From: Acidobacteriota bacterium | Lineage (GTDB): Bacteria; Acidobacteriota; Terriglobia; UBA7540 | Direction of reading: 5' to 3' | NCBI GenBank assembly: GCA_021789565.1 | Contig: JAJYJL010000238.1 | Location: forward strand, 1-8,992 | DNA: 8,992 bases | Part shown: positions 1 through 8,992 of the stretch, one piece after another | Layout: the number at the start of each line of letters is the position of its first letter | How positions within the stretch are numbered: position 1 is the first letter of the stretch | Position numbers and translations under genes: made by a program | The notes under the pieces: model-generated | The model's input: only the letters and a program-made list of their open reading frames with translations | What the model was told of the DNA's origin: nothing | The model's database searches: none

Positions 1-835
1 CCCAGATTTCAGGATTGTGGTGCGCCTGGTAAACATGCTGAGCGACCAGATAACCAATAACGCTGCCGACCACGACATCAGCAGGAAAATGTTCCTGGCC
101 GGTCACGCGCGAAGCGCTGATGGCGCCGGCCAGACCGTAGGCAAACAGCTTGGTGAGAGGACCCGGATATTCATGCGCCAGGATTCCCGCTGTCGACCAT
201 GCCGCCGCCGAGTGCTCTGATGGAAACGAATTCCCTCCCCGCCGGAACTGCCCTTCGGCGTTGCTGACATAAGGACGTTCCCTGCCGGCGGCGCTCTTGA
301 CGGCGGCCGTGGCCAGGTAACTGTCAATCGCTGCCTCACCGCTCAGCAAGCCCGTCTCGCGCATGTGCTCGTTGTGACTGAGTTTGCCCCACAGGTACAT
401 GCCGCCCGCCGTGCCGATCAGGGCGGCGGCGCCCATATTCGAAAACGTGCGGCTCTGGCTGGCCCGGCCGGGAGAGTTGGCGAGGCTGCGGCTGGCCGAA
501 GTGTCCGTAACCAGCAGAGCAGCCGCCAGGCCACCCAGTGGCACCAGCCAGTTGGCGTCGCGCAGACGCAGATGAAAGGGGCTGCTCCAGATGGACCTCT
601 GGTCGCCGGCGATGTGCCTGACCAGGGGAAGGCCGAGCCCGTTCTGGTATTCACCGGAGTTTGGAGAAAATTCGCTCTCGCTCTTCTTGCGATGTCCCCA
701 CCAATCCGTCCGCGGATACTGGCGGACAGACGGGGACACCTGGGAGGAAACTCCCATACCGCGGGGGTTTGTCTGTGCTGGAACTGTCGCTGATGTCATC
801 AAGACCACGCACATAGCAATGACTGTTTTCTGCAA
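1..835 (-). CDS. PAP2-family phosphatase, secreted or membrane-associated (3' end outside window)
   Basis: Hydrolyses phosphate monoesters or lipid (pyro)phosphates, by family. All three parts of the PAP2 / class A acid phosphatase signature are present in order and at normal spacing: K180-x6-R187-P188, P205-S-E-H208 and S242-R-x5-H249-x3-D253. The usual PSGH is PSEH here; the catalytic histidine is kept. The 278 visible residues begin with a signal peptide (K3, hydrophobic core about 5-18, likely cleavage after V-P-A20). Hydrophobic stretches lie near 97-111, 134-149 and 254-267. I chose TTG at 835 because AGGGAG lies 5 bases upstream and because it gives a complete signal peptide. The frame stays open to base 1, so the C-terminus is missing. 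It starts 16 bases after the SLBB export gene, so the two are probably co-transcribed. A role in recycling the undecaprenyl carrier during polysaccharide export is inference; a general acid phosphatase is the alternative. Confidence 0.9.
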   Translation of the reverse strand, partial: MQKTVIAMCVVLMTSATVPAQTNPRGMGVSSQVSPSVRQYPRTDWWGHRKKSESEFSPNSGEYQNGLGLPLVRHIAGDQRSIWSSPFHLRLRDANWLVPLGGLAAALLVTDTSASRSLANSPGRASQSRTFSNMGAAALIGTAGGMYLWGKLSHNEHMRETGLLSGEAAIDSYLATAAVKSAAGRERPYVSNAEGQFRRGGNSFPSEHSAAAWSTAGILAHEYPGPLTKLFAYGLAGAISASRVTGQEHFPADVVVGSVIGYLVAQHVYQAHHNPEIW

Positions 836-840
836 ATGAG

Positions 841-846
841 CTCCCT
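841..846 (-). promoter_or_regulatory. Ribosome binding site deciding the TTG start of the PAP2 gene
   Basis: AGGGAG on the minus strand sits 5 bases before the TTG at 835. The next in-frame ATG (codon 8) would cut into the signal peptide and has no comparable site in front of it. The site lies in the 16-base gap after the SLBB stop codon, as expected in an operon. Confidence 0.6.
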
Positions 847-851
847 GGTTT

Positions 852-3800
852 TCAGCGAGTGGCAACTGCGGCGGCGATGGCGGCCGAGGATGCCACCTGG
901 CTGATCTGAATTAGGTTCTTCCAAAGTGTTGAACCGCCGATTGGTTTTTCCGGGACCACGATAGTGTCGCCGGGCCCGACCCGGGTTGAAAGCACATCCC
1001 CACGCCACCACATGCTCCTGCCGCCGCTGATTACCGATCCATTTGACCGAACAATAAAGATGGCCTTCTTGTTGCCCAATCCTGTGACGCCGCCGGCCCG
1101 TGTCAAGTACCATCCGGCCGACCTGCCCGTTTCGTAGGTAATGGCATTCGAGTTATAGACCTGACCGGTGACAATAACGAAATCGGGACGCTTGGGCACA
1201 GAGAGGGTGTCGCCCGCGCGCATCCGAATGTCATCAATTGAGTTGGCGAACGAACGCAGGTTGTTATCCAGATGAACGACCAGCCGGCCCGTAATTGGGG
1301 CGTTGCGCAGGGCCTCCAGGATCTGTTTCTGTTGCTGCAGCGCCGCAGTTTGCAATGAGGCCCGGTCCGCCGCGGTTTCGTTGAGAGAGACTTTCACCTT
1401 CGTGGCGTTTTGCTGGATTTCCTGGATGAGTTCATTCCGGCTCTTTTCCTGCAGCGTTTTTACCTCAAGCCGTTCGAGCACCGCGGCCTGAGGATAAGCC
1501 GTCGGCAGGAACCCGCCGGCCCGTTCCAGCACGGAACTCAGGCGCTCCCCGGGAGAGATTCCGTAGGTTCCGGGATGCACGACTTCACCGCGTATTGTGA
1601 TTGACGCCCCGACATCATTCCAGCCGGGAACTTCCTTGATCGTCAGAACGTCTCCGTCCGCCAGCAAGGGGTCCTGATTGGGGATTTGCCGAAGCGCCGC
1701 CTCCAGCTTGATTTGTTGATGTTCAGCCGTTCCAGGGTTGGAGCCGCTGACACTGTAACTGGTCAGGTCGGCCGTTTGCCGGTCGGCGCTTCGCTTCAGT
1801 CCGCCGGCCAGCCCCACCAGGTCGCTGACGTGCAGGTTTGCCGTCAGAGGAAATCGCCCTGGCCGTTCGACCTGCCCTTCCACGTAAACACTGGGCGGAT
1901 CAGCTTTCAGAGGGTTCCGTTGCACCAGAATTCTGTCACGCGATTCGAGCAATACGTTTTGCAGCGGGTCTCCGTCCAACGCCGCTCGCAGGTTGATACT
2001 CATGATTTTCAGCTTGCCGTCGGGCAGGTTGCGCACCAGCTGGGCCGAATCGAGATACGCGTCTGGCGCCACGCCTCCCGCCTGGTAGATTGCATCCCGC
2101 ACACGTACTACGCCGGATGTCTGGTAAGTGCCCGGCATCCGCACGTCGCCACCTACCGTCACGGCCGGCGCATAGTGGAAATCAAACCGGCTGAAGATCC
2201 GCACTGTATCCAGCGGGTCGAGTTTCGGAGACGAGCCGGGCTGAGTCATCGCCGCGGCCAGGTCGAAACTTTCCACGCTGGGGGCATCGTCGGGAGGATT
2301 CAGGCGGATGATTTCCGCATAATGGGTTGCAGGCTCCGGCAGCAGATCGGAATAGGACGAAATCAGATCGCTCAGCCGCATTCCGGGGTGATAGGAATAG
2401 CGGCCGGGCCGCAGCACGTGTCCTTCAAGGTAGACGGAATCCTGGTTGTAGGGCGCGATGGGGAAAATACGGATGACATCGCCGTCGTGAACGGCGAAGG
2501 ACTGGAGTTGCTGGTTAATCTCCGCCGAGCCTTTCGGGTCCTGGATGTTCAAGCTCAACATCGTCCGCTTTTCATGCGCCACCACGCGCTGGACTTCAAT
2601 GTGCCGCAGGGCGGCCGTAGGAAGAATCCCGCCGGCCAGTTGAAGGACCTGCGCCAGCGTTGTTTCTCCATGCAGCTCATAAATGGCCGGCCGCCGCACT
2701 GTCCCTTCCACCTTGACTTCCGGACCGACCGGCGGAACCAGGATCGTGTCACCGTTCTCCAGCCGTACCAGATCTGAACGGACGCCGTGCAGCAGCAGGT
2801 CATAAAGATCGACGTTCTGGACCAATTCCTTGCCGCGGTAGTGCTTGACCGTCCTCAGGGAGCCATCCTGCGTGGGGCCACCAGCGGCAAACAGGGCGTT
2901 CAGCGGGGTCGAGAGCGAACTGATGTCGTACGCGCCGGGATACTTGACCTCACCCACTACGTAAACCCGAACAGTGCGAAGCCGCGCGAGAGATACATCG
3001 GCAGAAACGTCACGAAACTGTGTCCGTAGCGCCTGCTGCACCTTCTCCTGCACATGACCCATCGTTTCGCCGCTCACCATCAGAGGCCCGACTTCCGGAA
3101 GCGACAGGCGGCCCTCACGGTCAACCACGCGGTACATGCGTGAGGCCACACTTCCCCACAGGTTGATGGTCAAGCCGTCACCGGGGCCGACCACGTAACT
3201 CGGCCCAGCCGGAAGGTCCATGGGAAGTTCAGTGGTGTCCGCGGGAGCATTCTGAAAGACATCCAACCCAAAACGTTCGAGCGCGGGCGAATGAGATGAA
3301 ACCTGCTCGTAAAGGTCATAGAGTGAAGGGATGTCCGAATACGGATTGGCCCGGTGAACAACAGCCGGCCGGGGTGACACTTCCTGGTAACTTTGCCCAG
3401 TCTGACGATAGTACGGCAAGGTTTGCCAGGGCCGTGCCAGAGTTCCCTGTGGGGGTCCCGGCGATTGTGGCCCTTGTTCCTGAAGTTGCTCTTCCATTCG
3501 AGCGTGGCTGTTGTTGCTTTCCAGTTGCGTGGTCAAGGGCGATGGGTAATTAGCGGAAGCCATCAGGCCCTCGCCCTGTACAGGCCCGGAGGAACCGCCA
3601 TCCAGACCCAGGCCGGCCCCGCCGCCCAGGCTCGCTTCCTGCAGGTTCAAAAGCTGGCCACTGGGATTATTCGGCGCCGGCTGATTCAATGGCGCACCCG
3701 GCGCGGGTCCCCACTCAGGGGCAGAGGGCGCCTGCCGGTTCTCCGGATACCTTCTCACCGGCGGATTAGCCCCCGGTTGCGGGACGTAAGCGGGGTACAC

Positions 3801-4382
3801 CTGGGCAGGCAACTGATAGTAAGCAGGCGGGGACTGGCGCGAGGGCTCTTCCTGGAGCCGCTTCTGTTCCGCCAGAAATTGAATCTGTTGCTGCTGCCCC
3901 ACTTGCGATTTGGGATTGACTTCTGGCGTCAGGTATCCGTAGCGCTGCAGGATGCTTGTTGCCACAGATCGAAATTTCCGGTCGCGTTCAAGGCGGCCAA
4001 AGATTCCATCCTGGCTCATTTGTCGTTCGTCCACCATCTGCCCATGGTCGGTGGCGTCGCGCGCCACCCAGTTCTGCAGTTCCACCAGCAGCCCCGGCTG
4101 GTCAGTCAATACGGCTTCGATGTCCCGCGCGGAGGCGGCCACATAGTTCAGGTTTTGCAGGGCGAGGCTGGATAAAGGCGCCTGCCCGTAACCCTGTTCC
4201 GCTTGCCCAAGCTGCAACAGTTGCTGTTGGGTTTGCGGCCGGGCCGCTGGTCGGGCTTGCCCCTGTTCCTGCGGCATCAGCAACGAGCTCAATGCCAGCA
4301 ACGCCAGCAGCAGAGCCGCTGCCCTCACAAAGAATGCGTGCCCGCCCGGAAACCATCGCCTGGAGCTATAAACTAAATTCAT
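852..4382 (-). CDS. Giant polysaccharide export protein, poly_export plus about seven SLBB domains (Wza-like)
   Basis: Likely forms the periplasmic and outer-membrane channel through which exopolysaccharide or capsule leaves the cell. Of 1176 residues, 17-36 form a hydrophobic export segment; I see no lipobox cysteine, unlike Wza. A compact region at 69-155 precedes a Gln/Pro-rich linker at about 155-345. The poly_export domain spans about 393-468 (YVVGPGD at 396-402). SLBB repeats begin near 471, 555, 649, 740, 831, 927 and 1068; most show a GxVxxPG-type strand turn, then an AGG motif, and several close with a GD(T/V)(I/L) strand. Repeat 6 carries a predicted coiled-coil insertion at about 970-1027. 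The C-terminus (1153-1176) is a W-containing, Ala-rich helix that may match the Wza membrane helix. Wza is under 400 residues, so this is about three times longer. The start is fixed by AGGAGG six bases upstream and an ATGA overlap with the receiver-like gene. Family assignment is firm; the transported polymer is unknown. Confidence 0.93.
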   Translation of the reverse strand: MNLVYSSRRWFPGGHAFFVRAAALLLALLALSSLLMPQEQGQARPAARPQTQQQLLQLGQAEQGYGQAPLSSLALQNLNYVAASARDIEAVLTDQPGLLVELQNWVARDATDHGQMVDERQMSQDGIFGRLERDRKFRSVATSILQRYGYLTPEVNPKSQVGQQQQIQFLAEQKRLQEEPSRQSPPAYYQLPAQVYPAYVPQPGANPPVRRYPENRQAPSAPEWGPAPGAPLNQPAPNNPSGQLLNLQEASLGGGAGLGLDGGSSGPVQGEGLMASANYPSPLTTQLESNNSHARMEEQLQEQGPQSPGPPQGTLARPWQTLPYYRQTGQSYQEVSPRPAVVHRANPYSDIPSLYDLYEQVSSHSPALERFGLDVFQNAPADTTELPMDLPAGPSYVVGPGDGLTINLWGSVASRMYRVVDREGRLSLPEVGPLMVSGETMGHVQEKVQQALRTQFRDVSADVSLARLRTVRVYVVGEVKYPGAYDISSLSTPLNALFAAGGPTQDGSLRTVKHYRGKELVQNVDLYDLLLHGVRSDLVRLENGDTILVPPVGPEVKVEGTVRRPAIYELHGETTLAQVLQLAGGILPTAALRHIEVQRVVAHEKRTMLSLNIQDPKGSAEINQQLQSFAVHDGDVIRIFPIAPYNQDSVYLEGHVLRPGRYSYHPGMRLSDLISSYSDLLPEPATHYAEIIRLNPPDDAPSVESFDLAAAMTQPGSSPKLDPLDTVRIFSRFDFHYAPAVTVGGDVRMPGTYQTSGVVRVRDAIYQAGGVAPDAYLDSAQLVRNLPDGKLKIMSINLRAALDGDPLQNVLLESRDRILVQRNPLKADPPSVYVEGQVERPGRFPLTANLHVSDLVGLAGGLKRSADRQTADLTSYSVSGSNPGTAEHQQIKLEAALRQIPNQDPLLADGDVLTIKEVPGWNDVGASITIRGEVVHPGTYGISPGERLSSVLERAGGFLPTAYPQAAVLERLEVKTLQEKSRNELIQEIQQNATKVKVSLNETAADRASLQTAALQQQKQILEALRNAPITGRLVVHLDNNLRSFANSIDDIRMRAGDTLSVPKRPDFVIVTGQVYNSNAITYETGRSAGWYLTRAGGVTGLGNKKAIFIVRSNGSVISGGRSMWWRGDVLSTRVGPGDTIVVPEKPIGGSTLWKNLIQISQVASSAAIAAAVATR

Positions 4383-4759
4383 TGATAGCCTCCTGCCCGC
4401 CGTCCTGGACCTCGGAGCACGCCGAGAATGCCTTCTTCAGAAGCTTCCACATTAAAAGAATGAATGTCGATCGAGGCCCAGTAGAAAACGCTGCTGTTAT
4501 GCTCCGGCGCCAGAGCCAGGATCTTCATATCCGGAAACTTTGACAGCAGCACGTCACAGACCGGCGGCCGGGATTGCGGGCTGTCAAGCGCCACAATCAG
4601 AAAGTCCGGCCGCTGCTCCTCCACAATGGGAAGGAGGTCTGCCTCATTCTTAACTTCTCCAACCACCTCAATGTCCGGCTGGTCAGTGATCGTGGCCAGG
4701 ATGAGCTCTCGAATCAGTCTGGGCCGGTTGGCAACTAGGACCCGTACGTTTCTTCTCAT
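4379..4759 (-). CDS. Stand-alone degenerate receiver-like (pseudo-REC) protein
   Basis: The 126 residues follow the alternating strand/helix plan of a NarL-type receiver: strands at about 5-10 (VRVLVA), 30-35 (IEVVGE), 52-58, 78-84 (MKILALA) and 98-105, with a helix at 108-116. The catalytic features are gone. The acidic pair after strand 1 is A10-N11; the position five residues after RPD, normally the phospho-acceptor Asp, is A57, with a shifted D59 nearby; the Thr/Ser after strand 4 is Ala or Pro; no conserved Lys is seen near strand 5. There is no DNA-binding domain. ATG 4759 is preferred because GGGAGA lies 5 bases upstream. The frame extends to a TTG at 4879, but that stretch contains the inverted repeats and looks non-coding. 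The stop overlaps the SLBB start by ATGA. A phosphorylation-independent binding or regulatory protein for the export operon is inference. Confidence 0.75.
   Translation of the reverse strand: MRRNVRVLVANRPRLIRELILATITDQPDIEVVGEVKNEADLLPIVEEQRPDFLIVALDSPQSRPPVCDVLLSKFPDMKILALAPEHNSSVFYWASIDIHSFNVEASEEGILGVLRGPGRRAGGYQ
4389..4394 (-). promoter_or_regulatory. Consensus ribosome binding site of the SLBB export gene
   Basis: A perfect AGGAGG on the minus strand lies 6 bases before the ATG at 4382, inside the last codons of the upstream receiver-like gene. Together with the ATGA stop/start overlap it suggests translational coupling and firmly sets the export protein's start. Confidence 0.75.
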
Positions 4760-4764
4760 GCGGC

Positions 4765-4770
4765 TCTCCC
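4765..4770 (-). promoter_or_regulatory. Ribosome binding site selecting the 126-residue start of the receiver-like gene
   Basis: GGGAGA on the minus strand is 5 bases before the ATG at 4759. Neither the in-frame ATG eight codons upstream nor the TTG at 4879 has a site of similar quality, so the shorter product is favoured. Confidence 0.5.
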
Positions 4771-4781
4771 ATAACCATTTC

Positions 4782-4811
4782 ATTATCGGAAGGCCACCCC
4801 AAAAAGAGTAA
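4782..4811 (-). promoter_or_regulatory. Weak sigma70-like promoter candidate before the receiver-like/SLBB/PAP2 unit
   Basis: On the minus strand TTACTC (4811-4806) and GATAAT (4787-4782) are separated by 18 bases, and transcription would start about 15-20 bases before the ATG at 4759. Only the -10 box is good. In this position it would leave the inverted repeats at 4849-4909 upstream of the transcript, as operator DNA rather than leader RNA. Confidence 0.2.
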
Positions 4812-4848
4812 GGTTCAAAGGAGAGGCTCCCAGGCAGCGTCAGCACCG

Positions 4849-4909
4849 TTAGACCTGCATTGGTACTCAATGCCTTCAAAGTACCAATTCCGGTCTAAGG
4901 TAAGACCGG
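4849..4909 (-). repeat. Overlapping inverted repeats: possible attenuator or operator array
   Basis: Two inverted repeats share one arm. The longer pairs 4849-4867 with 4880-4898: a 7-bp block TTAGACC/GGTCTAA, a 3-base mismatch (tgc/tcc), then a perfect 9-bp block ATTGGTACT/AGTACCAAT around a 12-base loop. The shorter pairs CCGGTCT (4890-4896) with AGACCGG (4903-4909) around a 6-base loop. Bases 4892-4896 belong to both, so in minus-strand RNA the two hairpins exclude each other. The segment lies between the LuxR-type gene and the receiver-like gene. No U-run follows directly, so a simple intrinsic terminator is unlikely. It could be an RNA switch, a protein-binding site or both. Confidence 0.6.
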
Positions 4910-4948
4910 GGGAAATAGCCTGAATACATGGAGAAACTTTTTTGGGAT

Positions 4949-5608
4949 TTATAGAAAAATCTGATTGACCCTGACCATCTCCACCACGGAAAGACGGTCA
5001 TCAGCCCCAACTTTCTGTAACATGCGATGAACGTGGTTCTTCACGGTCTGCTCAGAAAGATGGAGTTGCGAAGCAATTTCTTTGTTGGTAAGGCCCTGGG
5101 CAAGCAAAGGCACCAGTTGCTGCTGGCGGCGAGACAATCCCAACTGGGATTTCACTCGCACATTGGGCAAGCCAGTCCGGGAACTTGCAATGTAGCGGAA
5201 AAGCGAAAGGCAAAGACGCGGAGGGCATACGGCCTCATCACGTGTAATAGCGCGGATTGCTGATACTACATCCAGGGCCGAGGCATCCTTCAAAACGAAC
5301 CCTGCTGCTCCGGCTGTAACGGCCTTCAGAAACTCCGCCTCGTCTTCATCCATGCCGATCATCAAAACTTTCAGTCCCGGCACAGCATCGACAGCATCAT
5401 GAATCAACTGGAAGCCGAAGATTGCCGTTACTGAAGAATCGGCTACCAGGACTTCGCATCCCGAGCCGGTGATCATACTCAGCGTCTCGGACGTATACGA
5501 GGCTGCATGGACGACTTCAAACTCGACCCTTTTGCGCAGGATCCTCGTGAGAGCTTCTAGAAGAAGTCGGTTCTGAGCAAGCAGAAATATATCGATGGCA
5601 GAACTCAC
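4949..5608 (-). CDS. LuxR/NarL-family response regulator with atypical receiver
   Basis: A DNA-binding transcription regulator of 219 residues. The receiver spans about 4-125 and a LuxR-type helix-turn-helix spans 157-215 (LSRRQQQLVPLLAQGLTNKE at 158-177, then a TVKNHV recognition helix at 188-193). The likely phospho-acceptor D57 and strand-5 lysine K107 are kept, but the acidic metal-binding pair is replaced by A11-Q12 and the switch Thr/Ser by G85. Normal phospho-signalling is therefore doubtful. The start is GTG at 5608, with AAAGGG four bases and AAGGGG ten bases upstream; this is the only reasonable start I see. No histidine kinase is visible nearby. It is in the same orientation as, and 189 bases ahead of, the receiver-like gene, making it the obvious candidate regulator of the export operon. 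That link is inference. Confidence 0.9.
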   Translation of the reverse strand: MSSAIDIFLLAQNRLLLEALTRILRKRVEFEVVHAASYTSETLSMITGSGCEVLVADSSVTAIFGFQLIHDAVDAVPGLKVLMIGMDEDEAEFLKAVTAGAAGFVLKDASALDVVSAIRAITRDEAVCPPRLCLSLFRYIASSRTGLPNVRVKSQLGLSRRQQQLVPLLAQGLTNKEIASQLHLSEQTVKNHVHRMLQKVGADDRLSVVEMVRVNQIFL

Positions 5609-5719
5609 GGCACCCTTTCCCCTTCGCGTCCGCTCTAGCTTATTGGTCGACTCAGCAGCGATTGAGAAGGTCGCCCTGATCTTAAACCCTTTGCGTGGGC
5701 CTGCAGGAACTGCCGGTTA

Positions 5720-5750
5720 GACCCAGATAAAATGGCGAACGATCTGGGTC
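5720..5750. repeat. Perfect 9-bp inverted repeat upstream of the LuxR-type regulator
   Basis: GACCCAGAT (5720-5728) and ATCTGGGTC (5742-5750) are exact inverted copies around a 13-base centre, about 112-142 bases before the GTG start of the regulator. The left arm overlaps a TTAGACC heptamer (5717-5723) that also occurs twice in the repeats at 4849-4898. The position suits an operator or a leader hairpin; it is not followed by a T-run in either direction. Confidence 0.5.
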
Positions 5751-6345
5751 CGCACCCCCCACCTCCAAGCTCATAAGGCTTGCCAATCTTGCTTTTTAAG
5801 CGCAAGAGTCTAACTCAAACGACGGGTATGCTGTCAGGCAAATTATCACAATAGTAAATACCACATATTGAGCCAGACATGATCTGCAACCAAGTATTAA
5901 GTATTCAGCCTGCCAATTCCGGGGATGATCGTTCCCGGCCCTATAATCCTGTTTTGTGACGTTGGGTTCGAATCAAGGGGGCCGGCGCTTATCCTGACGC
6001 CATGGCTTTGGGCCCCATTTTGCCGCGAAAATTCACACCATCATTCGTATGGACGGAGCTGTTAAGTTGCCAGCCCCAAAGTCATCAAATCGGGAGAAAC
6101 GGGGTAGAACTTGAGTACCTGACCGCTACTCCGAACAAGGAAAGTGACCAGTTGGTAACATTTTGTGTTCCGCAGCCCCCCTCAGCGCCAGCATTGACAG
6201 CCAGCCACTGCGTACACATGTTGGTCCGCTCGAAAGAAGAGATTCCTGCATCCCTGCCAGACACTATAGCGATCCTTCCCGCCTGCATGGAAAAGTTTCT
6301 CCTCTGGGTTCTGATGGTTTATGGCATGGCAATTCGCGCTCCAAA

Positions 6346-6401
6346 CTGGAGCACCAATAACCGATGTAGTTTTATCAGATAAGTCAAAGGGGTGCCTCCA
6401 G
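6346..6401. repeat. Long-loop inverted repeat with one bulged base
   Basis: CTGGAGCACC (6346-6355) is the inverted copy of GGTGCCTCCAG (6391-6401) apart from one extra base, around a 35-base centre. No T-run follows on either strand. It could be the stem of a structured RNA, the ends of a very small element or chance. Confidence 0.35.
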
Positions 6402-6435
6402 CCGCAATGCAAAGAATGACACCATTTCGCCAAGC

Positions 6436-6451
6436 TGACGAAATTTCGTCA
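6436..6451. promoter_or_regulatory. Perfect 16-bp palindrome, operator-like
   Basis: TGACGAAATTTCGTCA reads the same on both strands with no spacer. A further GACGAAA half-site lies at about 6467-6473. The length and AT centre resemble a binding site for a dimeric regulator. It stands about 300 bases beyond the TonB receptor's stop codon and far from any supported start, so its target gene is unclear. Confidence 0.4.
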
Positions 6452-6714
6452 CCACGCCCGGCGACCGACGAAAAAAATGTGATCTTTATGACTTTTGAGG
6501 GGTTAGCGCAAAGTCATTCGAAGATGCGGGGCCCTTCCAAACCTGAACTGCCCCGCCGTCGAGTGGGAGCCCGTGCTTGTAAAGAAGGATCCGCTTGAAG
6601 GCCCTGCGGTCCTTGCCTGGGGTTTCCATTGAGATCTGCAGCACCGGCAGTCGAGGACTGCGGCCCAAAAAGGAAAAACGCCTTTCCCGGCCCCGCCGGT
6701 AACGCAAGACACGG

Positions 6715-6732
6715 CCAGACCATTCAGTCTGG
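6715..6732 (-). terminator. Possible weak hairpin after the TonB receptor gene
   Basis: CCAGAC (6715-6720) and GTCTGG (6727-6732) form a 6-bp stem with a 6-base loop, 21 bases after the receptor's stop codon. No T-run follows directly; T-rich patches come only about 35-50 bases later. Position is its main support as a terminator. Confidence 0.25.
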
Positions 6733-6752
6733 GGCGAAATTTGATTTCGAAG

Positions 6753-8992
6753 TCAGTAAATCAACCGAAGCGAAAACTGGATCTGGCGTGAGGTTCCCGC
6801 GGTTCTGCTGATAAGCCCAAAACCGCTGCCGCGCAATGTATTGGAAGGGACGGCAAAGTTAACAAGATTTAACACATTGAAGAACTCGGCGCGAAACTGA
6901 AGGATTCCCAGTTCCGCGTTTCCTCTTCGTCCAAACGACGTATCCTTTATCAAGGCAACATCGAAGTTGGAATAGGCAGGCCCCCTGAACGTGTTACGGC
7001 CAAGAGACCCAAAGACGCCCTGATTCGGGCCAGTGCCTCCGGGAACGTTGATTGGGATGCTGAAGAAAGAGGCATTATTCGCGCCGCGCCCGAAGTAATC
7101 TTCCCGAACTGTCCGGCTGGTCGAAAAGCTGGGCTGAGCAATCTGGTCGGGACGGTCTGCGCCTGCCGTCCCCACGCCGGTTTGCTGTATCCCGGAGTAC
7201 ACGGTAAAGGGTAAGCCTGTCATCAGGGTCGTAATATTCAGAAGCTGCCATCCCTCCGTCACATGTTTCCCCAGCGGTTGCAGAAAACTCACCCGATTAA
7301 CGGGAAGCGCCTGAATCAGGCTCAGTGCGAAAATGTGGGTCACATCAAAGTTGGAAGGTCCCTTATCTGCACCGGGATTCCAGGGGTCCTGTGGCAAAGT
7401 CTGAAGAATGACACCGGGCCCTCCGGACAGATTGCCAAGGGCTGAGCTTGAGTCGTCGAGCGACTTGGAATACGTATAGGTGGCCTGGAACCCCAGCCCC
7501 CACCGCGAGGAATTCTTGCTCAGGCTTGTTTGCAATGACTGGTAAGTGGAGTGCGAACGGGTTGTCATCAGCGTTTCGGATCCAAATCCACCTATGGCCT
7601 GCCCCGACGAGTTGAATCGGGCAAACGGAGCAAAGCTGGGCAATGCGCCGCTGTAACTGTTTGGAGAAAAAATGCTGGCAAGGTGCACGCCGGCGGTGGC
7701 CACATAATTGGCGCTCAGCTTCACATCTCCGAAATCATGGTCAATCCCCGCCGTATAAGTTTCGATATAACCGTTCCGAAAATTTTTCTCGATCCCGAAT
7801 GTTGAAAGCAACTGAACCTGGCCTCCGGGAGTCAGCGCAGCCAGATCGTTCTGGAACCGCTGAATGTCAATCTGCGTGTTGGGCGCAACGTCAGCAGTGT
7901 TCCCTGTCGGGAAAACCGGCTGCCCGTCTGGGGTATAAACAGAAGGCACTTGCACCTTTGTCACAGTATTGCTGAACGGCACCGGGAAGCCCGGCTGGGC
8001 GGAAACATACGGCGTGAAAAGATATGGAATGTTGCCCGTCAGGAAGTTGTCCTGCCACAGGTTCGTGAGAAGCGTCGTGATGGCGCCGCCGGCATGCAGA
8101 ACGGTGTGGTTGCTCAGGCGAAAGTCGAGCGAGAGGCGTGGCGCCCAGCCGGTCCAGTCCATGTTGTAAGGAGGCTGAGGATTCACCACAAAGATCTGTT
8201 GAGCCCCAGGCGCCCAGAAAGGCACACTGGCGCCGCTTGCATCCACAAACAGCGGTTGGGAACTTCGCTTGTGGCCTTCACCAATGCGGCTGTCGACTTC
8301 ATACCGCAGGCCGTAGTTAACGGCCAGGCGTGATGTGGCTTTCCAACTGTCCTGAAAATAGAAATTGTAAGCCTGGCGACGCTCGGCTGCCTCGTCAAAA
8401 CGATCTCCGCCCGGAGTAATATCTGAGATAGCGCTAACGGTGTAGAGATAAGGTGTCGCGGTCAGCAAACCGGTCAGAGAATCCGGCAAGGGATCGCCCG
8501 GCTGCAGATCATGCTGGCCGCTCGCCGAAGTTATGGCCACTGGCGAATACGCCGTCCCGCCGCCAAAAGTGTAGAGTCCATTCGGATTCACACCCCAGAC
8601 AGTGGAGTCCCGGTTAAGACGTATCTCCGCACCCCACTTAAAAGTGTGTGCGCCGTGCGCATCGGTCATGTCGTGCTTAAACTGAAACAGGTTTCCGTAA
8701 GATCCGGTTATAGATCCGTCGGCGGAATTAAACGGCTCATACAACGCGTCGCTAAAAGTAATTGCCGCCTGTGTATGGTTAATGGAGGGGAAAAACGGGG
8801 TGCTGCGGATATACCCCACGGAAGTGGTAGAAGTCATGTTCGGCGACCAGATGTGCGTGTACTTCAATCCTGCGTTCCGCTGGTGGTCGAAATACTTGAT
8901 GGCAAAACTCGGATCGATGGCTGTCTGGTCGGGATTGGTGATAGGGCCGGTGATCTGGTTCAGGCTGAAGAGCGTGTAAAGCGATGATTTGT
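6753..8992 (-). CDS. Oar-like TonB-dependent outer-membrane receptor, C-terminal part (5' end outside window)
   Basis: About 745 residues of a TonB-dependent beta-barrel, probably for uptake of a large substrate; the family does not reveal which. The frame stays open to the window edge, so the N-terminal signal peptide, carboxypeptidase-regulatory-like domain, plug and TonB box are not visible. A TTG within the frame (8867) is not the start, because upstream residues such as NPDQTAIDPSFAIKYFDHQR continue the barrel. Typical family stretches are the NFYFQDSWKATSRLAVNYGLRYE-type strand pair, YTYSKSLDDSSS, DKGPSNFDVTHIF, FGSLGRNTFRGPAYSNFDVAL and LQFRAEFFNVLN. The end, RQIQFSLRLIY with a terminal aromatic residue, is a normal outer-membrane barrel C-terminus. 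It has the same strand as the other genes but is 1.1 kb from the next one, so it is probably a separate unit. Confidence 0.9.
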   Translation of the reverse strand, partial: KSSLYTLFSLNQITGPITNPDQTAIDPSFAIKYFDHQRNAGLKYTHIWSPNMTSTTSVGYIRSTPFFPSINHTQAAITFSDALYEPFNSADGSITGSYGNLFQFKHDMTDAHGAHTFKWGAEIRLNRDSTVWGVNPNGLYTFGGGTAYSPVAITSASGQHDLQPGDPLPDSLTGLLTATPYLYTVSAISDITPGGDRFDEAAERRQAYNFYFQDSWKATSRLAVNYGLRYEVDSRIGEGHKRSSQPLFVDASGASVPFWAPGAQQIFVVNPQPPYNMDWTGWAPRLSLDFRLSNHTVLHAGGAITTLLTNLWQDNFLTGNIPYLFTPYVSAQPGFPVPFSNTVTKVQVPSVYTPDGQPVFPTGNTADVAPNTQIDIQRFQNDLAALTPGGQVQLLSTFGIEKNFRNGYIETYTAGIDHDFGDVKLSANYVATAGVHLASIFSPNSYSGALPSFAPFARFNSSGQAIGGFGSETLMTTRSHSTYQSLQTSLSKNSSRWGLGFQATYTYSKSLDDSSSALGNLSGGPGVILQTLPQDPWNPGADKGPSNFDVTHIFALSLIQALPVNRVSFLQPLGKHVTEGWQLLNITTLMTGLPFTVYSGIQQTGVGTAGADRPDQIAQPSFSTSRTVREDYFGRGANNASFFSIPINVPGGTGPNQGVFGSLGRNTFRGPAYSNFDVALIKDTSFGRRGNAELGILQFRAEFFNVLNLVNFAVPSNTLRGSGFGLISRTAGTSRQIQFSLRLIY

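Follow-up and report, generated by a model that had tools for sequence, protein, structure and literature searches.

A LuxR-type regulator and a lone pseudo-receiver as a candidate phosphorylation-independent control module ahead of a polysaccharide export operon in Acidobacteria

The switching mechanisms of bacterial pseudo-receivers remain a mystery, as a 2025 review puts it in its account of these proteins (PMC12632262). Several atypical regulators have been described. In Streptomyces, BldM and WhiI are reported as a heterodimer of two orphan atypical response regulators (PMC4125116). RcsB, which is phosphorylated in the Rcs phosphorelay, is described as acting at capsule promoters with several partners, RcsA among them (PMC5829831), and VpsT and CsgD are presented as LuxR/FixJ-type regulators of biofilm genes, VpsT activating polysaccharide genes (PMC3359988). 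RitR is described as having an aspartate-less receiver with an altered acidic pocket and control through a linker cysteine (PMC4395418, PMC12632262), and SinI is reported to pair with the biofilm regulator SinR, abolishing its DNA binding (PMC3163267). Here we describe a LuxR/NarL-type regulator (a2) and a stand-alone pseudo-receiver (a1) that precede a polysaccharide exporter in the window, a stretch of 8,992 nucleotides from an Acidobacteriota bacterium (Table 1).

Table 1. Features of the a1/a2 locus and its putative promoter in the window
Feature	Coordinates	Strand	Basis
a2, LuxR/NarL-type regulator, 219 aa, GTG start	4949..5608	-	ORF list
a1, stand-alone pseudo-receiver, 126 aa, ATG 4759, stop 4379	4379..4759	-	ORF list
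SLBB/Poly_export polysaccharide exporter, 1176 aa	852..4382	-	ORF list, profile match
PAP2 phosphatase part, truncated by window edge	2..865	-	profile match
GTAC half-site, a1 upstream region	4863..4866	.	sequence and family enrichment
GTAC half-site, 18 bp from other GTAC	4881..4884	.	sequence
TTGAACCTT element, about -41 from inferred transcription start	4810..4818	-	conserved upstream in family
Weak -35-like hexamer TTACTC, overlaps TTGAACCTT element	4806..4811	-	inferred, spacing to -10-like box
-10-like GATAAT	4782..4787	-	box 29-31 nt from TTGAACC in relatives
GGGAGAG, ribosome-binding-site-like, before a1 ATG	4764..4770	-	by reading

The regulator a2 combines a pseudo-receiver with a GerE helix-turn-helix (HTH), matching PF00072 at 38.3 bits (cut-off 30.2) and PF00196 at 60.7 bits (cut-off 23.5). 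It shares this receiver plus GerE/LuxR HTH plan with the NarL/FixJ regulators, and lacks the acidic pair and switch Thr/Ser of their Mg-dependent phosphorylation. Its A11-Q12 align with D8-D9 of DevR, D57 and K107 are retained in the window, and Cys128 stands just beyond the receiver; the structure model has a pLDDT of 86.

In a1, VLVANRPRL aligns with the canonical VLVADDHPL, which puts N11-R12 at the acidic pair; in the alignment A84 takes the place of the Thr and V104 that of the Lys, and D59 sits two residues past A57. The initial annotation had both proteins lacking the acidic pair, and this stood; its position in a2 (A11-Q12) was correct, whereas that in a1 moves from A10-N11 to N11-R12. 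It had also described a1 as having neither an aligned phospho-acceptor nor an output domain, and we agree on both points, since A57 replaces the Asp, the profile search gave no output-domain or HTH family match, and the model ends after alpha5. With a receiver fold and key phosphotransfer residues missing, a1 qualifies as a pseudo-receiver. A complete DD/D/T/K set, which in homologues of a1 would have told against the proposal, was found in 0/124 a1 rows and 0/99 a2 rows, these rows having been collected by similarity to the window proteins, with the window counted twice and kin included. Neither position 11 nor position 12 is acidic in any a1 row (0/124), D57 appears in 1/124, Thr/Ser at 84 in 8/124 and K at 104 in 0/124. 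The conserved residues at the former phosphorylation site are N11, R12, R14 and R17, the count for N11 being partly circular because this residue lies within one of the three peptide patterns used in collecting a1.

Against PF00072 the window a1 scores 14.7 bits, below the curated threshold of 30.2 bits; a match at E<=0.1 is seen for 45 of the 94 members, and since the best E is 0.00043 the PF00072 score stays under the cut-off. An NCBIfam search returned receiver models only, all sub-threshold, and a weak match to PF03808 (WecG) in 18/94 members (best E 0.0018) was taken as noise. The structure model is least sure at residues 11-20 (block pLDDT 61), the site of the proposed pocket. In comparison with locus L001, a1 has a dN of 0.036 and a dS of 0.97, and because the resulting dN/dS of 0.037 is so low, the lowest of three genes compared, it is no relic (a2, 0.088/1.23; SLBB exporter, 0.21/1.30). 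Chance or decay of the receivers was ruled out by this ratio together with the residues fixed across 124 and 99 rows. The loss of catalytic residues in turn leads us to infer that the a1/a2 module works independently of phosphorylation.

The genomic context was read in 79 a1 loci; of 140 stretches the best 80 were kept, and one of these, L026, yielded no row. In 74 of the 79 loci the start of the SLBB exporter lies no more than 1.5 kb downstream of a1, and in 59 of them a2 lies within 3.5 kb of a1, in 58 cases within 1 kb. In these loci a1 and a2 are thus mostly neighbours rather than usually unlinked, which would have told against the proposal. Linked a2 runs in the same direction as a1 in 28 loci and divergently in 31. 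Three of the five loci without SLBB by this rule lie at contig ends (L022, L025, L079); in L076 SLBB stands behind PAP2, and in L080 the SLBB match is on the opposite strand. The 20 a2-less loci include an a2 truncated by the edge of its contig (L024, 69 bits) and a 43-bit remnant (L071), both sub-threshold. When L017, L021 and L024, near contig ends, were left out, an a2 of at least 209 bits was found elsewhere in 16 of the 17 genomes searched for having none beside a1, and in 18 genomes searched no a2 match fell between 112 and 209 bits. In a class survey of 299 genomes, a1 was present in 56, a2 in 59 and both in 52; the a1 match in G510 is a canonical regulator (L140) and the a2 match in G378 an intermediate one (L145), and without these the counts become 55 and 58, with 52 still shared. 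Some survey matches are fragments (G482, G362).

Divergent a1-a2 pairs lie near a different Wza/Wzc set with a short Wza-type exporter, and in one locus (L147, genome G263) a divergent a1 lies between two a2-like genes. Conservation within the two receivers is uneven: entropy at alpha1 and alpha5 is 0.95 bits against 2.04 bits at alpha2 and alpha3 in a1, and 1.14 against 2.74 bits in a2. At a depth of 11 rows the ratio between these faces is 2.5 for a1 and 2.4 for a2, compared with 1.2 in 11 canonical regulators of mixed subfamilies, and in the divergent rows it drops to 1.7 for a1 and 1.5 for a2 (six rows for each protein). Such conservation of alpha1/alpha5 in both proteins is consistent with a dimer. 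Linkage, co-occurrence and conservation together suggest a contact between a1 and a2, and all three can be inflated by common descent inside a single class. The initial annotation saw in the pair a duplication followed by divergence, which our trees neither show nor reject: the a1 rows group on a separate branch (100/100) that excludes the 34 LuxR-type rows of the tree, a2 among them, and an AU test did not reject a1 and a2 as sisters (p 0.33).

In order to describe the promoter we compared 81 upstream regions, among them that of the window and those of a second, tandem copy in each of L025 and L031, without L021 (contig start). GTAC half-sites about 11 bp apart are followed by TTGAACCTT and, 29-31 bp on, by a -10-like box, a layout retained where a2 is unlinked. 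TTGAACCTT was found within 2 mismatches in 74/81 regions (shuffles, mean 6.8, maximum 15), and the -10-like box, allowing one mismatch, at a distance of 29-31 nt from TTGAACC in 52 of the 74 anchored regions. GTACCAA occurs in 47/81 regions compared with 3.2 in shuffles, and GTAC-GTAC spacings peak at 11, 22-24, 33-35 and 45-46 bp. At least two GTAC per 220 bp are present in 23/28 same-direction loci, 25/31 divergent loci and 16/19 loci without nearby a2, the density upstream of a1 being 18.9 per kb against a locus background of 2.5. In the window itself there are just two GTAC sites, spaced by 18 bp, and no pair at 10-12 bp; such a pair is missing from 32/81 regions, and 4/81 have no GTAC in 260 bp. 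Exact triple arrays were seen in 15/81 upstream regions and, in 18 whole genomes, at 5 places (4 genomes), none of them at an a1 promoter or on the a1-bearing contig of its genome; because these 18 genomes have no triple array of their own at a1, the two sets are not directly comparable.

These features suggest a promoter in which the -10 is good and the -35 poor, and a2 as a candidate to bind the array, although another factor could own it. They strengthen, together with the divergent pairs near the other Wza/Wzc set, the earlier idea that a control module precedes a polysaccharide exporter. Other candidates fared poorly. Autoregulation of a2 through the array was unsupported (3.4 GTAC per kb upstream of a2 in 25 same-direction loci), matches to TTGAACCT...ATA, sought as a larger regulon, were few and near the reversed-pattern control, and a consensus search of 4700-5000 gave no standard sigma-70 promoter. 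An RNA leader was also rejected: no Rfam family reached its gathering score in the window, where the inferred leader measures only about 15 nt.

Since the window is cut off past PAP2, the remaining operon genes were read in relatives. Both full-length PAP2 relatives tested also carry Caps_assemb_Wzi, Wzz lies downstream in 4/4 relative loci tested and a flippase-type gene in 2/4; Poly_export/SLBB, Wzz/GNVR and flippase are thus all represented, as in a Wza/Wzy-type export operon, the last two in relatives.

Taking all the steps that follow jointly, we see an even chance that a phosphorylation-independent module made up of a2 and a1 controls an acidobacterial surface-polysaccharide operon. In this scheme the a1 promoter would be activated by a2 bound to the helically phased GTAC array, whose end is formed by TTGAACCTT at about -41. 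The promoter would drive a1 first, then the SLBB exporter and PAP2-Wzi, in the observed gene order and presumably as one transcript, with a NusG-like gene between a1 and SLBB in some lineages and Wzz/GNVR genes last in the loci tested. A pseudo-receiver that has no DNA-binding domain, a1 may tune a2 by pairing with its receiver on the alpha1/alpha5 face, the one on which NarL/FixJ dimers form. As the first product of the operon it would most likely close a negative feedback loop, with a logic like that of SinI on SinR; alternatively it may be a co-activator of a2. More speculatively, the old phosphorylation site of a1 (N11, R12, R14, R17) might sense a ligand or hold the partner, and Cys128 of a2 might be a second input. 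It is possible, if doubtful, that two dead receivers exchange information in a kinase-free circuit: a lone pseudo-receiver, with a basic pocket at the former Mg and phosphate site, would sense a ligand, bind the pseudo-receiver domain of a LuxR-type activator and so set the occupancy of a helically phased operator at surface-polysaccharide promoters.

It may be argued that a2 alone controls the operon and that a1, without touching a2, works for the exporter or for some other product of the operon, perhaps by acting as a cytoplasmic adaptor in the polysaccharide machinery. The tighter tie of a1 to SLBB (74/79) than to a2 (59/79) and the ATGA overlap of the a1 stop and exporter start in the window (4379-4382) speak for this, but L147 has its a1 between a2-like genes with no match to the window SLBB in its 11.6-kb contig (phmmer; three neighbours checked by Pfam), and the divergent pairs lie near a different exporter; we regard this explanation as unlikely. 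Another view makes a1 an accessory elongation factor that works with a neighbouring NusG-like protein in a specialised NusG system of the RfaH/LoaP type. The a1-SLBB gap exceeds 400 bp in 29/74 loci and is mostly filled by an ORF of about 150-215 aa, all three gap ORFs tested were NusG-domain proteins, and in L001 and L004 a NusG-like gene lies further downstream. However, nothing stands between the two genes in 39/74 loci, the window type, because SLBB follows within 50 bp or overlaps, and the link need not be to a1, because NusG paralogues are described as serving polysaccharide operons elsewhere. This role for a1 therefore appears improbable.

It is possible that a2 is phosphorylated by an unusual route, because D57 and K107 are kept here and D57 in both a2-like genes of L147. 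A regulator still governed in this way, for example by a kinase tolerating one acidic residue, with only a1 truly dead, would fit the presence of D57 in 95/99, K107 in 77/99 and an acidic position 12 in 46/99 a2 rows. Against it, position 11 is acidic in 0/99 rows, as are both positions together, a switch Thr/Ser occurs in 1/99, and six divergent rows have C, T, S or H at 57, five of them keeping N13-R14. We consider such phospho-regulation rather improbable, and prefer the phosphorylation-independent module.

If this reading is correct, many soil Acidobacteria hold a phosphorylation-dead pair, a DNA-binding regulator and a small lone protein, at a surface-polysaccharide export operon with a conserved switch-like promoter, and in these common soil bacteria a1/a2 probably marks a point where polysaccharide output is controlled. 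Although missed by the Pfam receiver model in the window, a1 is more constrained than the exporter downstream. Its candidate partner and operator, and the fixed geometry of its promoter, are conserved in many Acidobacteria, and with two proteins and some 130 bp of promoter the set is small enough for bench work on how phosphorylation-dead receivers are controlled.

The described systems share some of these features. The receiver of RcsA is degenerate, SinI and SinR belong to protein families other than those of a1 and a2, and c-di-GMP binding of the VpsT type involves a W-containing motif after the receiver; window a2 is without this motif because, by reading, its sequence has no Trp. Like a1 and a2, BldM and WhiI are paired atypical response regulators, one working with the other (PMC4125116); as described, both act at promoters as DNA-binding regulators, unlike a1, which has no HTH, so the DNA-binding domain in both partners is not shared, and their account does not tie them to an exporter operon. 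The partners of RcsB are presented as transcription regulators in their own right, unlike a1 (PMC5829831). With VpsT and CsgD, a2 shares the LuxR/FixJ-type architecture (PMC3359988), while no lone partner receiver figures in their description. RitR resembles a1 in its basic residue at acidic position 2, and its linker Cys is comparable in place to Cys128 of a2 (PMC4395418, PMC12632262); as described, it acts alone and carries a DNA-binding domain itself, with no paired lone pseudo-receiver. Although SinR is a repressor, unlike the proposed activator a2, SinI-SinR resembles the proposed a1-a2 pair in that a regulator meets a protein that pairs with it (PMC3163267).

A lone pseudo-receiver (a1, 126 aa, no output domain) and an atypical LuxR-type regulator (a2, 219 aa, a pseudo-receiver followed by a GerE HTH) form a conserved pairing, for which no name was found in the literature and database collections searched. 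In the window the order is beta-barrel gene, 1.1-kb gap, a2, a1, SLBB and PAP2, and the ~1.1 kb separating a2 from the outer-membrane barrel gene (window 5640-6750) gave no Rfam match. Both full-length PAP2 relatives tested (L001:14227-16782, L013:13987-16518) are PAP2 phosphatases fused to a Wzi capsule-assembly barrel.

Genes of the a1-a2 region, in minus-strand order
Feature	Position in window	Strand	Remark
Outer-membrane beta-barrel gene	6753-8990	minus	PF25183
a2, LuxR-type regulator	4949-5608	minus	
a1, small protein	4379-4759	minus	
SLBB exporter	852-4382	minus	start overlaps a1 stop as ATGA
PAP2 protein	2-865	minus	cut by window edge; last in order

All 80 relative loci fetched come from Acidobacteria, Terriglobia or subgroups thereof, the closest to the window being L001, an Acidobacteria MAG (a1 identity 93%). 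Neighbourhoods were counted in the 79 of these 80 with a usable a1 ORF. The initial annotation had drawn attention to the pair standing ahead of an exporter, and this arrangement was observed to recur: an SLBB start lies within 1.5 kb downstream of a1 in 74/79 loci, and a2 within 3.5 kb of a1 in 59/79 (28 in the same direction, 31 divergent), 58 of them within 1 kb. Among the 74 loci, a1 and SLBB overlap or are at most 50 bp apart in 39, and are separated by more than 400 bp in 29; the majority of these larger gaps contain an ORF of ~150-215 aa, which was NusG-like in all three cases tested. A NusG-like gene of ~180-200 aa lies inside the operon between a1 and SLBB in L005, L036 and L058, and the window has none there. 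PAP2 matches were found in 52/79 loci, and downstream of PAP2 the four loci tested carry Wzz (4/4), a flippase-type gene (2/4) and a NusG-like gene (2/4).

A whole-genome search for a2 in 18 genomes (17 without a2 near a1, plus that of L001) found a2 in 17, with scores from 209 bits upward, every other match staying at or below 112 bits; G009 was the lone exception. Among 299 genomes of the class, a1 occurs in 56, a2 in 59 and both in 52 (Fisher p 2e-45, ignoring kinship). A phylum-wide draw gave a1-like matches in 4/297 genomes: two true family members, one divergent (G263) and one intermediate regulator (L104). In a survey of low-scoring matches, which was not systematic, distant a1 and a2 adjoin in L148, L150, L151 and L152 and lie ~3.3 kb apart in L149. 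All but one of the five stretches have an SLBB match close to the pair. Domain tests of two SLBB genes gave Poly_export/SLBB, and those of four large neighbours gave GNVR and AAA domains (Wzc-like). In L147 (G263) the order is a2-like, a1-like, a2-like, with ketoacyl synthase and HMG-CoA reductase among the neighbours and no SLBB match in the contig. Since divergent pairs stay close, even in L147, we favour the a1-a2 pair as the unit and the exporter as its usual client.

Homologues at E<=0.001 numbered 4671 for a1 and 5978 for a2, with tails that may include other receivers, and the best 120 of each were examined. Mean identity to the window, over 54 loci with all three proteins, is 56.8% for a1, 48.3% for a2 and 51.2% for SLBB, and dN/dS between the window and L001 is 0.037, 0.072 and 0.16, respectively. 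Profile and structure searches concur on a receiver fold for a1. The window a1 scores under the Pfam receiver cut-off, and 49/94 a1 members have no Pfam receiver match even at E 0.1; database labels, where any, are of the kind CheB- or NarL/FixJ-type regulator. The initial annotation rightly reported the acidic pair of a1 as missing (0/124 rows are acidic at position 11 or 12), and placed it one residue early: by alignment the pair is N11-R12, and the other catalytic positions are likewise altered (A57, A84, V104). R12 is conserved in 102 of the 124 rows, R14 in 120, R17 in 124, W94 and C68 in 122 each, and N11 in 117. All these rows were collected by similarity, and the N11 count is partly circular, as one of the three peptide patterns used contains N11. 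The structure model predicts a strand at 89-95 in place of alpha4 (blocks 81-100, pLDDT 81-88), and the proposed pocket, residues 11-20, has the lowest model confidence within the domain (block pLDDT 61). Tandem a1 copies were seen in L025:2661-3682 and L031:9555-10372; L030 carries a partial one.

In a2, D57 is kept in 95/99 rows and K107 in 77/99; position 11 is acidic in 0/99 and position 12 in 46/99, and the switch Thr/Ser is present in 1/99. D57 is gone in six divergent a2 rows from L148-L152 and retained in both a2-like genes of L147. Cys128, just past alpha5 in a CPP motif (window ~5225-5227, minus strand), is found in 97/99 rows and, by reading, in none of 11 canonical regulators that served as a comparison set; by analogy with RitR, it is a possible redox input.

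A 58-row tree split a1 (18 rows plus 6 divergent) from 34 LuxR-type rows at 100/100, and an AU test did not reject a2 as a possible sister of a1 (p 0.33). According to PMC12632262, alpha1 and alpha5 form the NarL/FixJ dimer face. These helices are more conserved than alpha2/alpha3 in both families (p 8e-4 and 1e-6), a bias exceeding that of the 11 canonical regulators and weaker in divergent rows. This would be the trace expected from a heterodimer or from parallel homodimers, and is not proof of either.

Upstream of a1, GTACCAA occurs in 47/81 regions versus 3.2 in shuffles (max 6). GTAC-GTAC distances peak at 11 bp (51 pairs), 22-24, 33-35 and 45-46 bp, which puts the sites on one helix face. 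After this array, TTGAACCTT (<=2 mismatches) follows in 74/81 regions (shuffles 6.8, max 15), and 52 of the 74 have a -10-like box (<=1 mismatch) at 29-31 nt from this element; random upstream positions gave no comparable distance peak. This distance places TTGAACCTT at about -41, its final TT overlapping a poor -35, an arrangement that reads as an activator-dependent promoter layout. A NarL-type HTH such as that of a2 could read GGTAC, in keeping with the TAC core of NarL sites, TACYYMT in PMC4886647. The array is present irrespective of an adjacent a2, and its enrichment upstream of a2 is not notable. Against the array reading, no two GTAC sites are 10-12 bp apart in 32/81 regions, and in four the 260 bp contain no GTAC at all; the window promoter itself is at the weak end, having, besides TTGAACCTT and GATAAT, two GTAC sites spaced by 18 bp. 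An inverted repeat, CCGGTCT-AAGGTA-AGACCGG (window 4890-4909), is found a short way upstream of the GTAC sites. In the window, TTAGACC appears again twice (4849-4855, 5717-5723); L001 has TTAGACC/GGTCTAA on either side of its GTAC sites.

Taken together, a2 probably activates the operon through predicted binding to the GTAC array, without phosphorylation. There is about an even chance that a1 modulates a2 through a putative direct contact, and a role as feedback inhibitor appears somewhat likelier than one as co-activator. The promoter is laid out clearly enough for testing. The pairing belongs with known kinds of system, namely the atypical response regulators of polysaccharide genes and the response-regulator heterodimers.
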